Shown here piece after piece: positions 1-64,000 of a stretch of 64,000 nucleotides of DNA. Positions within the stretch are counted from its first letter, which is position 1, and the number at the start of each line of letters is the position of its first letter. Made by a program: the position numbers and the translations under genes. The notes under the pieces were generated by a model. That model saw nothing but the letters and a program-made list of their open reading frames with translations, was not told the DNA's origin and ran no database searches. Source of the stretch: Streptomyces sannanensis (GTDB taxonomy: Bacteria; Actinomycetota; Actinomycetes; Streptomycetales; Streptomycetaceae); NCBI RefSeq assembly GCF_039536205.1, contig NZ_BAAAYL010000001.1, positions 2,046,001 through 2,110,000 on the forward strand, given 5' to 3'.

Positions 1-366
1 CCTCGGCGGAAGCCGGACCGCACCGTCCGTCTCAAGCTGACCGGCGGCATGGAGAGGTGGGACTGGGCCTTCGACCGGAAGCCCTTCACGCTGGACCAGC
101 GCCATGAGGTCCGCACCGGCGAGCGGGTCCGGATGGACTTCATCAACACCACGTCGATGTGGCATCCCATCCACCTGCACGGCCACACCTACGCCATGAC
201 GGGAGTCAACGCGGTCGGAGCACGCAAGGACACGGCCGCGGTTCTGCCGAACAGGAAGCTCACCATCGAGTTCGACGCGGACAATCCGGGCCTGTGGATG
301 CTCCACTGCCACAATCTCTACCACTCGGAGTCGGGAATGATGACGCTCCTCGGCTACCGGAGCTGA
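1..366 (+). CDS. multicopper oxidase, C-terminal part (5' end outside window)
   Basis: The frame is open from the first base, so this is the 3' part of a gene that begins upstream; the ATG at 49 is internal. Two copper-binding motifs of the last cupredoxin domain are visible: HPIHLHGH near the middle, and HCHNLYHSESGM close to the end. The Cys, the flanking His residues and the Met of the second motif are the usual ligands of the type 1 and type 2/3 copper centres. Family members oxidise phenols, metals or other substrates while reducing oxygen to water, and are usually exported. The substrate cannot be read from this fragment. It ends with TGA shortly after the last motif, the normal position for the family. 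Confidence 0.9.
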   Translation, partial: PRRKPDRTVRLKLTGGMERWDWAFDRKPFTLDQRHEVRTGERVRMDFINTTSMWHPIHLHGHTYAMTGVNAVGARKDTAAVLPNRKLTIEFDADNPGLWMLHCHNLYHSESGMMTLLGYRS

Positions 367-481
367 CCCGCGGGGCCCGGGGGGCGCGTAGCCCACCCCC
401 GGACCCCACCGTTCAAGGTCAGGAGCATATAAAGACCCTGTAAGTGGAACTTAAATTGCTCTGATTCCTTGAGGACCGAGA

Positions 482-1321
482 ATGACCATGCCCGAGAACA
501 CCCCCGGCGGGCCCCCGTGGGGCCCGCCGCCCGGCTTCACCGCGCCGTACCCCCCGGCTCAGCAGGCACGCAACGGCCTCGGTGTCGCCGCCCTGATCGT
601 CGGCATCGCCGGCGTGGTGTTCGGCCTCATCCCGATCCTGTTCTGGATCTCGGGCCTCCTGGGCATACTCGCGCTGATCTTCGGCCTGATCGGCCACAGC
701 CGTGCCCGCCAGGGCCTGGCCACGAACAAGGGCATGGCCCTCGCCGGCACGATCCTCGGCGGTGTCTCGCTCCTCATGGCGGTGGCCGGCGTGATCATCA
801 CCGTCATGGTGGTCAAGGACGCCACCGAGGAGATCAAGAAGGAGATCGACAAGGTCGAGGCCTCCGCGGCCGCGCCGGACTCCTCGGACTCCTCCGGCGG
901 CGAGTCCTCTGCCCCGAAGGCGCCGGAGCTGAAGCTCGGCGACACCTACACGTACAAGGACGGCGTCAAGGTCACCGTCTCCAAGCCGTCCGCCTACGAA
1001 CCGGACGAGTTCGCCGTGGGCCACAAGAAGGGCAACAAGGCGGTCCAGCTGACGATCACGATCGTCAACGGCAGCAACGAGCAGATCGACATCACCACCG
1101 CCCTGCCGGACGTCAGGGACGCCAACGGCGCCGAGGCCGAGCAGGTCTTCGACGGCAGCAACGCCACGACGATGTTCAACGGCAAGCTGCTCCCCGGCAA
1201 GCAGGCGGTCGCCAAGTTCATCTGGTCCCTGCCCGCCGACGCGGCCACGAGCATGGAGCTCCAGATGGAGCCCGAACTGTTCAAGTACGAGACCGCGATC
1301 TGGTCCGGCCCGGTCCGGTAA
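482..1321 (+). CDS. DUF4190 / DUF4352 membrane-anchored protein
   Basis: A 279-residue protein. Residues 1-35 are proline- and glycine-rich and cytoplasmic. About 37-110 hold two to three hydrophobic segments with the NGLGVAALIVGIAGVVFGL start typical of DUF4190. An acidic, serine-rich linker follows. From about 155 comes a beta-rich domain opening with GDTYTYKDGVKVTVSKPSAY, like DUF4352, a family of extracellular immunoglobulin-like domains. The likely topology is a membrane anchor carrying a small outer domain; no enzyme motif is visible and the function is unknown. The start ATG at 482 is preceded by GAGGA 8 nt upstream. It stands alone and is followed by a strong hairpin. Confidence 0.85.
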   Translation: MTMPENTPGGPPWGPPPGFTAPYPPAQQARNGLGVAALIVGIAGVVFGLIPILFWISGLLGILALIFGLIGHSRARQGLATNKGMALAGTILGGVSLLMAVAGVIITVMVVKDATEEIKKEIDKVEASAAAPDSSDSSGGESSAPKAPELKLGDTYTYKDGVKVTVSKPSAYEPDEFAVGHKKGNKAVQLTITIVNGSNEQIDITTALPDVRDANGAEAEQVFDGSNATTMFNGKLLPGKQAVAKFIWSLPADAATSMELQMEPELFKYETAIWSGPVR

Positions 1322-1354
1322 CCGCAGGAACCGCGGAGAGCGGCCGGTCCCGTC

Positions 1355-1377
1355 GGGCGCCCCGTAGTGGGGCGCCC
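1355..1377 (+). terminator. GC hairpin after DUF4190 gene
   Basis: Perfect 9-bp inverted repeat GGGCGCCCC / GGGGCGCCC with a 5-nt loop, 34 nt after the stop codon. There is no U tract, as is usual in Streptomyces. Confidence 0.65.
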
Positions 1378-1415
1378 CACACCCCCGGGCCGGGACATCG
1401 CGTCAGATTGACGGT

Positions 1416-1421
1416 TACCCT
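1416..1421 (+). promoter_or_regulatory. candidate -10 element of a leaderless nadE transcript
   Basis: TACCCT lies 6 nt before the GTG of nadE and no Shine-Dalgarno sequence precedes that GTG. A transcript starting at or next to the GTG is therefore likely. No convincing -35 is seen at 17-18 nt spacing. Confidence 0.45.
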
Positions 1422-1427
1422 GGGCTC

Positions 1428-3206
1428 GTGCCTCAACTACGTCTCGCCCTGAATCAGATCGACTCCACCGTCGGTGACATCTCCGGAAACGCCGAGGCGA
1501 TCGTGCGCTGGACCCGGCACTCCGCCGGGCAGGGCGCCCATCTGGTGGCGTTCCCCGAGATGATGCTGACCGGCTACCCCGTCGAGGACCTGGCCCTGCG
1601 CTCGTCCTTCGTCGAGGCGTCCCGGGAGGCACTGCGCGCCCTCGCCGTACGCCTCGCCGACGAGGGCCTCGGGGAGCTCCCGGTGATCGTCGGCTACCTG
1701 GACCGCTCCGAGAAGAGCGAGTCCAGGCTGGGCCGCCCGGCCGGCTCCCCGGAGAACGCCGCGGCCGTGCTGTACCGCGGCGAGGTGGTGCTGCGCTTCG
1801 CCAAGCACCATCTGCCCAACTACGGCGTCTTCGACGAGTACCGGTACTTCGTGCCCGGCGACACCATGCCGGTGATCCGGGTCCGTGGTGTGGATGTGGC
1901 ACTCGCCATCTGCGAGGACCTGTGGCAGGAGGGCGGCCGCGTCCCGGCCACCCGGTCCGCCGGGGCCGGGCTGCTGATCTCGGTCAACGCCTCCCCCTAC
2001 GAGCGGGAGAAGGACGACACCCGTCTGGAGCTGGTGCGCAAGCGCGCCCAGGAGGCCGGTTGCACCCTCGCCTACCTGGCGATGACCGGCGGCCAGGACG
2101 AGCTGGTCTTCGACGGCGACTCGATCGTCGTGGACGCGTCCGGCGAGGTCGTCGCACGTGCCCCGCAGTTCTCCGAGGGCTGCGTGGTCCTGGACCTCGA
2201 CCTGCCGGCCGCGAGTGCGGAGCCGGTCACCGCCCGGGGCGGAGCCGCTGATGGACAGCGTGTCGACGACGGGCTGCGGATCGAGCGCGTCGTGATCTCC
2301 GAGGAGCCGGTCGAGGCGTACGAGCCGGAGCTGACCGGCGGCTACGCCGACCGCCTCGGCGACGACGAGGAGGTCTACACGGCACTGGTCGTGGGCCTGC
2401 GCGCGTATGTCGCCAAGAACGGCTTCAAGTCCGTGCTGATCGGCCTGTCCGGCGGTATCGACTCGGCACTGGTCGCGGCCATCGCCTGCGACGCGGTGGG
2501 CGCGGAGAACGTGTACGGCATATCGATGCCGTCCAAGTACTCCTCGGACCACTCCAAGGGCGACGCGGCCGAGCTGGCCCGGCGCACCGGGCTCCACTTC
2601 CGGACCGTACCGATCGAGCCGATGTTCGACGCGTACATGGGATCGCTGGGCCTCACCGGCCTGGCCGAGGAGAACCTCCAGTCGCGGCTGCGCGGCACGA
2701 TGCTGATGGCCGTCTCCAACCAGGAGGGCCACATCGTGCTCGCGCCGGGCAACAAGTCCGAACTGGCGGTGGGGTACTCGACGCTCTACGGCGACTCGGT
2801 GGGCGCGTACGGGCCGATCAAGGACGTGTACAAGACGACCGTCTTCCGGCTGGCCCAGTGGCGCAACCGGGCCGCGGAGGAGCGCGGACAGGTCCCGCCC
2901 ATCCCGGAGAACTCCATCACCAAGCCGCCGAGCGCGGAGCTGCGCCCGGACCAGGTCGACACGGACTCGCTGCCGGACTACGACGTGCTCGACCGGATCC
3001 TGGAGCTGTACGTGGACCGCGACCGGGGCCGGGAGGCCATCGTGGCGGCGGGATTCGACCCCGAGGTCGTCGCGAAGACGCTGCGGCTGGTGGACACCGC
3101 GGAGTACAAGCGGCGGCAGTACCCGCCGGGTACGAAGATCTCGTCGAAGGGCTTCGGCAAGGACCGCCGTCTGCCGATCACCAACCGCTGGCGCGAGCAC
3201 GCGTAG
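1428..3206 (+). CDS. nadE: glutamine-dependent NAD+ synthase
   Basis: A 592-residue two-domain enzyme of the last step of NAD synthesis: deamido-NAD + ATP + glutamine to NAD. Residues 1-270 are a nitrilase-type glutaminase with the Glu-Lys-Cys set visible in FPEMMLTGYP, KHHLPNYGVFDE and AICEDLWQEGG. From about 310 follows the synthetase domain with its pyrophosphate-binding loop GLSGGIDSALVA and the conserved LAPGNKSELAVGYSTLYGD. Length and order match the glutamine-hydrolysing actinobacterial NadE rather than the short ammonia-only type. The start is GTG at 1428; upstream there is no ribosome site but a -10-like hexamer. It is transcribed alone and ends at a long bidirectional hairpin. Confidence 0.97.
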   Translation: MPQLRLALNQIDSTVGDISGNAEAIVRWTRHSAGQGAHLVAFPEMMLTGYPVEDLALRSSFVEASREALRALAVRLADEGLGELPVIVGYLDRSEKSESRLGRPAGSPENAAAVLYRGEVVLRFAKHHLPNYGVFDEYRYFVPGDTMPVIRVRGVDVALAICEDLWQEGGRVPATRSAGAGLLISVNASPYEREKDDTRLELVRKRAQEAGCTLAYLAMTGGQDELVFDGDSIVVDASGEVVARAPQFSEGCVVLDLDLPAASAEPVTARGGAADGQRVDDGLRIERVVISEEPVEAYEPELTGGYADRLGDDEEVYTALVVGLRAYVAKNGFKSVLIGLSGGIDSALVAAIACDAVGAENVYGISMPSKYSSDHSKGDAAELARRTGLHFRTVPIEPMFDAYMGSLGLTGLAEENLQSRLRGTMLMAVSNQEGHIVLAPGNKSELAVGYSTLYGDSVGAYGPIKDVYKTTVFRLAQWRNRAAEERGQVPPIPENSITKPPSAELRPDQVDTDSLPDYDVLDRILELYVDRDRGREAIVAAGFDPEVVAKTLRLVDTAEYKRRQYPPGTKISSKGFGKDRRLPITNRWREHA

Positions 3207-3215
3207 CGGCTGCGC

Positions 3216-3255
3216 GGCCTGCCGGGCCGGGGCTGCCGCCCCGGCCCGGCAGGCC
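3216..3255. terminator. bidirectional terminator between nadE and EEP gene
   Basis: A perfect 17-bp inverted repeat (arms 3216-3232 and 3239-3255, 6-nt loop, core GGGCCGGGG / CCCCGGCCC) fills the 51-bp gap between two convergent genes. Confidence 0.85.
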
Positions 3256-3257
3256 GG

Positions 3258-4280
3258 TCAGAGCTTCATACGGGCCGCGATCGGGAGGTGGTCACTCCTG
3301 GTCCGCTGGAGGGTCCAGGACGACACCGGTTCGATGCCCTTCACCAGGATCTGGTCGATCCTGGCCGTCGGGAACGACGCCGGCCAGCTGAAGCCGAAGC
3401 CGTCGCCCGCCGCGCCCTGGGTGGAGCGCATCTGTGAGGTGACGGCGTTCAGGGAGCGGTCGTTCATGGTGCCGTTGAGGTCGCCGAGCAGGATCACCCG
3501 GGACAGCGACTCGCCGGCGATCGCCTCGCCGAGGGCGTCGGCGCTGGCGTCGCGCTGGTTGGCGGTGAAGCCGGCGTTCAGCTTGACCCGTACCGAGGGC
3601 AGATGCGCGACATACACGGCGACCTTGCCCTGGGGCAGGCTGACGGTGGTGCGCATGGCACGGGTCCAGCCCAGCTTTATGTCGACGGGGCGGGTCTCGT
3701 GCAGCGGAAACCTGCTCCATACGCCGACGGTTCCCTGCACCGCGTGGTACGGGTAGACGGGTTCGAGCGCCCGTTCGTACAGGGCCACCTGACGGCCCGG
3801 CAGCTCCTCCAGCGCCACCACGTCGGCGCCGGAGGCCACCACCGCCTTCGCCGTGCCGGCCGGGTCGGGGTTGTCGGCGTTGACATTGTGGGTGGCGACG
3901 GTCAAATCGCCGCCGTCGCTCTCCTTGTCGGTGAGGAGCCCACCGAAAACATTCAGCCAGACGACGGTCGGCAACACCAGCGCGACCAGCGCGGTGGCGG
4001 AGCGCCGCAGCAGGGCGAGGAGCAGCAGGACCGGGATGCCCAGGCCGAGCCAGGGCAGGAAGGTCTCGACGAGGCTGCCCACGTTGCCGACGGTGTTGGG
4101 GATCTGCGCATGAAAGATCATCGTGAGCGTGAGCAGCAGCGCGAGAACCGCGAGGAAGATGCCGCGCCGCCAGCGGGAACGCTCACCTCGCCAGCGCTTG
4201 AGGCGGCGCCGGAAACCGGTTCCGGGGCGCTCGGGCTCCGAGCCGTCGTGCCCGGTCTCCGCCATGTACGCCTGCGCCAT
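3258..4280 (-). CDS. endonuclease/exonuclease/phosphatase (EEP) family membrane protein
   Basis: A 340-residue protein. A basic N-terminal stretch precedes about three hydrophobic segments (roughly residues 45-120), followed by an EEP (DNase I-like) domain. Catalytic-type motifs are ATHNVNADNPD, ALEELPG (the Glu metal ligand), LLGDLNGT and the terminal SDHLPIAARM. The domain should therefore face outward, and could cleave nucleic acid, a lipid head group or a phosphoester; the substrate is unknown. The open frame extends to 4583, but ATG 4280 has GAGGA about 9 nt upstream and marks the onset of a normal-looking protein. An alternative ATG lies at 4265. It converges on nadE. Confidence 0.85.
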   Translation of the reverse strand: MAQAYMAETGHDGSEPERPGTGFRRRLKRWRGERSRWRRGIFLAVLALLLTLTMIFHAQIPNTVGNVGSLVETFLPWLGLGIPVLLLLALLRRSATALVALVLPTVVWLNVFGGLLTDKESDGGDLTVATHNVNADNPDPAGTAKAVVASGADVVALEELPGRQVALYERALEPVYPYHAVQGTVGVWSRFPLHETRPVDIKLGWTRAMRTTVSLPQGKVAVYVAHLPSVRVKLNAGFTANQRDASADALGEAIAGESLSRVILLGDLNGTMNDRSLNAVTSQMRSTQGAAGDGFGFSWPASFPTARIDQILVKGIEPVSSWTLQRTRSDHLPIAARMKL

Positions 4281-4437
4281 TCCAGCCGTCCTCACTGCCT
4301 TGCCGTGCCGTGCCGCCGTCCCGCCCATGACCCTAGGCGATGATCGGCCACTTTCGCCGACCGCGGTACGGGCGGTCGTACGGAGACGAGGACGACGGCG
4401 GCGGGGTGGCGGGTTCCCGCTCCTGCCCCGCCGGCTC

Positions 4438-5055
4438 TCAGGACTTGGGGCGGACCCCTTCGAGGACCGTGTCGACGACTTGTTCGGCACCGGCTTCGAG
4501 GGGGGCGGCGTCCGGCCGGAGTACGGTCCGCACGAGCATCGGCCCGACGAACAGGTCGCCGAGCAGCTCCAGGTCGAGGTCACCGCGTACCTCTCCGGTG
4601 GAGATGCCTCGGCGTAGCACCTCGGAGATCCGCTGCCGCCTCGGCTCGATCACGGTTGCCTCGTACATGTCCCAGAGCTTGGGATAACTCCGCATCTGGG
4701 CGAAGAGGCCGTGCAGCAGGGCGGAGGAGTGCTTGGCGAGGCCGCGCTGCCGCAGCGTCTCGACGATCGCGACCAGATCGTCGCGGACCGAGGTGCCGGG
4801 AAGGGGCGGGTCGGGGAGCTCCATCGACTGGACGACGTCGACGAAGAGCGCCTCCTTGCCCTCCCAGCGACGGTAGATGGTGGCCTTGCCGACGCCCGCG
4901 GTACGGGCGATGCGCTCTATGGAGAGCTCGGAGAGAGGTATGCCCTCCTCGATCAGACGGGTGGCGGCCGCGACGATGGCCCGCTCGGCCGCCTCGCTCC
5001 GCGGCCGTCCCCGCCGCGCCTCGCCCTGCCGGTCCGTCGTGTGCACACCGCTCAC
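4438..5055 (-). CDS. TetR-family transcriptional repressor of the adjacent MFS exporter
   Basis: About 205 residues. The N-terminal helix-turn-helix spans roughly residues 15-60 ([20 protein letters not shown] ... [22 protein letters not shown]), followed by an all-helical ligand domain. The GTG start at 5055 overlaps the exporter stop as GTGA, so the two genes are translationally coupled; an in-frame GTG at 5046 has a better spaced GAGAGG and may be the true start. The pair is transcribed from in front of the exporter, where a perfect 23-bp palindrome lies. The inferred logic is autoregulation plus repression of the pump, released by the pump substrate. Confidence 0.92.
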
Positions 5056-6665
5056 CTCTCGCCGTTGATCGCGCCCTGCCGATTCTCCCCGACGGGTGCC
5101 GCGGCCTCCGGGCGGGTCCGGTCCGGGGCCGGCAGGAAGACGGCGACCACGGCTGCGCCGAACACCGCGACGGCCGCCGCGCCGAGGGCGGTGACATGCA
5201 TGGCGTGGACGAAGGCGTCGTTGGCCGGTCCGACGAGCGCCCGGCCGGCGGGGCCGAGCTTGTCCGCGATGCCGAGGGTCGCCTCGATGGACTCGCCCGC
5301 GGCATGTCTGGCGTCCGGTGGCACGGCCCCCAGCCGTCCCTCGATCCCGCTGCGGTATGTGGCGGAGAGCAGCGAGCCGAGCACCGCGACCCCGAGCGCG
5401 CCGCCGACCTGACGGAAGGTGTTGTTGATAGCGGAGCCGGAGCCGGCCTTCTCCCGGGGCGTCGCCTGCATGACCGAGACGGTGGCGGGCTGCATGATGT
5501 GGGCCATTCCGACGCCCTGCACGAAGAGGACCAGCTCGATCGTCCAGAGCGGCGTGCCCGTGTCGAACAGGGCGAAGCCGGCGAGCCCGGCCGCGATCAT
5601 CAGCATGCCCACCGTGCAGACCGCGCGGGCACCGAACCGCTCCACGGCCAGCCGGGCGCGTGGTGAGAAGAACAGCTGGGAGGCGGCCAGCGGGATGATC
5701 ACCAGGCCGGCCTGCAGCGCGCTGTAGCCGCGGACGCTCTGCAGGTAGAACGCGGAGAAAAAGGTCACGCCCATCATCGCGAAGAAGACCAGTGCGACGG
5801 CCGCGACGGCGGCGGAGAAGGCGGGGTTCGCGAAGTAGGAGAGGTCCAGGGCGGGGTGGCTGCAGCGCTTCTCGTGCACGACGAAGACGGCCAGGACGGC
5901 GATGCCTCCGACGATCGCCGCCATGACGGCGGGGGCGGTGAAGTCGGCGAGCTCGCCGCCGCGGATGATGCCGTACACGAGCAGCATCAGGCCGACGATC
6001 GACAGCAGCACTCCCGGCGGGTCGAGCCGCCCGGGGCTGGGGTCCCTGGAGTCGGGCACCAGGAGGGTGATCGCGGCGAGGGCGACGAGCACGACGGGGA
6101 CATTGACCAGGAAGACCGAGCCCCACCAGAAGTGCTCGAGCAGCAGCCCGCCGGTGGCCGGGCCGATGGCGAGGGCGACACCGACTCCGGTCGCCCAGAT
6201 GCCGATGGCCCTGGGCTGTTCCTCGCGCTCGAAGACGTTCATCAGGATGGCCAGGGTGGCGGGCATCACGAAGGCGCCGCCGAACCCCATGACGGCGCGG
6301 TACGCGATGAGTTGGCCGGCCGAGCCGGAGAAGGCGGCGAGCACCGAACCGAGGCCGAAGAGCGTGACGCCGACCAGCACGGCCCGTTTGCGGCCGAACC
6401 GGTCTCCGAGAAGGCCGACGGTGAAGAGCAGTCCGGCGAAGACGAGCGTGTAGGCGTTGATCGCCCACTCCAGCTCGCTCTGGGTGGCGCCCAGCCCGGT
6501 GGGCGCGGGGGCGGAGATCGTCCTGATGGCCACGTTCAGGATCGAGTTGTCGATCACGACCATCAGCAGGCTGAGCATCAGCACACCGAGGATCACCCAG
6601 CGGCGGCGGTGAACAGCTTCCGGCACCCCGGGTGTGGCGGGATCCGCCACGGACGCAGAGGACAT
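5052..6665 (-). CDS. MFS drug exporter, EmrB/QacA (14-TM) type
   Basis: A 537-residue polytopic protein with about 14 hydrophobic segments. Motif A of the DHA2 subfamily is present as [13 protein letters not shown] after the second segment, and the first helix carries [12 protein letters not shown]. It should export toxic compounds using the proton gradient. The start ATG at 6665 has TAGTCT 6 nt upstream and only a poorly spaced GAGGAC, so translation may be leaderless. The TetR gene follows with a 4-nt overlap. The substrate cannot be predicted from sequence. Confidence 0.93.
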
Positions 6666-6671
6666 GTCCTC

Positions 6672-6677
6672 AGACTA
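6672..6677 (-). promoter_or_regulatory. candidate -10 of the MFS-tetR operon
   Basis: TAGTCT on the minus strand ends 6 nt before the exporter ATG. The TetR operator begins 10 bp further upstream, covering the spacer and -35 zone, which is the classic position for repression. Confidence 0.5.
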
Positions 6678-6686
6678 GCTCATTTT

Positions 6687-6709
6687 CGATACGAGACCGT
6701 CTCGTATCG
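6687..6709. promoter_or_regulatory. TetR operator, perfect 23-bp palindrome
   Basis: Arms CGATACGAGAC (6687-6697) and GTCTCGTATCG (6699-6709) are exact reverse complements around one central base. It lies between the divergent MFS-tetR operon and panB, 21 bp from the exporter start. The size, perfect symmetry and position fit the binding site of the adjacent TetR protein. Confidence 0.85.
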
Positions 6710-6844
6710 GAAATTCTCGCATTCGAGCAGTTCCGACAGGGTCACACCGGGTCCCCTTTTGCGGGCACGGCACGAGGTGCCACCATGTACCTGGTCCGGG
6801 GACGCCGTACGGGCGCCTCGAGATGACGAACAGGAGCCGTTCCC

Positions 6845-7708
6845 ATGACGCAGCTTCCGGCTGCCCAGAAGGCCCCCGACAGCAGCAAGGCTCTGTACGG
6901 CGGCAAGGGCACGCGTCGCATCACCGTGCACGACATCGCCGCCGCCAAGGAGCGTGGCGAGAAGTGGCCCATGCTCACCGCCTACGACGCCATGACCGCC
7001 TCCGTCTTCGACGAGGCGGGCATCCCGGTGCTGCTGGTCGGGGACTCGATGGGCAACTGCCATCTCGGCCACGACACCACCGTGCCCGTCACGATGGACG
7101 AGATGACCCTGCTGTCCGCCGCCGTCGTACGGGGCACCAGGCGCGCCCTGATCGTCGGCGACCTGCCCTTCGGCTCGTACCAGGAGGGCCCCGTACAGGC
7201 GCTGCGCAACGCCACCCGCCTGGTCAAGGACGCCGGGGTCGGGGCCGTCAAGTTGGAGGGCGGCGAACGCTCGCACAGCCAGATCGAACTGCTGGTCCAG
7301 GCCGGCATCCCGGTCATGGCCCACATCGGGCTGACCCCGCAGTCCGTCAACGCCATGGGCTACCGGGTGCAGGGCCGTGGCGACGAGGCCGCCCACCAAC
7401 TGCTGCGCGACGCCAAGGCGGTCCAGGACGCGGGCGCCTTCGCCGTCGTCCTCGAACTCGTCCCGGCCGAGCTGGCCGCCGAGGTCACCCGCACGCTGCA
7501 CATCCCGACCGTGGGCATCGGCGCCGGGGCCGGCACCGACGCGCAGGTCCTCGTGTGGACGGACATGGCAGGGCTCACCCCCGGGAAGATGCCGCGGTTC
7601 GTGAAGCAGTACGCGAACCTCCGCCAGACGCTCGGCGACGCGGCGAAGGCCTTCGCCGAGGACGTCACCGACGGCGCGTTCCCCCAGGAGGAGCACACCT
7701 TCCACTGA
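6845..7708 (+). CDS. panB: 3-methyl-2-oxobutanoate hydroxymethyltransferase
   Basis: A 287-residue TIM-barrel enzyme that adds a hydroxymethyl group from methylene-tetrahydrofolate to alpha-ketoisovalerate, the first committed step of pantothenate and CoA synthesis. Conserved stretches are MLTAYDAMTASVFDEAGI, LLVGDSMGN, VKLEGGERS, VMAHIGLTPQSVN and VGIGAGAGTDAQVLVWTDM. The substrate- and metal-binding Asp and Glu residues lie in these motifs. ATG 6845 has AGGAG about 8 nt upstream. It is transcribed alone, with no other pan gene nearby, and is closed by a long hairpin. Confidence 0.97.
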   Translation: MTQLPAAQKAPDSSKALYGGKGTRRITVHDIAAAKERGEKWPMLTAYDAMTASVFDEAGIPVLLVGDSMGNCHLGHDTTVPVTMDEMTLLSAAVVRGTRRALIVGDLPFGSYQEGPVQALRNATRLVKDAGVGAVKLEGGERSHSQIELLVQAGIPVMAHIGLTPQSVNAMGYRVQGRGDEAAHQLLRDAKAVQDAGAFAVVLELVPAELAAEVTRTLHIPTVGIGAGAGTDAQVLVWTDMAGLTPGKMPRFVKQYANLRQTLGDAAKAFAEDVTDGAFPQEEHTFH

Positions 7709-7725
7709 GCCGTCGCGGCACCGAC

Positions 7726-7761
7726 GACAGCCCGCCGGCAACCCCCAGCCGGCGGGCTGTC
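7726..7761 (+). terminator. panB terminator
   Basis: 14-bp perfect stem (7726-7739, GACAGCCCGCCGGC; 7748-7761) with an 8-nt loop, 17 nt after the panB stop codon. Confidence 0.8.
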
Positions 7762-7897
7762 GGCGTCTCTCCGTCGTTCTGACGATGCCGCACATTCCGA
7801 GCTGTAGGCGCTTGGTCGGTCGGTGCCTGCCGACGCCTGGTCGGTCTGTGCCCTTGCCGGCGTGCCTGGCTCTCGGGGAAGTGTCGGCGCCTCTCGG

Positions 7898-7997
7898 CGA
7901 GCACGGTCAACAGCGCGCGCAGCCGCGCCCCTCCGAGCGGGACGGGGGTGCCGTCGTCATGAAACGCCTGGGTGGTGCCGAGAATCCGGTAGCGCAC
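7898..7997 (-). pseudogene. N-terminal fragment of an AfsR/SARP-type regulator
   Basis: The minus strand reads VRYRILGTTQAFHDDGTPVP and then LGGARLRALLTVLAERR. This is the typical first strand-helix of the OmpR-like DNA-binding domain that opens SARP and AfsR-like activators (usual form: LGG.R.RALL..LAL). After about 35 residues the similarity stops: the continuation is low-complexity Arg-rich sequence with no BTAD or ATPase domain. The body of the gene was evidently deleted. The rest of the 397-bp gap between panB and the M50 gene holds only the panB terminator and a short run with repeated GGTCGGT words. Confidence 0.7.
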
Positions 7998-8105
7998 GGC
8001 ACCCATTCTCTACGGTGCGAGGAACCCCGGACGATCGCCGCGACGTTTCCCCCGTGTCCCCTGTACGGTCGACCCGCACCGCCACCGACCCCGGGAGCCC
8101 CGCGC

Positions 8106-8912
8106 ATGGCCACCGCAACCACCCGTCACCACGAGCGGCGGATCAGTCCTGTCTTCCTCGGCATCCTGGCCGTCATGGCGGTCACCGGCTGGGCGGTGTG
8201 GACGGGCTTCGCGGCGAATCCGGGCCTGGCGGTCTTTCTCTTCGTGACGTCCGCGTGGATCGTCTCGCTGTGTCTGCACGAGTACGCGCACGCACGTACC
8301 GCGCTGCACGGCGGGGACATCACGGTCGGCGCGAAGGGGTACTTGACGCTCGATCCCCTCAAGTACACCCATCCGCTGCTGAGTATCGGGCTGCCCCTGA
8401 TCTTCGTGATCATGGGCGGTATCGGCCTGCCCGGCGGTGCGGTGTTCATCGAGCGGGGCCGGATCCGGGGCCGCTGGAAGCACAGCCTGGTCTCGGCGGC
8501 GGGGCCGCTGACGAACGTGCTGTTCGCGATCGTCTGCACCGCGCCGTTCTGGCTGGACGCCCTGGACGGCGTGCCGTTCGCGTTCCGGTTCGCGCTCGCC
8601 TTCCTCGCGCTGCTCCAGGTGACGGCGGCGATCCTGAACTCCCTGCCGGTACCGGGCCTGGACGGCTACGGAGTGATCGAGCCCTGGCTGTCGTACCGGA
8701 TCCGGCGTCAGGTCGAGCCGTTCGCGTCGTTCGGGCTGCTGGCCGTGTTCGGCCTGCTGTTCATCCCGGAGGTGAACCACGCCTTCTTCGGCATGATCGA
8801 CGCGGTGCTGAACGGGCTCGGGGTGGACCGGGACTACAGGGTCTGCGGGTACCAGTTCTTCAGGTTCTGGACCGCGCCGGACCCGGTGTGCGAGGCCTAC
8901 CTCAACTACTAG
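8106..8912 (+). CDS. M50-family (site-2 protease type) membrane metalloprotease
   Basis: A 268-residue integral membrane protein with five to six hydrophobic segments. The zinc-binding HExxH motif is HEYAH in segment 2 (about residue 58), and the third ligand region is LNSLPVPGLDGYG near residue 180, matching the N-P-x-x-x-x-D-G signature of site-2 proteases. Such enzymes cut within the membrane; those lacking PDZ domains, like this one, have varied and mostly unknown substrates. ATG 8106 has GGGAG 8 nt upstream. Its last 11 bp overlap the convergent small membrane gene. Confidence 0.88.
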   Translation: MATATTRHHERRISPVFLGILAVMAVTGWAVWTGFAANPGLAVFLFVTSAWIVSLCLHEYAHARTALHGGDITVGAKGYLTLDPLKYTHPLLSIGLPLIFVIMGGIGLPGGAVFIERGRIRGRWKHSLVSAAGPLTNVLFAIVCTAPFWLDALDGVPFAFRFALAFLALLQVTAAILNSLPVPGLDGYGVIEPWLSYRIRRQVEPFASFGLLAVFGLLFIPEVNHAFFGMIDAVLNGLGVDRDYRVCGYQFFRFWTAPDPVCEAYLNY

Positions 8913-9087
8913 CCGCGGCGGCCTTCTCCACCTTGGCCTTGCGCACGTAGAACAAGGCCATGTTGGACGAGAGTCCGGCCATCAGGACCCAGACGATCCC
9001 CAGCCAGCTGCCCTGGACGAAGGAGATCACGGCCGCGGTGACGGCGAGGGCGCAGACCACGAGGGCGTACAGAGCGAGGCGGGGCAT
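8902..9087 (-). CDS. small two-TM membrane protein
   Basis: 61 residues: MPRLALYALVVCALAVTAAV and a second hydrophobic span around GIVWVLMAGLSSNMALFYV, ending in a short basic/Ala tail. ATG 9087 has AGGAG 7 nt upstream, so the 17 residues of open frame further upstream are not used. It lies downstream of npdG on the same strand (64-nt gap) and overlaps the end of the M50 gene tail to tail. I do not recognise a named family. Confidence 0.7.
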   Translation of the reverse strand: MPRLALYALVVCALAVTAAVISFVQGSWLGIVWVLMAGLSSNMALFYVRKAKVEKAAAASS

Positions 9088-9151
9088 GGAGCGGCTCCTG
9101 TCGGGATCCTGGTGCGGTACGTCCCCAGTGTCCCCCATGCCCCAGTCGCCC

Positions 9152-9829
9152 CTACACCTCGGTCACCCGCAGGCCCGAGTGGGCCTTGTAGCGGCGATTG
9201 ACGGAGATCAGGTTGGCGACGAGCGACTCGACCTGGTGGGCGTTGCGCAGCCGTCCCGCGAAGACGCCCCGCATCCCGGGGATACGGCCCGCCAGGGCCT
9301 GCACGATGTCGGTGTCGGCCCGGGACTCCCCCAGCACCATCACATCGGTGTCGATCTCGTCGACGGACGTGTCCTGGAGCAGTACGGCGGACAGATGGTG
9401 GAATGCGGCCGTGACCCGCGACTCCGGCAGCAGCGCGGCGGCCTGCTGGGCGGCGCTGCCCTCCTCCGGCTTGAGCGCGTAGGCGCCCTGCTTGTCGAAT
9501 CCGAGCGGGTTGACGCAGTCGACGACCAGCTTGCCGGTCAGTACGTCGCGCAGCCCCTCCAGGGTCTTGGCGTGCCCCTCCCAGGGCACCGCGACGATCA
9601 CGACATCGCTGCGGCGCGCGCACTCGGCGTTGTCCGCCCCCTCGACGCCCAGGCCCAGTTCCTCGGCCGCGGCGTGCGCCCGCTCGGCGGCCCGTGAACC
9701 GATGATCACCTTCTGGCCGGCCTTGGCCAGCCGGTAGGCGAGGCCGCGGCCCTGGTCGCCGGTGCCGCCGAGGACACCGACGACCAGGCCGGACACGTCG
9801 GGAAGCTCCCATGCACTCTTTGAAGTCAT
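9152..9829 (-). CDS. npdG: NADPH-dependent F420 reductase
   Basis: A 225-residue Rossmann protein. The dinucleotide loop is GVLGGTGDQGRGLAYRLAKA, followed by the phosphate-recognising VIIGSRAAERA. Later motifs VVIVAVPWEG, LVVDCVNPLGF and AAFHHLSAVLL are characteristic of F420H2:NADP oxidoreductases (Fno/NpdG). It exchanges hydride between NADPH and the deazaflavin F420, feeding F420-dependent enzymes used in antibiotic synthesis and redox balance. TACTGT lies 7 nt before the ATG with no ribosome site, suggesting a leaderless mRNA. Confidence 0.93.
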   Translation of the reverse strand: MTSKSAWELPDVSGLVVGVLGGTGDQGRGLAYRLAKAGQKVIIGSRAAERAHAAAEELGLGVEGADNAECARRSDVVIVAVPWEGHAKTLEGLRDVLTGKLVVDCVNPLGFDKQGAYALKPEEGSAAQQAAALLPESRVTAAFHHLSAVLLQDTSVDEIDTDVMVLGESRADTDIVQALAGRIPGMRGVFAGRLRNAHQVESLVANLISVNRRYKAHSGLRVTEV

Positions 9830-9851
9830 GAACCCGACAGTAACCCGCGGC

Positions 9852-10163
9852 TCACCGGGTGCGGTCTCGCCGGTCGGCGTAGCCCGCGGCCACGAAGACC
9901 GCGATCGCGGCCAGCACCAGGGCCGGGCCCGTGACGATCCGCAGCACCAGATGCTCGTCCGCCGCCGAGCCGGTCAGCGTCAGCAGGGAGGGTGCCAGCG
10001 CGCTGCCGTACAGCATCAGGCAGGCGACGCCGCGCATCCTGATCCCCCGCACGGTGCTGCGCTGCCGCAGCCAGGCCGGGGCCCGGCCGCGGAGCAGCGC
10101 GATGCCGAACGGCAGGACGAGGGCCGTCCAGACTGCCAGCCACACCCAGTGGAAGATCATCAT
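9852..10163 (-). CDS. small membrane protein upstream of npdG
   Basis: 103 residues with three hydrophobic segments: FHWVWLAVWTALVLPFGIAL, a middle CLMLYGSALAPSLLTL, and ALVLAAIAVFVAAGYA, ending in an Arg-rich tail. Two tandem ATG codons (10163, 10160) open it; the only purine-rich tract upstream, GAGGGG, is about 12 nt away. It ends 22 nt before npdG on the same strand, so the two may be co-transcribed. No family recognised. Confidence 0.7.
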   Translation of the reverse strand: MMIFHWVWLAVWTALVLPFGIALLRGRAPAWLRQRSTVRGIRMRGVACLMLYGSALAPSLLTLTGSAADEHLVLRIVTGPALVLAAIAVFVAAGYADRRDRTR

Positions 10164-10244
10164 GCGGTCAGCATGCCCCTCGCGAGGGTGAGCTGCCGTG
10201 ATTCGGCCACGGCGGGTGGGGCGCCTGCGGCAGGATGCCGGGCC

Positions 10245-10847
10245 ATGGATGCCGTACGCGCCGCACTCCTGCGGGAGGTTCTCGCCGGGACGGAGTGGCC
10301 ACGGGCCGCCCGACGGTTCGCCGGGGTGCTGCGCTCGTCCGTCGTACCGAACGGCGGCGGACTGCTGCTGGTGGGCACCGAGGAGTACGAGCCATGGCAT
10401 CTGGCCGCGCATCTCGTCGACGAGGCCGCGTGGGCGGGGCTGCCGGAGCTGACGCCCACCCTCGTACGGCACCGGGTGCCGTCCGGCGGGCCCGCGCATC
10501 TGTCGGTCGGCCTCGGCAGGATCGAGGCGGCGCGGCGGGGCGAGACCCTGCTGATGGTGGCCCCGGAACGGCCCGGGCGCGGGCTGCTGGAGCGCGTCCA
10601 CGATGCCCGGCGGGCCGGGGCGACGGTACTGGCGCTGGGCGGCGAGGACAGCGAGGTGTCGGGGCTCGCGCACGAGACGCTCACCGTGGGGGCGGCGGAC
10701 GGGGTGGACCTCGACACGGTCCAGCACCTGGTCAGCGCGGCGGCCGGCGAGAACGTCCTCCCGGCGCGGGGTGGCGGGCGCGGCTTCCGCGACCGCATCG
10801 CGCGCCTCGCGGAGCGCCTGGCGACGCCGCCGCCGGAGCGGTGGTGA
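10245..10847 (+). CDS. conserved hypothetical protein with SIS-like alpha/beta fold
   Basis: A 200-residue soluble protein, Arg- and Ala-rich. Alternating strands and helices such as GGGLLLVGTEEYEPWHLAAH, ETLLMVAPERPG and GATVLALGGEDSEVSGLAHE suggest a Rossmann-like or SIS-like fold; the last words recall sugar isomerase domains, where a serine and a glutamate bind the phosphosugar. This is a weak inference. ATG 10245 has AGGA 10 nt upstream. It is divergent from the npdG pair and followed by the repeat array. Confidence 0.65.
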   Translation: MDAVRAALLREVLAGTEWPRAARRFAGVLRSSVVPNGGGLLLVGTEEYEPWHLAAHLVDEAAWAGLPELTPTLVRHRVPSGGPAHLSVGLGRIEAARRGETLLMVAPERPGRGLLERVHDARRAGATVLALGGEDSEVSGLAHETLTVGAADGVDLDTVQHLVSAAAGENVLPARGGGRGFRDRIARLAERLATPPPERW

Positions 10848-10884
10848 ACGCCGGGCGGGCCGGGATGCGCCGTCCCGCGCGCGG

Positions 10885-11170
10885 CCGGTATGTCCGTCCT
10901 CGAACTCCCCCGGCTGACCCTGGGGGTGCCCCCAGGACGGGCTGTCTCTCGACGCCCCACGCCAGAGCGACCGGTATGTCCGTCCTCGAACTCCCCCAGC
11001 TGACCCTGGGGGTACCTCCAGGGGCCCCAGGGCTGCAATCCAACGCCCCACGCCAGGGCGACCGGAGTGTCCGTCCTCGAACTCCCCCCAGCTGACCCTG
11101 GGGGTACCTCCAGGGGCCTAAGGGCTGCAATCCAACGCCCACGCCAGGGCGGCCGGAGTGTCCGTCCTTG
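10885..11170 (+). repeat. array of degenerate 86-91 bp repeats
   Basis: Three full units and one partial unit start with CCGG(T/A)RTGTCCGTCCT at 10885, 10971, 11062 and 11153 (spacings 86, 91, 91). Each unit contains CTCGAACTCCCCC, then GCTGACCCTGGGGGT, which folds back on the C run, and ends with CAACGCCCCACGCCAG. Units 2 and 3 are nearly identical and unit 1 has a divergent middle. The array fills the 378-bp gap between the hypothetical gene and the MFS gene, and no gene is visible in it. Confidence 0.85.
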
Positions 11171-11225
11171 TGTGTCGCGGTAAATCCGTTGCGCTCGGCC
11201 GGGTCCTGGCCGAGGATCGCGGCTC

Positions 11226-12506
11226 GTGGCCTTTCTCCCCTCCTCACTTCTGCCCGACCTCTCGCCCTGGCGGGCGAGCCGTGACTTCCGGCTGCTGTGG
11301 ATACAGGGCGCCGTCACGTTCTTCGGCAGCTTCATGGCGCTGGTCGCCCTGCCTCTGCAGGTCAAAGAGATGACCGGTTCACCGTTCGCCGTCGGCGCGA
11401 TGGGCGCGGTGGAGCTGGTGCCCCTGGTCGTGCTCGGACTGTACGGCGGCGCGCTCGCCGACGCCGTCGACCGGCGCAAGGTCATCCTGTACACGGAGGC
11501 CGCCCTGGGCCTGCTGGCCGTCGTGCTGCTGGTCAACTCCCTGCTGCCGCGGCCCGTGCTGTGGCCGCTGTACGTCGTGGCGGCCGGGGTGTCCGGGCTG
11601 GCCGGGCTCCAGCGGCCGGCCCTGGACTCGATCCTGGCCCGTATCGTGCCGCACGATCAGCAGACGGCCGCGGCCGCGCTGAACGCCCTGCGCTATCAGA
11701 TCGGTTCGATCGCCGGACCCTCGCTCGCAGGTCTGGTCGTCGCCTACGCGGGGCACGGCACCGCATACGCCGTGACGGTCGCCGGTTTCGCCGTCTCCGT
11801 ACTGCTGTGCCTGCGGCTGTCCCCCGCGCCCCCGGCGCACGACGCGGAGAAGCCCTCACTTCGCGGAATAGCGGAGGGGGCGCGGTACGCCTGGAGCCGG
11901 CCGGTGCTGCTGGGGACGTACGCGATCGACCTGGCCGCGATGTTCTTCGCCTTCCCCAACACGGTCTTCCCGTTCCTCGCGGACGAGCTGGACGCGGACT
12001 GGGCGCTCGGCCTGATGTACGCGGCCGGTTCGGTGGGCTCGCTCGCCCTCAGCCTGACCAGCGGCTGGACGTCCCGGGTGCGGCGGCACGGGCTGTTCGT
12101 GGTGTTCGGCGCGGCCGGCTGGGGCCTGGCGATCACGGCCGCGGGGTGGTTCACGAACGTGTGGCTGGTGCTGCTGTGCCTGGCTCTGGCGGGCGCGGGT
12201 GACATGCTCAGCGGTCTCGGCCGGTCCACGATCTGGAACCAGACGATCCCGGAGGAGCTGCGGGGCCGGCTCGCGGGCATCGAGGTGCTGTCGTACAGCG
12301 TGGGCCCGCAGCTCGGCCAGGTCCGGGCCGGCGCGATGGCCGGCTGGACCGGCACCCGCCCCGCGATCTGGGGCGGCGGACTGGCCTGCCTGGCCTCGGT
12401 GGGCCTGCTGGCGGCGGCTCTGCCGAAGCTGCTGACCTACGACTCCGAGACGGACGAGGACGCGCTGCGCAGGCGCGCCGCGAAGGAGGCCGCAGCGCAG
12501 GCCTGA
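11226..12506 (+). CDS. MFS transporter, EntS-like (12 TM)
   Basis: A 426-residue polytopic protein with about 12 hydrophobic segments. The N-terminal motif [20 protein letters not shown] and the loop [17 protein letters not shown] are typical of the MFS_3 (enterobactin exporter EntS-like) group. [15 protein letters not shown] sequence ([13 protein letters not shown]) in the second half and the [20 protein letters not shown] loop are also usual for this group. The C-terminus is acidic then Ala-rich. Start GTG 11226 follows GAGGAT. The substrate is unknown; siderophore or drug export is the family norm. Confidence 0.9.
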
Positions 12507-12517
12507 CCGGGGTACGG

Positions 12518-12563
12518 CAGGGCTTGAGCGCTCGGCTCGCCTCCGGTGGCGCTCAAGGCCCTG
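12518..12563. terminator. terminator after MFS gene
   Basis: Inverted repeat CAGGGCTTGAGCGC (12518-12531) with GCGCTCAAGGCCCTG (12549-12563), one bulged base. It lies 11 nt after the MFS stop and between converging genes. The rest of the gap up to 12679 shows nothing further. Confidence 0.7.
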
Positions 12564-12679
12564 TCGACGATCGGCCGTGCTCGGTTTGCTCACGCGGCGG
12601 CAGCCGCATATCGACTGCAGCCCTCGCACACCTGCGCGCGGTCTCCCTTTCGCAGGGCCGCGCCACTCCGGCTCGCTCG

Positions 12680-12913
12680 TCAGGCCCTGCCCTCCTCCTC
12701 CGGGGGCGGCACATCGTGCCAGCGGGGGTCCGTCTCCCATTCGAGATTCCGCTCGCGCGCCGTGTCCATCGCGTGCTCCGCCTCCACGCGCGACGTGTAC
12801 GGGCCGAAACGGTCCTTCGCGGGGCACTCCGGGCCTTCCTCGACCTTCTTGTGCTCCAGGCAGTAGAACCACTCGCCCGGTTTTCCGACCGTGTGCCTCT
12901 TGAACAGGGCCAT
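12680..12913 (-). CDS. short SPOR-like hypothetical protein
   Basis: 77 residues, charged and soluble: [20 protein letters not shown] at the start, then a region rich in Glu/Asp and Trp ([20 protein letters not shown]). ATG 12913 has GAGGAG 7 nt upstream, which fixes the start. It is divergent from map with 57 bp between. The compact beta-alpha pattern [20 protein letters not shown] resembles the second half of a SPOR domain, but this is tentative. No catalytic motif is visible. Confidence 0.75.
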
Positions 12914-12957
12914 CGCCGGCTCCTCTCTTACGCTCATGCTGCCCCGTGGGGGCTGGA

Positions 12958-12963
12958 TAGACT
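12958..12963 (+). promoter_or_regulatory. candidate -10 of a leaderless map transcript
   Basis: TAGACT lies 7 nt before the map ATG, and no Shine-Dalgarno sequence separates them. Confidence 0.45.
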
Positions 12964-12970
12964 CGCAACC

Positions 12971-13828
12971 ATGCCCAGCCAGTCGCTGCTCGTACCAGGG
13001 GAGCTGTCTCCCACTCGTTCCGTACCCGGAAACATCCGGCGCCCCGAGTACGTGGGCAAGCCCGCGCCGACGCCGTATTCCGGGGCGGAGATCCAGGACG
13101 CCGAAACGGTCGAGCGGATGCGTATCGCCGGCCGTGTCGCCGCGCAGGCGATGGCGGAGGCCGCGAAGCACATCGCGCCCGGGGTGACGACGGACGAGCT
13201 GGACCGGGTGGCGCACGAGTTCCTGTGCGACCACGGGGCGTACCCCTCGACGCTGGGCTACCGGGGCTTCCCCAAGTCGCTGTGCACCTCCGTCAACGAG
13301 GTGATCTGCCACGGCATCCCGGACTCCACCGTCCTCCGCGACGGCGACATCGTGAACCTGGACGTCACGGCGTACATCAACGGTGTGCACGGCGACAACA
13401 ACGCCACCTACCTGTGCGGGGACGTGGACGACGAGTCGCGGCTCCTGGTCGAGCGGACCGAGGAGGCGCTGAACCGGGCGATCAAGGCGGTCAAGCCGGG
13501 CCGGCAGGTCAATGTGATCGGCCGGGTCATCGAGTCGTACGCCAAGCGCTTCGGTTACGGCGTGGTCCGGGACTTCACCGGGCACGGGATCAATTCCTCC
13601 TTCCACTCCGGGCTGATCATCCCGCACTACGACAGCCCCCACGCGACCACGGTGATGCGGCCGGGGATGACGTTCACCATCGAGCCGATGCTCACGCTCG
13701 GTACGCACGAGTACGACATGTGGGACGACGGCTGGACCGTGGTGACCAAGGACAGGAAGCGGACCGCCCAGTTCGAGCACACACTGGTCGTGACGGACGG
13801 CGGAGCCGAGGTTCTCACGCTTCCGTGA
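12971..13828 (+). CDS. map: type I methionyl aminopeptidase (MapB-like)
   Basis: A 285-residue cytosolic enzyme removing the initiator Met from nascent proteins. Its N-terminal extension of about 40 residues ([19 protein letters not shown]) matches mycobacterial MapB. All metal ligands are visible: the two Asp in [19 protein letters not shown], His in FTGHGI, and Glu in FTIEPMLT and [21 protein letters not shown] is the usual signature. ATG 12971 has no ribosome site but TAGACT 7 nt upstream. Next on the same strand come heme oxygenase remains. Confidence 0.96.
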
Positions 13829-13887
13829 TCGAACGATGGGCAGCGTTTTACCGACGTACTGTCGGAAACCAGGCCACGGAGGCCGCC

Positions 13888-14185
13888 TTGGACGCCACCC
13901 CGTTCTCCACGCTCATCCGCACCGCGTCGCACGAGCAGCACACCGAGTCGGAGAACTCCACGGGCGGAGAAGGCCCGGGGCTTCACACGCAAGGGCGACG
14001 GGGTGCGCTTCTACGTCTTCGAGGGCATCCCGAACCCGGCCGCGTTCAAGCGGAGTTACCGCGAGCTGCCGAACCGGGTGGACGCGGACGATCCGGAGAA
14101 GCAACAAATCGTGGACGAGCGCAAGCAAGCGTTCGCGCTCAACACCGCCGTGTTCCGTGAGCTGGGCGCGGAGTCCCGCTCAGCG
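13888..14185 (+). pseudogene. biliverdin-producing heme oxygenase, internally deleted
   Basis: Two separated pieces of one gene. In frame 1, LDATPFSTLIRTASHEQHTE then SENST is the first helix of bacterial heme oxygenases, including the heme-ligand His region; its TTG start has GGAGG 5 nt upstream. In frame 2, from about 13985, FTRKGDGVRFYVFEGIPNPA then AFKRSYRELPNR and NTAVFRELG match the C-terminal helices (compare FYHFEGI and VFADLG of corynebacterial HmuO). About 130 residues between them are missing and the frame is shifted. The frame-2 part has no stop until 14731, so the 3' end is also lost under the convergent PhzF-like gene. Confidence 0.88.
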
Positions 14186-14947
14186 CGCAGCCGGAGCGAC
14201 GAGCCGCACCCGGCCGCCGATCTCGATCGTGCCGTCGGGGCCCGGGGCCGTGAGGATCTGCGACCCCGCCCCCTGACGGATGTTCAACGCACGGCCCAGT
14301 TCCGCGGAGAGGACGAGGGCCGCGTTGCCGGTCGCCTCGTCCTCGTCGATGCCCCCGGCGCAAGCACCGGCTCCACTGGAGCGGCTGGCGCCGCGCTCAT
14401 CGATTCGCCCCGGGAAGGCCCTGGCCCGCACCAGGCCCGCGGCCTCGTCCTCCCAGGCCCAGGCGTACGTCCTCCCCCAGACTTCGTCCGGGGGAACCCC
14501 CATCTCGCTTCGCTCGCCCGGCGGCGGTACGGGCAGCGCGTCGACCTCGTCGGCGGTCGCGTACCGCCGGGTGCGGCGGCCGGCGGCCCACTCGGGGCGG
14601 GCGGTGATCCAGGTGAACTCGCCGTCATGACGGGCCCACACCTCACCGGCCGGCGGATGCAGTTCCTCGATGTCCAGCAGCCAGGCGGTGCCGACGAGCG
14701 AAGCGAGTGGGTACCCCCGGACGAAGTCTGAATGCCCGGCGAAGGGCAGGCGCACGCTGGGGGTGTAGATGTCGAGGACACCGCGTTCGGGGTCGTCGAC
14801 GAAGACGGTCTCGCTGAAGCCGAGTTCCGCGGCGAGTGACTGCCGGGACGCACCGGGGACCGCGCGGCCGTCGCGTACGACACCGAGGGCGTTGCCGTGC
14901 AGACCGTCCGGGCCGCAGAAGACCCTCAGCACGTCGAGTTGATTCAC
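14180..14947 (-). CDS. PhzF-family isomerase-like protein with in-frame repeat insertions
   Basis: 255 residues from GTG 14947. PhzF-fold hallmarks are present: NQLDVLRVFCG and GNALGVV at the start, LGFSETVFVDD with the catalytic Glu, VRLPFAGH, and DEDEATGNAALVL near the end. Family members isomerise small acids (diaminopimelate epimerase-like fold). The smooth family sequence is interrupted by SDFVRGYPLAS after FAGH and ERSEMGVPPDEV after PPPG. Both are translations of palindromic mini-elements, and IDERGASRSSGAGACAGG before DEDEATG may be a third insert. Whether the protein still folds is uncertain. Its end overlaps the heme oxygenase remnant. Confidence 0.75.
   Translation of the reverse strand: MNQLDVLRVFCGPDGLHGNALGVVRDGRAVPGASRQSLAAELGFSETVFVDDPERGVLDIYTPSVRLPFAGHSDFVRGYPLASLVGTAWLLDIEELHPPAGEVWARHDGEFTWITARPEWAAGRRTRRYATADEVDALPVPPPGERSEMGVPPDEVWGRTYAWAWEDEAAGLVRARAFPGRIDERGASRSSGAGACAGGIDEDEATGNAALVLSAELGRALNIRQGAGSQILTAPGPDGTIEIGGRVRLVAPAAR
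14476..14516. repeat. palindromic mini-element inside PhzF-like gene, copy 1
   Basis: Plus strand CCAGACTTCGTCCGGGGG, then AACCCCCATCTCGCTTCGCTC. It is the inverse of copy 2 at 14694-14731. The core GGGGGAACCCCC is self-complementary. Confidence 0.8.
14694..14731. repeat. palindromic mini-element inside PhzF-like gene, copy 2
   Basis: Plus strand GAGCGAAGCGAGTGGGTACC, then CCCGGACGAAGTCTG: the reverse complement of copy 1 apart from a few bases in the central region. The same CCAGACTTCGTCCGGGGG word recurs in the gap at 33307. Confidence 0.8.
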
Positions 14948-15082
14948 GCCCGTATTGAAGCACCTTGAGGCACTTGACCGTTCCTTGACCGTCACTTGAG
15001 TGACCCATGGGGCTGCCGTGATGGTGTCGTGTCTCTGGCGCCAGGCTGAGAGCTGAATCACGACCCCGGTGGGTACCGAGAA

Positions 15083-15113
15083 GGTAAGGCTCGGTTAGGT
15101 TAGGTTCGCCTCA
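15083..15113. promoter_or_regulatory. iron box (DmdR/IdeR-type operator), probably double
   Basis: TTAGGTTAGGTTCGCCTCA (15095-15113) matches the Streptomyces DmdR1 consensus TTAGGTTAGGCTCACCTAA at 16 of 19 positions. A second, overlapping half-related word GGTAAGGCTCGGTTAG precedes it from 15083. It lies 41 bp upstream of efeO, so iron-replete repression of the whole efe operon is expected. Confidence 0.85.
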
Positions 15114-15153
15114 CCCGAGGTTCAGTCCTCGCCCCGTCCGCACTGGAGCTCGT

Positions 15154-16305
15154 ATGCGACCCGCCCGCCTCTCCGTTGTCACCGCCGTCGCGACACTGGC
15201 CGCTCTGACCGCCGTCACGGGCTGCGCCGAGAAGGCCGACTCCAAGGACAAGGCGAATGGCGGTCCGATCCGGGTGACGGCCAAGGACGACGCCTGCGAG
15301 GTCTCCACGAAGGAGTTCAAGGCCGGCCACGTCGAGCTGGCCATCGAGAACAAGGGCTCCAAGGTCACCGAGGTCTACCTCTTCTTCCCCGACGGCCGCA
15401 TCGTCGCCGAGCGCGAGAACATCGGCCCCGGCCTGAAGCAGAAGCTCACCGCCGAGGTGAAGCCCGGCGAGTACGAGATCGCCTGCAAGCCCGGCATGAA
15501 GGGCGACGGCATCCGCCAGAAGGTCACCGTCACCGGCGACTCCAAGGCCGTCGCGAAGCGCAGCCCCGAACTGGACGCCGCGGTCGCCGCCTACCGCACG
15601 TACGTGCAGCAGCAGGCCGACGAGACGATGCCGAAGGCCACGGCCTTCGCCGCCGCCGTCGAGAAGGGCGACATCGAGGCCGCCAAGAAGCTCTATGCCG
15701 ACTCGCGTCTCGGCTGGGAGCGCACCGAGCCGGTCGCCGAGTCCTTCGGCGACATCGACCCGAAGGTCGACGTCCGCGAGGACGGCCTGGAGCAGGGCCA
15801 GAAGTGGACCGGCTGGCACCGCCTGGAGAAGGCGCTGTGGCAGGACAAGAAGATCGGCGCCGAGGAGAAGGCCCTCGCCGAGCAGCTGGTCACCGACCTG
15901 ACCGACTGGCAGAAGCGGGTCGGCACGGCAGAGATCACCCCGACCTCCATGGCCAACGGCGCCAAGGAGCTCCTCGACGAGGTCGCCACCGGCAAGGTCA
16001 CCGGCGAGGAGGAGGCCTACAGCCACACCGACCTGATCGACTTCAAGGGCAACGTCGAGGGCGCGCAGAAGGCGTACGAGCTGCTCAAGCCGGTCGCCTC
16101 GAAGAACGACCCGGCGCTCACCAAGGAACTGGACACCCAGTTCGCGGCGCTGAACACACTGCTCGACAAGTACCGCAAGGACAAGACCTCGTACGAGTTC
16201 ACCTCGTACGAGAAGGTCGGCAAGGACCAGCGCAAGGAGCTCTCGGACGCGGTCAACGCGCTCGCCGAGCCGCTGTCCAAGCTCGCCGCGGCAGTTGCGA
16301 AGTAA
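15154..16305 (+). CDS. efeO: iron uptake lipoprotein EfeO (cupredoxin + M75 domain)
   Basis: 383 residues. The lipoprotein signal is LTAVTGC with Cys24. Residues about 40-125 form a cupredoxin-like domain (AKDDACEVSTKEFKAGHVEL, PGEYEIACKPGMKGDGIRQK). From about 145 comes the helical imelysin/M75 domain with the metal motif GWHRLEKALW. EfeO is the extracytoplasmic component that hands iron to the EfeU permease. ATG 15154 has GGAG upstream; the iron box lies just ahead. efeB follows after 16 nt. Confidence 0.95.
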   Translation: MRPARLSVVTAVATLAALTAVTGCAEKADSKDKANGGPIRVTAKDDACEVSTKEFKAGHVELAIENKGSKVTEVYLFFPDGRIVAERENIGPGLKQKLTAEVKPGEYEIACKPGMKGDGIRQKVTVTGDSKAVAKRSPELDAAVAAYRTYVQQQADETMPKATAFAAAVEKGDIEAAKKLYADSRLGWERTEPVAESFGDIDPKVDVREDGLEQGQKWTGWHRLEKALWQDKKIGAEEKALAEQLVTDLTDWQKRVGTAEITPTSMANGAKELLDEVATGKVTGEEEAYSHTDLIDFKGNVEGAQKAYELLKPVASKNDPALTKELDTQFAALNTLLDKYRKDKTSYEFTSYEKVGKDQRKELSDAVNALAEPLSKLAAAVAK

Positions 16306-16321
16306 GGGGAGGTAACTACCG

Positions 16322-17623
16322 ATGGCTGACGAGAAGCTCGCGGAGAACACCGAGTCCGAGTCCGCGGGGACCCCGGGCGAGGCCGGATCCTCCCCCTCGC
16401 GCCGCTCGCTGCTCGGCTGGGGCGGTGCCGGGCTCGCGCTCGGCGCCGTGGCGGCCGGCGGTGCGGCCGTGGCCCTGCGCGGTGACAAGGACGACGCCCC
16501 CATGATGTCGGCCGCCGCGGCCGGAGCGGCCGTGCCGTTCCACGGCGCCCACCAGGCCGGTGTCGCCACCGCCGTCCAGGACCGGCTGCACTTCGCCGCG
16601 TTCGACGTGAAGACGAAGGACCGCGAGGAGCTGATCCGGCTCCTCAAGGACTGGACGCGTGCCGCCGAGCGCATGACGGCCGGTCAGCCCGTCGGTGAGG
16701 GCGCGTTCGGCGGCCTCCCGGAGGCCCCGCCGGACGACACGGGCGAGGCGCTCGACCTGAAGCCGTCCCGGCTGACGCTGACCGTCGGCTTCGGCCCGTC
16801 CCTCTTCGCCAAGGGCCGCTTCGGCCTGGAGGCCGAGCGCCCCGAGGCCCTGGTCGACCTGGAGACGTTCCCCGGCGACAACCTCGACCCGGCGCGCAGC
16901 GGCGGCGACCTGTGCGTCCAGGCCTGCGCGGACGACCCGCAGGTCGCGGTGCACGCGATCCGCCAGCTGGCCCGTATCGGCTTCGGCAAGGTCGCGATCC
17001 GCTGGTCGCAGCTCGGCTTCGGCAAGACGTCCTCGACGACTCCCGACGCACAGACCCCGCGCAACATGATGGGCTTCAAGGACGGCACCCGGAACATCTC
17101 CGGCACCGACACCGCCGCCCTGGACAAGCATGTGTGGGTGTCCGCCAAGGACGGCGCGGACTGGATGACCGGCGGCTCGTACCTGGTCGCCCGCCGGATC
17201 CGGATGCACATCGAGACCTGGGACCGTGCGCCCCTGCAGGAGCAGGAGGACATCTTCGGCCGGGACAAGGGCGAGGGCGCGCCGGTCGGCAAGGCCAAGG
17301 AGCACGACGAGCCGTTCCTGAAGGCGATGCTGCCCACCGCGCACGTCCGCCTCGCGCACCCGGACAGCAACAACGGGGCGACGATCCTGCGCCGCGGCTA
17401 CTCCTTCACGGACGGCACGGACGGACTGGGCCGGCTGGACGCCGGTCTGTTCTTCCTCGCATACCAGCGTGACGTGCGCAAGGGTTTCATCCCGGTCCAG
17501 CGCAGCCTGGCCAAGAAAGACGCGCTCAACGAGTACATCCAGCACGTGGGTTCGGCGATCTTCGCCGTGCCGCCGGGCGTCCGTGACAAGGACGACTGGT
17601 GGGGCCGGACGCTGTTCGCGTGA
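16322..17623 (+). CDS. efeB: Dyp-type heme peroxidase EfeB, Tat-exported
   Basis: 433 residues. The twin-arginine signal is SRRSLLGWGGAGLALGAVAA. The Dyp-peroxidase signature GFKDGTRN holds the distal Asp, and the later segments IETWDRAPLQEQEDIFGRDK and GLFFLAYQRDVRKGFIPVQ are typical. In Efe systems this peroxidase acts outside the membrane and is thought to oxidise ferrous iron or act on heme before uptake. Start ATG 16322 follows AGGGGAGG. It sits between efeO and efeU, 28 nt before the latter. Confidence 0.95.
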   Translation: MADEKLAENTESESAGTPGEAGSSPSRRSLLGWGGAGLALGAVAAGGAAVALRGDKDDAPMMSAAAAGAAVPFHGAHQAGVATAVQDRLHFAAFDVKTKDREELIRLLKDWTRAAERMTAGQPVGEGAFGGLPEAPPDDTGEALDLKPSRLTLTVGFGPSLFAKGRFGLEAERPEALVDLETFPGDNLDPARSGGDLCVQACADDPQVAVHAIRQLARIGFGKVAIRWSQLGFGKTSSTTPDAQTPRNMMGFKDGTRNISGTDTAALDKHVWVSAKDGADWMTGGSYLVARRIRMHIETWDRAPLQEQEDIFGRDKGEGAPVGKAKEHDEPFLKAMLPTAHVRLAHPDSNNGATILRRGYSFTDGTDGLGRLDAGLFFLAYQRDVRKGFIPVQRSLAKKDALNEYIQHVGSAIFAVPPGVRDKDDWWGRTLFA

Positions 17624-17651
17624 ACGCAGTAGAAGGAAAGGACCCCGAAAC

Positions 17652-18620
17652 GTGTTCGGTAATTATCTGATCGGCCTGCGCGAGGGCCTCGAGGCCAGCC
17701 TGGTCGTCTGCATCCTCATCGCGTACCTGGTGAAGATGGACCGGCGCGATGCGCTGCGCCCGATCTGGGCCGGTATCGGGGTCGCCGCCGGTATCTCACT
17801 GGCGTTCGGCGCGGCCCTCGAATTCGGCTCGCACGAGCTGTCGTTCGAGGCACAGGAACTGATCGGCGGTTCGCTGTCGATCGTCGCGGTCGGCCTCGTC
17901 ACCTGGATGGTCTTCTGGATGCGGCGCACCGCGCGGCACCTGAAGCGCGAGCTGCACGGGAAGCTGGACCAGGCGCTGCAGATGGGCACGGCCGCGCTGG
18001 TCGCCACGGCCTTCATGGCCGTGGCCCGGGAGGGCCTGGAGACGGCACTGTTCGTCTGGGCCTCGGTACGGGCGTCCAGCGACGGTACGCAGGGGCCGCT
18101 GATCGGCGTGCTGCTCGGCATCGCCACCGCGATCGTGCTGGGCTGGCTGTTCTACCGCGGCGCGGTGAAGATCAACCTGGCGAAGTTCTTCACCTGGACC
18201 GGCGGCATGCTGGTGATCGTCGCGGCGGGCGTGCTCGCCTACGGCGTCCACGACCTGCAGGAGGCCGGGTTCCTCGGCGGGCTGCAGAACAAGGCCTTCG
18301 ACATCAGCGCGCAGATCCCGCCGGACAGCTGGTACGGCACGCTGCTGAAGGGCGTCTTCAACTTCCAGCCCGACCCGACGGTCCTTCAGGTCGTGATGTG
18401 GCTGCTGTATGTGATCCCCACGCTCGCCCTGTTCCTCTCCCCGATAGGGTTCGCCAAGTCGGCGGGGAACAAGGAGCAGAAGGCGACCCATGGGCAGGCT
18501 GGGCACGGCGAGGCGGCTGACGGCGGCACTCGGGGCGGCGACGGTGCTGTCGCTGACGGCGAGCGGCTGCGTGACGGTGCACGGCGAGCGGGCGGTCGTC
18601 CCGTCGGCGACGAAGGCTGA
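17652..18620 (+). CDS. efeU: iron permease EfeU (FTR1/Fe2+ OFeT family)
   Basis: 322 residues with about seven membrane segments. Both iron-binding REGLE motifs are present: REGLEAS at residues 10-14 and AREGLETALF near residue 126, each in a helix as in yeast Ftr1. GTG 17652 follows AAGGAAAGGA; the longer open frame upstream is inside efeB. The C-terminal tail after about residue 280 is hydrophilic (HGQAGHGEAADGG) and overlaps the next gene by 131 bp. That is unusual and suggests that the tail was extended by loss of an earlier stop. Confidence 0.93.
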   Translation: MFGNYLIGLREGLEASLVVCILIAYLVKMDRRDALRPIWAGIGVAAGISLAFGAALEFGSHELSFEAQELIGGSLSIVAVGLVTWMVFWMRRTARHLKRELHGKLDQALQMGTAALVATAFMAVAREGLETALFVWASVRASSDGTQGPLIGVLLGIATAIVLGWLFYRGAVKINLAKFFTWTGGMLVIVAAGVLAYGVHDLQEAGFLGGLQNKAFDISAQIPPDSWYGTLLKGVFNFQPDPTVLQVVMWLLYVIPTLALFLSPIGFAKSAGNKEQKATHGQAGHGEAADGGTRGGDGAVADGERLRDGARRAGGRPVGDEG

Positions 18621-19482
18621 GGCCGCGCAGGCCCTCGCGGACTTCACCGACGCCTACAACAAGGCCGACAAGGCCTTCGACCCGGCCCTCGACGCGGGCC
18701 GGGTCACCGGCGCACTCGGCGCCATCAACCAGGCCGGCCTGAAGGCCCGCCGCACCAACAACCCCGGCGGCAACCCGGACCACCAGCCGCTGGAACTGAC
18801 GGACGCGACATTCGCGATACCCCGGAAGGCGGGCTGGCCACGCTGGTTCGTCGCGGACGCCGACTCCAACCGCGACGAGGACCGCGGCCCCGGCGACACC
18901 CGCTGGCTGCTGGTCTTCGTCCGCAGTGACGCCGACCAGCTGTGGAAGGTCGCCTACTTGTCGATCCTCCGCGCCGCTGACGTCCCCCGGTTCGCGGTGG
19001 ACGGGGACGGCTGGGCCCGGCCCGTCGGACCGGACAGCGAGGCCCTGGCCGTGGCGCCCAGGGATCTGGGCGAGGAATACGCCTCGTATCTGCAGAGCGG
19101 CCGGCCCGAGCACTTCGCGGCGGGTCCGAACACCACGGGCTGGCGCGAGACCCGGAAGAAGAACGCCTCGCTGCCGGGACGGTCCACGCAGTACATCGAC
19201 CAGCCGCTGGACACCGGCGACTTCGCCCCGCTCGGGCTGGCCACCCGGGACGGCGGCGCGCTGGTGTTCTTCGCCACCCGCCACTTCGAGCGGCAGACCG
19301 CGGCCCCGGGCGTAGAGCTGGCGGTCGACCCGGACGTACGGGCGCTGATGAGCGGCGAGGTGAAGACGACGCTCACCAAGGAACGCGTCTCGGGCCAGGC
19401 CGCGATGGTGCCCGCGGCGCGGGGCGGCAAGGTCAGGGTGCTCAACCGGCTCCAGGGCCTGGTCACCGCGCAAGGAGCATGA
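18490..19482 (+). CDS. secreted lipoprotein of the efe operon, function unknown
   Basis: 330 residues. A basic start MGRLGTARR, a hydrophobic core and TASGC give a lipoprotein signal (Cys near residue 27). The mature part is soluble, with no catalytic motif I recognise; the stretch TRWLLVFVRSDADQLWKVAY suggests a nuclear transport factor 2-like or DUF8094-like strand pattern, tentatively. It begins inside the end of efeU and is presumably co-transcribed, but its kinship is not specific to iron. Confidence 0.75.
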   Translation: MGRLGTARRLTAALGAATVLSLTASGCVTVHGERAVVPSATKAEAAQALADFTDAYNKADKAFDPALDAGRVTGALGAINQAGLKARRTNNPGGNPDHQPLELTDATFAIPRKAGWPRWFVADADSNRDEDRGPGDTRWLLVFVRSDADQLWKVAYLSILRAADVPRFAVDGDGWARPVGPDSEALAVAPRDLGEEYASYLQSGRPEHFAAGPNTTGWRETRKKNASLPGRSTQYIDQPLDTGDFAPLGLATRDGGALVFFATRHFERQTAAPGVELAVDPDVRALMSGEVKTTLTKERVSGQAAMVPAARGGKVRVLNRLQGLVTAQGA

Positions 19483-19504
19483 CAGCGAGCCGGGCCGGCC
19501 CGAG

Positions 19505-19626
19505 CCCGTCCAGCGCTTGACCACCGGTGCAGGCCGGATCAAACCCGTCCGGCGCCTGACCACGGTGCAGGCCGGCCCGAGCCCGTCCGGCGCCTGACCG
19601 CGGTTGCGGGCGATTCAAGCCCGTCC
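19505..19626 (+). repeat. 38-bp tandem repeat, about 3.2 copies
   Basis: CCCGTCC recurs at 19505, 19544, 19582 and 19620 (spacings 39, 38, 38). The unit is CCCGTCCGGCGCCTGACC followed by a GGTGCAGGCCGG-like tail; the third tail has diverged. After it comes a variant of the dispersed GGGGGAGATTGAGGACAAAC word. No gene is seen from 19483 to 19729. Confidence 0.8.
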
Positions 19627-19729
19627 TGGGGGCACCCCTGAGGGCGCCCCCAGCGGTAGCCGGGGGAGATTGAGGACAAACACACCGGCCTCCCTCGCGG
19701 AGAACGGCAACCCAGCGCCCGTAACGCGC

Positions 19730-20464
19730 TCACCTGCGCAGCGGCCAGGCGACCGAGTGCGCCTCCAGGCCCTCGTCCTCGACCGCGTGGCGGGCACACG
19801 CGTCGGTCAGGGCCTCCAGCAGCGTCAGCGGGTCCGGCAGCGGATGCTCCGGGCCGCGGACCCAGTCCACCGTCAGATCATTGGGCAGCCGTGCCGGCGG
19901 CACGAGCACATAGCTGCCGCGGCAGTGCCAGCGCAGCCCCGGATGCTCGTCCATCGTCTCGGGGTGGCAGTCCAGCTCGCAGGGCCACCACTCGTCCTCG
20001 TCCTCGGGCGTGCCCCGGGTGGCGGTGAAGAACAGCATCCGCTCGTCGCCGGACTCGGCGACCGGGCCGACCTCGACGCCGGACGCGAGAAGCCGCTCCA
20101 ACGCGTCGCGACCGGCACGCAGCGGGACGTCCAGGACGTCGTGCACCATGCCGGTCGCGGTGATGAAGTTGGCCTCGGGCTGAGCCAGGGCCCAGCGCTC
20201 GATCTGTGCCGGGTCGGTCGTCGACTGGGTCTGCCACGCGAACGACACCGGATGGCGCGCGGGCGTGGGACAGCCGATGCGCTCACAGGAACATCGATAG
20301 CCGGCGGGATACGCGGCGGGGGCGAGCGGCAGCCCGGCGGCGGCCGTGGCCAGGAGCAGAGCCGAACGGCCGGACGCCTCATCGGCCGCGTCCTTCGGAC
20401 GCCTGCGCAGCCATCGGGACAGTCTGCTCTCCGCACCGCGGGAGCGGCCGAACTCTACGCCCAT
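19730..20464 (-). CDS. prim-pol domain protein (bifunctional primase/polymerase N-terminal domain), stand-alone
   Basis: 244 residues. After a basic N-terminus (GRSRGAESRLSRWLRRRP) comes a single domain like the archaeo-eukaryotic primase prim-pol found in plasmid replication proteins: AGYRCSCERIGCPTPARHPV, WQTQSTTDPAQIERWA, ANFITATGMVHDVLDVP and GLRWHCRGSYVLVPPA. No helicase or HTH region follows, so it is a solo domain. ATG 20464 has GAGGGG 5 nt upstream. Streptomycetes commonly encode such chromosomal copies of unknown role; DNA repair priming is a possibility only. Confidence 0.8.
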   Translation of the reverse strand: MGVEFGRSRGAESRLSRWLRRRPKDAADEASGRSALLLATAAAGLPLAPAAYPAGYRCSCERIGCPTPARHPVSFAWQTQSTTDPAQIERWALAQPEANFITATGMVHDVLDVPLRAGRDALERLLASGVEVGPVAESGDERMLFFTATRGTPEDEDEWWPCELDCHPETMDEHPGLRWHCRGSYVLVPPARLPNDLTVDWVRGPEHPLPDPLTLLEALTDACARHAVEDEGLEAHSVAWPLRR

Positions 20465-20680
20465 GTATCCCCTCACCTCACAGTTGTGCGTCACATGCTG
20501 CCATCATCCTGCTCCTCGGGTGACCGCACTCCGCATCCGGGGTGGCCACGCCGGTGACATGTCCGGAAATGAGCTCGTCATCAAGTGTCGATCCGCGGGT
20601 CCGCCGCGTGGCCGGTCGGCGGAATCCACCCGAACGGATCACTGCGCAAGTGCCCGGGACAGCGGACCATGGCTGCAGGT

Positions 20681-20696
20681 GGCTGTGATCACAGCC
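20681..20696. promoter_or_regulatory. 16-bp perfect palindrome upstream of ddaH
   Basis: GGCTGTGATCACAGCC, fully symmetric, ends 24 nt before the TTG start. Its TGTGATCACA core could bind a dimeric regulator. The rest of the 256-bp divergent gap shows nothing clear. Confidence 0.5.
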
Positions 20697-20720
20697 CACG
20701 CCGTCCGTGAGGAGCTCTCG

Positions 20721-21554
20721 TTGACGCACGAGCCTCGTGAACCGCGGGTCGCCAGACCCCGGCGCTATCTGATGTGCCCACCGGCACACTTCGAGGTCAC
20801 CTATTCCATCAACCCGTGGATGGACCCCAGCAAGCCCGTCGACCTGCCGCTCGCGCTCGCCCAGTGGGAGGAGCTGCGCGACCGCTACCGCTCGCTCGGC
20901 CATACCGTCGAGACCCTCGAGCCGCGGCCCGGGCTGCCCGACATGGTCTACGCCGCCAACGGCGCCACCGTCGTCGACGGCCGGGTGTTCGGCGCCCGCT
21001 TCGCCCACCCCCAGCGGAGCGCGGAGGCCCTCGCCCACCTGGACTGGTTCCGCGCCCACGGCTACACCGACATCCATGAGCCCGCCCACATCAACGAGGG
21101 CGAGGGCGATTTCGCGGTCACCTCGGCCCTCGTACTGGCCGGGCGGGGATTTCGCTCCAGCCCCCTCTCGCACGGCGAGGTACAGGAGTTCTTCGGCCGT
21201 CCGGTGATCGGGCTCGACCTGGTGGACCCCCGCTACTACCACCTGGACACGGCGCTGTGCGTCCTCGACGACACGACCGGCGAGATCATGTACTACCCGG
21301 AGGCCTTCTCTCCCGGCAGCCGGGCCGTTCTCGCCCAGCTCTTCCCCGACGCGCTCGTCGTCGGCCCCAAGGACGCCGCGGCGCTCGGCCTCAACGCGGT
21401 GAGCGACGGCCTCCATGTACTGCTGCCGCAGGGTGCGGTGGGGCTGTTCGACCCGTTGCGTGACCGCGGCTTCGAGCCGGTCGGCGTCGACCTGGGCGAG
21501 CTCCTCAAGGGCGGCGGCAGCGTGAAGTGCTGCACACAGGAGCTCCGCGGCTGA
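20721..21554 (+). CDS. ddaH: dimethylarginine dimethylaminohydrolase / arginine deiminase-fold amidinotransferase
   Basis: 277 residues, pentein fold. Conserved elements are RRYLMCPPAHFEVTYSINPW, DMVYAANGA, EGEGDF, DPRYYHLDTALC (catalytic His) and the terminal GGSVKCCTQELRG (nucleophilic Cys). It hydrolyses methylated arginine, arginine or an analogue to citrulline or ornithine derivatives; in streptomycetes this gene often sits beside ornithine aminotransferase, which is absent here. The TTG start at 20721 is favoured by GAGGAG 7 nt upstream. Longer open sequence before it has no family similarity. Confidence 0.85.
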   Translation: MTHEPREPRVARPRRYLMCPPAHFEVTYSINPWMDPSKPVDLPLALAQWEELRDRYRSLGHTVETLEPRPGLPDMVYAANGATVVDGRVFGARFAHPQRSAEALAHLDWFRAHGYTDIHEPAHINEGEGDFAVTSALVLAGRGFRSSPLSHGEVQEFFGRPVIGLDLVDPRYYHLDTALCVLDDTTGEIMYYPEAFSPGSRAVLAQLFPDALVVGPKDAAALGLNAVSDGLHVLLPQGAVGLFDPLRDRGFEPVGVDLGELLKGGGSVKCCTQELRG

Positions 21555-21614
21555 GCCTCACCCCCGGGCCTGGGGCATCCCCGCCGGGGGCGCCCCGCAC
21601 GGGACGTGAACCCG

Positions 21615-22616
21615 TCAGGCCTCCGCCGGGGGCCACGCATCGCCCCACGACGTGTCGCGGGCCGCGCGGTAGAGGGGACCGTGGCGCTTGGTCACGGTCT
21701 CACCGCGCAGGGCGTCCTCCGCCGTGCACAGGTCCAGCAGCACCTGGCCCTTGCGGATCTGGGGCTTGCGTACGACCCGGGCGGCGGCCGGCTCCGCGTC
21801 GAAGCGCACCGCGGCGACGTAGCTGAACTTCTCGTCCTCGTACGCCAGCGAGCCGCCCTTGATCTGCCGGTGCAGCGAGGAGCGGCTGACCCGCGCCGAG
21901 AAGTGGCACCAGTCGGCACCGGGCACGATCGGGCAGGTCCCGCTGTGCGGGCAGGGTGCGGCGACCCACAGCCCCGCGGCGATCAGCCGGTCACGGGCGT
22001 CGATGACGCGCCGGTAGCCGTCGGGGGTGCCGGCTTCGACGATCACGACGGCCTGCGCGGCCCGCGCGGCGGCGTCGACCACCGACCGCCGGTCGTCCTC
22101 GGTGAGCTCGTTCAGGACGTAGGACATCGTGACGAGATCGGTGCTCTCCAGTGTGAGCGCCGATCCGATACGAGCGCGCCGCCACTCCGCGCCGCGCAGT
22201 GCGGGCGAACCGGAGGCCGCGGCCAGCTCGCGCCCCAGCGCCAGGGCGGGCTCCGCCCAGTCCAGGACGCTGGTGCGGTGCTTGCCCTCCGGCCATGCCT
22301 CGGCGACCGCCCAGCTCGCCGCGCCCGTGCCGCCGCCGATGTCCGTGTGCGTGGCCGGCACCCAGTCGGGAGCCGCGTCCCTGAGGGCGGCCAGCGCGGA
22401 ACGTACCGCCTCGAAGGTCGCGGGCATTCGGTACGCCGCGTAGGCGGCGACATCGGAACGGTCGCGCAGCACCGGGGCGTCGGTGGGAACGGTCCCCCGG
22501 TAGTTGGCGATCAGCCGATCGACGGCCTGCGCGGCCTGTTTGGGGGGCAGCCCGTCGAGGAGCCCGGCGAGGGCTTCGCGCAGTGCTTCGGCGGTGGGGA
22601 CGGGAGTGGCGTTCAC
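21615..22616 (-). CDS. Rsm22-like (ribosomal small subunit associated) methyltransferase
   Basis: 333 residues. The SAM loop reads HTDIGGGTGAASWAVAE. The cysteine cluster CPHSGTCP followed by DWCHFSARVSRSSLHRQIKG is the signature of Rsm22 proteins, which in mitochondria bind or assemble the small ribosomal subunit and carry an Fe-S or zinc site. The bacterial role is not settled. Start GTG 22616 lacks a ribosome site; TAAAAT lies 6 nt upstream on the minus strand. It ends 60 nt from ddaH tail to tail. Confidence 0.85.
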   Translation of the reverse strand: MNATPVPTAEALREALAGLLDGLPPKQAAQAVDRLIANYRGTVPTDAPVLRDRSDVAAYAAYRMPATFEAVRSALAALRDAAPDWVPATHTDIGGGTGAASWAVAEAWPEGKHRTSVLDWAEPALALGRELAAASGSPALRGAEWRRARIGSALTLESTDLVTMSYVLNELTEDDRRSVVDAAARAAQAVVIVEAGTPDGYRRVIDARDRLIAAGLWVAAPCPHSGTCPIVPGADWCHFSARVSRSSLHRQIKGGSLAYEDEKFSYVAAVRFDAEPAAARVVRKPQIRKGQVLLDLCTAEDALRGETVTKRHGPLYRAARDTSWGDAWPPAEA

Positions 22617-22622
22617 CTTGTG

Positions 22623-22628
22623 ATTTTA
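22623..22628 (-). promoter_or_regulatory. candidate -10 of leaderless Rsm22-like gene
   Basis: TAAAAT on the minus strand, 6 nt before the GTG start, with no Shine-Dalgarno sequence. It is AT-rich in an otherwise GC-rich stretch. Confidence 0.5.
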
Positions 22629-22774
22629 GGCGGGGTTCCCGGGCGTACGCGCTCGCCCGGATTCAGGTGCGGGTCGGCCCGGATTCAGGTCCCGGTCGCC
22701 TCGGCCGACGCACCCGCGCCCGGTGCGGCAGCCCTCCCCGGCTTCTCCCCCAAGCTTTCGGCTTCTCCCCTGTA

Positions 22775-24397
22775 TCAGGCGGGCTTCAGACCGGGGTCGC
22801 CGACCTCCGTCACGAACGACGCGGCGGTGGTGACGGCCGCGCCCGGCGTCGTGACCTTGGCCACGGTACGGAAGTCGGCGCGGGCCGCCTCGGTACCGAG
22901 AGTGATCGTCACATAGCCGCGTCGCCCGTTGTAGTACTTCATGTGCGGGTTGGCGCTGGTCAGATTGTTGTAGTTCGGGGGCCGGTCCGAGCCGTCCTTG
23001 CCGCTGTTGATGGAGGTGGCCACGATCTCGGTGCCGATCGTGCGGGACGCCGGGTCGTCGAAGTTCTCCTTCAGGTCCAGACCGTACGAGACATGCACAT
23101 CACCGGTGAGCACCATCAGGTTCTCGACGCCCGCGGCCGCCGCCCCGGCGAGCACGCGCTCACGGGAGGCCGGGTAGCCGTCCCAGGCGTCCATGCTCAG
23201 CTTGAAGTCGGGCGTCGGGACATTGCGCCGCTGCGCGAACACGACCTGCTGCGGCACGACGTTCCACAGCGCGTGGGAGCGCCGCCAGCCGTCCAGCAGC
23301 CAGGCCTCCTGCTCGGCACCGGTCATGGTGCGGGCCGGGTCCTCGGACTCCGGGCCGGGGACCTGCCAACCGTCGCCGTAGGCCTGGTCGGAGCGGTACT
23401 GACGGGTGTCGAGGATGTCGAACTGCGCCAGGCGCCCGAAGTGCAGCCTGCGGTAGAGCCGCATGTCCGGGCCCTCGGGGCGCTGCGGCATGCGCAGCGG
23501 CTGGTTCTCCCAGTACGCCCGGTAGGCGGCGGCCCGGCGGAGCAGGAACTCCTCCGGCGGAACGCCGTTCTCCGGGGTGTCGCCGGCGTAGTTGTTCTCG
23601 GTCTCGTGGTCGTCCCAGGTGACGACGAAGGGGTGCGCGGCGTGCGCGGCGATCAGGTCGGGGTCGGACTTGTAGAGGCCGTAGCGCAGCCGGTAGTCCT
23701 CGAGCGTGATCGTCTCGCGGTTGAAGTGGGAGGGGAGGCGCCGGTCCGTGTAGGCGCGGGCGCCGCCGGTCGCGTTCACGGCGTACTCGTAGAGGTAGTC
23801 GCCCAGATGGAAGACCGCGGCGAGATCCTCGTCGGCGAGGTGGCGGTACGCGGTGAAGTACCCGTCGTGATACGCCTGGCAGGAGACCGCGCCGATCCGC
23901 AGTTCGCTGTTCGCGACGCCACGGCCCGGCGCGGTGCGGGTCCGGCCCACCGGGCTGATCCACTCGCCCGCGCGGAAGCGGTAGAAGTAGACCCGGTCCG
24001 CCTCGAGCCCCTCGATCTCTGCGCGCACGCTGTGATCGAACTCGGGGTGCGCCCAGGCATTGCCCCGCCGCGCGATCCGGGTGAACCGCTCGTCGTGGGC
24101 CAGCTCCCAGCGGACCGCGACCCGCTCCCTCGGCAGGCCGCTGCCCGGCTCGAACGGGCGGGGTGCGAGCCTGGTCCAGATCAGCACCGAATCGGGCAGC
24201 GGGTCACCGGAGGCGACGCCCAGCGTGAACGGGTCCTCGGTGAGCTGCGCACCGTCCAGCTCGGCCGCCTGCGCGGCCCCCGCACCCGGAATGCCGACGG
24301 CGAACGCGAGCGCCGCGGCGGCTCCGGTGCCGGTGAGGAATCCACGACGGCCGATGCGCCGTGCGGCTTCCCGGAGTTCGAGTGAGTGCTGGGTCAT
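22775..24397 (-). CDS. phoD: PhoD-type alkaline phosphatase/phosphodiesterase, Tat-exported
   Basis: 540 residues. The twin-arginine signal is RRIGRRGFLTGTGAAAALAF. An N-terminal beta domain (TLGVASGDPLPDSVLIWTRL) precedes the metallophosphatase core with FHLGDYLYEY, VTWDDHETENNYAGD and LMVLTGDVHVSYGLDLK, which carry the Fe/Ca ligands of PhoD. It releases phosphate from phosphodiesters such as teichoic acids and nucleotides outside the cell, typically under PhoP control. I did not find an obvious PHO box in the 132-bp upstream gap. ATG 24397 has AAGGAGAGG upstream. Confidence 0.93.
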   Translation of the reverse strand: MTQHSLELREAARRIGRRGFLTGTGAAAALAFAVGIPGAGAAQAAELDGAQLTEDPFTLGVASGDPLPDSVLIWTRLAPRPFEPGSGLPRERVAVRWELAHDERFTRIARRGNAWAHPEFDHSVRAEIEGLEADRVYFYRFRAGEWISPVGRTRTAPGRGVANSELRIGAVSCQAYHDGYFTAYRHLADEDLAAVFHLGDYLYEYAVNATGGARAYTDRRLPSHFNRETITLEDYRLRYGLYKSDPDLIAAHAAHPFVVTWDDHETENNYAGDTPENGVPPEEFLLRRAAAYRAYWENQPLRMPQRPEGPDMRLYRRLHFGRLAQFDILDTRQYRSDQAYGDGWQVPGPESEDPARTMTGAEQEAWLLDGWRRSHALWNVVPQQVVFAQRRNVPTPDFKLSMDAWDGYPASRERVLAGAAAAGVENLMVLTGDVHVSYGLDLKENFDDPASRTIGTEIVATSINSGKDGSDRPPNYNNLTSANPHMKYYNGRRGYVTITLGTEAARADFRTVAKVTTPGAAVTTAASFVTEVGDPGLKPA

Positions 24398-24529
24398 GTG
24401 GCCCTCTCCTTACGGCTGTTGTCGAGGAGATTTCAGTGGCACAGGAAGGCAATACCTTGTCACGCGTACGACACCCACATGTCGGACGGATGAGATCTGG
24501 GTGCTCGCGCTCCCATACGCCGCGGCCCC

Positions 24530-25247
24530 ATGAACGACGCTCAGCGGAAGATCGCGGTGGTGACCGGCGCGGGCTCCGGCATCGGCCCGTCCGTCGCCCT
24601 CGCCCTGGCCGGGGCGGGCTGGTCGGTGGCGCTCGCCGGACGGCGTACCGAAGCCCTGGAGGAGACGGCTTCTCTGGCGTCTTCTGCGGCGCCGGGCGCG
24701 GATGCGCTGTGCGTACGCGCCGATGTGACGTCCCCCGACGAGGTCACGGCACTCTTCGCGGCAGTGCGTGACCGGTGGGGGCGCGTCGACCTGCTCTTCG
24801 ACCACGCGGGCACCTTCGGCCCGGCGCGGTGCCGGTGGAGGACCTCCCGTACGAGGCGTGGCGCGCGGTGGTCGACGTGAACCTCAACGGGGCGTTCCTG
24901 TGCGCGCAGGCCGCGTTCCGCCAGATGGAGGAACAGGACCCGCGGGGCGGGCGCATCATCAACAACGGTTCGATCTCCGCGCATGTGCCGCGGCCGCTGT
25001 CGGTCGCGTACACCGCGACCAAGCATGCGATCACGGGGCTCACCAAGTCCCTCTCCCTGGACGGCCGTCCGTACCGTATCGCCTGCGGGCAGATCGACAT
25101 CGGCAACGCGGCGACGGAGATGACTGAACGCATGCAGACGGGCGTCCTCCAGGCGGACGGCCGCCTCGCGGTCGAGCCGGCGATGGACGCGGCGGACGTG
25201 GCGCGGACGGTGGTCCGACGACGATGCCGTACATCGGACGGGGTTGA
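24530..25247 (+). pseudogene. short-chain dehydrogenase, frameshifted and 3'-deleted
   Basis: Frame 2 gives the start [20 protein letters not shown] and the cofactor fold up to [12 protein letters not shown]. The natural continuation [20 protein letters not shown], the catalytic Tyr-Lys motif [15 protein letters not shown] and [20 protein letters not shown] lie in frame 1, so a base was lost or gained near 24830. Near the end, [10 protein letters not shown] jumps to a third frame reading [13 protein letters not shown] at 25245-25247, implying deletion of roughly 20 residues. NNAG has also become DHAG. The enzyme cannot be made intact. Confidence 0.85.
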
Positions 25248-25364
25248 CGCCCTCCGCCCAGGTCGGCCCGGAGGCACCGCTGGGGGCACCCCCTGCGTGC
25301 CCACTCGACCGCTGCCCGGTTGCGGGCCCGGAATAGCCCGGCGTCGACAGGGGTTGAGCCCCGC

Positions 25365-26213
25365 ATGACCGACGTGCTGCGTTACACCGCCTTCTCGTCC
25401 GATCCGAAGGGCGGCAACCCCGCCGGAGTCGTCCTGGACGCTTCCGGACTGGACGACGAGGCGATGCTGGGCATCGCCGCCGAGCTCGGCTACAGCGAAA
25501 CGGCGTTCCTCACGGAGCGGACCGGCGAACATGGTTACGTCATCCGGTACTTCAGCCCGAAAGCCGAGGTGCCCTTCTGCGGGCACGCCACCGTCGCCAC
25601 GGCCATCGCACTGGCCGAGCGCAACGGCCCCGGTGATCTGATCTTCACGACGCCCGCCGGAACTGTTCCGGTGACCGTCACCGAGGAGGGCGGCACCCTG
25701 CGGGCCACCCTCACCAGCGTCGAGCCGCAGGTCGAGAAGGCCGAGGAGGCCGACGTCGCCGAGGCCCTGGCCGCCCTCGGCTGGCCGGCCGCCGACCTCG
25801 ACCCCACGCTGCCGCCCCGGATCGCCTACGCGGGCGCCCGTCATCTGGTCCTCGGCGCCGCGACCCGAGCCCGGCTGGCAGATCTCTCCTACGACTTCGA
25901 CCGGCTCACCGCCCTCATGCACCGGCTCGACCTGACCACGCTCCAGCTCGTCCGGCGCGAGTCGGACGATGTCTTCCATGTCCGCGACCCGTTCCCGGTG
26001 GGCGGGGTCGTCGAGGACCCGGCGACGGGCGCGGCGGCCGCCGCCTTCGGCGCGTACGCACGTGAACTGGGCCTCGTCCCCGAGGAGTCGGTGCTCACCC
26101 TCCACCAGGGCGAGGACATGGGCCGCCCGGGCATACTGACCGTGGAGCTGCGCACGGGCGACCCCCGGGTCCGCGTCAGCGGCGCGGGTACGCGCATCCC
26201 GGACGGGGACTGA
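25365..26213 (+). CDS. PhzF-family isomerase
   Basis: 282 residues with the full family pattern: [31 protein letters not shown] (catalytic Glu), [20 protein letters not shown] and [20 protein letters not shown]. Unlike the other PhzF gene in this window it has no inserted repeats. PhzF enzymes isomerise dihydrohydroxyanthranilate in phenazine producers, but most homologues, as here, lie outside any phenazine cluster and have unknown substrates. ATG 25365. Its end is only 3 nt from the convergent gene. Confidence 0.9.
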
Positions 26214-26216
26214 CCG

Positions 26217-27245
26217 TCAGGCGCCCATCACCTTGGCCTCGGAGATCCGCGTGAACCACTGCACGGTCTCCTGCTCGCCGAGTACGCGCTCCAGCGTCAG
26301 GTCGCCGGGCATGTTCGGGAAGAACCTTCCCGCGTCCCAGTGCCTCCGGTACGGCGGCGGGTCCAGGACCAGCAGCCGGGCGCCGTCGACCAGTGGGATG
26401 TCCGACGGGTTGCCCTCGTTCCAGATCCATTCGCCGTCCGGGGCGACCAGGTTGAAGGACCCGACGGTCGGGGCCTGCCCCTCGGTATCCCGGCAGACGG
26501 CGACGGCCTCCGCCGAAGGCGCATCGCCGGCCACATGCCCGCCGCCGATCAGCGCGGCGGCAAGCAGTGTGTGCAGCTGAAAGTTGTCGCCGATGCCGCT
26601 CATCCGCAGCAGATAGCCCGTGCGGCTCTCCCTGTGCAGGACCACCAGTGGCTCGTCGTCCCGTACCCGGAGGGCGTACGACAGGCACTTGAACCGGAAG
26701 GGCTCGTCCGAAGCCCGGGCAACCCGGTCGACCAACTCCGCCAGGTCCCGTTGCTCGCCCAGCTGCTGTCGTACGTTCCGGTGCGACAGCATGGCGACGC
26801 CGGCCATCTCCCACTGCGGCAGCGTCCACCAGCCGTTCGCCGCCTCGAAGCCGACCCGCTCGACGACGTCCTCCGCCGGATCGCCCTGGTCGGGTTCGGG
26901 CAACTCCCCTCCCCCGCCGGCCGCCCAGCGCTCGCAGAAGACCTCCGCCTGGCGGAAGGCACCGAGGGCCCCCGCGAACACCCCCGGCGCGCAGGCCACC
27001 GGATCGGCGCCGCGCTCGACGCATGCCCCCACGATGACGGCCACCACCCCGCGCGGCCCGGGCGGCACCTCCCCGAGAACCGCCGCGAGCCGGGGCCCCG
27101 CATCCCGGAACTCCTCGTCCCCGGCCTTGTCGATGGCGCGGCACATCGCGTCGAAAGCATGTTCCGAGCCCTCTGCGTCACGGTTGCGCACGGCGTCCTC
27201 GAAGTCCGTGGCTGCGTTCACGAACCTGTTGCGTCGAAATATCAT
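26217..27245 (-). CDS. conserved hypothetical protein
   Basis: 342 residues, soluble. The N-terminal half is helical (AATDFEDAVRNRDAEGSEHA; AAVLGEVPPGPRGVVAVIVG) and resembles armadillo-like repeats. The second half is beta-rich (EPLVVLHRESRTGYLLRMSG; GSFNLVAPDGEWIWNEGNPS). I recognise no catalytic motif or named family; similar proteins occur in many streptomycetes. TAGCCT lies 6 nt before the ATG with no ribosome site, suggesting a leaderless message. Confidence 0.8.
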   Translation of the reverse strand: MIFRRNRFVNAATDFEDAVRNRDAEGSEHAFDAMCRAIDKAGDEEFRDAGPRLAAVLGEVPPGPRGVVAVIVGACVERGADPVACAPGVFAGALGAFRQAEVFCERWAAGGGGELPEPDQGDPAEDVVERVGFEAANGWWTLPQWEMAGVAMLSHRNVRQQLGEQRDLAELVDRVARASDEPFRFKCLSYALRVRDDEPLVVLHRESRTGYLLRMSGIGDNFQLHTLLAAALIGGGHVAGDAPSAEAVAVCRDTEGQAPTVGSFNLVAPDGEWIWNEGNPSDIPLVDGARLLVLDPPPYRRHWDAGRFFPNMPGDLTLERVLGEQETVQWFTRISEAKVMGA

Positions 27246-27339
27246 CCGCGCAGGCTACCGAGGGCCGCTGACATCGCGGGATCACCCCGCACCCAGGTAC
27301 AGCCGACAGGTTCCGGTCTACGGCGAACCCCGCTGCGGC

Positions 27340-27735
27340 TCAGACCTTGACGACGGTCACATGTCTGCCACAGAGCATCACCATGTCCTCGGTGTCCGAG
27401 GTCAGTACGGTCACCGGTCCGGATGCGCGCAGAGCGGTGGCCGCGACCATGGAGTCGATGGCGTACTTGTGGCCTGACAGCCCCCCGGCGTCCCGGAGCA
27501 GCTCGACGGCATGGGTCGCGATCTCCTTCGTCACTGGTTCCACCACGAGCCGGGAGAGCACCCAGGACATGCGCGCCGCGTGTACTCCGTTCGGGTCTGC
27601 CTCGACCAGGGTCACCGCGCTGACGACAACCCTGACGTCCCGCTTGGCGGCAGCGGCCAGGAGTGCCGTCATCCCCCTGTCGGCCCGGAGATAAAGCGAT
27701 AGGGCCTCACTGTCGAGCACCCATGTGCCACTCAC
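27340..27735 (-). CDS. PIN-domain ribonuclease toxin (VapC-like)
   Basis: 131 residues. PIN acidic residues are visible: Asp8 in TWVLDSEALSLYL, Glu in VTLVEADPNG, and Asp in HKYAIDSMVAATAL and VLTSDTEDMVML. VapC-type toxins cleave RNA, often tRNA or rRNA, when the antitoxin is degraded. It overlaps the antitoxin gene by 4 nt (ATGA type). Its length is typical. Confidence 0.88.
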   Translation of the reverse strand: MSGTWVLDSEALSLYLRADRGMTALLAAAAKRDVRVVVSAVTLVEADPNGVHAARMSWVLSRLVVEPVTKEIATHAVELLRDAGGLSGHKYAIDSMVAATALRASGPVTVLTSDTEDMVMLCGRHVTVVKV

Positions 27736-28022
27736 GCCGCTGCCTCGGCCCTGCTGCCGGCGCCCTTGTCCGTGGGGCCGAACATCTTCTCTTCAGCGTC
27801 CCTGATCTCTTCATCGGTAAGAGGTCCGTGGAGCTCCTCATTCGCCGCGATCAGCTCAGCAAGATTGTCCCGTTCGATCTGACGCTGTATGGCTGCCTCG
27901 ACATACCCCGAAATGCCGCGCCTGCCGACACGCGCACGCACGGCCTCGATGGTGCCCTGGTGAACCGATACCGACACGGACTTGGTGGGCCCCTCGCCGG
28001 GAGCGTACGCCTGAGTGGTCAC
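27732..28022 (-). CDS. antitoxin partner of the PIN toxin (RHH-like)
   Basis: 96 residues from GTG 28022. The N-terminal KSVSVSVHQGTIEAVRARVG then SGYVEAAIQRQI resembles a ribbon-helix-helix or MetJ/Arc-type DNA-binding segment. The acidic helical tail (ELHGPLTDEEIRDAEEKMFG) would wrap the toxin. TAGATT lies 6 nt before the GTG without a ribosome site, so a leaderless transcript is likely. Confidence 0.85.
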   Translation of the reverse strand: MTTQAYAPGEGPTKSVSVSVHQGTIEAVRARVGRRGISGYVEAAIQRQIERDNLAELIAANEELHGPLTDEEIRDAEEKMFGPTDKGAGSRAEAAA

Positions 28023-28108
28023 GGACCGAATCTAGCAAAACTTCTATGAGACGGGGCGGGAATCGATCGACGCAGCTGTGATGTGGAAGGTGGCGTGGCC
28101 GGGCGGGA

Positions 28109-28516
28109 GGCAGACGAGTCGGGCTGTACGCCGGGTTCTGTCACCCGGTGACCTCGCGGTCGCCGGGGAGACGGCCATCCATCTAGGACCGACGTTGCCG
28201 CCGGCCTCGTGCGGTCTACCCGCGGACTCGGGCGGGCAGCCCTCGAACGTCCGCGCAGGACCGTCTTGCGACGGCCCCTCTTGACCTTGCTCCAGGTGGG
28301 GTTTACCTAGCCGCCTGGGTCACCCCAGGCGCTGGTGGTCTCTTACACCACCGTTTCACCCTTACCGAGGGCCGAGGCCCCCGGCGGTCTGCTTTCTGTG
28401 GCACTGTCCCGCGGGTCACCCCGGGTGGGCGTTACCCACCACCCTGCCCTGTGGAGCCCGGACGTTCCTCGGAGGGATCGGAATCCTCCCGCGGCCGTCC
28501 GCCCGGCTCGTCTGCC
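28109..28516 (-). ncRNA. rnpB: RNase P RNA (type A)
   Basis: Catalytic RNA that matures tRNA 5' ends. Helix P1 is formed by GGCAGACGAG (start of the RNA, near 28516) and CTCGTCTGCC (28109-28118). Universally conserved cores are visible on the minus strand: GAGGAACGTCCGGGCTCC (P3/P4 region), GGGTGAAACGGTGG, AGACCACCAG, CAAGGTCAAGAGGGG and near the 3' end GTGACAGAACCCGGCGTACA. Length of about 408 nt matches streptomycete RNase P RNA. Exact ends are estimated from P1 only. Confidence 0.97.
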
Positions 28517-28550
28517 GTGGTGACCATGCTACCTGCCGTGCCGGGGTCGC

Positions 28551-29129
28551 TCAGACGAAGTCCGCGGTGTCGAGCTCGAAGCCGAACGGTTCCGGCAGGG
28601 GGAGCACCTTGCCGAAGTGGATCGAACGCCGCTGCAGGTAGTCGCCCTCCTCGGGCTCGCTGAAGAGCGTCAGGGACGACGCACCGCGGTCGACGAGCAG
28701 ATAGAGGGGGACCTCGCCCCGTGCGTAGCAGCGGCGCTTGGTGTCACGGTCGGTGTCCGGGCGGGTGGAGGTCACCTCCACGACCAGAGCCACTCCGTCG
28801 CAGGGCATCCAGGAGTCGGCCCCGCGGAACAGTCGCAGCTCCGTGGGGGCGAAGGTGCCGTCGGGGATGACGTGGTCCTTTGGACAGTCGGGAGCGCCCT
28901 TCAGCTTCAGGCCCTTGTTTCCTGAGAAGTCCATCTCGGTGCGGGACTGCCTGATCACCTGCTTCATGATCAGGTTGATGTAGTCCTCGTGGTCCCCGTC
29001 CGGCGGCGGTGTCACAACGATCTCCCCCTCGATCAACTCGGCCCGGAAACCCTCCGGCGTGTCCAGCGCCAGGAAGCCCTCCAGCAGGACGTCCGCCTGC
29101 ACAAGCGGTTCATGCGCCACAGCAGTCAT
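28551..29129 (-). CDS. Uma2-family putative nuclease (DUF820)
   Basis: 192 residues. The PD-(D/E)XK-like fold is recognised by FRAELIEGEIVVTPPPDGDH, VIPDGTFAP and GVALVVEVTSTRPDTDRDTK, then YARGEVPLYLLVDRG. The family is very abundant in streptomycetes and of unknown biological role; endonuclease activity is inferred from the fold only. ATG 29129 has AGGAG 6 nt upstream; upstream open sequence is not used. It stands alone between rnpB and a divergent MerR gene. Confidence 0.88.
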   Translation of the reverse strand: MTAVAHEPLVQADVLLEGFLALDTPEGFRAELIEGEIVVTPPPDGDHEDYINLIMKQVIRQSRTEMDFSGNKGLKLKGAPDCPKDHVIPDGTFAPTELRLFRGADSWMPCDGVALVVEVTSTRPDTDRDTKRRCYARGEVPLYLLVDRGASSLTLFSEPEEGDYLQRRSIHFGKVLPLPEPFGFELDTADFV

Positions 29130-29294
29130 GTCGCGCTCCTTCCTCGGTCGCTCGCCAGACTGGGACATCGAGACACCCGCCGTCCTTGAGTTGGAGCCGT
29201 CTTCCCTCGATCGTGGCACACGATCACGTACGGGCGCGGCAGACCGGAAAGCCTGTGTTGACCCTGCCGCAGCGTCACGGTTTCTACTGGCCCC

Positions 29295-30038
29295 ATGCGT
29301 ACCGGAGAACTCGCCGCGCTCGTCGGGGTGACCCCGCGGGCGGTACGGCACTACCACCACCTGGGGCTGCTGCCCGAGCCCGCGCGCCGGGCCAATGGGT
29401 ATCGCGTGTACGGGATGCGGCACGCCGTGATCCTCTGCCGTATCCGCCGGCTGACCGAGCTCGGGCTCGGCCTGGACGAGGTGCGGGACGTGCTCGCCGA
29501 CGATGCCGGGCGCGAACTCGTCGAGGTGCTCGGCGAACTGGATGCCGACCTGGCGCGGCAGGAGGCGGAGATCCGTGAGCGGCGGCGCCGGCTCGCCGGG
29601 CTGCTGGCGCAGGCCGAGGAGGGGCGGCTGCCCGCCGAGGGGCCGGTGTCGGCGGCGCTGGGAGAGCTGCTGAGCGAGCTGCCCGAGACCCGGTCGCCCT
29701 CGGCGGCGAAGGACCGCGCGTATCTGACGCTGCTCGACAACGGGCCGGCGGGCGAGGAGATCTTCGCGGCCCTCCGGCCCCTCGCGAGCGACAGCGGTGT
29801 ACTCGCGCTGTACGAGCGCCTTGACGCGCTCGCCGACGCGAGCACCGACGACCCGAGGATCGAGCCGCTCGCCCGGGAACTGGTCGCGGCTGTCCCGGAC
29901 GAGGTGCTGGCGTCGATCCCGGCGGACGGCCCCACCGTGCCGGGGGCGGCGGAGGCGCTGCTCGCCGACTTCGCCCCGGCGCAGGCCGAGGTCCTACGCC
30001 AAGTGATGGCGGCCTTACTGGAACGGGGGAAGCGATGA
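29295..30038 (+). CDS. MerR-family transcriptional regulator
   Basis: 247 residues. The winged HTH is MRTGELAALVGVTPRAVRHY followed by the wing LLPEPARRANGYRVYG and IRRLTELGLGLDEVRDVL. A long coiled helix (AEIRERRRRLAGLLAQAE) follows, then an unusual helical C-terminal domain of about 130 residues that may bind a ligand. There is no cysteine pattern for metal sensing. Its stop overlaps the next ATG (ATGA), so the membrane protein is likely its partner or target. Confidence 0.92.
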   Translation: MRTGELAALVGVTPRAVRHYHHLGLLPEPARRANGYRVYGMRHAVILCRIRRLTELGLGLDEVRDVLADDAGRELVEVLGELDADLARQEAEIRERRRRLAGLLAQAEEGRLPAEGPVSAALGELLSELPETRSPSAAKDRAYLTLLDNGPAGEEIFAALRPLASDSGVLALYERLDALADASTDDPRIEPLARELVAAVPDEVLASIPADGPTVPGAAEALLADFAPAQAEVLRQVMAALLERGKR

Positions 30039-30814
30039 GGTTCGCGCTGCCGCTGATGGTCATCGGCGAAGTGGGACTGGTGATCTGTCTAATGGCCGGG
30101 GTGCCGGTGCCCGTGCCCCTGCTGGCCGGAGCCGAGGTTGTCGTGTTCGGCGCACTGACTGCGGAGGCCGTGGTCGTGTGGCGACGGTCGCGGGTGAGGG
30201 GATTCCGGGCGGCGGTCCGCTCGGTCATACCCGAGAAGGCGCGCCGTCTGGCCGCGCATGAACTGCGTTCGTTGCACAGCCTCGGACTGTGGGTGGCGCG
30301 ACGGCAGCACGGGGTGCGGGACGGCGATCACTCCGTCGCGTACACCGGGCCGCAGACGGCCATGATGTACGGACTGGTCTTCGTGTCCCTGGTCGAGACG
30401 GTGGTGCTGGCCCTCGTCGTTCCGTGGCCGACGGTGCACCGGATTCTGCTGGTGCTGGATGCGTACGGGCTGTTGCTGGTGTTCGCGCTGCACGCGGCGT
30501 GCGTCACCCGTCCGCATGTGGTGGAGGCGGACGGTTCACTGCGGATCCGGTATGGCGCCATGGTCGACCTGCGCGTCGGCCCCGCCGACATCGCCGGTGT
30601 ACGTGTCGAACGGCGCTACCCGGAGGGCAAGCTGGTCCAGCTCGGCCCGGACGGTGTGCTCGATCTCGCCGTGGGGAGCCAGACCACGGTGACCTTGGAG
30701 CTGAACCGGGCGGTGGAGTTCGTGCGCCCGCTCGGGGCGCGGTGCGAAGTGCGTACGGTCCGGTTCCACGCCGACGATCCGCGCGCGCTCGTCGCCGCCC
30801 TCACGCAGGCGTGA
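30035..30814 (+). CDS. membrane protein coupled to MerR regulator
   Basis: 259 residues. Two N-terminal hydrophobic segments (LPLMVIGEVGLVICLMAGV; PLLAGAEVVVFGALTAEAVV), a basic loop, then two more (ALVVPWPTVHRILLVLDAYG region), and a beta-rich C-terminal domain (LRIRYGAMVDLRVGPADIAG, GVRVERRYPEGKLVQ) like bacterial PH or photosynthetic-complex-assembly domains. Function unknown. It is translationally coupled to the MerR gene and overlaps the convergent RNB gene by 14 bp. Confidence 0.78.
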   Translation: MRFALPLMVIGEVGLVICLMAGVPVPVPLLAGAEVVVFGALTAEAVVVWRRSRVRGFRAAVRSVIPEKARRLAAHELRSLHSLGLWVARRQHGVRDGDHSVAYTGPQTAMMYGLVFVSLVETVVLALVVPWPTVHRILLVLDAYGLLLVFALHAACVTRPHVVEADGSLRIRYGAMVDLRVGPADIAGVRVERRYPEGKLVQLGPDGVLDLAVGSQTTVTLELNRAVEFVRPLGARCEVRTVRFHADDPRALVAALTQA

Positions 30815-32243
30815 ACACCGCCTTCTCCCGGCCCGGGTCGGCCCGGACGAGACGGACGGGCAGGCGTTCGCCCAGGGGAAGCGGGGCCGTTCCGCCCTCG
30901 ATGCGGGCGATGACCGCGGGGTCCTCCAGGTGGACCTTACCGATCGTGGCGTCGTGCTCGTGGACGTCCACGACGCAGGCGTCGAAGACCTCGCCGATGT
31001 GGTCCTTGAGCAGGGCCGCCTCGACGATGTCGAGACATTCGCGTTCGACGGTGCCGGCGAGCCTGGCCCCGCGGGTCATCTCGTCGGGGAGGGTCGCGAA
31101 TGCGGAACGTACCCACTCCGGAGGGTCCACCCCCGCCGACGCGGCGACGCACAGTTCGCCGGCATAGCGGTCGACGAGGCGGCGCAGCGGGGCGGTGCAG
31201 TGGGTGTAGACGTCGGCGACGGCGGCGTGGACCGAGGGCGTGGGGAGCACGCCGTTCTCGAAGACGGTGTAGCCGGCTCCGCGCAGCAGGGTGGTGCACT
31301 CCTGGAGGAAGGCGGCGTGCGCGGGCTTGTGCGGATCGAGGGAACGCACCAGGTCGGCGTACGAGACATGGTGCGGCCAGTCGATGCGGAGGGCGGTGGC
31401 GCAGTGCCGCAGCCGGGCGACGGCACCGTCCGGGGCACTGGGGAGCGTGCGGAGGATGCCGGTGCCCGCGGTGGTCATCAGTCGGGCCGCGGACATGCCG
31501 GTGAGCAGGGAGATCTGGGCGTTCCAGGCCTCGGCGGGCAGCGGGGCGCGGTACTCCAGGTCGTACGCGTGGTCGTGCTCGACGATCTCCTGCTCGGGGA
31601 CGCTGAGCGATATGCCGCCGCGGGCGAGCTCCTGCTTCTCGCGCAGCAGACCGATGTCACGCAGCAGGGCGACGGACGCCTCGGCGGTTCCGTCGTCGAT
31701 CTGCCGCTGGACGCCCGCGTAGTCGAGCCGGGCCCGGCTGCGGATCAGGGCCCTGCGTACGTCGACGGCGACGGCCGCGCCGTCCGTGTCGAGGTCGATG
31801 CGCCACAGCAGGGCCGGGCAGCTCTGTCCCGGCAGCAGGCTGGCGGCGCCCTCGGAGAGGGCCGGGGGGTGCAGCGGGATCTTCCCGTCCGGGAAATAGA
31901 GCGTGGTCACCCGGCGGTGCGCCTCGGCGTCGAGCGCCCCGCCGGGAGCGACGAAGGCGGCCACATCGGCGATGGCGTACTGCACGCGGTATCCGGCGCC
32001 GTTCCGGAGGGACAGGTGCATGGCCTGGTCGAGGTCGACGGAGCCGGGCGGGTCGACGGTGAAGAAGGGCACGTCGGTCGCGTCGTACGACGGCAGCGCC
32101 GGAGAGCGTGCGGCCCGGTCGGCCTCCTCGTGCACCTCGTGCGAGAAGGCTTGCGACACCTGGAGCCGGGCGCGCAGTTCGCGCAGGGCGGCCCGGAGGG
32201 GCGCCTCCGCTGCGCCGGTCACATGGAGATGACGGCGGGGCAT
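30801..32243 (-). CDS. RNB-domain 3'-5' exoribonuclease (RNase II/R family)
   Basis: 480 residues. The catalytic acidic cluster is in FTVDPPGSVDLDQAMHLS, the counterpart of the Asp-rich motif of RNase II. YAIADVAAFVAPGGALDAEA and RRVTTLYFPDGKIPLHPPAL are typical, and TAPLRRLVDRYAGEL carries the conserved YxHxTSPLRRxxD-like segment. The N-terminal cold-shock domains of RNase R are absent, and a short C-terminal part may replace S1. TACGCT lies 6 nt before ATG 32243 with no ribosome site (likely leaderless). Confidence 0.93.
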   Translation of the reverse strand: MPRRHLHVTGAAEAPLRAALRELRARLQVSQAFSHEVHEEADRAARSPALPSYDATDVPFFTVDPPGSVDLDQAMHLSLRNGAGYRVQYAIADVAAFVAPGGALDAEAHRRVTTLYFPDGKIPLHPPALSEGAASLLPGQSCPALLWRIDLDTDGAAVAVDVRRALIRSRARLDYAGVQRQIDDGTAEASVALLRDIGLLREKQELARGGISLSVPEQEIVEHDHAYDLEYRAPLPAEAWNAQISLLTGMSAARLMTTAGTGILRTLPSAPDGAVARLRHCATALRIDWPHHVSYADLVRSLDPHKPAHAAFLQECTTLLRGAGYTVFENGVLPTPSVHAAVADVYTHCTAPLRRLVDRYAGELCVAASAGVDPPEWVRSAFATLPDEMTRGARLAGTVERECLDIVEAALLKDHIGEVFDACVVDVHEHDATIGKVHLEDPAVIARIEGGTAPLPLGERLPVRLVRADPGREKAVFTPA

Positions 32244-32249
32244 GTTTCG

Positions 32250-32255
32250 AGCGTA
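32250..32255 (-). promoter_or_regulatory. candidate -10 of leaderless RNB gene
   Basis: TACGCT on the minus strand, 6 nt (CGAAAC) before the ATG. Confidence 0.45.
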
Positions 32256-32349
32256 TGTGCCCATGGGGCGGGGGGCACTCCGGAGCACCGTACGCTGGCG
32301 CGGAGGGCCGCACCCCTCTTCTCGCGTACGTATTGAAGGAGAAACCACC

Positions 32350-33150
32350 GTGCTCGTGCTGTTGCCGCCCTCCGAAGGCAAGGCTGCCCCGGGTGGCGGG
32401 GCGCCGCTGAAGCCGGAGTCGCTGTCCCTTCCGGGCCTCGCCGAGGCACGGGCGGCGGTGCTGGACGAGCTGATCGAACTGTGCGCCGCCGACGAGGACA
32501 AGGCGCGCGAGGTGCTCGGGCTCAGTGAGGGGCTGCGCGGCGAGATCGCCAAGAACGCGGAGATGCGCACGGCGGGCACGCGGCCGGCCGGAGAGATCTA
32601 CACCGGTGTCCTCTACGACGCGCTCGGCCTGGCAACCCTCGATGCCGCGGCCATGGCCCGTGCCGAGGCGTCCCTGCTCGTCTTCTCCGGCCTGTGGGGC
32701 GCGGTACGCATCACCGACCGCATCCCCTCCTACCGCTGCTCGATGGGCGTGAAGCTCCCGGGATTGGGTGCGCTGGGGGCGCACTGGCGTGCGCCGATGG
32801 CCTCGGTGATGCCCGAGGCGGCCGGGGACGGGCTGGTCCTCGACCTGCGATCCTCGGCGTACGGCTCCGCGTGGAAGCCCAAGGGCGAGCTCGCGGAGCG
32901 CACCGCGACGGTCCGTGTGCTCCACTCGCAGATGGTCGACGGGGTCGAGAAACGGTCTGTGGTCAGCCACTTCAACAAGGCGACGAAGGGCCGCCTGGTC
33001 CGTGACCTGCTCACCGCGGGCGCGAACCCTGCGGGGCCCGCGCAGCTGATGGAGACCCTGCGGGACCTCGGCTACGTGGTCGAAGGCGAGCCCCCGACCC
33101 GCGCGGGCAAGGCGTGGTCGCTGGACGTGGTGGTCATGGAAATCCACTGA
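32350..33150 (+). CDS. yaaA: peroxide stress protein YaaA-like
   Basis: 266 residues. It opens with LVLLPPSEGKAAPGGGAPL, the hallmark of the YaaA/DUF328 family; AGEIYTGVLYDALGL, LVFSGLWGAVRITDRIPSYR and SHFNKATKGRLVRDLL are also family motifs. In E. coli YaaA lowers free iron during peroxide stress; a helix-hairpin-helix and DNA-binding activity are reported for it. GTG 32350 has AAGGAG 8 nt upstream. It is divergent from the RNB gene with 106 bp between. Confidence 0.9.
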   Translation: MLVLLPPSEGKAAPGGGAPLKPESLSLPGLAEARAAVLDELIELCAADEDKAREVLGLSEGLRGEIAKNAEMRTAGTRPAGEIYTGVLYDALGLATLDAAAMARAEASLLVFSGLWGAVRITDRIPSYRCSMGVKLPGLGALGAHWRAPMASVMPEAAGDGLVLDLRSSAYGSAWKPKGELAERTATVRVLHSQMVDGVEKRSVVSHFNKATKGRLVRDLLTAGANPAGPAQLMETLRDLGYVVEGEPPTRAGKAWSLDVVVMEIH

Positions 33151-33183
33151 GGCGCAACTCTGATGGCGCCGCCCGGTCGGCCA

Positions 33184-33590
33184 GAGTGTCCATCCTCAAA
33201 CGTCGGACGGGCTGGAAGCTTGCCGCCCCACGCGAGGCGAGCCGGTGTGTCCGTCCTCAATCGCCGGACGGGCTTGTTCGGGTGCGGCCCGGTGGGCCGG
33301 TTGTGCCCAGACTTCGTCCGGGGGTACCCCCGTCGCCTGGGCACCTCCCAGCGGAAGGTGGGGGAGGAACGACTGTCCACAACCGGTGCGTGTAAAGGGG
33401 GCCGTGCAGGGGGTGCTGTCCGGGCCGTAAAACGTGATGTGTGACGCGCGAACGTGCCGGATGATCAAAACGGACCACGAGATCGCGCGGCGTAAATCAT
33501 GCCCGGCCCGGACGGTATCCCCGGAGCGGCCACCGGCAACCGGCAGCAACCATCCAGCCCGTCCGGCGCTTGAGGACGGACACACCGGCC
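33184..33590. repeat. intergenic repeat cluster (TTGAGGACGGAC family plus mini-element)
   Basis: The 477-bp gap 33151-33627 holds no convincing gene. It carries GTGTCCATCCTCAAACG (33186), GTGTCCGTCCTCAATCGCCG (33246) and the inverted copy CGTCCGGCGCTTGAGGACGG near 33560. At 33307-33331 lies another copy of the CCAGACTTCGTCCGGGGG element found inside the PhzF-like gene, followed by a CCTGGGCACCTCCC arm. An AT-richer stretch around 33425-33505 has no clear content. Confidence 0.75.
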
Positions 33591-33627
33591 GCCTGGACGG
33601 AGCACGGCAAGCCCCCCGCACAAAGGC

Positions 33628-34902
33628 TCAGCGCAAGTGCGACGTATCGTTCAGCAGCCTCAGCGACGCGTTGCCGTCCGCGTAGTACGACACCGCCGAG
33701 AGCGAAGCCGCCGACAGTTCCATCCGGAACAGGGACTCCGGCGGGGCGCCCAGGGCCAGCCGGACCAGGGTTTTGATCGGCGTGACATGGGTGACCAGCA
33801 GCACCGTACGGCCGGCCGAGCGGGCGATCAGTCTGTCGCGGGTCGTCGCGACCCTGCGGGCGACCGTCGCAAAGCTCTCGCCGCCGCCCGTGGGGGCGGC
33901 CTTCGCGGAGGAGAGCCAGGCGTCGAGGTCGTCGGGGTAGTGCTCGCGCACCTCGGCGAAGGTGAGCCCCTCCCAGGCGCCGAAGTCCGTCTCACGCAGG
34001 CCGTCCTCGACGATGATGTCGAGCCCGAGGCGTACGGCGACGGCCTCTGCGGTCTGCCGGCACCGCTTCAGCGGTGAGGAGACGATCTCCTGGATCGTGC
34101 CGCGCGCGGCAAGCACCGCGGCGACCCGTTCGGCCTGGGCGAGGCCGGCCGCGGACAGTTCGGGGTCGCTGCCGCCGCTCCCGGAGAAGCGCTTCTCCGG
34201 GGTGAGGGCGGTCTCCCCGTGCCGGAGCAGCACGAAGGTGGCGGGCGCACCCAGGTCGGGTGGGGCCCACCCGGCGGCCGGGGTGGCGGCCGGAGCAGCA
34301 GTCGCCGTGCCGGCCCGTACCCCACGCGCAGCCGGCACCCCCGCACCGGCACCCGCGGCCGCGGCCTTGCGCCCCGCCAGCGCCTCGCGCGCCTTCGCCG
34401 CGCCGGCCGCCGCATCGCCGGGCGGGCCGGACGGGGGCGCCGGAGTCACGGCCCGCGCGGCCCGGACATCGGCGGAGGGTTCCCACTGCCGGCCGCGCTT
34501 GCCGGCGTCCATCGCCTCGTTGGCGAGCCGGTCGGCGCGCTTGTTCTCCTCGCGCGGGATCCACTCGTACGTGACCTGGCCGGGCGGGAAGACCCGCGCG
34601 GCCTCCGCCGCGAGCGGCTTCATGTCGGGGTGCTTGATCTTCCAGCGGCCGGACATCTGCTCGACGACGAGCTTGGAATCCATGCGGACGCGGACCTCCG
34701 CGTCCGGGTCGAGCTCGCGCGCCGCCCGCAGACCGGCCAGCAGACCGCGGTACTCGGCGACGTTGTTCGTGGCGATGCCGATGTACTCGGCCGCCTCGGC
34801 GAGGGTCTCACCGGTGACGGGGTCGAGGACGACCGTGCCGTAGCCGGCGGGTCCCGGGTTGCCCCGGGAGCCTCCGTCGGCTTCGACGACGAGACGACGC
34901 AT
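33628..34902 (-). CDS. bifunctional RNase HI / acid phosphatase (Rv2228c-like)
   Basis: 424 residues. The N-terminal RNase H domain has the catalytic acids in RRLVVEADGGSRGNPGPAGY, NNVAEYRGLLAGL, VRMDSKLVVEQM and NKRADRLANEAM. After an Ala/Pro-rich linker (about 150-215) comes a histidine phosphatase domain: FVLLRHGETALTPEKRFSGS, SSPLKRCRQTAEAV and LVTHVTPIKTLV. In Mycobacterium the same fusion acts on RNA-DNA hybrids and resembles alpha-ribazole phosphatase CobC. Start ATG 34902 shares one base with the preceding stop (TGATG), so translation is coupled. Confidence 0.94.
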   Translation of the reverse strand: MRRLVVEADGGSRGNPGPAGYGTVVLDPVTGETLAEAAEYIGIATNNVAEYRGLLAGLRAARELDPDAEVRVRMDSKLVVEQMSGRWKIKHPDMKPLAAEAARVFPPGQVTYEWIPREENKRADRLANEAMDAGKRGRQWEPSADVRAARAVTPAPPSGPPGDAAAGAAKAREALAGRKAAAAGAGAGVPAARGVRAGTATAAPAATPAAGWAPPDLGAPATFVLLRHGETALTPEKRFSGSGGSDPELSAAGLAQAERVAAVLAARGTIQEIVSSPLKRCRQTAEAVAVRLGLDIIVEDGLRETDFGAWEGLTFAEVREHYPDDLDAWLSSAKAAPTGGGESFATVARRVATTRDRLIARSAGRTVLLVTHVTPIKTLVRLALGAPPESLFRMELSAASLSAVSYYADGNASLRLLNDTSHLR

Positions 34903-35645
34903 CAGAGTCCCGAATCCGCCGTGCGGACCAGGATGCGGCCGCAGTTCTCGCACCGGACGACCTTGTCGGCCGCGGCGGCACGGATCTCGTTGAGCTCGAT
35001 GATGTTCAGCTCCAGGCGGCAGCCCTCGCAGCGCCGCTGGTAGAGCTTGGCGGCGCCGATCCCGCCCTGCTGGGTGCGCAGCTTGTCGTACAGCTTGAGC
35101 AGGTCGGCGGGGACGGAGCCGGCGACGACCTCACGCTCCTTGGTCACGGTGGCGGCCTCACCGTCGATCTGCTCGAAGGCGGAGTCGCGGCGGGCGTTCG
35201 CGTCGTCGGCCTTGGCCTGCACGGCGGCGACGCGCCCGGTGAGTTCGGCGACGCGTTCCTGCGCGGACTCGCGGCGCTCCATGATCTCCAGGACGACGTC
35301 CTCGAGGTCGCCCTGGCGCTTGGCGAGGGAGACGATCTCGCGCTGGAGGTTCTCCAGGTCCTTGGGGGAGGTGATGTGGCCGGAGTCCAGGCGCTGCTGG
35401 TTGCGGACGGCGCGCTGGCGGACCTGGTCGACGTCCTGCTCGGCCTTGGTCTGCTCGCGGGCGGTGTCGCTCTCCTCGGTCTGCGCGGCGACGAGCAGGT
35501 CGCGCAGCTGCGTGAGGTCCTTGTTCAGCGACTCGATCTCGGCGTGCTCGGGCAGCGACTTCCGCTTGTGGGCGAGCTGCGTCAGGCGTACGTCGAAGGC
35601 CTGGACGTCGAGGAGTCGGATCTGGTCGGCGGGCGCGGCGTTCAG
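34902..35645 (-). CDS. coiled-coil zinc-ribbon protein (CT398-like), CTG start
   Basis: 247 residues if it starts at CTG 35645. The N-terminal two-thirds is a long antiparallel coiled coil (ADQIRLLDVQAFDVRLTQLA onward). The end holds a four-Cys zinc ribbon, CEGCRLELN and CENCGRILV. Homologues bind RNase HI- and Nif3-linked loci, as here. Between 35645 and 35282 there is no in-frame ATG, GTG or TTG, and the family sequence runs unbroken from NAAPADQIRLLD. The CTG overlaps the Nif3 stop as CTGA, and GGAG stands 7 nt upstream. Confidence 0.88.
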   Translation of the reverse strand: MNAAPADQIRLLDVQAFDVRLTQLAHKRKSLPEHAEIESLNKDLTQLRDLLVAAQTEESDTAREQTKAEQDVDQVRQRAVRNQQRLDSGHITSPKDLENLQREIVSLAKRQGDLEDVVLEIMERRESAQERVAELTGRVAAVQAKADDANARRDSAFEQIDGEAATVTKEREVVAGSVPADLLKLYDKLRTQQGGIGAAKLYQRRCEGCRLELNIIELNEIRAAAADKVVRCENCGRILVRTADSGL

Positions 35646-36565
35646 TTGGGGGCTCCAGAGGAATCGTCGGAATCAAGAGGTGCGCGCGCAGCGCTCCCTG
35701 GAAGGGTGGTGGCGGGCGACGGGAGGGAGGACGCCGCGTGGGCGGTCCAGGGGTCGGTGACCGTCTTGGAGACATGGACACGGAGGTCCCATCCATGACG
35801 GTCGGAGATTTCGTCGAGCTGGGCGGCGGCCTGCTCGCACCAGGGCCATTCGGTGGCCCAGTGGGCCGCGTCGACGAGGCCGAGCGGGCCGGGAGAAAGG
35901 GATGCAGCCTGCACCGCCTCCGACGCGGGGTGGTGGCGCAGGTCGGCGGTGAGGAAGGCGTCGACTCCGGCGGCCCGTACCTGGTCGAAGAGGCTGTCGC
36001 CGGAGCCGCCGCTGACGGCGACGGTACGGACGACGGTTTCGGGGTCTCCGGCGAGGCGGATGCCCTGCGCGGTGGCGGGCAGCCGGGCGGCGGCGCGGGC
36101 GGCGAACTCGCGGAGCGTCTGCGGATGGTCGAGTTCGCAGATCCGGCCGAGGCCGCGGCGGCCGTCCGGATCGGTGGGGTCCGGTACGAGCGGGCCGACG
36201 ACGCGCAGGTCGAGGGCGCCGGCGAGGGCGTCGGAGACGCCGGGGTCGGCGGTGTCGGCGTTGGTGTGGGCGACGTGCAGCGCGATGTCGTTCTTGATCA
36301 GGGTGTGCACGACGCGGCCCTTGAAGGTGGAGGCCGCGACGGTGGTGGTGCCGCGCAGATAGAGCGGGTGGTGGGTGATCAGCAGATCGGCGCCGAGCTT
36401 CACCGCCTCGTCGGCGATCTCCTGCACGGGGTCGACGGCGAAGAGCACGCGGGAGACCTCCGCGTCCGGATCTCCGCAGACGGTGCCGACGGCGTCCCAC
36501 TGTTCGGCCCGCGCGGGGGGCCAGAGGGCGTCGAGCGCGGCGAGAACTTCAGACAGACGGGGCAC
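35642..36565 (-). CDS. Nif3-like dinuclear metal-centre protein
   Basis: 307 residues. Family motifs are AEQWDAVGTVCGDPDAEV, ADLLITHHPLYLRG with the metal-binding His pair, IALHVAHTNADTADPGV, and AFLTADLRHHPASEA. It belongs to the NIF3/DUF34 hexamers with two metals per subunit, linked to GTP cyclohydrolase-like chemistry but of unsettled role. The start GTG 36565 has TAGCCT 7 nt upstream and no ribosome site. First gene of a three-gene coupled operon with the zinc ribbon and RNase H genes. Confidence 0.92.
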   Translation of the reverse strand: MPRLSEVLAALDALWPPARAEQWDAVGTVCGDPDAEVSRVLFAVDPVQEIADEAVKLGADLLITHHPLYLRGTTTVAASTFKGRVVHTLIKNDIALHVAHTNADTADPGVSDALAGALDLRVVGPLVPDPTDPDGRRGLGRICELDHPQTLREFAARAAARLPATAQGIRLAGDPETVVRTVAVSGGSGDSLFDQVRAAGVDAFLTADLRHHPASEAVQAASLSPGPLGLVDAAHWATEWPWCEQAAAQLDEISDRHGWDLRVHVSKTVTDPWTAHAASSLPSPATTLPGSAARAPLDSDDSSGAPN

Positions 36566-36572
36566 GGAGGAA

Positions 36573-36578
36573 AGGCTA
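36573..36578 (-). promoter_or_regulatory. candidate -10 of the Nif3-zinc ribbon-RNase H operon
   Basis: TAGCCT on the minus strand, 7 nt before the Nif3 GTG. It lies inside an inverted repeat (arms 36561-36570, 36584-36593) that includes the start codon. Confidence 0.45.
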
Positions 36579-36656
36579 CCTGCCCTCCGTGCCCCTCTGT
36601 CGTGCCCTGTCCTGCCGTTACGTCCTCGGCGGACGCACGGTGCGGGCACGCCCTGC

Positions 36657-37196
36657 TCAGGTGCAGTACTTCTCGGTCGCCGCGGCGGCTCCGGCGTCCC
36701 AGCCCTTGTCGTAGCTCGGGGTCCGCGGCTCGATCATCTGCATCTTCTGCGCCTTGCAGTTCGCCTTGATCAGGTTGTAGCCGTCCCTGAAGCCCTCTGC
36801 GCGCTCGGCGTCGCTCTGCGCCAGCGCGCTCTTCGCCTTCTCGCACTTGATCGTGGTCTCGCCGTCCTCCGACACCACGTGGTACTGGCCCTCCGGCAGG
36901 ACCGCCTGCGTGACGAAGGTACCCGCGTCGTCCGCGGTGACGCCTCCGGATGCCTGGACGTTCGAGGCGAAGGACAGCTTCGCGCCCTTGGTGAATCCCT
37001 CGCCCATGAGCGCGAACGTGGTAGCTCCCGCTGGGCCGGTCATCCGCTTCAGCGAACAGGACGGTGCTGCCGGAAGGGCGGAGGGGGCGGAGCCGTGGGC
37101 TCCTTCACTCAGTGCCTGTGCCCCGGCGGCCGGAACGAGTGCGACCGCCGCCGCGAACGGCGGGGCGAGGAGCGCGAGAAACCGCTTTCGGTTCAT
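36657..37196 (-). CDS. secreted hypothetical protein
   Basis: 179 residues with a Sec signal (MNRKRFLALLAPPFAAAVAL ... AAGAQA). The mature part has an Ig-like stretch (CSLKRMTGPAGATTFALMGE, KLSFASNVQASGGVTADDAG) followed by a helical segment EGFRDGYNLIKANCKAQ with paired Cys. No enzyme motif. The signal and a conserved Cys count suggest an extracellular, disulfide-containing protein. It is divergent from the next gene across a 241-bp gap in which I see only a small GAGCC/GGCTC hairpin. Confidence 0.75.
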   Translation of the reverse strand: MNRKRFLALLAPPFAAAVALVPAAGAQALSEGAHGSAPSALPAAPSCSLKRMTGPAGATTFALMGEGFTKGAKLSFASNVQASGGVTADDAGTFVTQAVLPEGQYHVVSEDGETTIKCEKAKSALAQSDAERAEGFRDGYNLIKANCKAQKMQMIEPRTPSYDKGWDAGAAAATEKYCT

Positions 37197-37437
37197 TTCC
37201 TTCTCCCTCTCGTGAGCAGGGATGAGCCTTCGGCTCTGGCGCTGCCACTGTCACCCAGGGCCCGTCACGGCAGCGTGACGCGGACGTGACGGGGCAGAGC
37301 CGAGAGGCCGCCGGCACACTCACCCCGGCCTCCTCAGGCGAAACCGGGGACGGCCACTCGTATGTGTGAAGGGAGACGTCTCGTGTTGTTCGGCCGGTCG
37401 TACGAAACCTAGCTTCGTCGCCGGAGGTGACCCGACG

Positions 37438-38553
37438 ATGACTACCTGTGCCTTCCCCGAACTCTCCACTTCGTTCGAGCAGGGGGGACCCCCATCAACC
37501 GCGGTGGGGCGGAGGGAATTCGTGATCGCCGCGGACGGCTCGTACGCCGCGCGGCTGGCGGGCGAGGGGGACGCGCGGTTCCCCGAGCGCTGGACGCTCG
37601 GGGGCCCGGAGCCGTATGCGGTACCGCTGCCGGGGAATCAGCCGGAGGAGCCGGACACCGAGGTGCTGCCGATGGCGGACGGGCGGGTGCTGGTCCATCG
37701 CAGAGTGGCCGAGCGGCATGTGTTCGCGCTGGTGTATCCGACCGGCCCCGGCACCGGGGAGCTGACGCTCGGCGGCGTCGAGTGCGAGGAGCTGACGCTG
37801 CTTCCGCCGTGCCCGGACGGCGGCCGGGCCTACGCCCTGGCGGCCGGCCCGCGCTCGACCGACGTATGGCTGGTGGCGGGCGGGACGTTCGGGCCCGAGC
37901 ATGTGGCGGAGGTGCCGGGGCGCTGCTCGGGGGGCGTCTGGCTGGACCGTACGGGCCGGATGCTGGCCCTGGACCGGGAGTTGGACGGGTACACGAAGAC
38001 GGTGGCGGTCGATCTGGAGCGGGGCGGCGAGGTGACTCCGCTGCTGCAGATCACCGAGGAGAGTGACGACCGGCTGCTGCTCGCCGACCCGGGCAGCGGG
38101 CTGATCCTGATCCGTTCGGACGCGCCGGGGCACGACCGGCTGGGCTGGGGGGTGCTGGGCAGCACCCGGCCGGTGCGCTTCCCGGACTGCTTGCGGCCGG
38201 CGGACTGCGCGGTGACGCCGTTCGCGGTGCAGCCGGGGCAGCTGCTGATGCCGGAGAGCTGCGCGGTGGCGCTGCGGATCGACGGGCCGGCGGGGGGCCG
38301 GCTGGGGGTGTGGCGGCCGTCGTGGCGGAGGCTCCACCGGTTCGACGCCCCGGAGGGGTGGCTGGCGGGCGCCGGACTGTGGGGCGGCGAGGGGGTGCTG
38401 AGCCTGCCGTACGTGAGGGACGGGTCGCCGTGCGGCGTGGCCCGGCTGGACACCCCGGCGGAGCCCCCGGCCGAGGCTCCCCGGCAGCCGCGGGTGTGCA
38501 GGCCCGTACCGCTGCAACAGGCTCCGCTCACCGCAAGATCGTCGACTGGCTAG
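37438..38553 (+). CDS. beta-propeller-like hypothetical protein
   Basis: 371 residues, beta-strand-rich and soluble. Repeating blocks such as AGGTFGPEHVAEVPGRCSGG, GVWLDRTGRMLALDRELDGY, RLLLADPGSGLILIRSDAPG and GRLGVWRPSWRRLHRFDAPE look like blades of a propeller, without a clear catalytic residue. ATG 37438 is fixed by GGAGGTGA 7 nt upstream. Codons 12-22 hold a GGGGGGACCCCC core like the mini-elements elsewhere in this window. It is followed closely by a small gene. Confidence 0.72.
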   Translation: MTTCAFPELSTSFEQGGPPSTAVGRREFVIAADGSYAARLAGEGDARFPERWTLGGPEPYAVPLPGNQPEEPDTEVLPMADGRVLVHRRVAERHVFALVYPTGPGTGELTLGGVECEELTLLPPCPDGGRAYALAAGPRSTDVWLVAGGTFGPEHVAEVPGRCSGGVWLDRTGRMLALDRELDGYTKTVAVDLERGGEVTPLLQITEESDDRLLLADPGSGLILIRSDAPGHDRLGWGVLGSTRPVRFPDCLRPADCAVTPFAVQPGQLLMPESCAVALRIDGPAGGRLGVWRPSWRRLHRFDAPEGWLAGAGLWGGEGVLSLPYVRDGSPCGVARLDTPAEPPAEAPRQPRVCRPVPLQQAPLTARSSTG

Positions 38554-38601
38554 ACTCTTGGGCTCGTCACGCACACGAATCACAACGGGGGACTTTCCCA
38601 G

Positions 38602-38781
38602 ATGTCAGAGGCCATGTCCGGGACCGTGAAGGCGGCCCATGACGACACGACCGAGACGCAGCCGCAGGGGGCGGCATCCGGCTCCGGCAAGCACCGAGGG
38701 GGTGCGGCCGCGGCGGACGATTCGGCGGCCCCGCCGCACGGCCGCCACCGGCGTCCGGCACAGGACGCGGACGCCGTCTGA
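38602..38781 (+). CDS. small His/Ala-rich acidic-basic protein
   Basis: 59 residues: MSEAMSGTVKAAHDDTTETQ, then PQGAASGSGKHRGGAAAADD and a tail SAAPPHGRHRRPAQDADAV. Low complexity, with no hydrophobic segment, probably disordered. ATG 38602 has GGGGGA 9 nt upstream, and TAGACT (38553-38558) is a plausible -10. A strong terminator follows, so it forms its own transcription unit. Real expression is likely but the function is unknown. Confidence 0.65.
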   Translation: MSEAMSGTVKAAHDDTTETQPQGAASGSGKHRGGAAAADDSAAPPHGRHRRPAQDADAV

Positions 38782-38799
38782 ATCGGGTCCACGTCAGCG

Positions 38800-38834
38800 G
38801 AAGGGCCGTCACGGTAATCCCGTGACGGCCCTTC
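38800..38834 (+). terminator. terminator after the small gene
   Basis: 15-bp perfect stem GAAGGGCCGTCACGG / CCGTGACGGCCCTTC with a 5-nt loop, 18 nt after the stop. It also lies between converging units. Confidence 0.88.
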
Positions 38835-38893
38835 GCGGTTCACGCGCGCAGTTCTTCCCGTGTGCGCGGTCTCCGGGCGGGTCCCGCCCAGGA

Positions 38894-39748
38894 CTACTCG
38901 TGCTCGACGACGGTGTCGGCGAGGACCGGTGCGTCGCCGCGTTCGACGGCGCAGGCCGTGGCCCGGACACGTCCCGGCTCGCGCCACAGCCGGATGCGCA
39001 GCGTCTCGCCGGGGAAGACGACCCCCGCGAAGCGTGTGCCGTAGGTGCGTACACGTGTGACGTCACCGTCGAGCAGCGTGTCGACGACGGCCTTCAGGGT
39101 CATGCCGTACGAGCACAGGCCGTGCAGGATGGGCCGGTCGAAACCGGCACGCTCGGCGAACTCCGGGTCGGCATGGAGCGGGTTCCGGTCGCCGGAGAGG
39201 CGGTAGAGCAGCGCCTGGTCCTCGCGGATCGGGCGCAGAACGGTGTGGTCCGGCTCGCCGGCCGGGCATTCCTGACGGACGGAGAGGCCGCGCTCACCGC
39301 CGAAGCCGCCCTCGCCGCGTACGAACAGCTGGGCGTCGCCGGTCCACAGCGGCCCGTCCTCGTCGGCGGCCTCGGACCGCAGGACGAGGACCGCGGCCTT
39401 GCCCTTGTCGTACACGGCGGCGACCCGGGAGGTCTGCACGGCCCGCCCCTCGACCGGGATCGGCCGGTGCAGTTCGACGGTCTGGCTGCCGTGCAGCACC
39501 GCGGCGAGGTCCACGTCGATGCCGGGAGCGGAGAGCCCGCCGACGACGCCCATGCCGCCGCCGGCGACGGTCGCGAAGCTGGGCAGGACGTGCAGCCGGG
39601 ACTCGAGCGTGTAACGCAGTTCGGCCGGGTCGGTCGCGGGCGCCCCGGCACCGAGGCCGAGGTGGTAGAGCTGGACGTCCTTGTGGCCCCAGTGGATCTC
39701 GGTGGTACGGGGCTCGGCGGCGACGGCCTTGGCGGCATCGATGGGCAA
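38894..39748 (-). CDS. MaoC-type double hot-dog enoyl-CoA hydratase (Hsd4B-like)
   Basis: 284 residues from TTG 39748 (GGGAG 8 nt upstream). The hydratase-2 motif in the C-terminal half is YRLSGDRNPLHADPEFAERA with catalytic Asp and His, then FDRPILHGLCSYGMTLKAV. The N-terminal half (KDVQLYHLGLGAGAPATDPA) and GEGGFGGERG match mycobacterial Hsd4B (Rv3538), which hydrates a sterol side-chain enoyl-CoA. A KstR-type palindrome stands 22 bp upstream. I infer a role in sterol or branched acyl-CoA beta-oxidation. Confidence 0.88.
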   Translation of the reverse strand: MPIDAAKAVAAEPRTTEIHWGHKDVQLYHLGLGAGAPATDPAELRYTLESRLHVLPSFATVAGGGMGVVGGLSAPGIDVDLAAVLHGSQTVELHRPIPVEGRAVQTSRVAAVYDKGKAAVLVLRSEAADEDGPLWTGDAQLFVRGEGGFGGERGLSVRQECPAGEPDHTVLRPIREDQALLYRLSGDRNPLHADPEFAERAGFDRPILHGLCSYGMTLKAVVDTLLDGDVTRVRTYGTRFAGVVFPGETLRIRLWREPGRVRATACAVERGDAPVLADTVVEHE

Positions 39749-39770
39749 GACGCTGACTCCCTCGGTTCAC

Positions 39771-39784
39771 TGGAACGCGTTCCA
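39771..39784. promoter_or_regulatory. KstR-type operator upstream of MaoC gene
   Basis: TGGAACGCGTTCCA is a perfect 14-bp palindrome fitting the KstR consensus TNNAACNNGTTNNA. It lies just downstream of an AT-rich GTTATACAT on the minus strand that could be the -10, so binding would block initiation or escape. Confidence 0.75.
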
Positions 39785-39902
39785 CTCGGCCGGTGCGCCC
39801 ATGTATAACGCACGCCCGCGCACTTGTGAAGAAGTCTGATATGGCGTCAGACGGCTGCGGGGAGCGCGATCGACGGCATGCCGTCGGCCCGCCTGCGAGC
39901 CC

Positions 39903-41378
39903 TCAGCCCTTCGAGGGCCGCCCGTCGGTGGACCGGTCGGCCGCCGGCATCCACAGCAGCATGAGCACCACCCCGCCCAGCAGCACCCCCGTCCCGGTCC
40001 TGAACGCGAGCGCGTACCCGGCCGTCAGGGCCTCCGGGTCCGTGGCGCCGCCCGTCCTCGCCGCCGCGACCGTGGAGAGGACGGCGAGACCCAGCGCGCC
40101 GCCCATCGTCCGGGAGGTGTTGATCAGGCCGGAGACAAGGCCCGCGTCGCCCGGCGCGGCGCCCGCGGTGGCGAGGGCGGCGAGCGGGGTCGCCGCGAGT
40201 CCGCCGCCGAGCATCATCAGGATGCCCGGCAGCAGGATGTCGGTCACGTACGAGCCCTGAGCGTCCATCGTCGACTGCCAGGCGAACCCGGCCGCGGCCA
40301 CCAGTGCGCCGAGCACGGCGACATTGCGGGCGCCGAGGACCGGCATCAGCCGAGGCGCCAGTTTCGACCCGACGATCACGCTCACCGAACTCGGCATCAG
40401 CGCCAGCCCGGCGGCCAGCGGACTGTAGTCGAGCACGTTCTGGGCGTACAGCGTCATGAAGAACCACATGCAGAACATGGCCGAGCCATTGGTGAACATC
40501 GCGGCGTTCGCCGCCGACACCGACCGCACGCGGAACAGCTTCAGCGGCATCAGTGGGGCCTTCGCACGCGCCTCGACCGCCAGGAAGGCACCGAGCAGCG
40601 TCAGCCCGGCGGCCAGCAGCACCAGGGTCGCGGGGGCGGTCCAGCCCTTCTGCTCGGTCTGCACGATGCCGTACGCGAAGGTTGCCAGGCCGCCGGTCAC
40701 AAGCACCGCACCGGGCAGATCGAGCCGGCGCCCGTTCCCCGCCCGGCTCTCCGTCAGCCACAGCGCGCCCAGGACCATCACCAGCGCACCGATCGGCACA
40801 TTGATGAGCAGCGTCCAGCGCCACGACAGCGAGTCCGTGAGCACCCCGCCGACCAGCCCGCCGGCCGCGCCACCGCCCGCGCCGACCGCGGTCCACGTGG
40901 CGATGGCCCGCGCCCGCGCCGCCCCCTCGGGCACGGCCGAGGTGAGCAGCGCCAGCGTCGACGGGGAGAGCACGGCGGCGCCGAGGCCCTGCCCGGCGCG
41001 CGCGGCGAGCAACTGCCAGCCCTCCTGGGCGAGTCCACCCGCGAGCGAGGCGGCGGTGACCAGCCCGAGACCCACCAGGAACATCCGCTTGCGCCCGAAG
41101 AGGTCCCCGGCCCGCCCGCCGAGCAGCATGAACCCGGCGAAGGCGATCGAGTACGCGTTGACCACCCACTGCAGCCCGACGGCGCTGAGCCCGAGGTCGG
41201 TGCGCATGGACGGCAGCGCGGTGTTGACGACGGACACATCGAGGACGACGAGGAACTGCCCCGCGCAGGCGGCGAATACGACCGCCCACATGCGCGAGGC
41301 GCGGGCGGCGGTGGCGGATATATGGACGTCTTGGGTGTCTGTGTTCGACTCCGGGGAGGTTTGGACCATGACCGTCAT
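39903..41378 (-). CDS. MFS drug exporter, EmrB/QacA type
   Basis: 491 residues with about 14 hydrophobic segments. The first helix has FLVVLDVSVVNTALPSM (D1 motif of DHA2 exporters) and motif A is GRAGDLFGRKRMFLVGLGL. The open frame is longer upstream, but MTVMVQTSPESN at 41378 begins the family-like protein; a second ATG lies at 41369. The ribosome site is weak. No regulator is adjacent except the decayed XRE locus. Substrate unknown. Confidence 0.9.
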   Translation of the reverse strand: MTVMVQTSPESNTDTQDVHISATAARASRMWAVVFAACAGQFLVVLDVSVVNTALPSMRTDLGLSAVGLQWVVNAYSIAFAGFMLLGGRAGDLFGRKRMFLVGLGLVTAASLAGGLAQEGWQLLAARAGQGLGAAVLSPSTLALLTSAVPEGAARARAIATWTAVGAGGGAAGGLVGGVLTDSLSWRWTLLINVPIGALVMVLGALWLTESRAGNGRRLDLPGAVLVTGGLATFAYGIVQTEQKGWTAPATLVLLAAGLTLLGAFLAVEARAKAPLMPLKLFRVRSVSAANAAMFTNGSAMFCMWFFMTLYAQNVLDYSPLAAGLALMPSSVSVIVGSKLAPRLMPVLGARNVAVLGALVAAAGFAWQSTMDAQGSYVTDILLPGILMMLGGGLAATPLAALATAGAAPGDAGLVSGLINTSRTMGGALGLAVLSTVAAARTGGATDPEALTAGYALAFRTGTGVLLGGVVLMLLWMPAADRSTDGRPSKG

Positions 41379-41464
41379 GGTCTCAGGCACCCGTCGGTCC
41401 GTACATCGGGATGTGAAGCACGGACCGTTCGCGCCCCCCTCTCCGCTTCTGTTGACGCCGGGCG

Positions 41465-41731
41465 TTACGCCTTTACCGCTTCGGCGAAGGCCGCGAAGGC
41501 GACGGGGGTGACAGTGAAAACGGGGCCGTCGGGGTTCTTGGAGTCGCGGGCGGCGATACGGCAGGGCTGGGCGTCGACCTCGACGCATTGGCCGCCGGTG
41601 GTGCCGCTGTACGAGGACTTGCGCCAGGCGGCGGCGCCCAGGGAGGCGCACTCCACGCACTCGCCACCGGTGGTACCGCTGTATGACGACTTACGCCACT
41701 GCGCGTTGGTCAGGCCCTGGCCGATCCCCAT
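41465..41731 (-). CDS. DUF397 protein with a duplicated N-terminal motif
   Basis: 88 residues. The DUF397 signature WRKSSYSGTTGGECVECA occurs twice in tandem (about residues 12-30 and 36-54), followed by ARDSKNPDGPVFTVTPVAFAAF. DUF397 proteins are small partners of XRE-DUF5753 regulators in the whiJ-like systems of streptomycetes. Here the regulator just upstream is broken, so this gene is orphaned. ATG 41731; it overlaps the end of the regulator remnant by 22 nt. Confidence 0.88.
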   Translation of the reverse strand: MGIGQGLTNAQWRKSSYSGTTGGECVECASLGAAAWRKSSYSGTTGGQCVEVDAQPCRIAARDSKNPDGPVFTVTPVAFAAFAEAVKA

Positions 41732-42052
41732 TCCCCCATTACGCGGATGATCAGTGCCGCCGAATCCTCCACGGAGAGAGCGGTGGCCTGCAAGCGGGCG
41801 TAACGAAGTACGGCTTCCTTGACCGTCTGGGGTTGGCGGTCATGTGCCCCGAGATCAGGTCTTCCGAGTAGACGATGTCCGGGTCGTCGTCGAAGCGCAT
41901 GGTGGTGAACGAGCCGATCAGGCCGGCGTGTTCGCCGGCCATGAAGGGAAGCACCCGCCGGACGGGCTGCGGGTCGAGGTGACGGACGGGTGCCCTCTCC
42001 CGCCACGGAGAGCGAGCAGCGGCGACGATCTCGCCGAGGGCGGGGACTGCTG
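41710..42052 (-). pseudogene. XRE-DUF5753 regulator, C-terminal remnant
   Basis: Minus-strand text RRVLPFMAGEHAGLIGSFTT then MRFDDDPDIVYSEDLISGHM is the end of DUF5753, and the rest, TVKEAVLRYARLQATALSVE then DSAALIIRVMGEWGS, is in another frame. One base appears lost in the CCCC run near 41830. The DNA-binding N-terminus is missing: the sequence ends abruptly at the IS boundary at 42053. It is non-functional. Confidence 0.85.
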
Positions 42053-43769
42053 CTAGAAGACTCATGAAGATCTTGTTGAGGGGCTGTCCGGCCGGAGGCC
42101 GGGCGGCCCTTCTGGTCATCCGGTGGCCGGGGCGAGGTGCCAGGTGTCGCCGGTGCGGGTGAGTCCGAGGTTGATCAGTCGGCGGAGGTTGAGGGCGGCG
42201 GCTCGGGTGTGGAGCCAGGTGTCGTTGGCGATGGTTCCGCGGTAGCGGAGTTTGCGGTTGCCGTGGTGGACGAGCCAGGCGACGGCGCGTTCGACCGGTG
42301 GTCTCCAGCGGCGGTAGTCGGCTTGCCAGTCGGGGTCGGTAGCGGCCTGGCGGCGGGCGGCTGCGAGCAGGTCGTGGTGTGGGCGGATGGTCAGGATGCG
42401 GCCGGCCTTGGCCTTGGTGCACCGCTCGCGCAGGGGACATCCGGCGCACAGTTTCCCGAAGGCCGCCTTGCGCTGGTGGTGCTGTCCGCCGGGGTCTGAC
42501 AGGGGGACCGTGTGTCCAGCGGGGCAGGTCACCGTGGCGGCGGCGGTGTCGATGGCGAAGTCGTCCAGGGTGAAGCCGCCGGGGACGGCCGCCCGTAGCG
42601 GGGCGGGCTTGAGGAACAGCCGGTGCCCTGCGTCTTCGAGGGCCTGGCGGGCATCGCCGGTGGAGTAGGCGGTGTCGCCGAAGGCGTCCACCGGCCCGTC
42701 CTCCTCGGCGAGAAGGTCCAGGCCGACGGTGGCCTCGTGGTGCTCTGGGCCACTGCCGGGCCGCAGGGCGACGGCGGTGTATAACCCGGTCTCGGGCTCG
42801 ATGGCCAGGTGGGCCTTGAAGCCGTCTTGCTGGTGGGTGCGGGTTTTGTGGATGTGCCGGGCCTCGGGGTCGACGGTGGAGACCATCCGGTCCTGCGCGG
42901 TGCCACGGGTGATGCGCCAGCGCCCGTCGCGGCCGTCGGAGTCCTCGGCGGGTTCGACGTCTTGCCCGGCGACCAGGGCCAGGATGCCGACGGCATTCGC
43001 GGCCTTCTCGCCCAGCTCCTGCTCGGGCAGATGCCCGAGCAGCCTGAGCGCGTCACTGACCAGGGCATCAACAAGCGTGGCGCGGGCCTGCTCGTCATTC
43101 CAGGCGATCCTTGGTTTGCCCGGGTCGCTGTAGTCATGCGCGGTGCACTGCACGGCTGCCACCTCAGCGGCCCCGGGGACCTCGCGAATTACCGCGCGGA
43201 CGGCGGCGATGATCTGGGTGACGGTGTCCTGGGTGGCGACCGCATCGTCCAGCACCGTGGAGTCCAGCGCCCGCCGGTGCTTGCCCTTGAGGACACCGGT
43301 GGCCTTCACCACCTCGCGCACCGTCTCGAAGACACGGTTCGGCCGCACCGAGCGGGCCAGCCGGCGCCGGAAGTAGGCCAGCAGCGACGGATCGAACGCC
43401 ATGTCGTGCAGGCCCAGCCCGCACGCGGCCTTCCACCTCAGGTCACACCGCAACTCCTGGACCGTCTCGAAGTCCGACAGCCCGTTAAGGGCCTGCAGCG
43501 TGATCGCCGCGGCCAGGATCTGCGGCGGCATGCTCGGCCGCCCGTTCGCCGACGGGTACATGTCCTCGAACGTCTCCGCCGGGAACAGCGCGCCGCGATG
43601 CTCGGCCAGGAACGCGAACACACTGCCTGCCGGGATCAACTCCCGGCAGGTCTCCCACACATCCGGCCCGACCGTCTCCCCGGCCCATTCCCCCATCACC
43701 ACGAGAAAGAGTCTGGCCCCGCCGCTCACGCGGCGGGGCCAGAACCCAAGATCTTCATGAGTCTTCTAG
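42053..43769. mobile_element. IS1182-family insertion sequence
   Basis: About 1.7 kb bounded by perfect 23-bp inverted ends (42053-42075 and 43747-43769). CTAG at each outer end is either part of the inverted repeat or a palindromic 4-bp target duplication; the inner 19 bp begin AAGACTCATGAAGATCTTG. One transposase gene fills it. The element separates two unrelated gene remnants, so insertion was accompanied or followed by deletion of flanking DNA. Confidence 0.9.
42116..43696 (-). CDS. IS1182-family transposase
   Basis: 526 residues from ATG 43696 (an upstream start at 43729 is possible). Family features are the N-terminal FLAEHRGALFPAETFEDMYP and RPSMPPQILAAAITLQALNG, an internal DDE region with ALDSTVLDDAVATQDTVT and VDAFGDTAYSTGDARQAL, and a Cys-containing segment CPAGHTVPLSDPGGQ ... 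GCPLRERCTKAKAGR. No frameshift is seen, so it may be active. Confidence 0.92.
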   Translation of the reverse strand: MGEWAGETVGPDVWETCRELIPAGSVFAFLAEHRGALFPAETFEDMYPSANGRPSMPPQILAAAITLQALNGLSDFETVQELRCDLRWKAACGLGLHDMAFDPSLLAYFRRRLARSVRPNRVFETVREVVKATGVLKGKHRRALDSTVLDDAVATQDTVTQIIAAVRAVIREVPGAAEVAAVQCTAHDYSDPGKPRIAWNDEQARATLVDALVSDALRLLGHLPEQELGEKAANAVGILALVAGQDVEPAEDSDGRDGRWRITRGTAQDRMVSTVDPEARHIHKTRTHQQDGFKAHLAIEPETGLYTAVALRPGSGPEHHEATVGLDLLAEEDGPVDAFGDTAYSTGDARQALEDAGHRLFLKPAPLRAAVPGGFTLDDFAIDTAAATVTCPAGHTVPLSDPGGQHHQRKAAFGKLCAGCPLRERCTKAKAGRILTIRPHHDLLAAARRQAATDPDWQADYRRWRPPVERAVAWLVHHGNRKLRYRGTIANDTWLHTRAAALNLRRLINLGLTRTGDTWHLAPATG

Positions 43770-43912
43770 GGCGTGTTTCCAACCGCTGGGGGACGGTGCC
43801 GCTGGCCCCGGGCGGCAAGACGGTGTGGTTCGAGTGCGACACAAAGCAGTCACGAAACGCTCATGTGCCCTCGCCCCGGAGCCCATGCGCGTCGGACCAT
43901 TGCCCTCCATGA
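43770..43912 (+). pseudogene. C-terminal remnant of an HATPase-type ATP-binding protein
   Basis: Frame 2 reads GRVSNRWGTVPLAPGGKTVW then FECDTKQSRNAH directly after the IS end. The word RWGT.PL..GGK.VWFE is the usual last strand of the small ATP-binding (SpoIIAB-like) proteins that stand divergently next to XRE-DUF5753/DUF397 genes. The frame stops at TGA 43910-43912, which overlaps the ATG of the next gene (ATGA), consistent with a former operon. Confidence 0.7.
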
Positions 43913-44595
43913 GCGACGAGCGAAGGAAACGGCGCCTGGCCAGGGTGGGCGTGGGGGTGACGGGGGTCGCGGCGATCGGAGCTCTCGCCTATCTCCTGGC
44001 GCCCGCCGATCTCCTGGCGCCCGCCGACACCAACGGGTACAAGCTGGTCCCGCCCCCGTCGGTCGGCGGGGAGTACAAGCTGGGGCGAGAGTACGAGTAC
44101 GTGGGGACGTTCAACTGCTCGGATGCGACCTCCGACTCGGACTGCGAACTGGGCGCCCGAGAGGTCCGAGGTATCGGCCTGCGCCCGCAGGACGCCGCGA
44201 AGATCGGCGTCAGGAACGTGGTCGGAACCGGCGCCGACTACCACGACGACGCTCCGGATTGGCGGAAGTCGATGCGCTTCAGGGGCCTTTGGGGCCAGGT
44301 CCCCGACCCGGAGTACGCGATTGAGCGCTTCTTCAAGTCGATCAAACAGGACAAGCAATACTTCTTCGACCAAAAACTGGTCGGCAGCCCCGAGGAGTTC
44401 CGGCTCGAAGGCTTCGAAGGCGCCCTCATGCGGTGCCAGAACGCCAAGAGTCACAACAAGAAGAACGATCCGGTCTGCGTCTGGGCCGACCACAGCACCG
44501 TGGGTGCCACGAGCTACTCCGGCACGTCCCGCTCGGAGCTGGCAGAGCTGACCGCGAAGCTCTACAAGACCTCACGCCACAAGACGGCCCGCTGA
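43909..44595 (+). CDS. membrane-anchored hypothetical protein
   Basis: 228 residues. A basic start (MSDERRKRRLARVG) and one hydrophobic segment (VGVTGVAAIGALAYLLAPAD) that includes a short tandem duplication DLLAPAD-LLAPAD. The outer part is hydrophilic with conserved-looking Cys pairs (FNCSDATSDSDCELG; MRCQNAKSHN...VCVWAD). No family recognised. ATG 43909 overlaps the stop of the ATPase remnant, and an in-frame ATG at 43885 is an alternative start. Its upstream promoter was probably lost to the IS, so expression may now depend on the element. Confidence 0.7.
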   Translation: MSDERRKRRLARVGVGVTGVAAIGALAYLLAPADLLAPADTNGYKLVPPPSVGGEYKLGREYEYVGTFNCSDATSDSDCELGAREVRGIGLRPQDAAKIGVRNVVGTGADYHDDAPDWRKSMRFRGLWGQVPDPEYAIERFFKSIKQDKQYFFDQKLVGSPEEFRLEGFEGALMRCQNAKSHNKKNDPVCVWADHSTVGATSYSGTSRSELAELTAKLYKTSRHKTAR

Positions 44596-44685
44596 CCGCC
44601 GAGGGGCCTCCTGAGGGCCGCTCCGGGCCATACGGCAGCATGGGCCGGGCCGGACCGACCAGTAAGTACGACCAGGAGCGACATC

Positions 44686-45330
44686 ATGGCCGCCACCCCC
44701 AAGCCGGAGACCCTCGCCGCCTTCGAGGCCGCCAAGGGTTTCATGCCCGTACGGGAAGGGCTCGCGCTCCACAAGGCGGCCGTCGACGCCGCCGCGCTCG
44801 GGCTGCCCCTGCTGGAGGTCGGCACCTACTGCGGCCGGTCCACCATCCTGCTCGCCGACGCCGCCCGTGAGGCGGGCGTGACAGCCGTCACCGTCGACCA
44901 CCACCGGGGCAGCGAGGAGCAGCAGCCGGGGTGGGAGTACCACGACCCGACCGTCGTGGACCCGGAGGTCGGGCTGATGGACACGCTGCCCGCCTTCCGC
45001 CGGACCCTCCACCACGCCGGCCTGGAAGAGCACGTCATCGCGGTCGTCGGACGGTCGCCGCAGGTCGCGAAGGTGTGGGCGGGCGAGGTCGGCCTGGTCT
45101 TCATCGACGGCGGCCACACCGACGAGCACGCCACCAATGACTACGAGGGCTGGGCGCCCAAGGTCGCCGAGGGCGGGCTGCTCGTGATCCATGACGTCTT
45201 CCCGGACCCGGCGGACGGCGGCCAGGCCCCGTACCGCATCTACCTCCGGGCGCTCGCGTCCGGCGCGTTCACCGAGGTCTCGGTGACCGATTCGCTGCGC
45301 GTCCTGAGGCGCGTGGCATCGGGGATCTGA
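44686..45330 (+). CDS. class I SAM-dependent methyltransferase (Methyltransf_24)
   Basis: 214 residues. The SAM-binding loop is LPLLEVGTYCGRSTILLADA, followed by the acidic VTAVTVDHHRG, and the post-core VGLVFIDGGHTDEHATNDYE, which may hold a metal and substrate as in catechol O-methyltransferase-like and CmcI-like enzymes. The acceptor is unknown. ATG 44686 has AGGAG 8 nt upstream. The amidase gene follows 22 nt later, though with its own likely promoter. Confidence 0.88.
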   Translation: MAATPKPETLAAFEAAKGFMPVREGLALHKAAVDAAALGLPLLEVGTYCGRSTILLADAAREAGVTAVTVDHHRGSEEQQPGWEYHDPTVVDPEVGLMDTLPAFRRTLHHAGLEEHVIAVVGRSPQVAKVWAGEVGLVFIDGGHTDEHATNDYEGWAPKVAEGGLLVIHDVFPDPADGGQAPYRIYLRALASGAFTEVSVTDSLRVLRRVASGI

Positions 45331-45340
45331 GCTGCGCGAC

Positions 45341-45346
45341 TACGAT
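45341..45346 (+). promoter_or_regulatory. candidate -10 of leaderless amidase gene
   Basis: TACGAT, 6 nt (CGCCCC) before the GTG, with no ribosome site. Confidence 0.5.
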
Positions 45347-45352
45347 CGCCCC

Positions 45353-46291
45353 GTGTCGTACGACAGTCAGCCCTCCGCCCCCCGTCGTCCCCGCAACCGC
45401 CTTGTGCTCGTGGCGGCCGGACTCGTTCCCACCTGCCTGGCGGGCTGGCTCGTCTGGCAGGCGCTGAGCGGCACCGACGAGAGCGAGCCGCCGAAGGCGC
45501 TGCCGCTGCCGAGCCAGTCGCACACCACGCAGGCGAACTCGCCGACGCACTCCCCGGCCGGTACGGACGGCGACAAGCCCACCGGAGGGAACAGCGCCAA
45601 GCCCTCCGGACGGGGCGGCCCGCTCAGCGGGAAGACCGTGGTCATCGACCCGGGGCACAACCCCGAGAACTTCGAGCACCCGACCGAGATCAACCGGCAG
45701 GTCGACATCGGCAGCGGCCGCAAGGAGTGCGACACCACCGGCACCTCCACCAACAGCGGTTACACCGAGGCACAGTTCACCCTGGATGTCTCGCACCGGC
45801 TGCGTGAGCTCCTCGAAAAGCAGGGTGCCACGGTCACGTTCACCCACGACGCCGATCGCCCGTACGGCCCCTGCATCGACGAGCGGGCCCGCATCGGCAA
45901 CAAGGCGAAGGCCGACGCGGTCGTCTCCGTCCACGCGGACGGCTCGGCGCAGGGCAACCGGGGCTTCCATGTCATCCTTCCCGCACTGGTGCAGTCGGGA
46001 GCCGCCGACACCTCGCCGATCGTCGGACCGTCACGTGAACTCGGTGTGAGAATCGTGGGGAAGTTCGTCCAGTCGACCGGTATGCCGCCGTCCAACTACG
46101 TGGGCAAGGGCACGGGGCTGGACGTACGCAAGGATCTGGGCGGGCTGAACCTCTCGACCGTGCCCAAGGTGTTCATCGAGTGCGGCAATATGCGCGATTC
46201 AACGGATTCCGCGCTGCTCAAGAGCGCGAGTTGGCGGCAGAAGGCGGCCCAGGGGATCGCCGACGGCATCACCGGCTACCTCGGCGGATAG
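45353..46291 (+). CDS. N-acetylmuramoyl-L-alanine amidase (Amidase_3), membrane-anchored
   Basis: 312 residues. An N-terminal hydrophobic segment (NRLVLVAAGLVPTCLAGWLV) is followed by a Thr/Ser/Pro linker and the zinc amidase domain: GKTVVIDPGHNPENFEHP (first His), NSGYTEAQFTLDV (Glu), DAVVSVHADGSAQ (second His) and VPKVFIECGNMRDSTD (catalytic Glu). It cleaves the amide bond between muramic acid and the stem peptide, remodelling peptidoglycan. GTG start, apparently leaderless. Confidence 0.93.
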   Translation: MSYDSQPSAPRRPRNRLVLVAAGLVPTCLAGWLVWQALSGTDESEPPKALPLPSQSHTTQANSPTHSPAGTDGDKPTGGNSAKPSGRGGPLSGKTVVIDPGHNPENFEHPTEINRQVDIGSGRKECDTTGTSTNSGYTEAQFTLDVSHRLRELLEKQGATVTFTHDADRPYGPCIDERARIGNKAKADAVVSVHADGSAQGNRGFHVILPALVQSGAADTSPIVGPSRELGVRIVGKFVQSTGMPPSNYVGKGTGLDVRKDLGGLNLSTVPKVFIECGNMRDSTDSALLKSASWRQKAAQGIADGITGYLGG

Positions 46292-46345
46292 CTCCACGGC
46301 CCGGCGGAGGCCGTGGGCGGCGGGCGCCGGATCGCCCGTCTGGCC

Positions 46346-46351
46346 TACGAT
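46346..46351 (+). promoter_or_regulatory. candidate -10 upstream of the Pro/Gln-rich membrane gene
   Basis: TACGAT, about 50 nt before the GTG. The resulting leader would contain GAAGGA as the ribosome site. Confidence 0.4.
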
Positions 46352-46401
46352 GGGGAGCCGCCCCCGCCCCCGACGAGACGACCGACGAAGGACTCTTACA
46401 C

Positions 46402-47220
46402 GTGAATATCCGATCCCTCACTCGAGGCGACGGCGTGGTCATCGGAGCAGCGGTGGTGCTGTTCATCGCCTCGTTCCTGGATCTCACCAGCGTCGACTGC
46501 CCCCGCGGCATCGACTGCTCCAGTGCCGATCTGCCGAACGCCTGGGACGCGCTCGGAGTACTGATGAGCGTCTTCCTCGCCGGTGTGATCGGAGCCGCGC
46601 TGATCGTCGTGGCCCGTGCGCTGCCGCAGCCGCGGAAGGTCGCGGGTCTGGACCTCGGCCAGTTCGGTGTCGCCTTCACGGTCTTCGCCGTCTGGACGGC
46701 CTTCTGGACGATCACCGACCTGCCGTCGGCGGGTGCGGGCATGATCCTGGGCCTGCTCGCCACCCTTGTGCTCGCCGGCGGAGCCATCGCCTCCCCGCTG
46801 ATCCCCGCTCTGCAGGCACCGCTGATGCCCACCCCGCGTCCGGCCGCCCCCCAGCCCTACGGCGGACAGCAGCAGCCCGTCGGCTACGGCTACCCCGGCG
46901 CGGAGCAGCAGCAGCCGCCGTACGGTGGCCAGCCGCAGCACGACCAGCACCAGCAGCCGCAGCAGTACCAGCCGGACCCGCAGCAGCAGGCGCAGGCTCC
47001 TCACGGCGGCGCCCCCGCCGCGGAGTTCGCGCCGTTCTGGTTCGCGGTGCCGGTGCCCCGTCCGCTGTACCCGGAGGACGGCTCGCCGACCCCGATCGCC
47101 GAGCTCGCGCCCGGCACCTGGTACCTCGCGGTGGACCAGCGCGGCCCGGCCCTGGTGGCCCAGACGCAGGACGGCCGGCGTGGTGTCCTGCAGGACACCA
47201 CCGGCATCCAGCGCGGCTGA
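46402..47220 (+). CDS. DUF5336-like membrane protein with Pro/Gln-rich domain
   Basis: 272 residues. Four hydrophobic segments lie between about 10 and 135 (GVVIGAAVVLFIASFLDLTS; GVLMSVFLAGVIGAALIVVA; GVAFTVFAVWTAFWTIT; MILGLLATLVLAGGAIASPL). Then comes a low-complexity region of Pro, Gln, Gly and Tyr (YGGQQQPVGYGYPGAEQQQP). A short conserved end (WYLAVDQRGPALVAQTQDGR) follows. Function unknown; such tails often mediate protein contacts. GTG 46402 with GAAGGA upstream. Confidence 0.8.
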   Translation: MNIRSLTRGDGVVIGAAVVLFIASFLDLTSVDCPRGIDCSSADLPNAWDALGVLMSVFLAGVIGAALIVVARALPQPRKVAGLDLGQFGVAFTVFAVWTAFWTITDLPSAGAGMILGLLATLVLAGGAIASPLIPALQAPLMPTPRPAAPQPYGGQQQPVGYGYPGAEQQQPPYGGQPQHDQHQQPQQYQPDPQQQAQAPHGGAPAAEFAPFWFAVPVPRPLYPEDGSPTPIAELAPGTWYLAVDQRGPALVAQTQDGRRGVLQDTTGIQRG

Positions 47221-47233
47221 ACTCACGTACACA

Positions 47234-47269
47234 CGAAGGCCCTTCGCCCTCCCGGGCGGAGGGCCTTCG
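47234..47269 (+). terminator. terminator after the Pro/Gln-rich gene
   Basis: CGAAGGCCCT / AGGGCCTTCG stem of 10 bp with a further inner GC hairpin (GCCC-TCC-CGGGC), 13 nt after the stop. Confidence 0.8.
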
Positions 47270-47280
47270 CCGTACGGCAC

Positions 47281-47502
47281 GCCGAGCATCCTGCGGGTCC
47301 TGGCCGAGCCCAGTTCCTACGGGCCCGGTGACGGACCCGCTGGTCACCTCACCCGCCGAGCACCCTGCGGATCCTGGCCGAGCCCAGTTCCTACGGGCCC
47401 GGTGACGGACCCGCTGGTCACCTCACCCGCCGAGCACCCTGCGGATCCTGGCCGAGCCCAGTTCCTACGGGCCCGGTGACGGACCCGCTGGTCACCTCAC
47501 CG
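47281..47502 (+). repeat. 74-bp tandem repeat, three copies
   Basis: Units start with GCCGAGCA at 47281, 47355 and 47429 (74 bp each), contain TCCTGGCCGAGCCCAGTTCC and GGACCCGCTGGTCACCTCAC, and are almost identical. Only the first has small differences (CATCCTGCGGGTCC for CACCCTGCGGATCC), and the last is truncated. No gene lies in 47221-47537. Confidence 0.9.
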
Positions 47503-47537
47503 GACCCGGGCGTCTTGCGGGTGCCGGCCGGCCTGGC

Positions 47538-48098
47538 TCAGCCGCCGCTCAGCTGGGAGGCCGACGGGACCTTGTCGGTGACCTCCGCTCCGGCGCTCTT
47601 GCCGGCGTCCTTCACGCCGTTGATGACGCCCTCGAACGTGCTGATGTCGGCCGGACCCGCGTCGCCGCTGCGGAGCTTGGTGCCGAGACCCTGCAGGGAC
47701 GCGATCCCGGCCGCCAGCGGAGCCAGAGCCTTTGACAGCAGCGGATCACCCTTGGCGTTCTCCACGGCCGCCTTCAGCCGGTTGTAGGCGAAGGCGCCCG
47801 CGAGACCCGCCTTGATCAGGGCAGCGGTGCGGCCGTCCGCGCCCTTGGTGAACTTGCCCGCGCGGTACGGCTTGACGATCCACTGGTAGGTGGCGCCCGC
47901 CGCGAGGCTCGCGTTGGCCACGAAGCGCGTCTTGGCGAACTTCTGCCGCTCGGCCGAACTGGTGGCGGTCGGAGTCGGGGAGGAGGCGGCGGTACTGCTG
48001 CCGCCACCTCCCCCTCCGCACGCGGCGGCGGACGTGAACAGCGCGCAGCACAGCAGCAGCGCGACGACTCCACGCCGCAAGGGAGCAGAACCGAACAC
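47538..48098 (-). CDS. secreted lipoprotein, hypothetical
   Basis: 186 residues from GTG 48098 (AGGAGG 7 nt upstream). The signal is RRGVVALLLCCALFTSAAAC, a lipoprotein-type end, then a Gly/Ser linker. The mature part is helical (FAKTRFVANASLAAGATYQW, GKFTKGADGRTAALIKAGLA). No catalytic motif. It is probably an envelope-attached helical protein; homologues are widespread in streptomycetes but uncharacterised. Confidence 0.78.
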   Translation of the reverse strand: MFGSAPLRRGVVALLLCCALFTSAAACGGGGGGSSTAASSPTPTATSSAERQKFAKTRFVANASLAAGATYQWIVKPYRAGKFTKGADGRTAALIKAGLAGAFAYNRLKAAVENAKGDPLLSKALAPLAAGIASLQGLGTKLRSGDAGPADISTFEGVINGVKDAGKSAGAEVTDKVPSASQLSGG

Positions 48099-48214
48099 CG
48101 GGGACCTCCTGACCGGTCGGCTTCCAGGCCGTACTGGCCCTCGTCGCAGCCTCACCCGGTACCCGGAACGCCGCCACCCGGTGGCCCCGGCGTGGCTCCG
48201 AACGGGTTTCTCGG

Positions 48215-48997
48215 TCACCCGAAGGTCGCGCGCTCCAGCCAGAAGTCCAGCAGGGCGGCGTCGCCAAGCACCTCCACCCGCTCGCTGTCCGCGGGCAGCC
48301 GCCGGTAGAAGACCTGGAGGACGTCGGTGAGCGGGCCGCGCAGCGCGACCGTCGCCTTCTCGTGGGCGCGCCGCCAGGTGAAGCCGTCCTCGCCGAACTC
48401 GATCAGCCACTCGGCGCCGGGCGCGTCGCCGGCGTGGAGGTGGATGCTGCGGCCCGCACCGCGCAGTTCGGCCACCTCCTTGTCGGCGCCGACCGACTGG
48501 ACGAAGGCGACGATCTGCAGCCATTCGTCGATGGCGTCCGCCGCGATCTCGGGAGTGGCCTCGTACGGGACCCGGGCGGCGAGCGCCGCGTCGGCGCGGT
48601 GGATCAGCGTTTCGTGGGTCATCCGCCGCGACCAGAAGCCCGAGGTGCGGTCCCAGGCCCAGGTCCACACCTCGGTGTCCGGGCCGGCCGCCCGCAACGT
48701 CGCGGCGAGCTTCTCCGCGCCATCCGCCAGCCAGGCCGCCAGCGTGGCCGCATCGGCGCCCTCGGGCCCGCGGGAGTCCGGCACCTGGTCCTGCGGGACC
48801 ATTTCGGTGGCCCTCGTCCGTACCGTCGTCTCCACCCAGCGGTGTGCGCCGCCCACATGGCGGGCGAGCTCCTCCAGGGTCCACTCCGGGCAGCTGGGCA
48901 CCTTGGCGGACAGGTCGGCCCCGGACAGCACAGTCCTCAACTCGGCTGTCTGCGTGATGATTTCGTCGCAATAGCGGTCATGTTCCAGCAGCGTCAT
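48215..48997 (-). CDS. mycothiol-dependent maleylpyruvate isomerase-family (MDMPI) protein
   Basis: 260 residues. The DinB-like helical domain with the first metal His is CPEWTLEELARHVGGAHRWV; the other ligands should lie in SGFWSRRMTHETLIHRADAA. The C-terminal MDMPI_C domain follows. Family members use mycothiol, the actinobacterial thiol, for isomerisation or detoxification, and many have no known substrate. TAGGGT stands 6 nt before the ATG, with no ribosome site. Confidence 0.9.
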   Translation of the reverse strand: MTLLEHDRYCDEIITQTAELRTVLSGADLSAKVPSCPEWTLEELARHVGGAHRWVETTVRTRATEMVPQDQVPDSRGPEGADAATLAAWLADGAEKLAATLRAAGPDTEVWTWAWDRTSGFWSRRMTHETLIHRADAALAARVPYEATPEIAADAIDEWLQIVAFVQSVGADKEVAELRGAGRSIHLHAGDAPGAEWLIEFGEDGFTWRRAHEKATVALRGPLTDVLQVFYRRLPADSERVEVLGDAALLDFWLERATFG

Positions 48998-49063
48998 GCT
49001 CGCACCCTAATGCGCGGCCGGCAGAACACCGCAGGCATTTCCGGGGTGTGGCCGGCCGACGGG

Positions 49064-50131
49064 TCAGCAGCAGTCCGGTTCGAGTCCGCGCGGCAGCCGT
49101 TCGCCGCCGAAGACAGCACAGGTCGCCTCGTCGCCGCCGAGCGCGGCCACGGCGAGAAGCAGCGAGCCGGCCGTCCAGGTGGTGAGCTCTGCCGGCCAGA
49201 CGGCCTCGTCCTCGAAGACGTACCCCGTCCAGTACATGCCGTCGTCGGCGCGCAGATGCTGGATCGACTGAAGGATCTCCAGTGCCCGGTCGGACTCCCC
49301 CGTCGCCCAGAGCGTGAGGGCGAGTTCGCAGCTCTCGCCGCCCGTGACCCAGGGATTGGGCAGGACGCAGCGCACACCGAGCCCGGGCACGACGAAGTCG
49401 TCCCACTTCTCGTCGATACGGGCCTTGGCCTCCGCCCCGGTCAGCGCGCCGCCGAGGACCGGGTAGTACCAGTCCATCGAGTAGCGGGACTTGTCCAGGA
49501 AGCGCTCGGGGTGACGGCGTATCGCATGGGCCAGGGCGCCGGCCGCCAACTCCCAGTCGGGCTGCGGCTCCTCGCGCTGCTCGGCGATGGCGAGCGCGCA
49601 GCGCAGCGCCTGGTGGATCGAGGAACTGCCGGTCAGCAGCGCGTCGTCGACGGGTGTGCCGTCGGCCTCGCGCTTCCAGCCGATCTGCCCGCCGGGCTGC
49701 TGCAGCCCCAGCACGAACTCGATCGCGGCGTACACGACGGGCCACATCCGGTCGAGGAAGGTGTCGTCGCCGGTGGCGAGGTAGTGGTGCCAGACGCCGA
49801 CCGCGATGTACGCGCAGAAGTTGGACTCCCGGCCGCGGTCGGTGACGGCGTACGGGTCGCCGTCCTGGTACGCGGCGTACCAGGAACCGTCCTGGTTCTG
49901 GTGCCGGGCGAGCCAGGCGTAGGCGCGGGCCGCCGCCTCGTGCTCGCCGGCCGCGTCCAGCGCCATGGCCGCCTCGGTGTGGTCCCACGGATCGAGGTGA
50001 TGCCCCCGGAACCACGGTATGGCGCCGTCCTCGCGCTGCACGGCGAGGACGCCGGCGACGGTCTCGACGGCCTGCTCCGCGGTGAGGACTCCGGGCAGGA
50101 CCAGATGCTCGGTCCGCTCGGGGCTCGTCAC
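49064..50131 (-). CDS. prenyltransferase-fold (alpha/alpha barrel) protein of the GT cassette
   Basis: 355 residues with an alpha/alpha-hairpin barrel pattern: GVLAVQREDGAIPWFRGHHL, EAAARAYAWLARHQNQDGSW, YLATGDDTFLDRMWPVVYAA, and WVTGGESCELALTLWATGE. Such folds occur in prenyltransferases, terpene cyclases and glycoside hydrolases; there is no DxDD or QXXDGSW cyclase motif beyond HQNQDGSWY, and no clear catalytic acid pair. GTG 50131 overlaps the methyltransferase stop (GTGA). Last gene of a three-gene operon. Confidence 0.8.
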   Translation of the reverse strand: MTSPERTEHLVLPGVLTAEQAVETVAGVLAVQREDGAIPWFRGHHLDPWDHTEAAMALDAAGEHEAAARAYAWLARHQNQDGSWYAAYQDGDPYAVTDRGRESNFCAYIAVGVWHHYLATGDDTFLDRMWPVVYAAIEFVLGLQQPGGQIGWKREADGTPVDDALLTGSSSIHQALRCALAIAEQREEPQPDWELAAGALAHAIRRHPERFLDKSRYSMDWYYPVLGGALTGAEAKARIDEKWDDFVVPGLGVRCVLPNPWVTGGESCELALTLWATGESDRALEILQSIQHLRADDGMYWTGYVFEDEAVWPAELTTWTAGSLLLAVAALGGDEATCAVFGGERLPRGLEPDCC

Positions 50132-50967
50132 GCGCCCGCCTCTTCGCCCGCGCTGCGCAGAGGTGCGGGCACCGTGCTCGTCTGCGGCCCGGCGGCAGCG
50201 CGTGCGTCGGGGGCGACGGCCTTCGGCTGGGGGTGCCCCCCGCGGAGCGAGGGGGAGTGCGGCTTGGTCGCGTACGCCACGAAGCTCTTGCCGACGACCG
50301 GGTTGAGCAGCTGCTCGGCGACCCGGGTCACGGCGGGCTTCTTCATGATGTCCCAGACCAGCAGCTTGTGGTACGCGCGGACCGGCAGCGCCTTGTCGTT
50401 GTCGACGCCGAACGCGCACTTGAGCCACCAGTACGGGGAGTGCAGCGCGTGCGCGTGATGCGTGCCGTACGGCTCGAGGCCCGCCTCGCGCATCCTGTCG
50501 AGCAGGTGGTCGGCCTTGTAGATACGGATATGGCCGCCCTCGACCTCGTGGTACGCGTCGGAGAGCGCCCAGCAGATCTTCTCCGGGCCGTAGCGGGGCA
50601 CGGTGACGGCGATACGGCCGCCGGGCTTCAGCACCCGGACCATCTCGGCCAGTACGCCCTTGTCGTCCGGGATGTGCTCCATCACCTCGGAGATGATGAC
50701 GACGTCGAAGGACTCGTCGGGGAACGGCAGGGCGAGCGCGTCGCCCTCCATGGCGGTGGCCGTGGCGCCCGCGGGGGCCTCCCCGGCCTCCTTCATCGCG
50801 GCGAACCACTTGGCGACCTCGCGGATTTCCTCCGCGTTCCGGTCCAGGGCCACGACCTGGGCGCCGCGCCGGTAGCACTCGAAGGCATGCCGCCCGGCGC
50901 CGCAGCCCAGATCGAGCACACGGTCACCCGGCGCGAGCGGGAAACGGGTGAAGTCGACGGTCAGCAC
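50128..50967 (-). CDS. class I SAM methyltransferase of the GT cassette
   Basis: 279 residues. The SAM loop is GDRVLDLGCGAGRHAFECYR with acidic ALDRNAEEI; the post-loop DVVIISEVMEHIPDDKGVLA and LKPGGRIAVTVPRYGPEKIC are typical of Methyltransf_11. The acceptor is unknown and could be a product of the neighbouring glycosyltransferase. GTG 50967 has a weak ribosome site. Residues near 245-260 (SLRGGHPQPKAVAPDA) are translated from a GGGGGTGCCCCCC mini-element. The gene overlaps the next by 4 nt. Confidence 0.88.
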   Translation of the reverse strand: MLTVDFTRFPLAPGDRVLDLGCGAGRHAFECYRRGAQVVALDRNAEEIREVAKWFAAMKEAGEAPAGATATAMEGDALALPFPDESFDVVIISEVMEHIPDDKGVLAEMVRVLKPGGRIAVTVPRYGPEKICWALSDAYHEVEGGHIRIYKADHLLDRMREAGLEPYGTHHAHALHSPYWWLKCAFGVDNDKALPVRAYHKLLVWDIMKKPAVTRVAEQLLNPVVGKSFVAYATKPHSPSLRGGHPQPKAVAPDARAAAGPQTSTVPAPLRSAGEEAGA

Positions 50968-51055
50968 GGCGGCCTGCTTTCGCGAGTCGATCGGTCGTGG
51001 GCGGTCGTCCCTCGATGCGGAACCGGCCCGCATCCGAAGCGTTCGGCCCGGCCCA

Positions 51056-52378
51056 TCAGCAGGCCCTCCGGGCAGCGGCCGATGCCTCGATCCCCGCCCG
51101 GTACAGCTCCGCGGTGCCCTCCGCGGCCCGCGCCCAGGTGAAGCGGGCCAGTACCCGCTCCCGGCCCGCGGCGCCGAGGCGGGCCCGCAGCTCGGGGTCG
51201 CCCAGCAGCCGGCCCAGCGCCGCGGCCAGCGCGCCCGCGTCGCCGGGCGGTACGCCGAGACAGGTCTCCCCGTCCGGTCCCGCGACCTCGGGGATCGCAC
51301 CGCCCGTGGTGGCGACCAGCGGCGTGCCGGTGGCCATGGCCTCCGCGGCGGGCAGCGAGAAGCCCTCGTACAGGGACGGCACACAGGCCACCTGGGCACC
51401 GCGCACCAGATCGACGAGTTCGGCGTCGGAGATGCCCTTGACGAACTCGACGGCGCCTTCGAGGCCGTACCGCTCGATGGCCTGCGCGACCGGGCCGTCC
51501 TCGGCGCGTTTGCCGACGACGACGAGGTGCGCGTCCGGCTGCTCGGTGCGCAGCTTGGCGAGCGCGTCGATGAGATGGACCAGACCCTTGAGGGGGACGT
51601 CCGCGCTGGACGTGGTGACGATCCGGCCAGGTATCCGGGGGACGGACGGGTCGGGCGAGAAGAGGTCCGTGTCCGCGCCGATGTGCACCACATGGATACG
51701 GTCCCGGCGCACCCCGAGATGCTCGACGATCTCCTGCCGGGACGAGCCGGAGACGGTGAGCACGGACGGCAGCCGGCGGGCGACCCGCTTCTGCATCCGG
51801 GTGAAGCCGTACCAGCGGCGCACGGAGGAGCGGCGCTTCCAGTCCTGCGCCGCGTCGAGCTCCAGTCGCCGGTCGACCGTGATGGGGTGGTGGATGGTGG
51901 TGACCAGGGGTGCGCCGAGTGCGCCGGGGCCGCCGAGCAGCCCGTACCCCAGGGTCTGGTTGTCGTGGATCACGTCGAAGTGCCCGCGCCGCTCGGCGAG
52001 ATGGCGCCGGGCGCGGAGGCTGAAGGTGAGCGGCTCGGGGAAGCCGCCGGTCCACATGGTGGCGACCTCGAGGGCGTCGATCCAGTCGCGGTAGTCGTCG
52101 CGCTTCGGGGTGCGGAAAGGATCGGGCTGGCGGTAGAGGTCGAGGCTGGGCAGCTCGGTGAGCGGCACACCCTCGTCGAGCACCGGGTAGGGCTGGGCGC
52201 CTATGACCTCGACGCTGTGACCGAGGCGGGCCAGCTCGCGGGAGAGATGGCGGACGTAGACACCCTGGCCGCCGCAGAAGGGGTTGCCCTTGTAGGTGAG
52301 GAGAGCGATCCGCAGCGGACGGTCGCCGTCGGCGGACGCGCTCCCGCGGGGAGCCGCCTCCACGGCCTCAGCGGTCAC
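51056..52378 (-). CDS. family 4 glycosyltransferase
   Basis: 440 residues, GT-B fold. N-terminal NPFCGGQGVYVRHLSRELAR; acceptor domain VVTTIHHPITVDRR; donor domain VHIGADTDLFSPDPSVPRIP, PDAHLVVVGKRAED and the EX7E motif EGFSLPAAEAMATGTPLVAT. GT4 enzymes transfer sugars from nucleotide donors with retention. GTG 52378 has AAGGGGG 8 nt upstream. First gene of the cassette (GT, methyltransferase, prenyltransferase fold). A KstR-type box sits 55 bp upstream. Confidence 0.92.
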   Translation of the reverse strand: MTAEAVEAAPRGSASADGDRPLRIALLTYKGNPFCGGQGVYVRHLSRELARLGHSVEVIGAQPYPVLDEGVPLTELPSLDLYRQPDPFRTPKRDDYRDWIDALEVATMWTGGFPEPLTFSLRARRHLAERRGHFDVIHDNQTLGYGLLGGPGALGAPLVTTIHHPITVDRRLELDAAQDWKRRSSVRRWYGFTRMQKRVARRLPSVLTVSGSSRQEIVEHLGVRRDRIHVVHIGADTDLFSPDPSVPRIPGRIVTTSSADVPLKGLVHLIDALAKLRTEQPDAHLVVVGKRAEDGPVAQAIERYGLEGAVEFVKGISDAELVDLVRGAQVACVPSLYEGFSLPAAEAMATGTPLVATTGGAIPEVAGPDGETCLGVPPGDAGALAAALGRLLGDPELRARLGAAGRERVLARFTWARAAEGTAELYRAGIEASAAARRAC

Positions 52379-52432
52379 TGTCGGCCCCCTTCTCGCTGCA
52401 CTTTCGCCGGAGCGTAGCCGCTCGCGCTAATC

Positions 52433-52446
52433 TAGAACAAGTTTCA
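52433..52446. promoter_or_regulatory. KstR-type operator between GT cassette and kstR-like gene
   Basis: TAGAACAAGTTTCA fits TNNAACNNGTTNNA. The flanks carry TAATCT (52428-52433, plus strand), and the reverse strand TAGATT overlaps the box. It may thus control both divergent units. Confidence 0.75.
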
Positions 52447-52574
52447 GAGTTGATCGTTCGAGGAGTTCGAATCTACCGGCAGGTAGCGTCGCTGTAAGGC
52501 GCGGAACAGGTGATTCGCGCCACGGCCCACGACATGGCCCGGTGCGCGACGCCGTACGACCCGAAGGCCATGGA

Positions 52575-53213
52575 ATGGGACACATGACAGCGGAAGCCAA
52601 AGCAGCAACCCCGGCCCCCGTCCCCGCACCCTCACCCCTGACGGAACGCCAGGAGGCACGCCGCCGTCGCATCCTGGACGCCAGCGCCGAACTGGCCTGC
52701 CGGGGCGGCTTCGACGCGGTGCAGATGCGCGAGGTCGCCGAGGCCGCGGGCGTGGCCCTGGGCACGCTCTACCGCTACTTCCCCTCCAAGATCCATCTGC
52801 TGGTCGCCACCATGCAGGACCAGCTCGCACAGATGCAGACCACCCTGCGCAAGCGCCCGCCGGCCGGCGAGACCCCGGCGGAACGCGTCACCGAGACCCT
52901 GATGCGGGCCTTCCGCGCGCTCCAGCGCGAACCACTGATGGCGGACGCCATGGTCCGCGCCGTCACCTTCGCCGACCGCAGCGTCAGCCCCGAGGTGGAC
53001 ACCGTCTCCAGGCTGACAACGGCCGTCATCCTGGACGCGATGGGCCTGGACGGCCCGGCCGCACCGGAACAGCTCTCCGCGGTCCGGGTGGTCGAGCACA
53101 CCTGGCACTCGGCGCTGATCAGCTGGCTCTCGGGCCGCGCCACGATCGCCCAGGTGAAGACCGACATCGAGACGGCCTGCCGGCTGGTCGACCCGACCAC
53201 GCCCCGCGGCTGA
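52575..53213 (+). CDS. kstR: KstR-like TetR-family transcriptional repressor
   Basis: 212 residues. The HTH region ILDASAELACRGGFDAVQMR then EVAEAAGVALGTLYRYFPSK is close to mycobacterial KstR, the cholesterol-catabolism repressor. ATG 52575 has GAAGG 7 nt upstream; an ATG at 52584 is an alternative. A 14-bp KstR box lies about 130 bp upstream. Inference: it senses a sterol-type CoA ester and represses its own gene and the MaoC gene 13 kb away. It ends in a terminator shared with the ferredoxin. Confidence 0.85.
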   Translation: MGHMTAEAKAATPAPVPAPSPLTERQEARRRRILDASAELACRGGFDAVQMREVAEAAGVALGTLYRYFPSKIHLLVATMQDQLAQMQTTLRKRPPAGETPAERVTETLMRAFRALQREPLMADAMVRAVTFADRSVSPEVDTVSRLTTAVILDAMGLDGPAAPEQLSAVRVVEHTWHSALISWLSGRATIAQVKTDIETACRLVDPTTPRG

Positions 53214-53237
53214 CCGGCCGGCCGGTCAGCCGCGGGG
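53202..53237. terminator. bidirectional terminator between kstR and ferredoxin
   Basis: 17-bp perfect inverted repeat around a 2-bp centre (arms CCCCGCGGCTGACCGGC and its complement). It includes the kstR stop codon and ends 2 nt before the ferredoxin stop. Confidence 0.88.
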
Positions 53238-53239
53238 GG

Positions 53240-53473
53240 CTACTCCTCGGGCGGGAAGACCACCTCACCGGTGTCCGACCGGGTGATGGTGATCGCCTCG
53301 GCCGGGCAGCACTCGGCCGCGTCCAGGATCGCCTCGTCGGCGTCGGTCTCGTCCCGCCGCGGGTGGGACTGGTTGGCCGAGTCCAGCCGGAAGCCGTCCG
53401 GAGCGGTGCCCGCGCACAGCCCGGAGCCGATGCAGACGTTCCGGTCGACCTCGACGCGCCAGCGGTCGCCCAT
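53240..53473 (-). CDS. ferredoxin, [3Fe-4S]-type
   Basis: 77 residues. The cluster motif VCIGSGLCAG and the later CCPAEAITI give three of the usual Cys ligands (CX5C...C-P), as in ferredoxins that serve cytochrome P450s. ATG 53473 has GGAGG 7 nt upstream. It converges on kstR. No P450 or ferredoxin reductase lies in the window. P450 partnership is known for the family; a link to sterol oxidation is only suggested by the neighbour. Confidence 0.92.
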   Translation of the reverse strand: MGDRWRVEVDRNVCIGSGLCAGTAPDGFRLDSANQSHPRRDETDADEAILDAAECCPAEAITITRSDTGEVVFPPEE

Positions 53474-53741
53474 CAGTTGCCTCCATGTCCGGCCGGGAGA
53501 CGGCTCATCTTCCGGGGTTGTTGCAGCCGCCGAAGGGGCCGAACATATCGAGGCGGAAGGCATTCACGTCGTACCTGCCGCTCCTGACACGCCGGGCGCC
53601 GAGCGGACGGGTCGGCTCCCCGCCGATGGTAGCTGGGGGAGGTAGCTGCGCGAGCCGGTGAACCTTTCCGGCCACAGCATCAGGGGCGTTGGTAGGGTCT
53701 CGCTCGCATGATCATTCTGCCTGCCATGGGGGTATCCACGC

Positions 53742-55547
53742 ATGTCCGCACCGCAGTTCTCGCCGAGCCGCAGATCGGCCCTCGCCGCCCTGGCCGGAGT
53801 CGCGGCGGGCGGCTCGCTGCCGTTCACCCCGTCCGCCGCCGCGGCCACGCCGGCCACGGCGGCAGCCACGACCACCGCGCCGGACGCCGCCGCGCCGGCG
53901 TCCGGCGGACGGGTTCCGGTGGTGATGGACGCGTCGGACCCGTGGCACTTCGCCGCCCACCCGGCGGGGGCGCTGACCCCCCGTACGCTCCCCGGGACCC
54001 CCGCGTGCCTGGAGGTGTCGGACGGCCAGGGAGTGCTTGCCACCCTCACCACCGGTGCCAGGACGGTGACGCTGCGCGGGCCGAAGCGCTGGTTCACCGA
54101 GCAGAAGAAACTGTTCAGCGAGCCGGAGAAACACCCCGACCCGGAGAAACGGTTCACCGATGACTTCGACCGGACCCTGACCGGCACCGGCTGGGGCTCC
54201 TCCCCCTGCTTCGGCACCTGGACCACCCACAACGGCGCCGACGGGGACTACTTCCTGCAGGGCGGCCGGGCCGTCATCCAGCTCGCCACCACCAACCTCA
54301 GCCGCCACGCGCTGCTCTCCGACAAGGCCGTCGGCGACGTCACCGCCGCCGCCCGCGTCTCCCTCGACAAGGTCCCCACGGGTGCGCCCGTCTCGGTGGC
54401 CCTCACCTTCGCGGCCCGGGACGTCAACAACCACTACCGGGCACGGCTGATCTTCACCCCCGCGGGCGAGGTCCAGTTCCTGCTGGAGAAGGAACTGGCC
54501 GACGTCGCCGGCGTCCTGAGCCCGGCCGTCACGGTCAGCACCGACTTCACGGCCTTCGACCACTGGTGGATCCAGGTGGAGAAGACCGGCGGCGTGCTGC
54601 GCGCCCGCGCCTGGCGGAAAGGCAGCGCCAAGCCCGACTGGCAGCACAGCCTGCGCGACCCCGAGAAGGACCCGGCCAAGGTCTTCGACGCCGGCACCCT
54701 CGGGATCCGGGCGCTGGCCTCCAGCGGCGCCACGGTGCCCCTGCAGGCCCGGATCTACGACTTCGAGATCACCGCGGCCGAGTGGGCCGAACCGCCGGTC
54801 GTCGCCCACGACACCTGGGTACGGGTGCTGCCCGAGCCCTTCGACGGCACCTGGACCCCCGCCCTGGAGCAGCGGATCGGCGCCTGGGCGGGCGACACCT
54901 CCCCCGACGCCCTCGCGTACGCCTCGATGTATCGGACCTTCGCCCCCGCCGTGACCGACACTGCGCTCCAGGACGCACAGGTCATCGGAGAGGCCGGGTA
55001 CAGCCCGAAGGACGATGCGGGACGGCGCTCCATCGGCGCCGACTTCCACGAGTACATGGCTCTGCCCTGGACCTTCCCCGCGAGCGGCGAGAGCGCACCG
55101 AACCCGGACCCGAAGTGGAAGGGGTACCTCGACTGCTCGGGCTTCGTCCGGATGGTCTACGGACACCACATGGGCATCCCGATGGTCCTCGACAAGAACT
55201 TCGACGGCCGCAACCTGCCCCGCCGCTCGAGGGACCAGTCCGCCTCCGGCCCCGGCGTGGTCGTCGCGCAGGGCACGGGCGCGGCGCCCTCGCTCGCCGC
55301 GCTGCGGATCGGTGACGTGGTCTTCTTCGACGCCACCGCCGACTCCGACAGTCCCGAGACCCCCGGCGGGGTGGTCGACCACACCGGCATCTACGTCGGC
55401 CAGGACCAGCAGGGCAAACTGCGCTTCGTCTCCAGCCGCAAGACGCCCAACGGGCCGACCATGGCGGACCTCGGTGCCAAGTCGATCCTCAACGGCGCTC
55501 CCGGTGACCTGTACACCAAGTCGCTGCGGGTGATCCGGCGGTTCTGA
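53742..55547 (+). CDS. Tat-exported NlpC/P60-type hydrolase with concanavalin-like domain
   Basis: 601 residues. The twin-arginine signal is PSRRSALAALAGVAAGGSLP, followed by a Thr/Ala linker. A middle beta region (FTDDFDRTLTGTGW ... DHWWIQVEKTGGVLRARAWR) looks like a lectin/glucanase jelly roll. The C-terminal part is NlpC/P60: catalytic Cys in GYLDCSGFVRMVYG and His in GGVVDHTGIYVGQ. It should cut peptidoglycan stem peptides or a similar gamma-D-Glu bond outside the cell. ATG 53742; ribosome site not strong. Confidence 0.88.
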   Translation: MSAPQFSPSRRSALAALAGVAAGGSLPFTPSAAAATPATAAATTTAPDAAAPASGGRVPVVMDASDPWHFAAHPAGALTPRTLPGTPACLEVSDGQGVLATLTTGARTVTLRGPKRWFTEQKKLFSEPEKHPDPEKRFTDDFDRTLTGTGWGSSPCFGTWTTHNGADGDYFLQGGRAVIQLATTNLSRHALLSDKAVGDVTAAARVSLDKVPTGAPVSVALTFAARDVNNHYRARLIFTPAGEVQFLLEKELADVAGVLSPAVTVSTDFTAFDHWWIQVEKTGGVLRARAWRKGSAKPDWQHSLRDPEKDPAKVFDAGTLGIRALASSGATVPLQARIYDFEITAAEWAEPPVVAHDTWVRVLPEPFDGTWTPALEQRIGAWAGDTSPDALAYASMYRTFAPAVTDTALQDAQVIGEAGYSPKDDAGRRSIGADFHEYMALPWTFPASGESAPNPDPKWKGYLDCSGFVRMVYGHHMGIPMVLDKNFDGRNLPRRSRDQSASGPGVVVAQGTGAAPSLAALRIGDVVFFDATADSDSPETPGGVVDHTGIYVGQDQQGKLRFVSSRKTPNGPTMADLGAKSILNGAPGDLYTKSLRVIRRF

Positions 55548-55579
55548 CCCGCTCGGTGTGACGCGAAGCGGACACCGGT

Positions 55580-55602
55580 GAGCCGGGGAACGACCTCGGC
55601 TC
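55580..55602 (+). terminator. hairpin after NlpC/P60 gene
   Basis: GAGCCG...CGGCTC with a GGG/CCT extension, 32 nt after the stop and upstream of the riboswitch. Confidence 0.5.
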
Positions 55603-55651
55603 CGCCCGCCTGAGGCGGCCGTGGTACCAGTCGCTACAGTGGGCGGGTCGT

Positions 55652-55760
55652 CATCAAGCCCGTACGGGGGGAAGCCGGTGCGAATCCGGCACTGACCCGC
55701 AGCCGTGTGAACCGCCGTCGCCTCGCCGTCGGCGGTAAGTCGGAATGCCTCGTACGGGAT
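55652..55760 (+). promoter_or_regulatory. cobalamin riboswitch aptamer
   Basis: P1 is an 8-bp perfect helix: CCCGTACG (55659-55666) with CGTACGGG (55751-55758). Inside lie the conserved core words GGGGAAGCCGGTGCGAATCC, GGCACTGACCCGCAGCCGTG and AAGTCGGAATGCCTCG, hallmarks of adenosylcobalamin-type aptamers. Downstream (to about 55850) CGGAGCCGGAG and CACCG pairings around CAGGAGAGG could form the expression platform, hiding the ribosome site of the first gene when B12 is bound. It is expected to shut off the ECF operon in B12-replete cells. Confidence 0.95.
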
Positions 55761-55856
55761 TTCCCTGGTGACCGGCACCGTCGAGGTTACGGAGCCGGAG
55801 CTGGGCGCCTCCGTGTGCCGGTGTTCCGGTTCCCCGCAGGAGAGGCACCGCCCGTC

Positions 55857-57104
55857 ATGACCGTCGTACGCCGCCGCAGCGCAGCCGCGCTCGCCGCAGC
55901 CGCCGCTGTGCTCTGCACGGCCGCCGCCCCTGCCGTCGCCGCGCCGTCCCCCGCGCCCAAGATCCCCGCAGGGCTGTACGGCGCGAACGACCCGACGTAC
56001 GACGGCGTCTGGCGGCAGTCGCTGGCCCTGCTGGCCCAGGACACCGTGGGCGTCGAGCCCGCGAAGCAGGCCGTCGACTGGCTGACCGGCCAGCAGTGCG
56101 CGAACGGCGGCTTCGCCTCGTACCGCGCCGACGCCGCCAAGGCGTGCGACGCCAAGACCATGCTGGACACCAACGCCACCGCCGCCGCCGTGCAGGCCCT
56201 GGCCGCGCTCGGCGGGCACGGGAACGAGGTGAAGAAGAGCACCGCCTGGCTGAAGTCCGTGCAGAACGAGGACGGCGGCTGGAGCTACAACCCGGGCGGG
56301 GCGAGCGACGCGAACTCCACGTCGGTCGTGATCGGCGCGCTGGCCGCGGCGGGCGAGAAGCCGGGTGACGTCAAGTCGAAGCAGGGCAAGTCGCCCTACG
56401 ACTCGCTGGTGTCCTTCGCGATCCCGTGCGGAGGCAAGGACGGCGGTGCGTTCGCGTATCAGCCGGACAAGTCGGGCACGTTGTACGCCAACGCGGACGC
56501 CACGGCCGCAGCGGTGCTGGGCGGGCTGGGCAAGGGCCTGGTGATCGACAATCCGAAGCCCCTTGCCGATCCGGTCTGCGAGAACGCGGCCAAGCCCACC
56601 GCGGAGCAGGCCGCCGGCAACGGCGCCGCCTACCTCGCCGGTGCCCTCGCCAAGACCGGTCATCTGATGTCGGCCATGCCCGGCGCCGAGGACCAGCCGG
56701 ACTTCGGCAACACCGCCGACGCGGTCATCGCCCTCGGGGCCTCGCTCCACGGCGACAAGGCAGCCGACGCGCTGCGCTGGCTCGAGAGCAACTCGGCCGC
56801 CTGGGCGAAGGAGAACGGCCCCGCCGCCTACGCCCAGCTGATCCTCGCGGCGAACGCCATCGGCTTCGACCCGCGCTCCTTCGGCGGCGCGAACCTCGTC
56901 CAGCAGCTGAACGCGACCGGCCCCAAGCCCGCAGCCGAGGCTGCCGTCACCCCGAGCCCCACGGCGGCCGAAACCCCGGACAAGGCCACAGAAGAGAAGA
57001 AGGACGACAACGGCGGCCTCGGCGTCGGGTGGATCATCGGCATCGGCCTCGTCGCCGGTATCGGCATCGGCATCCTCATCTCGGGCCGCAAGAAGAACCA
57101 GTAG
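55857..57104 (+). CDS. exported C-terminally anchored prenyltransferase/squalene-cyclase-fold protein, putative B12-binding
   Basis: 415 residues. Sec signal (RRRSAAALAAAAAVLCTAAA). The mature part has repeated alpha/alpha hairpins: AVDWLTGQQCANGGFASYR, STAWLKSVQNEDGGWSYNPG, FAYQPDKSGTLYANADATAA, GNGAAYLAGALAKTGH and LRWLESNSAAWAKENGPA. A Pro/Thr linker, one C-terminal membrane segment (GWIIGIGLVAGIGIGILIS) and a basic tail follow. The same fold forms the B12-binding barrel of transcobalamin and intrinsic factor. As first gene of a B12-riboswitch operon it is probably the extracytoplasmic B12 catcher. ATG 55857, AGGAGAGG upstream. Confidence 0.85.
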   Translation: MTVVRRRSAAALAAAAAVLCTAAAPAVAAPSPAPKIPAGLYGANDPTYDGVWRQSLALLAQDTVGVEPAKQAVDWLTGQQCANGGFASYRADAAKACDAKTMLDTNATAAAVQALAALGGHGNEVKKSTAWLKSVQNEDGGWSYNPGGASDANSTSVVIGALAAAGEKPGDVKSKQGKSPYDSLVSFAIPCGGKDGGAFAYQPDKSGTLYANADATAAAVLGGLGKGLVIDNPKPLADPVCENAAKPTAEQAAGNGAAYLAGALAKTGHLMSAMPGAEDQPDFGNTADAVIALGASLHGDKAADALRWLESNSAAWAKENGPAAYAQLILAANAIGFDPRSFGGANLVQQLNATGPKPAAEAAVTPSPTAAETPDKATEEKKDDNGGLGVGWIIGIGLVAGIGIGILISGRKKNQ

Positions 57105-57109
57105 CCGTG

Positions 57110-57763
57110 ATGCCGATACGCACGCGCCCGGCCGCCCTGGCCCTCGCGCCCCTCGCCGTGCTCGCGGTGCTCGGCGGCGCGGGGACCGCCGAGGCGGCCG
57201 GATACCGGTACTGGTCGTTCTGGGACCGCCAGGGCGACGCCTGGGTGTACGCCACTCAGGGCCCGGCCACCGCCCGCCCCGCCGACGGGGACGTACAGGG
57301 CTTCCGGTTCGCGGTCAGCGAGGACTCGCAGGACGCCGACAAGCCGCGCGGTGCCGCGGACTTCGACGCCGTCTGCGGTTCGACGCCCGCGAAGGACGGC
57401 ACCAAGCGGGTCGCCCTCGTCCTCGACTTCGGCACGCCGCAGGACGCCCCCGGCGGTGAGACGCCGCCCGCACCCCGTACCGCGTGTGCGCAGGTCGGCG
57501 TGGACGCGACCAGCGCTGAGGCGCTCGCGGCCGTCGCGAAGCCGCTGCGTTACAACAGCGCCGCGCTGCTGTGCTCGATCGCCGGGTATCCGAAGTCCGG
57601 CTGCGGCGAGCAGATATCGGGCGGGGCGGCCGAGAAGCCGGCCGCCCCGGACAAGGGCGGCGGTGACGGCGGACCGGCCGTCGGCATCGTCGCCGGTGCC
57701 GTCGCCGTGGTCGCCCTGGGCGCGGCCGCCGTCGTGCAGACGCGCCGCCGCCGGCGCGGATGA
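57110..57763 (+). CDS. exported anchored protein (SCO2322-like) of the ECF operon
   Basis: 217 residues. Signal peptide (RPAALALAPLAVLAVLGGAG ... AEAA), a mature domain with Trp-rich GYRYWSFWDRQGDAWVYATQ and FRFAVSEDSQDADKPRGAAD, several Cys (FDAVCGS; TACAQVG; LLCSIAGYPKSGCGEQ), then a C-terminal membrane segment (GIVAGAVAVVALGAAAVV) and RRRRRG. It resembles an actinobacterial family named after S. coelicolor SCO2322 (recalled). The ATG lies 5 nt after the previous stop and it overlaps the permease gene by 4 nt. Probable partner of the capture protein. Confidence 0.8.
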   Translation: MPIRTRPAALALAPLAVLAVLGGAGTAEAAGYRYWSFWDRQGDAWVYATQGPATARPADGDVQGFRFAVSEDSQDADKPRGAADFDAVCGSTPAKDGTKRVALVLDFGTPQDAPGGETPPAPRTACAQVGVDATSAEALAAVAKPLRYNSAALLCSIAGYPKSGCGEQISGGAAEKPAAPDKGGGDGGPAVGIVAGAVAVVALGAAAVVQTRRRRRG

Positions 57764-58893
57764 ACCGGGAACGCCTGCGCGGCACCGCGGTCCGCCGTGC
57801 ACGGCTCCGCGCCCCCGAGGCGAACCGCGCCAACGCGCTGCACCCCGGCGCCTGGTGGCTGTGGGCGCTCGGGCTGGCCACCGCCGCGTCCCGTACCACC
57901 AATCCGCTCCTCCTCGGGCTGCTCGTCGGCGTCGCCGGATACGTCGTCGCCGCGCGGCGCACCGATGCGCCGTGGGCCCGCTCCTACAGCGCGTTCGTCA
58001 AACTCGGGCTGCTGGTCGTCGCGATCCGGCTGATCTTCAACGTCGTCCTCGGCTCGCCGGTCCCCGGCAGCCACGTCCTCTTCACGCTGCCCGAAGTCCC
58101 GCTGCCCGACTGGGCGCAGGGGATACGGATCGGCGGGCGGGTGACCGCCGAGGGCATGGTCTTCGCGCTGTACGACGGGGCCAAGCTGGCCACCCTGCTC
58201 ATCTGCGTGGGCGCCGCCAACGCCCTCGCCAATCCCGCGCGACTGCTCAAGTCGCTGCCAGGTGCGCTGTACGAGGCCGGGGTCGCCGTGGTCGTCGCGA
58301 TGACGTTCGCGCCGAACATGGTCGCCGACGTGGCACGGCTGCGCACCGCGCGGCGGCTGCGCGGGCGGTCCACGGGTGGCATGCGGGCCGTGCTCCAGAT
58401 CGGCCTGCCGGTGCTGGAAGGTGCGCTGGAGCGGTCGGTCGCCGTGGCCGCGTCGATGGACGCGCGCGGCTACGGGCGTACGGCCAGGGTCCCGGCCGCC
58501 GTGCGGCACACCACGAACGCGCTGACGCTCGGCGGGCTGCTCGGCGTGTGCGCCGGTACGTACGGGCTGCTGGCCGCGGAGGGCGCCGGTTACGGGCTGC
58601 CGGTGCTGGCCGCCGGGCTCGTCGCCGCGCTCGCGGGGCTGCGGCTGGGCGGCCGCCGCACGGTGCGCACGCGTTACCGGCCGGACCGGTGGGGCGTACG
58701 GGCCTGGCTGGTCGCGGGCTCGGGCGTGGCCGTCGCGGCGTTGTTCGTCCTGGCGGGTACGTACGATCCGCAGGGCCTGCACCCGGGTGTGGTGCCGCTG
58801 ACCGCGCCGGTGCTGCCGCTGTGGCCCGCCGCGGCCGTACTGATCGGGCTGCTGCCCGCCGTTGTCGCCCCCGTACCCAAGGAGTCTCCGTGA
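57760..58893 (+). CDS. ECF transporter T component (EcfT/CbiQ family)
   Basis: 377 residues with about six to seven hydrophobic segments. NPLLLGLLVGVAGYVVAARR at the start, LPGALYEAGVAVVVAMTFAP, and the coupling-helix motif AASMDARGYGRTARVP (the A-R-G signature binding the ATPase groove) identify an EcfT. It transmits ATP hydrolysis to the S component. ATG overlaps the preceding stop (ATGA). A second transmembrane block of about 120 residues after the coupling helix makes it longer than typical EcfT proteins (about 265). Confidence 0.92.
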   Translation: MNRERLRGTAVRRARLRAPEANRANALHPGAWWLWALGLATAASRTTNPLLLGLLVGVAGYVVAARRTDAPWARSYSAFVKLGLLVVAIRLIFNVVLGSPVPGSHVLFTLPEVPLPDWAQGIRIGGRVTAEGMVFALYDGAKLATLLICVGAANALANPARLLKSLPGALYEAGVAVVVAMTFAPNMVADVARLRTARRLRGRSTGGMRAVLQIGLPVLEGALERSVAVAASMDARGYGRTARVPAAVRHTTNALTLGGLLGVCAGTYGLLAAEGAGYGLPVLAAGLVAALAGLRLGGRRTVRTRYRPDRWGVRAWLVAGSGVAVAALFVLAGTYDPQGLHPGVVPLTAPVLPLWPAAAVLIGLLPAVVAPVPKESP

Positions 58894-60863
58894 TCCGGTT
58901 CGAGAACGTGTCGGTCACGTACGACGACGCCGCGGGGCCGACGCTCCGCGGGGTCGATCTGACCGTGCCCGAGGGCGAACTCGTGCTGCTCGTCGGCCCG
59001 TCCGGAGTCGGCAAGTCGACGCTGCTGGGCACGGTGTCGGGTCTGGTGCCCCACTTCAGCGGCGGCACGCTGGCGGGGCGGGTGACAGTCGACGGCCGGG
59101 ACACCCGCACCCACAAACCGCGTGAACTCGCCGATGTCGTCGGGACGGTCGGCCAGGACCCGCTCGCCCACTTCGTGACCGACACGGTCGAGGACGAACT
59201 GGCCTACGGCATGGAGTCCCTGGGCATCGCGCCCGATGTGATGCGGCGGCGTGTCGAGGAGACCCTTGACCTCCTCGGGCTCGCGGAGCTGCGCGACCGG
59301 CCGATCGCCACGCTGTCGGGCGGGCAGCAGCAGCGGGTCGCGATCGGCTCGGTGCTGACCACCCATCCCAAGGTGCTGGTGCTGGACGAGCCCACCTCGG
59401 CCCTGGACCCGGCGGCGGCGGAGGACGTTCTGGCGGTGCTCCAGCGCCTCGTCCACGATCTGGGGACGACGGTGCTCATGGCCGAGCACCGGCTGGAGCG
59501 GGTGGTGCAGTACGCGGACCGGGTGATCCTGCTGCCGGGTCCCGGCGAGGCGCCGGTGCTCGGCACGCCCGCCGAGATCATGGCGGTCTCCCCGGTCCAC
59601 CCGCCGGTGGTCGCCCTGGGTCGCGCGGCGGGCTGGGACCCGCTGCCCCTGTCGATACGCGACGCCCGCCGCCAGGCGGCGGACCTGCGGGAACGGCTGT
59701 CGGGGCACGAGCCGCGCAGTGCGGGCGCAGGGGGTGGCTTCTCCCCCACCCCGCCCCTTCCCGAAAGCGGGGGCACGCCCCCGGACCCCCGCCCCCGCGA
59801 GGTCGCGGCCGCGCTTCGGGCCGGCCGGCAGGCAGGCTCGGGCCCGCTCGCGACCGGCTCGGACATACCTGTCGGCGCGGCACGCGCCGAAGCAGAGGAC
59901 CTGGCTGGTGCCCCGGCTTCCGGGCCTGCGGTCCCGGGTACGGTCCGCGGCACCACCTCCGGGGCCACCGGCGCAGGAGCCGATGAGCACCCGGGGCCGC
60001 GCGCACGGGTGGCCGCCGTCCGGAACACGCTCGGCCGGCTGCTGCGGCGGAACCGCGCCGCGGCGGCCGACGGCACGGCACCCGGCACGGGAGGGCCCGC
60101 GGCCGACGTTCGGGCGCTCGGCGTCCGGCGCGGCCGCGTCGAGGCGCTGCGGCGCGTCGATCTCACGGTCACGCCCGGCGAGACGATCGCCCTCATGGGC
60201 CGCAACGGCGCCGGGAAGTCCACCCTGCTGGGCACACTGGTCGGCACCGTGGAGCCCACCTCGGGCACGGTCGCCGTCGGCGGGCTCACGCCGCGGCGGA
60301 CGGCGCCGCGCGAACTGATCCGCCGCGTGGGGCTCGTACCGCAGGAGCCGCGGGATCTGCTCTACGCGGACACGGTCGCCGCCGAGTGTGCCGCGGCCGA
60401 CGCGGATGCCGGGGCCGCGCCGGGGAGCTGCCGGGCGCTGGTTGCCGAGCTGCTGCCCGGCATAGCGGACGACACGCATCCGCGCGATCTGTCGGAGGGG
60501 CAGCGGCTGGCGCTGGCGCTCGCGGTCGTCCTGACCGGCAGGCCTCCGCTGCTGCTGCTCGACGAGCCGACACGCGGACTGGACTACGCGGCGAAGGCCC
60601 GCCTGGTGGGTGTGCTGCGCGCGCTCGCGGCACAGGGGCATGCGATCGTGCTGGCCACACACGATGTGGAGCTGGCGGCGGAGCTGGCCGACCGGGTGGT
60701 GATCCTGGCCGACGGCGAGGTCGTCGCGGACGGGCCGACGGCGGAGGTCGTGGTGGCGTCGCCGGCCTTCGCGCCGCAGGTCAGCAAGGTGCTGGCGCCC
60801 CAGAAATGGCTCACGGTCACGCAGGTGCGCGAGGCGCTGGACCGTACGAAGGCGCCGGCATGA
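58890..60863 (+). CDS. ECF transporter fused double ATPase (EcfA-A')
   Basis: 657 residues, two ABC domains in one chain. The first has Walker A GPSGVGKST (36-44), signature LSGGQQQRVAIG and Walker B VLVLDEPTSALD. The second has Walker A GRNGAGKST (about 437-445), signature LSEGQRLALALA and LLLLDEPTRGLD. The linker (about 270-400) is Pro/Gly/Ala-rich and includes FSPTPPLPESGGTPPDPRPR, translated from a GGGGGCACGCCCCC mini-element. GTG 58890 overlaps the T gene (GTGA) and the stop overlaps the S gene (ATGA). Confidence 0.95.
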   Translation: MIRFENVSVTYDDAAGPTLRGVDLTVPEGELVLLVGPSGVGKSTLLGTVSGLVPHFSGGTLAGRVTVDGRDTRTHKPRELADVVGTVGQDPLAHFVTDTVEDELAYGMESLGIAPDVMRRRVEETLDLLGLAELRDRPIATLSGGQQQRVAIGSVLTTHPKVLVLDEPTSALDPAAAEDVLAVLQRLVHDLGTTVLMAEHRLERVVQYADRVILLPGPGEAPVLGTPAEIMAVSPVHPPVVALGRAAGWDPLPLSIRDARRQAADLRERLSGHEPRSAGAGGGFSPTPPLPESGGTPPDPRPREVAAALRAGRQAGSGPLATGSDIPVGAARAEAEDLAGAPASGPAVPGTVRGTTSGATGAGADEHPGPRARVAAVRNTLGRLLRRNRAAAADGTAPGTGGPAADVRALGVRRGRVEALRRVDLTVTPGETIALMGRNGAGKSTLLGTLVGTVEPTSGTVAVGGLTPRRTAPRELIRRVGLVPQEPRDLLYADTVAAECAAADADAGAAPGSCRALVAELLPGIADDTHPRDLSEGQRLALALAVVLTGRPPLLLLDEPTRGLDYAAKARLVGVLRALAAQGHAIVLATHDVELAAELADRVVILADGEVVADGPTAEVVVASPAFAPQVSKVLAPQKWLTVTQVREALDRTKAPA

Positions 60864-61681
60864 CCCGGCAGGCACGGCCCGTGCGGCTGGGTGCGCGGGC
60901 CGTCGTCGCGCTGGTGCTGGTCGGCGCGGTCGGGGTGGCCGCCTTCGGGTGGCCGTTGCTGGCCGGCGCGGGGTCCGGGGTGACGGCTCACGCCGCCGAC
61001 GCGCCGTGGCTGTTCGCCGTGCTGCTGCCGCTGCTGGTCGCGGTCGTCGTGGCGACGATCGCGGACGGCGGTCTGGACGCCAAGGCCGTGGCGATGCTGG
61101 GGGTGCTGGCCGCGGTGGGCGCGGCGCTGCGACCGCTGGGGGCGGGGACGGCGGGGCTGGAGCCGATGTTCTTCCTGATGGTGCTGAGCGGCCGGGTACT
61201 GGGCCCGGGCTTCGGCTTCGTGCTCGGCGCGGTCACGATGTTCGCGTCGGCGCTGCTGACCGGCGGGGTGGGGCCGTGGATGCCGTTCCAGATGCTGGCG
61301 ATGGGCTGGTTCACGATGGGCGCCGGGCTGCTGCCGAGGCCGGACGGGCTCCGGGGCAGGGCCGAGCTGCTGATGCTCGCCGGGTACGGGTGCCTGGCCG
61401 CCTTCGCCTACGGGACGGTCATGAACCTTCAGGGCTGGACCTACATAGGGGGACTGTCCTCCGGGATCTCCTTCCACCCGGGGGACCCGCTGCACGAGAA
61501 CCTGACCCGTTTCCTGGCGTACTGCGCGGCGACCTCGCTCGGCTGGGACCTGGGCCGGGCCGTCATGACGGTCGTACTGACGCTGACGGTCGGCGGGACC
61601 GTGCTCAGGGCGCTGCGCAGGGCCACCCGACGTGCCAACTTCGAGGCCCAGGTCACATTCGAGGCCTCGGAACGGCCGTAA
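60860..61681 (+). CDS. ECF transporter S component, predicted for cobalamin
   Basis: 273 residues, about six to seven membrane segments: VVALVLVGAVGVAAFGWPLL, WLFAVLLPLLVAVVVATIA, VAMLGVLAAVGAALRPLG, FFLMVLSGRVLGPGFGFVLG, and MPFQMLAMGWFTMGAGLLP. The binding subunit of an energy-coupling factor transporter, with substrate set by context: the riboswitch says cobalamin. Resemblance to CbrT, an S component for B12, is inferred from context, not from an alignment. Last gene of the operon. Confidence 0.87.
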   Translation: MTRQARPVRLGARAVVALVLVGAVGVAAFGWPLLAGAGSGVTAHAADAPWLFAVLLPLLVAVVVATIADGGLDAKAVAMLGVLAAVGAALRPLGAGTAGLEPMFFLMVLSGRVLGPGFGFVLGAVTMFASALLTGGVGPWMPFQMLAMGWFTMGAGLLPRPDGLRGRAELLMLAGYGCLAAFAYGTVMNLQGWTYIGGLSSGISFHPGDPLHENLTRFLAYCAATSLGWDLGRAVMTVVLTLTVGGTVLRALRRATRRANFEAQVTFEASERP

Positions 61682-62031
61682 AACGGCCATGAAAAGGGTC
61701 CCGAGCCGGTGAGGCGGCCCACAGGACCTTGGTCCTCCACTATTCGGGTTCGTGGACGTGCAGGAGGACTTCGGTGCCCATCGGAATCCACTCTGACCTG
61801 CATAAACAAGAGAGATGCCCCTTTCGGGACTTTTAGCAGCGAGTGCGAACTTCGTTCGTAATCGGTGGGTGACCCCGGTCACGGCGGGGGGTTTTACGTC
61901 TCCTGTACAACTTTTCTCGTCGCCAGGCACCGCAGGCCTTCGCTTCGGAGCCGCAAGCACTCGGAGCCCTCGGACTCGCAGGGATCCAAAACGCCTGAGC
62001 GACTGCCCTGACCCCGTCGTAAGGACTCTTC
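61682..62031 (+). other. 350-bp leader/intergenic region before SLT gene
   Basis: No gene is visible. It holds the 14-bp palindrome AGGACCTTGGTCCT (61723-61736), several Tn-rich AT patches (AACTTCGTTCGTAATCGG; TTTTACGTCTCCTGTACAAC) and a CAGGCACCGCAGGCCTTCGC region. Long leaders in front of streptomycete cell-wall hydrolase genes often carry c-di-AMP (ydaO) riboswitches. I looked for that core and could not identify it. Confidence 0.4.
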
Positions 62032-62439
62032 GTGACCCGCTCGCTGATCTCCCGCTTCGCCACCCGTCGCACCAAGAACGCCGCTGTCGGCACCGCCGTG
62101 CTCCTCGGCTCCGTCGGTGGGGTGTTCGCTTCCACCACCTCGGCCGCTGCCGCCACTCCGCAGATGATCGCGAAGCAGATGATCGGCAACAGCGCCCAGT
62201 TCCAGTGCTTCCACAACATCGTGTCGCGCGAGAGCAGCTGGAACCCGCACGCCACCAACGCCTCCTCCGGCGCCTACGGTCTGGTACAGGCCCTGCCGGC
62301 CTCGAAGATGGCCTCCGCCGGCGCGGACTGGAAGACGAACCCGAAGACCCAGATCAAGTGGGGTCTGAACTACATGAACAGCCGCTACGGCAGCCCGTGC
62401 GACGCCTGGAAGTTCTGGCAGAAGAACAACTGGTACTAA
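62032..62439 (+). CDS. small secreted SLT-type lytic transglycosylase
   Basis: 135 residues. Signal peptide (KNAAVGTAVLLGSVGGVFAS ... AAAA). Lysozyme-like domain with the catalytic Glu in CFHNIVSRESSWNPHATN, then SSGAYGLVQALPASKM, and IKWGLNYMNSRYGSPCDAWK with two Cys for a disulfide. It cleaves peptidoglycan glycan strands during growth or spore germination. GTG 62032 follows AAGGA. Like other small streptomycete SLT proteins it lacks extra anchoring domains. Confidence 0.92.
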   Translation: MTRSLISRFATRRTKNAAVGTAVLLGSVGGVFASTTSAAAATPQMIAKQMIGNSAQFQCFHNIVSRESSWNPHATNASSGAYGLVQALPASKMASAGADWKTNPKTQIKWGLNYMNSRYGSPCDAWKFWQKNNWY

Positions 62440-62490
62440 GCCGCCGACAGGCGCGCACCAGTAAGCACGCACGACATCAGGGCGCCGAGT

Positions 62491-62512
62491 GGCCGGCCTC
62501 TCCTGGCCGGCC
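62491..62512 (+). terminator. hairpin after SLT gene
   Basis: GGCCGGC / GCCGGCC, 7 bp with an 8-nt loop, about 50 nt after the stop. Confidence 0.5.
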
Positions 62513-62646
62513 CCACCGGGGCCTCTGTCATGTCCGGGGACCGCTCACAGCCGCTGGACGACCGTGCCGGTGGCGCCCCATGTCCCCCGAGTGGCGGAAC
62601 CGCCGCCGCGGGCGGATGCTGGCTGAACGCGACGATCCGCCGCAGG

Positions 62647-62676
62647 GGGTGCCGGGACGGTGACGTCCCGGCACCC
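62647..62676 (-). terminator. terminator of the GT87/PAP2 gene
   Basis: 12-bp perfect stem GGGTGCCGGGAC / GTCCCGGCACCC with a 6-nt loop, 11 nt downstream of the minus-strand stop. Confidence 0.85.
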
Positions 62677-62687
62677 ACGGGGCGCCC

Positions 62688-64000
62688 CTACCGGGCCGCG
62701 CCCGGTAGAGGGCCGGGGCCACTGCTGCCCGCGGTGCGCGCAGGCAGCAGGGGGCCCGTATCCGTCTCGGCGCTGCCCGCCGCCACGACGACCTGGCGGG
62801 GACCGGCCAGTACATACGTGAGGCCGAAGCCCGCCGCGACGACCGTCGCACCGCCGACCGCATCCAGCACCCAGTGATTGGCCGTGACGACGATCGCGAT
62901 CACCGTGAACGTCGGGTGCAGCAGCCCCAGCGCCTTCATCCACACCTTCGGGGCCAGCATCGCGATCACCACACCGCACCACAGCGACCAGCCGAAATGC
63001 AGCGAGGGCATCGCCGCGTACTGGTTGGTCACCTCGGTCATCGCACCGTAGTCGGGGTTCGTCAGATCCTGCGGACCGTGCACGGTGTCGATGAAGCCCA
63101 GGCCCGGCATCAGCCGCGGCGGGGCGAGCGGGAAGAACCAGAAACCGATGAGCGCCAGCATCGTGGCGAAGCCGAGGGAAGCACGCGCCCAGCGGTAGTC
63201 GGCAGGACGGCGGGCGTAGAGCACACCGAGGATCGTCAGCGGCACCACGAAGTGGAAGGAGGTGTAGTAGAAGTTGAAGAAGCCCTCCAGCCAGCCGATC
63301 CCGTGCACGACGTGGTTGGCCCAGTGCTCGATGTCGATGTGCAGCGCGCGCTCGATCGCGACGATGTGCCCGCCGTGCTCCTCCGCCGCCTCGCGCCCGC
63401 CGGTCGCCGCGAGCCTGATCTGCGAATAACAGGAGTAGCCGACCCGGATCACCAGAAGTTCCAGCAGCAGATTGGGGCGGCTGAGCACCCGGCGCCAGAA
63501 CGGCATCAGCGGAACGTGCCGCCATCGTGCCGGAACCGGCGTCCCGTACTCCGTGGGCACCGGATGGTGGAAGTACGGCGAACTGCGCGGCAGGAACGGC
63601 ACCGCACAGGCGGCGGCCAGCGCCACCAGCAGCAGCACGTTGTCCCGCACCGGATACAGCACCGCGATGTTCGGCAGCAGCATGGTGCCCGGCAGCGTCA
63701 TCACCAGCACCACGGCCACCGGCCACACCATCCGGTCCGCGGCCCTGACGCCGACCCGGCCGGACACCGCCGGCAGCACCCACAGCAGCTGGTGCTGCCA
63801 GGCCGTCGGGGACACCGCCACCGCCACACAGCCGGTCAGTGCCACCGCGAGCAGCAGCTGACCGTCCCGCGCATACCGCACCGCGCGCCGCAGCCCCACC
63901 AGCACGACCACGGCGGCCAGCGGCAGGAACAGCGCGAGCTCCAGCGGCCCGTGCACCCCGAACCGCAGCAGCGCACCGTGCAGCGACTGGTTGGCCAGAC
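62688..64000 (-). CDS. bifunctional GT87 / PAP2 membrane enzyme, C-terminal part (5' end outside window)
   Basis: At least 437 residues, open to the right edge where it reads LANQSLHGALLRFGVHGPLE, a GT87 (arabinofuranosyl/mannosyltransferase-like) helix signature. The C-terminal half is a PAP2/inositolphosphotransferase-like domain: AMPSLHFGWSLW carries the catalytic-type His, followed by VIAIVVTANHWVLDAVGGA with a second His and Asp. Such fusions are annotated as bifunctional glycosyltransferase/phosphatase and are thought to act on polyprenyl-phosphate sugars or phospholipids. The N-terminal GT active site is outside the window. Confidence 0.85.
   Translation of the reverse strand, partial: LANQSLHGALLRFGVHGPLELALFLPLAAVVVLVGLRRAVRYARDGQLLLAVALTGCVAVAVSPTAWQHQLLWVLPAVSGRVGVRAADRMVWPVAVVLVMTLPGTMLLPNIAVLYPVRDNVLLLVALAAACAVPFLPRSSPYFHHPVPTEYGTPVPARWRHVPLMPFWRRVLSRPNLLLELLVIRVGYSCYSQIRLAATGGREAAEEHGGHIVAIERALHIDIEHWANHVVHGIGWLEGFFNFYYTSFHFVVPLTILGVLYARRPADYRWARASLGFATMLALIGFWFFPLAPPRLMPGLGFIDTVHGPQDLTNPDYGAMTEVTNQYAAMPSLHFGWSLWCGVVIAMLAPKVWMKALGLLHPTFTVIAIVVTANHWVLDAVGGATVVAAGFGLTYVLAGPRQVVVAAGSAETDTGPLLPARTAGSSGPGPLPGAAR

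Follow-up and report, generated by a model that had tools for sequence, protein, structure and literature searches.

The window, a stretch of 64,000 nucleotides of Streptomyces sannanensis DNA, contains a five-gene operon on the forward strand, preceded by a cobalamin riboswitch. The first gene, A (55857..57104), encodes an exported alpha-alpha toroid of the SCO2321 family (NF053823, 611 bits; PF13243/PF00432) and has a candidate ribosome-binding site, GGAGAGG, at 55839..55845 (+). After a gap of 5 nt follows gene B (57110..57763), encoding an exported beta-domain protein of the SCO2322 family (NF040672, 238 bits), and the three remaining genes each overlap their predecessor by 4 nt. Gene C (57760..58893) encodes an EcfT-like transmembrane protein that is kept in the operon and scores 24.6 bits against PF02361 (CbiQ), slightly below the curated cut-off of 25.0. 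Gene D (58890..60863) encodes a fused double ECF-type ATPase with two PF00005 stretches; ECF_ATPase models rank at the top (TIGR04521, 300 bits, cut-off 330), and the cbiO model TIGR01166 exceeds its cut-off (255 bits, cut-off 211.8). Gene E (60860..61681), represented in an alignment of 33 sequences, encodes the S component, a putative corrinoid-binding membrane subunit, with 26.6 bits against PF12822, slightly below the curated cut-off of 30.7. By hydropathy, A and B each have a hydrophobic stretch at the N terminus and a membrane stretch at the C terminus, consistent with export and membrane anchoring. SCO2321 (NF053823) and SCO2322 (NF040672; PF28005) are family names without a stated function. 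The tight spacing and the two anchored exported proteins described in the initial annotation are thereby confirmed, as is the operon as a whole; its ATPase is clear, and its EcfT and S component fall just short of the model cut-offs.

The aptamer with its closed P1 stem occupies 55659..55758 (+). In the window search, RF00174 matched positions 55669-55749 (+) with 33.8 bits, above the gathering score of 31.5 (E 7.1e-5), and the P1 is a perfect helix of 8 bp between 55659-55666 and 55751-55758, so both the aptamer and its P1 are as originally proposed. This match is the weakest of five in the genome; the other four precede cbiB/cobQ/cobB, cbiM, cobN, and nrdAB. Since the whole leader (55640-55875) folds no better than shuffled sequences (z -0.57; 52 of 200 shuffles equalled or surpassed it), the aptamer assignment draws its support from the Rfam score and from conservation. 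An ungapped scan detected the aptamer core, with at most 8 mismatches in 28 positions, in 29 of 37 leaders including that of the window; a cobalamin-clan family scores above its gathering threshold in just 3 of 10 Streptomyces-type loci. Both sides had changed in at least one sequence for 1 of 12 predicted pairs of the Streptomyces leaders, and no claim is based on this covariation because the 3-prime part of the alignment is poor. Among distant loci, a cobalamin-clan switch lies directly before the SCO2322-type operon on the same strand in 14 of the 21 scanned; no switch was in place at the gathering score in the other 7, nor in 9 of the 16 N-type loci scanned (see below). In operons combining DUF4430, ECF, and toroid genes, a switch is located 1-4 kb upstream of the DUF4430 gene on the same strand in 9 of 10 cases, judged by distance and strand only.

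The operon is found across Actinomycetota, often behind B12 riboswitches. The conservation in streptomycetes suggested by the initial annotation holds (39 of the same-genus genomes listed carry SCO2322 and one does not), and the actual distribution is far broader. In 19 of 20 chosen SCO2322-bearing genomes, no SCO2321-family match was found anywhere in the genome. The constant partner is thus the beta-domain protein, the toroid being absent from some operons, whereas the initial annotation had singled out the barrel protein for binding tests. CbiC, a marker of B12 synthesis, is missing from all 20 non-Streptomyces carriers chosen, which nevertheless encode the B12-dependent reductase NrdJ, and a MetH domain is present in 16 of these 20; the operon is associated with cobalamin switches and with genomes that require B12 without making it. 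Another B12 importer is possible in 12 of the 20 non-synthesising carriers, because a FecCD permease scores over the cut-off there (barely in G091). In the f25 small genomes, an SCO2322-EcfT-ATPase-S arrangement stands behind AdoCbl/cobalamin switches, and the operon may be a main entry route for a needed vitamin where small freshwater-type genomes lack the B12-synthesis marker. The host genome has its own B12 synthesis genes, so that uptake here would be salvage; no BtuF over the cut-off was found in it (24.8 bits, cut-off 234).

BtuCDF imports B12 at the expense of ATP and works with a binding protein on the outside. The operon proteins do not match this family, and there is no BtuF-type binding protein among A and B. 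ECF-CbrT of Lactobacillus delbrueckii likewise imports B12 by an ECF-type system; its ECF module also serves other S components, and the excerpted text names no exported capture protein (PMC5997447). The S-component profile (A7) gave 0 PDB matches at E values up to 10, CbrT therefore not being matched, and phmmer returned no relevant hit. A closer parallel is provided by Burroughs et al. (2007), who predicted that transcobalamin-like SLBB/DUF4430 (PF14478) extracellular proteins, encoded in operons with CbiO/CbiQ-like genes, catch B12 together with an extracellular toroid for the CbiO/CbiQ transporter (PMC1796856). The role of the exported proteins, which the initial annotation regarded as not established, had thus been predicted for this kind of protein. 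The two systems share an exported beta-grasp-type domain and an alpha/alpha toroid next to a CbiO-like ATPase and a CbiQ-like protein, with B12 scavenging as the proposed function, whereas the domains described here are separate, anchored, and apparently both circularly permuted. A text search of the 2007 paper found neither 'Streptomyces' nor 'permut' (PMC1796856). In four genomes of the freshwater Actinobacteria acI, cobalamin riboswitches precede an ECF module that was described in 2017 as a putative cobalamin transporter (PMC5301498); it is probably the same kind of operon as the f25 loci. Unlike the operon of the window, the f25 loci mostly have no toroid and their beta protein often has no anchor.

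The tandem-doubled domain of SCO2322 lacks a PF14478 match, as does the native sequence (HMM search, Pfam), and profile-profile comparison was therefore used. An unannotated family, termed here family N, occupies the slot of SCO2322 in sister operons. In a rotation scan, SCO2322 scored 87 against the family N profile in native order and 158 when rotated, with a block-shuffle maximum of 89. The segment of approximately residues 32-73 (57203..57328, +) aligns with the C-terminal half of family N/DUF4430 (hhalign 86, template 81-123 of 134), and that of approximately residues 99-167 (57404..57610, +) with the N-terminal half (hhalign 82, template 10-76 of 134). SCO2322 therefore appears to be a circular permutant of family N, which is what is new here. 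Against DUF4430 alone, the scores were 33.0 in native order and 33.9 for the best rotation, equal to the block-shuffle maximum of 33.9; the native alignment comprised 45 columns (30.8, from the residue 99-167 segment) and the rotated one 82 columns (31.1), with no colinear order found. The permutation thus rests on family N, because rotation gains almost nothing against DUF4430. Family N itself appears to be a distant relative of DUF4430 with the same linear order (40.5; E 1.3e-6 for a single comparison; rotation gain at most 0.2). SCO2322 also has the setting of DUF4430/SLBB proteins, being exported, accompanied by a toroid, and encoded with CbiO/CbiQ-like genes, and we consider it a relative of the transcobalamin-like SLBB domain (PF14478) and do not file it as a member. 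The DUF4430 profile of sister operons gave transcobalamin-1 as a weak, third-ranked PDB match (E 0.018); the family N profile found no transcobalamin in the PDB sequence search.

Profile comparison suggests that the SCO2321 toroid is likewise permuted relative to the toroids of sister operons, and neither permutation had been seen in the initial annotation. Its hhalign score rose from 272 in native order to 387 when rotated against N-type toroids, and from 112 to 165 against the toroids of DUF4430 operons. The part of approximately residues 37-243 (55965..56585, +) gives the native-order match of 272 to the C-terminal part of sister-operon toroids, and that of approximately residues 247-354 (56595..56918, +) gives a second native-order match, of 129, to their N-terminal part. 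The toroid profiles A3 and A6 did not find transcobalamin in the PDB, matching terpene cyclases, prenyltransferases, and weak others instead, and thus gave no sequence relationship to the toroid of animal transcobalamin or intrinsic factor.

Taken together, the initial interpretation is partly supported, and we favor, with a probability of roughly 70%, the reading that the operon serves corrinoid (B12) salvage, with two exported transcobalamin-like proteins that are both permuted. When B12 is scarce, the riboswitch would permit expression of the five genes, a direction and mechanism that we infer. The double ATPase and EcfT would power the S component, which would move the corrinoid across the membrane. 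Outside, the toroid SCO2321 and the beta-grasp-like SCO2322 may act like the two domains of transcobalamin, holding the corrinoid between them and handing it over to the S component. Corrinoid uptake by the operon is well supported; the ligand assignment is putative. Two families without a stated function would thereby gain a testable role in B12 capture, tied to the kind of carrier that animals use.

The probabilities that we attach to this reading and to the following alternatives overlap. CbiN and NikN are structural accessory subunits of ECF complexes, and SCO2322 might similarly stabilise or gate the S component without catching B12, the toroid being optional. SCO2322 indeed persists with EcfT, ATPase, and S component where the toroid is missing, and in 5 of 7 inspected f25 loci (L082, L086, L090, L092, L105; not in L095 and L104) the protein ends within approximately 150 residues of the domain start, without a C-terminal membrane stretch. 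Because most lack this stretch, the transporter itself may keep the f25 proteins in place. However, the kinship between family N and DUF4430 suggests a ligand-binding beta-grasp clade (PMC1796856), and in toroid loci the forms of both proteins match; we consider a purely accessory role unlikely, if a serious competitor. A different ligand, such as cobalt, a corrinoid precursor like cobinamide, or another vitamin, seems improbable to us. Cobalt systems and synthesis genes can also stand under B12 riboswitches, and do so in this very genome, and the S component has no characterised sequence relative. However, a distinct CbiM cobalt system, preceded by a riboswitch of its own, is present in the genome, which makes cobalt unlikely as the main substrate, and it was set aside; carriers with NrdJ and without CbiC need a near-complete corrinoid. 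Cobinamide is a possible ligand.

The permutations themselves could be artefacts of internal repeats in the toroid or of convergent motifs in the beta domain. The toroid is built of similar repeats, register-shifted secondary matches exist, and the small gain against DUF4430 alone fits such an origin. Nevertheless, after rotation the matches extend over 284-287 of 348 toroid columns and 112-114 beta-domain columns, the latter far above shuffles in a block-shuffle control that concerned SCO2322 only. Moreover, rotation gains nothing between family N and DUF4430 or between N-type and DUF4430-type toroids, and we regard an artefact as very improbable.

The permuted states of the two proteins co-occur. 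Among loci with a best beta-domain score of at least 60, the SCO2321 order was found in 62/62 SCO2322-type loci with a toroid, and the non-SCO2321 order in 19/22 N-type loci with a toroid. In two N-type exceptions (L226 and L239), a C-half match is followed by a second one that extends into the C-half too; in L230 the order is not assignable. Alignments were made from pieces above the length limits of the script. In the beta-domain tree (48 rows, quick method), one change between the forms suffices (SH-aLRT 91), whereas the ECF-module tree (42 rows) needs four, with starred branches forcing at least 2; this disagreement may come from genes swapped between operons or from one of the trees being wrong. 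For two partners from a single operon, a matched circular permutation would be evolutionarily unusual. One possible explanation, tentative and with the odds against it, is that SCO2321 and SCO2322 form a two-chain, anchored, transcobalamin-like clamp, both halves of which would have been permuted in one lineage for a matched geometry toward membrane and S component alike. In operons that have lost the toroid, the beta domain would close directly on B12 bound to the S component, which would take the role of the transcobalamin toroid. The matched permutation, if real, would make the interaction geometry of the two partners testable.

The initial annotation described a cobalamin aptamer followed by five packed genes, and both features were borne out. 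Rfam places a cobalamin riboswitch (RF00174) at 55669-55749 of the window, scoring 33.8 bits against a threshold of 31.5, and the claimed perfect P1 is an 8-bp helix, all paired, closing the aptamer. The five genes (A to E, 55857-61681, plus strand) lie 3' of the aptamer with a single 5-nt gap and three 4-nt overlaps. Gene A belongs to the SCO2321 toroid family (NF053823, 611 bits) and gene B to the SCO2322 beta-domain family (NF040672, 238 bits). Consistent with the proposal that both are exported and anchored at the C-terminus, hydropathy shows each to have a hydrophobic stretch at the N-terminal end and a membrane stretch at the C-terminal end. Gene D matches family models as the double ECF-type ATPase that had been expected, and genes C and E resemble EcfT and an S component, both scoring slightly below the Pfam cut-off. 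Of the 120 top-ranking homologues listed per protein for A and B, those with a named organism come from Streptomyces. The region immediately 5' of the aptamer (53742-55547, plus strand) encodes an exported-looking protein of 601 residues with no Pfam match at 1e-5. Downstream of the operon lie a small transglycosylase SLT-domain protein (62032-62439, plus strand) and a PAP2-family protein (62688-63956, minus strand). The window also carries a bacterial RNase P class A RNA at 28111-28510 (minus strand, 289.8 bits).

Partial SCO2322 matches identified proteins occupying the same slot in sister operons (L174, L177-L183) with the two halves in the opposite order, here termed family N. None of the four family N sequences tried matches a Pfam family, and the one tried against NF040672 matches only in part. 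In profile-profile comparisons (hhalign), native SCO2322 gives two separate half matches to N in swapped order, scoring 86 and 82, versus one match of 114 columns scoring 159 after rotation, in which one end is moved to the other. In a rotation scan, the native score of 87 climbs to 158 when the cut falls at domain columns 56-72, and 157 is obtained when the comparison is repeated using 28 N sequences; the highest shuffled scores are 89 (30 block shuffles) and 22 (30 column shuffles). Family N is in turn remotely related to DUF4430 (PF14478, transcobalamin-like SLBB), scoring 40.5 (E 1.3e-6, one comparison) over 79 columns spanning both halves, with a rotation gain never above 0.2 and a maximum of 13 in 20 column shuffles. 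SCO2322 against DUF4430 alone scores 33.0 natively and 33.9 at best rotation, a value that a block shuffle also reaches; the permutation of SCO2322 is thus shown through N. When the PDB was searched with a DUF4430 profile from these loci, 3u7z (E 0.0065) came first, a translation factor (0.012) second and transcobalamin-1 (0.018) third, and transcobalamin-2 was found at E 0.61.

The toroid shows a parallel shift. SCO2321 scores 272 over 193 columns against the toroids of N-type operons in native order and 387 over 284 columns when rotated, with the cut near residue 240-252; against the toroids of DUF4430 operons the values are 112 over 141 and 165 over 266 columns. The N-type and DUF4430-type toroids are colinear (262 over 266 columns), where rotation gains at most one point and a mid-cut halves the score. 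The register can slip in a ring of repeats such as the toroid, and the match coverage argues that the whole ring is shifted, i.e. that SCO2321 is circularly permuted. If the DUF4430 operons, the outgroup in the trees, are the outgroup, the SCO2321/SCO2322 order would be derived. Among the matches listed, no account of a circular permutation of SCO2321 or SCO2322 was found in the open-licence literature. The single open-licence paper found for SCO2321 concerns a cell-penetrating peptide.

The permuted forms of the two exported proteins travel together. A toroid match lies in the stretch read at 62 of 90 SCO2322-type loci and has the SCO2321 order in all 62 (36 from Streptomyces and Kitasatospora; L108 judged on two matches). 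A toroid accompanies 22 of 32 N-type loci, 19 in the opposite order, two mixed (L226, L239) and one ambiguous (L230). These counts describe related loci, not independent events; one change of form is required on the beta-domain tree and four on the ECF-module tree. Duplicates occur as two toroid-N pairs at L181, a second N at L217, L226, L238, L239 and L240, and a second toroid at L237, so duplication followed by loss is a possible source of the permutation. At L226 and L239 the toroid matches, some with low scores, resemble the series C-half, N-half, C-half that a tandem intermediate would show. One genome (G089; L174 and L236, same genus) holds both a permuted SCO2322 operon and a non-permuted family N operon.

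The best-supported reading is a putative corrinoid importer with a predicted external B12 clasp, in which toroid and beta domain would clasp B12 outside the cell in the fashion of transcobalamin and then hand it to the S component. B12 scavenging has been proposed before for operons of bacterial transcobalamin-like SLBB proteins, described with toroid fusions and CbiO/CbiQ-like genes (Burroughs et al. 2007, PMC1796856); 'circular permut' occurs twice in a companion paper (PMC1949818), in the text examined for the E1/UFD domain. Rodionov et al. 2009 is cited in PMC5997447. One rival is a ligand other than B12, on which switches and gene content bear. Cobalamin-clan switches (RF00174, RF01482 or RF01689 at gathering score) stand directly before the operon, on the same strand, at 14 of 21 distant SCO2322-type loci scanned (L078 has its switch elsewhere and L079 starts at a contig end) and directly before 3 of 10 Streptomyces-type loci; 29 of 37 leaders, that of the window among them, nevertheless contain the aptamer core (at most 8 of 28 mismatches). 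Such switches occur in 7 of 16 family N operons (between two toroids in L225), 1-4 kb upstream on the same strand in 9 of 10 DUF4430-ECF-toroid operons (71.8-115.7 bits; a contig end cuts off the tenth, L165) and in one of six other DUF4430 loci. The genome itself has five RF00174 matches, the other four preceding cbiB/cobQ/cobB, cbiM, cobN and nrdAB, with roles in B12 synthesis, cobalt uptake and NrdA/B-kind ribonucleotide reduction. The double toroid-N operon L181 (9555-12899) has metE upstream and four cobalamin switches nearby.

At E 0.001, NF040672 has matches in 162 of the 394 genomes sampled from the class; 135 of these exceed the cut-off, and the weaker matches include family N. We compared 20 hand-chosen non-Streptomyces carriers, picked mostly for small size (16 of family f25, 1.3-2.2 Mb), with four Streptomyces-genus genomes. 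The synthesis marker CbiC is found in none of the 20 and in all four, B12-dependent NrdJ in 20 and four, and the MetH domain in 16 and four. FecCD, the permease family of BtuC, has no match in six of the 20 and only sub-cut-off matches in two more, leaving the ECF system as the sole importer candidate in these eight among the families searched; in the remaining 12 a FecCD importer may also operate. Judging from their size, the f25 genomes probably belong to the acI lineage, for which PMC5301498 reports that four strains have no cobalamin pathway and that cobalamin switches precede an ECF module.

The other rival gives SCO2322 an accessory role. By distribution, the SCO2322-type beta protein is the constant part of the system. 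Twenty SCO2322-bearing genomes were picked for having no toroid seen beside the operon (locus read in 19, all but G102), and NF053823 has no match anywhere in 19 of the 20 (G253 is 75% complete), the exception being a match on a different contig in G327. The beta proteins of f25 lack a C-terminal membrane stretch by hydropathy at five of seven loci read; the same limit misses likely anchors of L174 and L182, the f25 proteins, however, stopping right after the domain. The mechanism must therefore work without the toroid, and sometimes without an anchor. Seven SCO2322 relatives (L088, L098, L112, L117, L118, L124, L125) have no EcfT-ATPase-S alongside in the stretch read; some of these loci have a toroid, and in L117 the opposite strand carries an ATPase match.
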